Program-made: the position numbers and the translations under genes
The notes under the pieces: generated by a model
Seen by the model: the letters and a program-made list of their open reading frames with translations, nothing else
Databases searched by the model: none
Told to the model about the DNA's origin: nothing
From: Candidatus Hydrogenedentota bacterium
GTDB lineage: Bacteria; Hydrogenedentota; Hydrogenedentia; Hydrogenedentales; JAGMZX01
Assembly (NCBI GenBank): GCA_029556545.1
Contig: JAKQEQ010000137.1
Location: 1 to 11,988 of the forward strand
Length of the DNA stretch: 11,988 nt
Direction of reading: 5' to 3'
Shown: positions 1-11,988 of the stretch, in pieces
How the letters are laid out: each line of letters opens with the position of its first letter
Numbering within the stretch: position 1 is the first letter of the stretch

Positions 1-176
1 AGTTTTCCCGGTTTGCCCGAATCGAGCGCGCGGCGGATCGCGAAGCGCACGGCCGAAGGATAGATCGTCTCGGCCGTCATCGTGCCGTCGAGGACCGGCG
101 ACTGGGACGGGTCAAGACCGGTGCCCTGCGCCAGCGTTTCCGCCCTTGCAATGATTTCTGCCAGTGTTCGTGCCAT
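1..176 (-). CDS. N-terminal part of an unknown phage protein, cut by the window edge
   Basis: An open frame begins with ATG at 176 and runs off the left edge with 58 complete codons. The visible part begins MARTLAEIIARAETLAQGTG and continues through a Pro/Ser segment (LDPSQSPVLDGTMTAETIYP) into a basic helix-like stretch. It starts 3 nt after the TAA of the NuiA-like gene, so it is very likely the next cistron of the same late operon and translationally coupled to it. Only a weak purine-rich stretch lies upstream, inside the end of the preceding gene. No domain or function can be assigned from this fragment; its position suggests a head-completion or tail protein. The frame is certain, the role is not. 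Confidence 0.75.
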   Translation of the reverse strand, partial: MARTLAEIIARAETLAQGTGLDPSQSPVLDGTMTAETIYPSAVRFAIRRALDSGKPGK

Positions 177-179
177 CTT

Positions 180-563
180 TTACGTTTCCACGGTCATTGT
201 CGTGGCCCCGGCGATCATGTTGCCGTCGCACAAGCCGATGAACAGCAGTCTGTGTGTTGCACCGGGCGTGCCGGCCAAAACCGCGAACAGGCGAACGTCG
301 TCGAGATGCGAACTAAGAACGTCGTCCAGCAGAATCCAGTTCGGATCGTGGTTCGACTGGACCGCGATCGTGTCCGGGTAACTGCGTTCACCGATTTGGC
401 TGAGCGGCGGCCAGCCGAAGGCCCGTACGACGTTCTCCGGCGTGAAGTCGCCCTTGAGCGCGCGCGGAGCCGAGACGGACGTTACCGGAAAATCCGTCTC
501 GGACATGTACGAGAGGCCGTCGCAGACCTCATCGATCATCGGCAAGACCTCGGCGACCGTCAC
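180..563 (-). CDS. NuiA-like nuclease inhibitor family protein
   Basis: I read this as a 127-aa protein starting at GTG 563. That GTG overlaps the TGA of the upstream gene as GTGA and has an AGGAG ribosome site 8 nt ahead. The longer frame with an ATG at 656 would add an Arg-rich shadow of the upstream gene and is rejected. The N-terminus (EVLPMIDEVCDGLSYMSETD, from residue 5) and the C-terminus (GNMIAGATTMTVET, ending in Thr127) match what I recall of the Anabaena nuclease A inhibitor NuiA, a small alpha/beta protein that plugs the active site of the non-specific DNA/RNA endonuclease NucA. In NuiA a glutamate in the MSE motif and the C-terminal threonine are, as I recall, the inhibitory residues. 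Both have counterparts here, Glu22 and Thr127. The middle differs and includes a WPPLSQIGERS segment. It sits among virion genes, so anti-nuclease or DNA-protection duty is an inference. The family call comes from motif memory, not a search. Confidence 0.7.
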   Translation of the reverse strand: MTVAEVLPMIDEVCDGLSYMSETDFPVTSVSAPRALKGDFTPENVVRAFGWPPLSQIGERSYPDTIAVQSNHDPNWILLDDVLSSHLDDVRLFAVLAGTPGATHRLLFIGLCDGNMIAGATTMTVET

Positions 564-838
564 AGCCCGTGCTCCTGACGCTCGAGCGCGAGCGCTTCGG
601 CGTCGGCGCGGGCGATCACCCAACCGGCCTGCCGGTCGCGCCCGAACACCTTGCACGCCGTTTCAGATGGATTGAGCGCCATGAATTCGGATTCCTCGTC
701 GTCAAGAATAGTCGGCGGCGGCGCGGACTCTTCCGTTTCTTCCGTCACGGCTTCGACCGCTTCGGCTTCCGGCGCTTCAAGCGTTTCCGTTTCTTCCGTC
801 ACGGCCGCGACCGCTTCGGCGTTCTTTCTCTTTGCCAT
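560..838 (-). CDS. Small acidic protein with a duplicated Glu-rich segment
   Basis: A 92-aa protein with a good AAGGAG ribosome site 7 nt before ATG 838, 16 nt after the previous gene. After a short basic start (MAKRKN), residues 7-52 are almost all Ala, Val, Thr, Glu and Pro, with VTEETE occurring twice 18 residues apart. The C-terminal 40 residues look folded (EFMALNPSETACKVFGRDRQ, then a Trp- and Ala-rich helix). The duplication is visible in the DNA as a 36-nt direct repeat. The last bases overlap the GTG of the NuiA-like gene, so the two are probably co-translated. Function is unknown. Small acidic, disordered proteins in phage late operons can be decoration, chaperone or DNA-mimic proteins, but nothing here decides between these. 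Confidence 0.85.
   Translation of the reverse strand: MAKRKNAEAVAAVTEETETLEAPEAEAVEAVTEETEESAPPPTILDDEESEFMALNPSETACKVFGRDRQAGWVIARADAEALALERQEHGL
731..820. repeat. Imperfect 36-nt direct repeat inside the acidic protein gene
   Basis: The stretch at 731-766 recurs at 785-820 with two mismatches in 36 bases and a 54-nt period, which is 18 codons and in frame. It encodes the duplicated Glu/Val-rich segment. It looks like an intragenic tandem duplication of a low-complexity segment. Copy number could vary between related phages. Confidence 0.9.
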
Positions 839-854
839 TCGTATTCTCCTTCGT

Positions 855-1592
855 CTATCCGGCTACCGGCTCGGCCGACGCCGCTTTTATCGGTTGATCG
901 GGAAGGGCAAGCATTTGCGCCCTGCCCTGAATGAGCGCCGCCGTCTGTTCGGCGGCAAGATTCTGGTACCACTGAGCTTCCGGCACGAACCAGCCGTTCT
1001 GCGCGAGCCGCGCGAGCACCTTGCAGACCCACAGTCCTTCAAGCACGGACGGAAGCGGCGAGTCGCCGTTCGCGTCGTAGGCGGCCGATTGCGTGGTATA
1101 CAGCCACCCGCAGCCGCGAAAATAGACGTTCGTGGTCGTGTGGAAGATCTTCGTGCCCTCGATTGCGAAATACCTGACGGCGACCTTCCACGTCGAATTC
1201 GGATTTGCCACGCGCCGAAGCACGACCTGAAGCGGCATTTCCCTCATCGGCGTGTTGTCGGCCGAATCGAAAACGCCGTCGAACGTGCCGATGAACGGCA
1301 CCGAGGACCCGTTGGCCGTCGGAACGTTTCCGCCGGACGCGACATTGGCCGACTGGATCGCCAGCGCCGCGCGGTACATCGCGTTCGTCGAATTCGCGAT
1401 GATCTCGGCGATTTCCTGCTCGATCGCGAGAATATCCTGCTTGAGCGCGGACGGCGGAACGAGCGCGGAATCCAGCTGAGTCGCGACGGTCGCGGTCGTA
1501 TAAGCCGTTTCGCGAGCCGCCTTGTCGCCGTCGATGAACATATCGGCGCGAAGGGCGACGGCACGGGCAATTCTCTGATAGGCGATCGACAT
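855..1592 (-). CDS. Unknown phage protein, 245 aa, probable virion or neck component
   Basis: Starts at ATG 1592, directly abutting the TAA of the previous gene (TAAATG), with a short AGGAA upstream. Residues 1-85 look helical and Ala-rich (MSIAYQRIARAVALRADMFI). Residues about 90-180 look beta-rich, with Trp and aromatic residues (WKVAVRYFAIEGTKIFHTTT), and the last 60 residues look helical again and Gln/Ala-rich. There is no signal peptide or membrane segment. I cannot name a family. Its place two genes after the probable head-tail adaptor suggests a neck, stopper or tail-associated structural protein. Confidence is high that it is a gene and low on role. Confidence 0.85.
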   Translation of the reverse strand: MSIAYQRIARAVALRADMFIDGDKAARETAYTTATVATQLDSALVPPSALKQDILAIEQEIAEIIANSTNAMYRAALAIQSANVASGGNVPTANGSSVPFIGTFDGVFDSADNTPMREMPLQVVLRRVANPNSTWKVAVRYFAIEGTKIFHTTTNVYFRGCGWLYTTQSAAYDANGDSPLPSVLEGLWVCKVLARLAQNGWFVPEAQWYQNLAAEQTAALIQGRAQMLALPDQPIKAASAEPVAG

Positions 1593-1976
1593 TTAGTTCC
1601 TGTTCGGGATCGGCCACCGCTTGGCGGTGATGATTTCCCCGGAGTCGTTGAACAGACGCCAGTAAACGCCTTCCGGCGCAAGGCCGACGCGCGCGGTCTG
1701 GTCCGCCGTAAAACCGGCGACGGACACGGGGCTGGCCGAATGCTCGACATAGGCCGCGAAATCCTTGGTCTGCGACACGTGGATTTCCACGTTGCCGGTG
1801 TTGCCGCCGACAGCGGTGATCTCCACATCGAACGGCACGCCGTTGAAACCGATCGGTTCGGTATAGTCCTGATCGTCCATCTGCGAGGAATGCGGTTCGG
1901 CAAGTTCACCGTCCGCATTTGCTTGCAAAAGCAACCGGCCGTTATCCACGTAGGGAAAAATCGTTGCGCATTTCAT
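1593..1976 (-). CDS. Small beta-rich phage protein, 127 aa, unknown
   Basis: I place the start at ATG 1976 (MKCATIFPYVDNGRLLLQAN), 2 nt after the TAA of the adaptor-like gene. A TTG at 1991 would lengthen it by five residues inside the upstream gene and has no ribosome site. No clear Shine-Dalgarno precedes the ATG, so translation probably relies on coupling. The sequence alternates short beta-like stretches with turns (FDVEITAVGGNTGNVEIHVS, GVYWRLFNDSGEIITAK), consistent with a small beta-sandwich such as a decoration, stopper or tail-completion protein. No family was recognised. It ends in TAA joined directly to the next ATG. Confidence 0.8.
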   Translation of the reverse strand: MKCATIFPYVDNGRLLLQANADGELAEPHSSQMDDQDYTEPIGFNGVPFDVEITAVGGNTGNVEIHVSQTKDFAAYVEHSASPVSVAGFTADQTARVGLAPEGVYWRLFNDSGEIITAKRWPIPNRN

Positions 1977-1978
1977 AG

Positions 1979-2716
1979 TTATTCGTACCAATATCCGACG
2001 TGGCCGACCGTTTCGGTCTGAATACTCCGGATGAATCGTTCAAAGAGTCCTGTCTGTTCCGCGGCCTGCGCCGCAAGCATTTTTGCCAGTTCGTCCCGGC
2101 GGCGGCGGTTGCCGTCCGCGTCCAGTCCGTCCCATTCGCTGCGCGCCACGAGGGCCAGCGCGGTCCGCGTCGTCCGGTAGTCGGTCAGTTCCGGCAGCAC
2201 CGGCACGTCCGACAGTTCGAAATCGCTCCATTCCTGCCGTCCGGTGGCATAGTGGATCGTGTAAACACGTCCCGCAACTTCGGGGATCGGCATGATCCGC
2301 ACCTTGCGCGTGCCGTCGGCTTTGCGCAGAAAGGCGAGTTTTTCGCCCTGATCGGTGAGCATCGTCAGGCCCGAACTCGTCGGGATAACCTGAAAATCGT
2401 AGTTCTGATCGGCCAGTTCGCCCGGCCAGTCGGTGAACGGGATCTGCGCGACGACGTTATCGGCCAGCGCGCGGTACGCGACGAACGGCTTGCCGAACGC
2501 GGGAAGGTCCAGCGTGTACTCGGCCTGACCGGCGACGCTCGTGACGGTCGTGGAATTGTCGGTCCACGGCCGGCCGCTCAGGTTGAGTTGCGTCGTCATG
2601 AACTGCTCGCACCGGATCAGTTCGCTTACGATCTGATGCGGGGTCGGGCGCTGGGCCTTCGGAAAGTCCAGCAATTCACGGACGCGGCTGAATTCTTCCT
2701 CGCGCGACAATGCCAT
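1979..2716 (-). CDS. Probable head-tail adaptor (connector) protein
   Basis: A 245-aa protein starting at ATG 2716 immediately after the TAA of the preceding gene. An AGGAGG lies 14 nt upstream, a somewhat long spacing. The layout is helix, beta region, helix. Residues 1-45 are helical (REEEFSRVRELLDFPKAQRP). Residues 55-160 are beta-rich and include an RIMPIPEVAGRVYTIHYATG segment. Residues 175-230 are helical, with an acidic patch and a run of four arginines. The I-x-P-x-P followed by Y-x-I-x-Y pattern and the flanking helices recall adaptor proteins of podoviruses (T7 gp11 / P22 gp4 type), which sit under the portal and receive the tail. Position downstream of portal, scaffold and capsid fits. 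This is a structural guess from pattern, not a confirmed family hit. Confidence 0.6.
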   Translation of the reverse strand: MALSREEEFSRVRELLDFPKAQRPTPHQIVSELIRCEQFMTTQLNLSGRPWTDNSTTVTSVAGQAEYTLDLPAFGKPFVAYRALADNVVAQIPFTDWPGELADQNYDFQVIPTSSGLTMLTDQGEKLAFLRKADGTRKVRIMPIPEVAGRVYTIHYATGRQEWSDFELSDVPVLPELTDYRTTRTALALVARSEWDGLDADGNRRRRDELAKMLAAQAAEQTGLFERFIRSIQTETVGHVGYWYE

Positions 2717-3871
2717 TTAGATCGTCTCGACCTCCTTTCTCGGTACCGTGATTTCGGTCAGATCGTTGTCCAGAAGAACGGTGATCTTGCCGAACGGCAG
2801 CTTGGCCGTCACCTGCCCTTCGCGGCCGTCCGCGAGCCTGACCCGTTCCGCAAGCCCGTTCGTTGCGCCTTCCTCGACGGTCCATGCCGTCGAAACGTCC
2901 GGTGCATCGTCGGACGGCATGTCCTCGACAAGCGCGGCGGCCACGTCAGGCGTGACGGCGCCGGTCTCGACGGCCGTTTCGATCGCCTGCGTGACCTGCG
3001 GGATCTTCGCCGCGCGGTCCGCCACGGCCAGATTCGCGAGCGCCTTGACCGCTTCCGTCAGATCCGACAGATTCGATTCCTGCATCTGCGCGGTCGCGTC
3101 CGGCGCGGCCAGATTGAGCGCGGCGAAAAGCATCCGCGTTTTCGTCCCGATCGCCGTTGGTTTGCCGGCGGTTTTGGCTTTGGCGTAGTTGTTCCGCGCG
3201 GCGTCCGTCTCCATCCGGGCATAGGCTTCGAATGCCTGGACGGCCTGAAATGCGGCGGCCAGCACGGTCCGCTCGAAATCATTGGTCACGAACGCGCGGC
3301 GCGTCTCGAAATGCTTTTTCAGTTCGGCGAGCGTCGGCGGCGGCAGAAAGTTGCCGGACGTGCTTTCGGGAAACAGGAACAGCTGCGCGGCCGCGCGCTC
3401 CTTCTGGTTCCGCACGGGGACCTCCACGATTCCGTCACCCTTGCCGGTCAGATTCGCGATGTCGTCGACCGGATAGCAGGGACGGCGCAGCATGCCGTCG
3501 TGCGTTCCGTCGGAACGCAGACCGATCGTCTTGTACCGAACCGCGCCGGTGAGGGGATCGAGGCCGTCCGGCACCTGATACGTCGCCAGCCAGTGCTGGC
3601 GGTCGCGCGGGTGGACGTTGACCGACGCCAGCGTTTGGTGATGCTCGCGGAGCTCGGTGATGATGCACCGCGGAATGAACCCGTGAACGTGCGTGAGCGT
3701 CGCGCACGGTTTGACGATGCCGCCGGGGGCGAAGCGCGGATCGCGCTGCTTGGCGTCGGGCGAGATCACGTCGCCGACGTAAAGGATGAAACGGGAGCCG
3801 GTCTTGTTCTGGGTCGGCACCACGACGTGGAAATCTTGCTGTTCGGCGGTCGCCGCCGCGTATGGATTCAT
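2717..3871 (-). CDS. Unknown phage protein, 384 aa, with a KOW/SH3-like C-terminus
   Basis: Starts at ATG 3871, 3 nt after the previous stop, with GGGAG about 10 nt ahead. The first 160 residues are mixed and His-rich (HVHGFIPRCIITELREHHQT near 61-80) and may form an enzyme-like or virion domain. Residues 180-310 are strongly helical and Ala-rich (VTNDFERTVLAAAFQAVQAF). A low-complexity acidic linker at 315-335 leads to a small beta domain at about 343-381 (RVRLADGREGQVTAKLPFGK) of the type seen in KOW or SH3-like folds. No catalytic motif is obvious. It lies between the capsid gene and the adaptor, so a virion role is likely but unproven. Confidence 0.8.
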   Translation of the reverse strand: MNPYAAATAEQQDFHVVVPTQNKTGSRFILYVGDVISPDAKQRDPRFAPGGIVKPCATLTHVHGFIPRCIITELREHHQTLASVNVHPRDRQHWLATYQVPDGLDPLTGAVRYKTIGLRSDGTHDGMLRRPCYPVDDIANLTGKGDGIVEVPVRNQKERAAAQLFLFPESTSGNFLPPPTLAELKKHFETRRAFVTNDFERTVLAAAFQAVQAFEAYARMETDAARNNYAKAKTAGKPTAIGTKTRMLFAALNLAAPDATAQMQESNLSDLTEAVKALANLAVADRAAKIPQVTQAIETAVETGAVTPDVAAALVEDMPSDDAPDVSTAWTVEEGATNGLAERVRLADGREGQVTAKLPFGKITVLLDNDLTEITVPRKEVETI

Positions 3872-3874
3872 GAT

Positions 3875-4735
3875 TTATGTTCTCCCTTGTTGGATTTTTC
3901 TTTCAAACGCCTCAATCGCGCGCTCGCCTTCCTCGCGGGCCGCGTCAAGGATCTTCTGCCGTGACACGGACGGATCTTCAATCATCGCGTCCGGTACCAT
4001 CACGAGCGGACTTTCGGCCGCCGTTTCGCGCGTCATCGCGGCGAACTGCCGGACGGCATGATCGTCGTAGTTGCTGTTCGATGCCCGGGCATAGCGGATA
4101 AGATCGCGGTCCGGCACCTTGAACGGATCCACTTGCCGGATACCGGCCAGTTCCAGACCCTTCCTGCGCTCTTCAAGGTACGGGATCACCGCACGCGGAT
4201 GGGCATAAAGGCCGTAGCAGACCTCACCGGCGGCACCGGCCGCGCGGCAGCAGAAGCCGCTGTGTTCCGCCACGGTATATTGCCAGAGATATTCGTCGGC
4301 CGGGACCTGCTCGGGCCGCACCTGCACGTGAACGCGCCGCTCGGAACAGTACCGCTTCGAATCGCGGGTCCAGAACGGCGCGATCTGTTCCGGCTCGAGG
4401 CGCGTGAGCAGGATGAACCGGGGAACGAATATCTCGCGCAGCGAGCGGTCATGCTCGTCAATGACCATTTTATAAAGGACATGCGGCTTGCGCTTCGGCG
4501 GCGCGGTCGGCCGTCCGAGATCGTTCCATTCGTCGAAGTACTCTGACCAATACCGCCGGTCGCCGTTCCAGACGATCTTCGCGATCGATTTGTTCCCGCG
4601 CGTCAGGCCGACGATCGAATCAACGTCGCGCTGCACCGCCGCGAGCTCCTCGTCGGAAACGGGCGCTGCGAACGGCGGAGACGTGATCCACGCCTTTGGG
4701 ACGTTCAGCGGATTGTAGGCAAGGGCAACCGACAT
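3875..4735 (-). CDS. Unknown phage protein, 286 aa, directly downstream of the capsid terminator
   Basis: The frame opens at ATG 4735, only 6 nt past the U tract of the terminator after the capsid gene, with no Shine-Dalgarno. A second ATG at 4739 is out of frame. No in-frame alternative start lies close upstream. The protein is rich in aromatic and basic residues (KIVWNGDRRYWSEYFDEWND near 53-72). It has four cysteines (130, 162, 163, 173) in the middle and a charged C-terminal helix (residues 256-286). There is no membrane segment. I do not recognise the family. Gene order makes a head or neck protein likely. Expression should depend on read-through of the terminator. Confidence 0.8.
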   Translation of the reverse strand: MSVALAYNPLNVPKAWITSPPFAAPVSDEELAAVQRDVDSIVGLTRGNKSIAKIVWNGDRRYWSEYFDEWNDLGRPTAPPKRKPHVLYKMVIDEHDRSLREIFVPRFILLTRLEPEQIAPFWTRDSKRYCSERRVHVQVRPEQVPADEYLWQYTVAEHSGFCCRAAGAAGEVCYGLYAHPRAVIPYLEERRKGLELAGIRQVDPFKVPDRDLIRYARASNSNYDDHAVRQFAAMTRETAAESPLVMVPDAMIEDPSVSRQKILDAAREEGERAIEAFERKIQQGRT

Positions 4736-4741
4736 ACATTC

Positions 4742-4767
4742 AAAAGGCCGGGGGCCGGAGCCCCCGG
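4742..4767 (-). terminator. Rho-independent terminator after the major capsid gene
   Basis: Read on the minus strand, a perfect 8-bp GC stem (4760-4767 with 4748-4755) closes a 4-nt loop and is followed by GGCC and four U residues (4742-4745). It lies 11 nt after the capsid stop codon and 6 nt before the next start. The U tract is short, so partial termination is likely, which would raise capsid mRNA over the downstream genes. Confidence 0.85.
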
Positions 4768-4778
4768 ATCAATTGACC

Positions 4779-6107
4779 TTAGACAAGCGACTGGCCGCGC
4801 GAAACCTGCGTGATCGCGGGCATCTCGAGACCTTCGATGTAAACGGCGGTGTTCGGCGCGCCGTCAACTCCTTCCGCAGCGTCGTCGCCGCGTCCGTCCC
4901 AGGCGAGATTGCACGCCTCACCCCAGTTCTGCTGGAATTCGGTCGTACCGAACCCGGACGAGCCGAGATACTGCGTGTCGCCCTTCGAGATCTCCATGAT
5001 CTCGTGCATGCGGACGTAGAACAGCGAATTGCGGTCGTTGATGTGGATTTCACAGTCCTCGAAATCCTCGTCGATGACCCACATCGTATCGCCGTCCTCG
5101 TAGTGCTGCGGAAGACCGTACGTTTTCATCGAGTCTTCCTTCGCCAGCCGGAGATCGTAGCCGAACGTCGAAAGGGAGTCGTAGTTCCCGTTCGTCATGC
5201 GGCCGATACGCGCGTTCCCGGCGTTGCCGTCGTTGCCCGCGACCTTGCAGTGCAGTTTCGCGGTATTGACAAGCGTCGGCGTCGGCGGTCCGCTGGCCCC
5301 GTCAACGGCGGTCGCGCGGGCAAACGAGTTCGTCGCCGTGCTGATGCCCTGATAGACACGCGCGGCGTCGTCGTCGTTGTGGTAGCCGAGACCGTATTCG
5401 ACGAGGTTGTAGTGCCCTTCCTTCACGATGATGTCGCCGGCGACGGTCGTTCCGCCGTCGGTCACGACGATCACCGCGGTCGTCGCCGAGGCTTTCGACG
5501 TGATGTAGAAGGTCGCCGTCACCACGCCGGTCGCGGGCGTGATGGACTGGTACATGACGCGGCGTCCGGCCGTCGTGCCCGGCGAGACCGCCAGGCGTAC
5601 CGTGCCCTTGCTGCGGCCGCGCGCCGTGTTGTCGTAGGCGCACGTGATCGTTCCCGAACCGCCGCCGACGGTAATGACCGCAAGCGCGCCGTCGCCTTTG
5701 CCGATCGCGTACCAGTTGCGTTCCTGAAGGTAGGTCTGCAAGACCTGATTGCGCTGCGCGAACTTGTCGAACGGCGCGTTGCCCTGCCGGGCGTCGTAGT
5801 CGTGGAAATGCTCGAACTGAACGACGAAGCCCGCGAACGTCAGTCCGATGAACATTTTCGCAAGCTGCTGCGGAACCATCGGTCCGAACGCGGTCGTCCC
5901 GCCGATCGGATTGAGCGCGGTCGAACCGTGCGGCACGTTCTGCATATACGGGAATTCGTAGCCCGCCAGCGACATGTTGCCCTTGGCGCCGCGTCCCTCT
6001 TTGAGCGAGGCGCGAGTCAGGGCTTTCTGATTACGGAATTTGGATACCGTTTTGCGCATTTCGGCGCGTTGTGCGGCCGCTTTATCGGCCAGACTCATGA
6101 AAGACAT
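4779..6107 (-). CDS. Major capsid protein
   Basis: A 442-aa protein starting at ATG 6107 with GGAG 10 nt upstream; a second ATG three codons in is too far from that site. The N-terminal 45 residues are basic and helical (AAAQRAEMRKTVSKFRNQKA), typical of an arm or delta-like region facing the scaffold. The core then includes GTTAFGPMVPQQLAKMFIGL and a C-terminal segment with GSSGFGTTEFQQNWGEACNL. Residues about 141-231 are a Gly/Thr/Val-rich beta domain (GTVRLAVSPGTTAGRRVMYQ, YITSKASATTAVIVVTDGGT) that looks like an inserted Ig-like or I-domain. The call rests on size, composition, the gene order portal-scaffold-capsid and the terminator right after it. HK97 fold is inferred. There is no protease gene beside it. 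Confidence 0.8.
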   Translation of the reverse strand: MSFMSLADKAAAQRAEMRKTVSKFRNQKALTRASLKEGRGAKGNMSLAGYEFPYMQNVPHGSTALNPIGGTTAFGPMVPQQLAKMFIGLTFAGFVVQFEHFHDYDARQGNAPFDKFAQRNQVLQTYLQERNWYAIGKGDGALAVITVGGGSGTITCAYDNTARGRSKGTVRLAVSPGTTAGRRVMYQSITPATGVVTATFYITSKASATTAVIVVTDGGTTVAGDIIVKEGHYNLVEYGLGYHNDDDAARVYQGISTATNSFARATAVDGASGPPTPTLVNTAKLHCKVAGNDGNAGNARIGRMTNGNYDSLSTFGYDLRLAKEDSMKTYGLPQHYEDGDTMWVIDEDFEDCEIHINDRNSLFYVRMHEIMEISKGDTQYLGSSGFGTTEFQQNWGEACNLAWDGRGDDAAEGVDGAPNTAVYIEGLEMPAITQVSRGQSLV

Positions 6108-6145
6108 GGTATTAGTGCTCCTTTATTTGGTATTTCCCCCTTGAT

Positions 6146-7768
6146 CTATCCGGCGAAACCCGACAGGTCGCCGCGCAGTGCGCGCTCTCCCGGACTCGTC
6201 AGAACCTTTCTCAAATCTTCAAGCGGCATCTTGTCCCAGTCGGTGCCGCCTTCGGCGGGCTGGCGACCGGTCGCCTTCGCCTTGACCGCCGCGACTTTGG
6301 GCGCGAGCTCGATCTTTTTCTTGAGCGCGGCGGACGCGCCCGACGACACGGAACGCGCGAGCTTGGCCACGACTTCTTTCTGTTCGGCGGCGATCTCCCT
6401 CAAGACGCCGGCGAGCGCGCGCTTCGTGTTCTCGATCGCCTGCGGATTGACGCCTTGCGTCGCCGTCTGCTGGCTCAGTTTGTCCTGCATGTCGAACAGC
6501 CGGTCAAGCAAACCGCGACCCTTCGACCAGTCGTGGACGATGCCGCGCGTTTTCAAGGTTTCACGCGCAAGCGACGCTTCCGTTTCGTCGGGCGAATAGG
6601 CAGTACGGGCAAGCGCGACGATCCCCGCCGCCACGACCCCGGCGGCCGGTCCCTCGACGAACGACAATGATTTCGCCACCTGATTCGAGATGGAGTCGGC
6701 GATCGTGTTGACGGTCGTCATGAACTCGCGGCCGACGGCTTCAAGCCGCTGCGCCTCCTGAACCTGCGTCCGCTGCGCGTTCTCGGTCTGGGCCTTGCGC
6801 GTCGCGTCGTAGCCGAACTGGATCTGCTTGAGAACACCGTTGAGGCGCTGGATCTCCTGCCGGGCCGCGGCGCGGTCCGCTTCCGTCGCGTATTCGTCCT
6901 TGAGCACCGTCAGGTGTTCGCCGAGCGCGCCCACGATCCGTTCTCGGTCCGGATGACGCCAGAACGCCTCCGCCACGGCCGCTTCAATGCCTTCGGGAAC
7001 AAAGGACGGCGCCGGGAATTCCCCGTTGTTCGAAAGGAACGTGTCGAGCGACTCCATCTGCGTGTCCGAAAGGCCGAATCCGTCGCGAATGAATTCCTGA
7101 AACCGCGTGTAATTGCGGTATTTGTCGGACGGTGCGGAATTGAGATCGATCAGCAGCCGTTCCGATTCGTTCCGATACTCGGTCGTGAGCAGTTTGACAA
7201 GGCTTTCGGTGTTCGGCACGAAACGGCCCGTTTCCTGATCCTGAACGTGATCCACAAGATCGTTGAATGCGCGCGTGATCTGCGAGACCCGTTCAAGATC
7301 GCCGACGGCCTGATACTGTGCCGCGATCTGCTCGGCAGTGGCGGCTGAATCGCGGTAGTGATCTAGCACCTGCTGCAACGGTGCCGGGATCTCAAGCTGA
7401 CTGAGGTACGTTTCCGCTTCGGCGCGGAACGTGTCGGCATCGGCGTTCTCGGTGAATGCGAACGCAGTCACCACATCGGCATCCGCCGGGGCGTCTTCGG
7501 CGGCCTGTTCCTCCGCCGCGGGCGCGGGCTCATCGCCGTCGGCAGGCTCGGCTTCGGCGGCGGCCTGATCCGCGGCGGGATCGGGCGACGGCGGTTCCGG
7601 CGTGCTCAGCCGATCGGGAATGCGGCCGGTCGCCGCGGCCTCCGCAAGCTCTTCCTCGGTCCAGTCATCGAAAGACAGGGCCGGTGTTTCGGGCGCGGCC
7701 GGCGCGGGTGCGATTGTCGTGTCGGGTGCGGTCTGCGGCGCCGCCTCAGTAGTTAATTTCGGATCCAT
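6146..7768 (-). CDS. Capsid scaffolding protein
   Basis: A 540-aa protein starting at ATG 7768, one base after the portal TAA, with GAGGG in the end of the portal gene as ribosome site. Residues 1-98 are disordered, acidic and Ala/Pro/Glu-rich. Residues 115-350 are mostly helical, with coiled-coil-like heptads near 290-350 (AARQEIQRLNGVLKQIQFGY). A hydrophobic Gly/Ala patch occurs at 370-388. The C-terminal region at 475-505 is Lys-rich, followed by an amphipathic end with DWDKMPLEDLRKVL. An acidic N-terminus, long helices and a basic C-terminal capsid-binding end are usual for phage scaffolds, and the gene sits exactly between portal and capsid. There is no visible protease active site. It ends 38 nt before the capsid start. 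Confidence 0.8.
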   Translation of the reverse strand: MDPKLTTEAAPQTAPDTTIAPAPAAPETPALSFDDWTEEELAEAAATGRIPDRLSTPEPPSPDPAADQAAAEAEPADGDEPAPAAEEQAAEDAPADADVVTAFAFTENADADTFRAEAETYLSQLEIPAPLQQVLDHYRDSAATAEQIAAQYQAVGDLERVSQITRAFNDLVDHVQDQETGRFVPNTESLVKLLTTEYRNESERLLIDLNSAPSDKYRNYTRFQEFIRDGFGLSDTQMESLDTFLSNNGEFPAPSFVPEGIEAAVAEAFWRHPDRERIVGALGEHLTVLKDEYATEADRAAARQEIQRLNGVLKQIQFGYDATRKAQTENAQRTQVQEAQRLEAVGREFMTTVNTIADSISNQVAKSLSFVEGPAAGVVAAGIVALARTAYSPDETEASLARETLKTRGIVHDWSKGRGLLDRLFDMQDKLSQQTATQGVNPQAIENTKRALAGVLREIAAEQKEVVAKLARSVSSGASAALKKKIELAPKVAAVKAKATGRQPAEGGTDWDKMPLEDLRKVLTSPGERALRGDLSGFAG

Positions 7769-7769
7769 T

Positions 7770-10355
7770 TTATTTTTCCCTCATTCGTTGGTTTGATTGT
7801 CTCAAGGCCTCAAGTTCCATCGCCCGGCGATGATCGAGATCGCGGCCCTCCTGTTCGCGGCTGAACTGTTCCTCGGCTTCGATCAGGCCCGCGGCGCGGT
7901 TGAGCATTTCGCCCTGCACCGCCTGTTCCGCTTCCTGCGCCTGCTGCGGCGCGGCCATTGCCTGCGAGACCTGGGCCGCCTGCGCCTGCAAGGCCAACTG
8001 ACCCTGCTGTTGGAGCATCGCGGGGCGCAGCTGCGCGTCGCGGTCCATCGTCATGTGCGTTTCGATCAGGGCCATGACGGCGGCCTGCATGGTCGCAGAC
8101 CATGACTGAACCTGGTCGTCGTCCAGATATTCCTGCAAGAGCGTCGCCTTGAGTCCGTGGTTCTCCTCGAACGGAAAGACCTTTCGCCGCAATTGCCGGA
8201 CGAGCTCGGCGCCGGTCTGTTCCGGCGGAAAATACGCGCCGGACAGCTGAGCGATCATGTCCGCCTGCTCGGATAGTTCGGCGAGTTCGTCGATGCGGGA
8301 CTGGCAGACGATGAGCAATTCCGTCTGGTTGAACAACGGCATGTCGTCGACGCCGAACTTGTGCGCCCACCAGACCGCGATTCGCGGATTGACCTGAATG
8401 ATGTCGAGGAACGAGCCGCCGAAGAACTTCGAGTTCTCGAGCATCATCTTCGTCGCCTCGCGCTTTTCGAATTCGTTCGTCGGAATCTCGGAATCCGGCA
8501 CAAAATCGCATTTGACGTTCTCGGGCAGGTCTTCGGCGCCGATGAAACGGCCGCGCGTGATCGCGAACTTGTCGCCGCTGCCGAAAAAGCGCGGGATCTG
8601 CTGCGTTTCCACGAACAATTCGATGATCTGCTCCATCAACCGCGCCCGGCCCCATCCCTTGACCGAAAGGGGCGACATGGCACGGAGCCGGTTCTGCGCC
8701 GCAAGAAGCTGCTGGCCGCCGAGAGTATCGACATTCACGCGGTTGTCGGCGACGCCGGACGTGAAATCGGTCGTCTGGAAGCAGATGTTGAGCAGATTGG
8801 TCAGCTGCGCGACCATCGCCATGTTCGACTGGTTCGCTTCGACGTTCTGCATCTGCCAGATGGCCTGATTGATGTTCGTGTAGTTGGTTTTCGAAAGATC
8901 GAGACCGACGACGCCGCCCGGCCGCAAAAACGCCTGAACTTCCTTCTGAGTGACCGCGTTGCGATCGTAGGCGATCCCGCCGCCCGCGCCGAACCGCTTG
9001 ATGGTTTCAAGCGCGGCGGAGTGGGCGATATTGAGATCGCGCGAAGTCTCGATCGCGTCCGACGTGCCTTTGCCGAGCCCGGAATGCGACTGGATGTGAT
9101 AAACCGTACCGATCTCGCGCCGCTTTTCGGCGAACACGCCGGCGATCACGCGCATTTCATTGAAGCCCATCACGCCGAGTCCGTCCGGGAAGATCTCTTC
9201 GAGCGGTACGTTGGCGGGGATGGTCTCGCCGGAAACGGTCTTTTCCGCCTTCCCTAATTTCAGACCCGCGTAGCACTCGGGCAGATAATGCTCCTCGTGC
9301 AGCACCGTCACCGGCAGATTCGCGCGCTGAGCCGATTCGCCGAGCGAATCGCGGCCGAGACCCTCGACCGAACCGCCGCGGCGGCCGATCGCGTTCAAAA
9401 CCTGAAGATGAATGTCGGAATCCGGGTCCTCCCGGTGAATTTCGATCCCGAGGATCGATTCAACGACGCGGGCCGAGACCTCCGACTTATAGTGAAACCA
9501 CGGCGATTCATGCACGAACACGCGCATATCCCAATTACAGCCGGGTATCGCCAGAAGTTCGGCGCTGATATCGCCCTGGGAAATTTCCTCGACACCGGTG
9601 ATCTCGTCAAAATCGAAATCCTGCGCGGGCGTCAGCGCGGGAATGTTCGGTGAACCGCATTCGGGACACATCGGCATGCCGGGCAGGTCCTTCCGCTCGA
9701 AATCCTCCGCTTTTCCCTCATGGCCGCATCCGGCGCACATGCCGTAGGACTCGAACAGGACACGACGCCGGTTCTCGACGATCGGCTTGAGCTCGCTCAG
9801 GCGGTTCAGCCGGTGATCGTAAAAGGGCCGGATGACCGCGCACCCGTAATCCATCATCGACAGCGATTCGCGCTGCTCGAATATCTCGGTAAAGATCTCG
9901 CGCTGATAATGGCCGATGACCTGCTCGATGATGGCATGCTGGATGACGGCGCGGTTCGTGTCGCCGAAATGCCGTACCCGGAGCGACGGTTTGGACGCCT
10001 GCCAGATCGCCGTCAGGTTCGAGGAGTTGACCTGCGCGAGCGGCACCATATGGAGTTTGCGGCCCTTGCGCGGCAGCGGTTTGATAAGGGCGATCGCGCC
10101 CCGGATCGGATCGCGCACCGCCTCGACGTTCTTGGACGCGCGGAGCGCGGCGCTGAGGCGGCCGATCTCGACGATCTCGCGCTTCTGTTCGGTATTCTGG
10201 TTCGCGGTATCCGCGTGAAGCTGCTGGATGATCTGGCCGAGCGTGGAATCGGCATAAGCCCTCTCGCCGCGGTCCTTGAGTTCGGACAGCGGTTTGAGCG
10301 GGGCCAGATTGCGTGCCCCTGCCTTGATCTTCTGTTTTCCTGCGTCTAGCGGCAT
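7770..10355 (-). CDS. Portal protein, large, with zinc-ribbon-like insert
   Basis: An 861-aa protein from ATG 10355; no clear ribosome site precedes it and no alternative start is close by. It would form the dodecameric ring at one capsid vertex through which DNA is packaged. It has a helical N-terminus (1-170, with SMMDYGCAVIRPFYDHRLNR), then an insert with CxxC at 207/210 and CxxC at 230/233. Next comes a mixed region (250-400), a long helical stem-like region (450-760) and a Gln/Ala-rich coiled tail (770-861, AQAAQVSQAMAAPQQAQEAE). The size is above most portals (roughly 500-760 aa), like podoviruses with long barrels. The downstream scaffold and capsid genes support the call strongly. Expect self-assembly with the scaffold and interaction with an unseen terminase. 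Confidence 0.85.
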   Translation of the reverse strand: MPLDAGKQKIKAGARNLAPLKPLSELKDRGERAYADSTLGQIIQQLHADTANQNTEQKREIVEIGRLSAALRASKNVEAVRDPIRGAIALIKPLPRKGRKLHMVPLAQVNSSNLTAIWQASKPSLRVRHFGDTNRAVIQHAIIEQVIGHYQREIFTEIFEQRESLSMMDYGCAVIRPFYDHRLNRLSELKPIVENRRRVLFESYGMCAGCGHEGKAEDFERKDLPGMPMCPECGSPNIPALTPAQDFDFDEITGVEEISQGDISAELLAIPGCNWDMRVFVHESPWFHYKSEVSARVVESILGIEIHREDPDSDIHLQVLNAIGRRGGSVEGLGRDSLGESAQRANLPVTVLHEEHYLPECYAGLKLGKAEKTVSGETIPANVPLEEIFPDGLGVMGFNEMRVIAGVFAEKRREIGTVYHIQSHSGLGKGTSDAIETSRDLNIAHSAALETIKRFGAGGGIAYDRNAVTQKEVQAFLRPGGVVGLDLSKTNYTNINQAIWQMQNVEANQSNMAMVAQLTNLLNICFQTTDFTSGVADNRVNVDTLGGQQLLAAQNRLRAMSPLSVKGWGRARLMEQIIELFVETQQIPRFFGSGDKFAITRGRFIGAEDLPENVKCDFVPDSEIPTNEFEKREATKMMLENSKFFGGSFLDIIQVNPRIAVWWAHKFGVDDMPLFNQTELLIVCQSRIDELAELSEQADMIAQLSGAYFPPEQTGAELVRQLRRKVFPFEENHGLKATLLQEYLDDDQVQSWSATMQAAVMALIETHMTMDRDAQLRPAMLQQQGQLALQAQAAQVSQAMAAPQQAQEAEQAVQGEMLNRAAGLIEAEEQFSREQEGRDLDHRRAMELEALRQSNQRMREK
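9653..9737 (-). other. Four-cysteine zinc-ribbon-like motif within the portal protein
   Basis: Residues 207-233 of the portal contain CAGC and CPEC, 19 residues apart (Cys207, 210, 230, 233), in the form C-x2-C-x19-C-x2-C with Gly after each pair. This is the spacing of a treble-clef or zinc-ribbon site. It is an insertion in the portal's upper half and presumably stabilises a loop; zinc binding is inferred, not shown. Confidence 0.65.
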
Positions 10356-10498
10356 TCGGTATTCAACAACGGACGCGGATAGGGCATCCTTCGCGATTCG
10401 GTCGCGTCAGCAGCCGGCAAGATTACCCGGCGCGATTTCGGGTGACGGGGGACATGGATATAACCCCGGCCGGCTTCAGTCGCGTCCGCGTCCGAACC
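10356..10498 (-). other. Intergenic gap upstream of the portal gene
   Basis: The longest non-coding interval inside the operon (142-143 nt). It carries an imperfect 11-nt direct repeat TCRGTCGCGTC (10398-10408 and 10476-10486), a 5-bp hairpin at 10392-10406 and several GCCGG elements that could pair. A TTATAT stretch near 10456-10462 on the minus strand resembles a -10 element, but no convincing -35 lies ahead of it. No tRNA or open frame longer than ten codons was found. It may hold a promoter or an RNA structure controlling portal synthesis; nothing in it is decisive. Confidence 0.45.
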
Positions 10499-10915
10499 TC
10501 AGTTTTCATAGATCCCGTAAGTTTCCGGGTGCTGCGAGACCGCCTCGCGCAACCGTTGCATTTCAAGTGCGTCGAACGGTTCGTTGCGTTGTGCGGCCTG
10601 CTCCGCCAGCTGATCGACGACGTTGGTCACGGCCTGCTCGAAGAACAATCCCGGCTGCTCGTCCCGAAGGCCGTCCGCCGGGGCAGACGGTGCCTCCGGC
10701 ATGTTGTCGGCATGAACCGGCAGGGAGAACCGCCCGGCGCCGGACAGTTCCCGGATCTTCTCGTTCAGCGCGTTCTCGCGCCGCCGGTTGGCCGCGATCT
10801 CTTTCAAATGAAGGTCCCGGGCGTGGCGAACTTCCGTGCGGAGCCGCGAACATTCGTCGCGGAGCAGCGCTATCTCGGCCAGAAGCCGTTCGTTCTCACG
10901 CCAGGGACCGAACAT
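10499..10915 (-). CDS. Coiled-coil phage protein, 138 aa, unknown
   Basis: Starts at ATG 10915, 2 nt after the TAA of the upstream gene, without a visible Shine-Dalgarno, so probably coupled. Residues 5-58 form a strong charged helix with heptad-like Leu spacing (RENERLLAEIALLRDECSRL), likely a coiled coil. A Pro/Ala linker follows, then a second helical part (EQAVTNVVDQLAEQAAQRNE) ending in YGIYEN. Placement just before the portal suggests a virion-assembly or packaging-related accessory. Coiled-coil proteins before the portal can be small terminase or assembly chaperones, but there is no recognisable DNA-binding domain to support a small-terminase call. Confidence 0.75.
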   Translation of the reverse strand: MFGPWRENERLLAEIALLRDECSRLRTEVRHARDLHLKEIAANRRRENALNEKIRELSGAGRFSLPVHADNMPEAPSAPADGLRDEQPGLFFEQAVTNVVDQLAEQAAQRNEPFDALEMQRLREAVSQHPETYGIYEN

Positions 10916-10917
10916 CG

Positions 10918-11220
10918 TTAGAGCGCGATCGGCAGTCCGTCGAACTGCGCGGCCGAGTCCAGCGCGTCGTAGTCCGACACGTCCGTGCCCGACGTGTAGC
11001 CGGTCAGGTAGTTGTCAGCGGCTTCGAGCGCCTTGTGTGCCCGCTGCTCGAGCGGGTAGCGCTGCGAAACATGCAGCTTGTCGGTGTCCGCCGTCACGGC
11101 CGTTTTTGCGGCCGCAAGCGAGGACAGGTCGGCGTCAACGAGAACGCTCTGCTGGTCGGCTTTGTGAAGGCCGTCGTAAACGGCCGCCTGATGCGGAATC
11201 GTGGAAACGTGCTTGCTCAT
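10918..11220 (-). CDS. Small unknown phage protein, 100 aa
   Basis: ATG 11220 is preceded by AAGGAGG about 9 nt upstream, one of the best ribosome sites in the window, and follows the previous stop by 14 nt. The protein begins MSKHVSTIPHQAAVYDGLHK, is helical and Ala/Asp-rich through the middle, and ends in a short hydrophobic tail (FDGLPIAL). No cysteines, membrane segment or known motif were seen. The strong ribosome site next to the 194-aa virion-type protein suggests high-level production, so a minor capsid or assembly protein is plausible, without proof. Confidence 0.8.
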   Translation of the reverse strand: MSKHVSTIPHQAAVYDGLHKADQQSVLVDADLSSLAAAKTAVTADTDKLHVSQRYPLEQRAHKALEAADNYLTGYTSGTDVSDYDALDSAAQFDGLPIAL

Positions 11221-11234
11221 GGTTCAAGTCCTCC

Positions 11235-11819
11235 TTAGTAATCGCCGAGGTTCTTCCAGAACACGGTGATGGTGCCGTTGACGATCAGGCTGCACGCCGT
11301 TCCGCCCACGTTGTGATCCGCGTCATCGACGAGGAAGTTCAGATAGAGATCGATCGGCGTGGTATGGCCGTCGAGCGTCGTGCCGCGTTCGGTCGCGCCG
11401 GAATATCCGGTCGCGGTCGTCGCACCGGCGACAGCCTGCGGCGTCGCGGTCGTCGGAATGAAATTCTGCTCCGTGGTGGAAAGCGAGTTGTTGTTGCTCG
11501 CCGCGGCGCTGCCGAGTCCGAAATCGCCGTCCCAGTCCGCGTTGACTCCGGCGCTGTTTTTGGTGATTGCGAGATTGGCCACCGAACCGTCGTTGGCGAT
11601 GATCCCTGCCGGAAAATCGTAGATCTTCTTGCTGCCGTACGCGACGACACCGGCCTCATCGGCCAGCGCGATCTCGACGTTCGTGAACTTGAAAACCGTG
11701 CGATGGTAATTGCCGTCGCCGAATTCCGTGATCTTGAGGCCGGAAACCGCCGGCCGCGATCCGATGCCGCGAATCGTTTTCGGAACGGGCACCCTCCGTG
11801 CTTGATAGTTGTCGCTCAT
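11235..11819 (-). CDS. Probable virion structural (decoration-like) protein, 194 aa
   Basis: I choose ATG 11819 (MSDNYQARRVPVPKTIRGIG), which has AGGAG 7 nt ahead. An upstream ATG at 11867 lies inside the terminator stem and is rejected. The protein looks beta-rich with little helix: a segment near 33-60 (GNYHRTVFKFTNVEIALADE), a Ser/Thr/Ala/Asn-rich central stretch, and an end with YLNFLVDDADHN and ITVFWKNLGDY. To my recollection it resembles a group of uncharacterised virion proteins common in environmental phage contigs, but I cannot verify this. It is the first gene after a terminator and heads the structural operon. Decoration or head-fibre function is a guess. Confidence 0.75.
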   Translation of the reverse strand: MSDNYQARRVPVPKTIRGIGSRPAVSGLKITEFGDGNYHRTVFKFTNVEIALADEAGVVAYGSKKIYDFPAGIIANDGSVANLAITKNSAGVNADWDGDFGLGSAAASNNNSLSTTEQNFIPTTATPQAVAGATTATGYSGATERGTTLDGHTTPIDLYLNFLVDDADHNVGGTACSLIVNGTITVFWKNLGDY

Positions 11820-11853
11820 GATGAACTCCTGAAATGAATGCGATTGAAATAAG

Positions 11854-11895
11854 AAAAAGCCCCGCAAGGCTCTTTCATGAACCTTGCAGGGCTTT
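11854..11895 (-). terminator. Rho-independent terminator upstream of the structural operon
   Basis: On the minus strand, 11882-11895 pairs with 11856-11869 in a 14-bp stem with one G-U pair. The loop contains the palindrome TTCATGAA. A U tract (UUUUUCUUAUUU) follows from 11858 leftwards. It is strong for minus-strand transcription; the opposite direction has only three U residues. It ends about 35 nt before ATG 11819, so it presumably ends the transcript of a gene to the right. Confidence 0.85.
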
Positions 11896-11944
11896 CAACC
11901 TGCGCGGCGCCGAAGCGCGGACGTGAATACGAGATAAAGTTACG

Positions 11945-11988
11945 TTATTTCGCGTGCCGAATCAAGAGGATTTTGGCACGCTCGCACG
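11945..11988 (-). CDS. Possible C-terminal end of an upstream gene
   Basis: On the minus strand one frame is open from the right edge to a TAA at 11947-11945 and reads CERAKILLIRHAK. It would end about 50 nt before the terminator, the usual layout. A second minus-strand frame is also open to a nearby TAA, so the choice is uncertain; only 13 codons are visible. Confidence 0.3.
   Translation of the reverse strand, partial: CERAKILLIRHAK
11953..11980. repeat. Inverted repeat near the right edge
   Basis: CGTGCC and GGCACG arms of 6 bp flank an inner AATC/GATT pairing with a 5-nt loop. There is no U tract on either strand. On the minus strand the arm region includes TTGATT, which has a poor -10 candidate (TAACTT, 11942-11937) at 17 nt, so a promoter is possible but weak. 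It may equally be part of the coding end of the upstream gene. Confidence 0.4.

Follow-up and report, generated by a model that had tools for sequence, protein, structure and literature searches.

A divergent NuiA-family protein encoded in the head-gene operon of an otherwise unknown tailed phage

Gene content of the window

The stretch of DNA analysed here (the window) is one entire contig of the assembly, 11,988 bases long, in which no end overlap indicative of circularity was found. All 13 accepted complete genes are encoded on the minus strand, and the features considered below are the following.

1..176, minus strand: next gene after the NuiA-like gene, represented by its start only (ATG at 176-174) and running off the contig; no PHROG match
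180..563, minus strand: NuiA-family protein, 127 aa (Pfam, own profile, alignments, AlphaFold2 fold)
560..838, minus strand: small acidic protein upstream of the NuiA-like gene, 92 aa; no convincing family match
572..576, minus strand: AGGAG ribosome-binding site, read in the sequence
855..1592, minus strand: operon gene without assigned function, 245 aa; open reading frame searched against Pfam and PHROG
1593..1991, minus strand: operon gene without assigned function, 132 aa; weak match to phrog_10969 (E 0.013)
1979..2716, minus strand: neck/connector-like protein, 245 aa, placed only by position and sequence style; no profile match
2717..3871, minus strand: operon gene without assigned function, 384 aa; open reading frame
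3875..4735, minus strand: operon gene without assigned function, 286 aa; open reading frame
4779..6107, minus strand: major capsid protein candidate, 442 aa; phrog_14242, major head protein (E 4.3e-4)
6146..7768, minus strand: scaffold-like acidic protein, 540 aa, placed by its position between portal and capsid
7770..10355, minus strand: portal-like protein, 861 aa, placed by size and order; no convincing profile match
11235..11819, minus strand: phrog_11997-type protein (E 2.6e-26); IMG/VR relatives; Pseudomonas phage Rollin

The contig is a fragment of the head-gene operon of an otherwise unknown tailed phage, whose putative portal, scaffold and neck proteins are assigned from gene order and size. 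The virion-operon setting proposed in the earlier note is borne out by the matches to phrog_11997 and phrog_14242 and by the co-directed genes, and the translational coupling of the NuiA-like gene to the virion genes through a GTGA overlap was also counted in favour of a late structural operon. Its place in the operon implies late production of the NuiA-like protein and nothing further. Among five other window genes scanned in IMG/VR, the one at 11235-11819 alone gave relatives; these share 54-62% identity with it and adjoin capsid-like genes, in the gene order as interpreted here. No match to the portal-like or capsid proteins was found in phage records or IMG/VR, and the source of the fragment is far from any known phage.

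The phrog_11997 domain is also present next to capsid-like genes of unrelated phages (L031, L033-L035), in some cases at the C-terminal end of a longer protein, and appears to be a head-associated domain of wide occurrence. The portal-like protein, for its part, holds a zinc-ribbon-like stretch, CAGCGHEGKAEDFERKDLPGMPMCPECGSP, which is unusual in a portal and is matched by Pfam Zn_ribbon_8 at E 0.7 only.

The contig was binned with a bacterial genome (G000) belonging to a small phylum, of which 68 genomes, all of one order, were searched. Its tetranucleotide make-up is unlike that of the other bin contigs (0.89-0.90, compared with 0.98 among those contigs themselves), and the bin therefore need not represent the host of the phage.

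Sequence and predicted fold of the NuiA-like protein

The NuiA-like open reading frame occupies exactly positions 180-563 on the minus strand and begins with GTG, 8 nt downstream of the AGGAG site. This GTG overlaps the TGA of the preceding gene (560-838) as GTGA, and the TAA is separated by 3 nt from the ATG of the following one. The product carries DGLSYMSETDFP at residues 15-26 and ends in MTVET. Both the reading frame with its N-terminal motif and terminal threonine and the tight spacing to its neighbours had been described in the earlier note, and all are present in the sequence.

NuiA is known to protect the cell that makes it from a secreted nuclease, NucA; its C-terminal T135 contacts NucA, and Asp75-Trp76 is likewise a contact in the NucA-NuiA complex. 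It inhibits NucA competitively by covering the site where DNA binds (PMC5758888), with a pKd of 11.49 (PMC5374557), and its E24 is the active-site (metal-bridging) glutamate of the complex (PMC5374557). In the phage protein, E22 of the SET/MSET motif aligns with E24, and T127, the last residue, corresponds to T135. Of 16 other family members in our alignment, 15 keep the SE-motif glutamate and 14 end in threonine. W76 of the phage protein matches W76 of NuiA in one alignment and not in another, and D75 is replaced or shifted; the Asp75-Trp76 pair is not universal within the family.

The Pfam nuclease A inhibitor family (PF07924) matched the phage protein with 23.4 bits, above the cut-off of 22.1 (E 7.8e-5), within residues 6-58. 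As this covers the first half only, the remainder was tested by full-length methods. A profile built from NuiA and 16 other members from Chlorobiales and Bacteroidia (17 sequences) gave 31.2 bits over residues 5-127, including the last residue, whereas 20,000 shuffled versions of the phage protein reached 8.7 bits at most. Global alignment with NuiA, whose residue letters were checked against PDB chain 2o3b_B, reached z = 6.7, and none of 2000 shuffles equalled it; the same held for local alignment (z = 7.5; 0/2000), where the margin is thin (score 60, shuffle maximum 59). Identity to NuiA is only about 20-27%, and about 12 residues are absent where NuiA has the start of a long helix, in the second helix region. 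Judged by these comparisons, the likeness to NuiA is far above chance.

Structure prediction from the 17-sequence alignment yielded a confident AlphaFold2 model (pLDDT 90.6, pTM 0.85). Foldseek against the PDB returned a single significant match, 2o3b_B, which is NuiA from the NucA-NuiA complex (E 6.9e-8; the next was 0.1), and VIA-align superposed the model on this chain with Z 17.2 and 2.0 A rmsd over 122 of 127 residues. An earlier deposited NuiA model, 1j57, came second (Z 7.7), and no viral protein structure model matched at E < 0.001. The predicted fold does not count as evidence separate from the homology, since the input alignment consisted of NuiA relatives and the control from the single sequence was poor and uninformative (pLDDT 46). 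The gene at 180-563 encodes a divergent member of the NuiA family, as the earlier note had supposed; the profile search and the structural comparison it had proposed both agree, and the two residues it had singled out, the glutamate and the terminal threonine, are retained.

Distribution of the family and its candidate targets

Genomic context links the family to its nuclease in several lineages. The nuiA gene adjoins the nuclease gene in Trichormus, a NucA homologue adjoins the inhibitor gene in Nodularia, in a Chlorobiales contig and in one Bacteroidia genome, and in three further genomes the two lie ∼3.5 to 10.5 kb apart. A PF01223 nuclease is encoded in 14 of 16 carriers of the family; within the Bacteroidia it occurs in 13/15 carriers and 46/96 non-carriers (Fisher p = 0.005), an association for which the larger genomes commoner among carriers may account in part. 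The function of the family thus appears to be tied to NucA, and extending inhibition of a NucA-type nuclease to its members by analogy is reasonable, if not certain.

Most Bacteroidia genes of the family (L013-L022, L026) have no adjacent nuclease gene, the genome usually encoding one or several, and several of their products carry long N-terminal extensions. Two others (L024, L025) lie beside a peptidyl-prolyl-isomerase-like gene; their products have lost most of the SE motif as well as the terminal threonine, which suggests that their function has altered.

The same gene was also sought in related phages, as the earlier note had advised, and none came to light. No NuiA-type protein was recovered by tblastn of the phage protein and NuiA against 50,697 phage records, by searches of PHROGs with eight family members, or by IMG/VR scans with the phage protein and two NuiA-based alignments. 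These searches detect mainly close relatives and do not prove the absence of NuiA-type genes. A relative in other phages, which would be a sign of selection on the gene, was thus not found in the sets searched, and the gene may encode a nuclease inhibitor of a kind absent from these collections. In the 68 genomes of the phylum of the bin, PF07924 likewise gave nothing at threshold; the search also missed the window's own gene, and members this divergent therefore escape it.

Two matches were rejected. One, from IMG/VR (L001, 4773-4871), falls at the C-terminal end of a terminase large subunit and is confined to 33 matching residues; the similarity of that end, THLTDAVGYWIETDFPVTSRKAP, to residues 10-32 of the NuiA-like protein was taken as chance. 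The other (G036, E 1.8e-4) falls inside a nucleoside-hydrolase-like gene.

The suggestion of the earlier note that a NucA of the host is the target gained no support from the bin. No NucA-type nuclease was found in the 12-kb contig, nor was any PF01223 or PF13930 nuclease encoded in G000, which may not be the true host of a phage that is itself fragmentary; NucA-type nucleases occur in 8 of the 68 genomes of the phylum. The candidate targets are three: a nuclease from the true host or from cells nearby, one encoded by the phage beyond this fragment, or some other enzyme. Given the ∼20-27% identity and the ∼12 missing residues, binding to NucA itself cannot be assumed.

Proposed function and comparison with known systems

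The explanation favoured here, held with modest confidence, is that this late-operon protein most likely inhibits a NucA-type nuclease in the manner of NuiA; we infer the binding, the identity of the nuclease, the timing and the benefit. The target would be a non-specific DNA/RNA endonuclease of the NucA (beta-beta-alpha-metal) type, and the protein would plug its active site, E22 of the SET motif reaching the metal there and the C-terminal T127 making contact with the site. Made alongside the virion proteins, it would keep the nuclease off the phage DNA during packaging or around lysis.

Two alternatives accept the family assignment. In the first, which is unlikely, the NuiA fold was recruited for some other late job, whether as virion component, assembly factor or inhibitor acting on an unrelated host enzyme, and no longer serves to inhibit nucleases. 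The location of the gene among virion genes, the shortened helix region, the lack of a nearby NucA target and the loss of the C-terminal threonine from two PF07924 members (L024, L025) are consistent with such recruitment; however, both inhibitory residues are retained despite ∼75-80% divergence elsewhere, and no known viral protein is structurally alike at E < 0.001. Rather unlikely too is that the protein confers immunity, the same phage encoding a NucA-type nuclease elsewhere than in these 12 kb, such as a DNase that is carried in the virion or made late, from which the inhibitor protects the phage's DNA. Cellular genes of the family do adjoin or lie near their nuclease, and phage GBSV1 has a NucA-related non-specific nuclease (PMC2390534), yet the fragment holds no nuclease and the whole of G000 no PF01223.

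The remaining alternatives question the identification of the protein or of the phage. That the contig is chromosomal or a domesticated element is very improbable: its binning with a bacterial genome and its many genes without a family match would fit such an origin, but the phrog_11997 protein, whose IMG/VR relatives adjoin capsid-like genes, the capsid match to phrog_14242 and a tetranucleotide make-up apart from that of the bin contigs argue for a phage. It is even harder to credit that an unrelated phage protein resembles NuiA only through a short N-terminal motif shared by chance, as could be argued from a Pfam match confined to residues 6-58 and from the similar 33-residue stretch in one phage terminase. 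The full-length profile match that includes the C-terminus, the global alignment score and a confident model with NuiA as its only PDB match all speak against coincidence.

Under the favoured explanation, inhibition of a NucA-type nuclease, the gene could belong to the first phage-borne NuiA-type lineage, produced late, possibly packaged, and protecting phage DNA against NucA-type nucleases that hosts or competing bacteria secrete or keep in the periplasm, a proposal that is tentative and rather doubtful as it stands. NucA/EndA-type nucleases are usually regarded as nutritional enzymes; if the proposal is true, phages meet a barrier in these common 'scavenging' enzymes. With a family member in a late phage operon and no partner nuclease beside it, it becomes testable whether such nucleases limit phages and have in turn prompted a viral inhibitor. 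An otherwise featureless phage gene also gains a name, and the SE...ET signature, with ET at the very C-terminus, can be used to find further genes of this kind.

Phage proteins that neutralise host nucleases are known from other systems. The RecBCD inhibitors gp5.9 and Abc2 (PMC9836394) are different proteins with a different target and are compared here by role. The phiKZ protein gp37 (Dip), which inhibits host RNase E, is likewise a phage protein blocking a host nuclease and differs in size and target; its superposition on the model is weak (Z 5.8, 3.9 A) and tied with human Maf1, a Z below 8 being no evidence of relationship. Nin of Bacillus subtilis, an inhibitor of NucA/NucB, also acts on a secreted His-Me finger nuclease, and has no meaningful sequence likeness and little structural likeness to NuiA (PMC5758888). 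Closer counterparts are the Chlorobiales (L008/L010) and Bacteroidia (L009-L026) proteins, which match the same profile and mostly share the SE...ET signature; unlike the phage gene, theirs are chromosomal, usually with a NucA in the genome, and in the short stretches examined none had phage head genes around it. With NuiA of Anabaena/Trichormus (PF07924; PDB 2o3b, 1ktu, 1j57) the phage protein has in common the predicted fold, length, SE motif, C-terminal -ET and full-length profile. It shares only about 20-27% identity and lacks ∼12 residues of the second helix region, and its gene lies in a structural operon, whereas that of Anabaena/Trichormus lies next to the nuclease gene.
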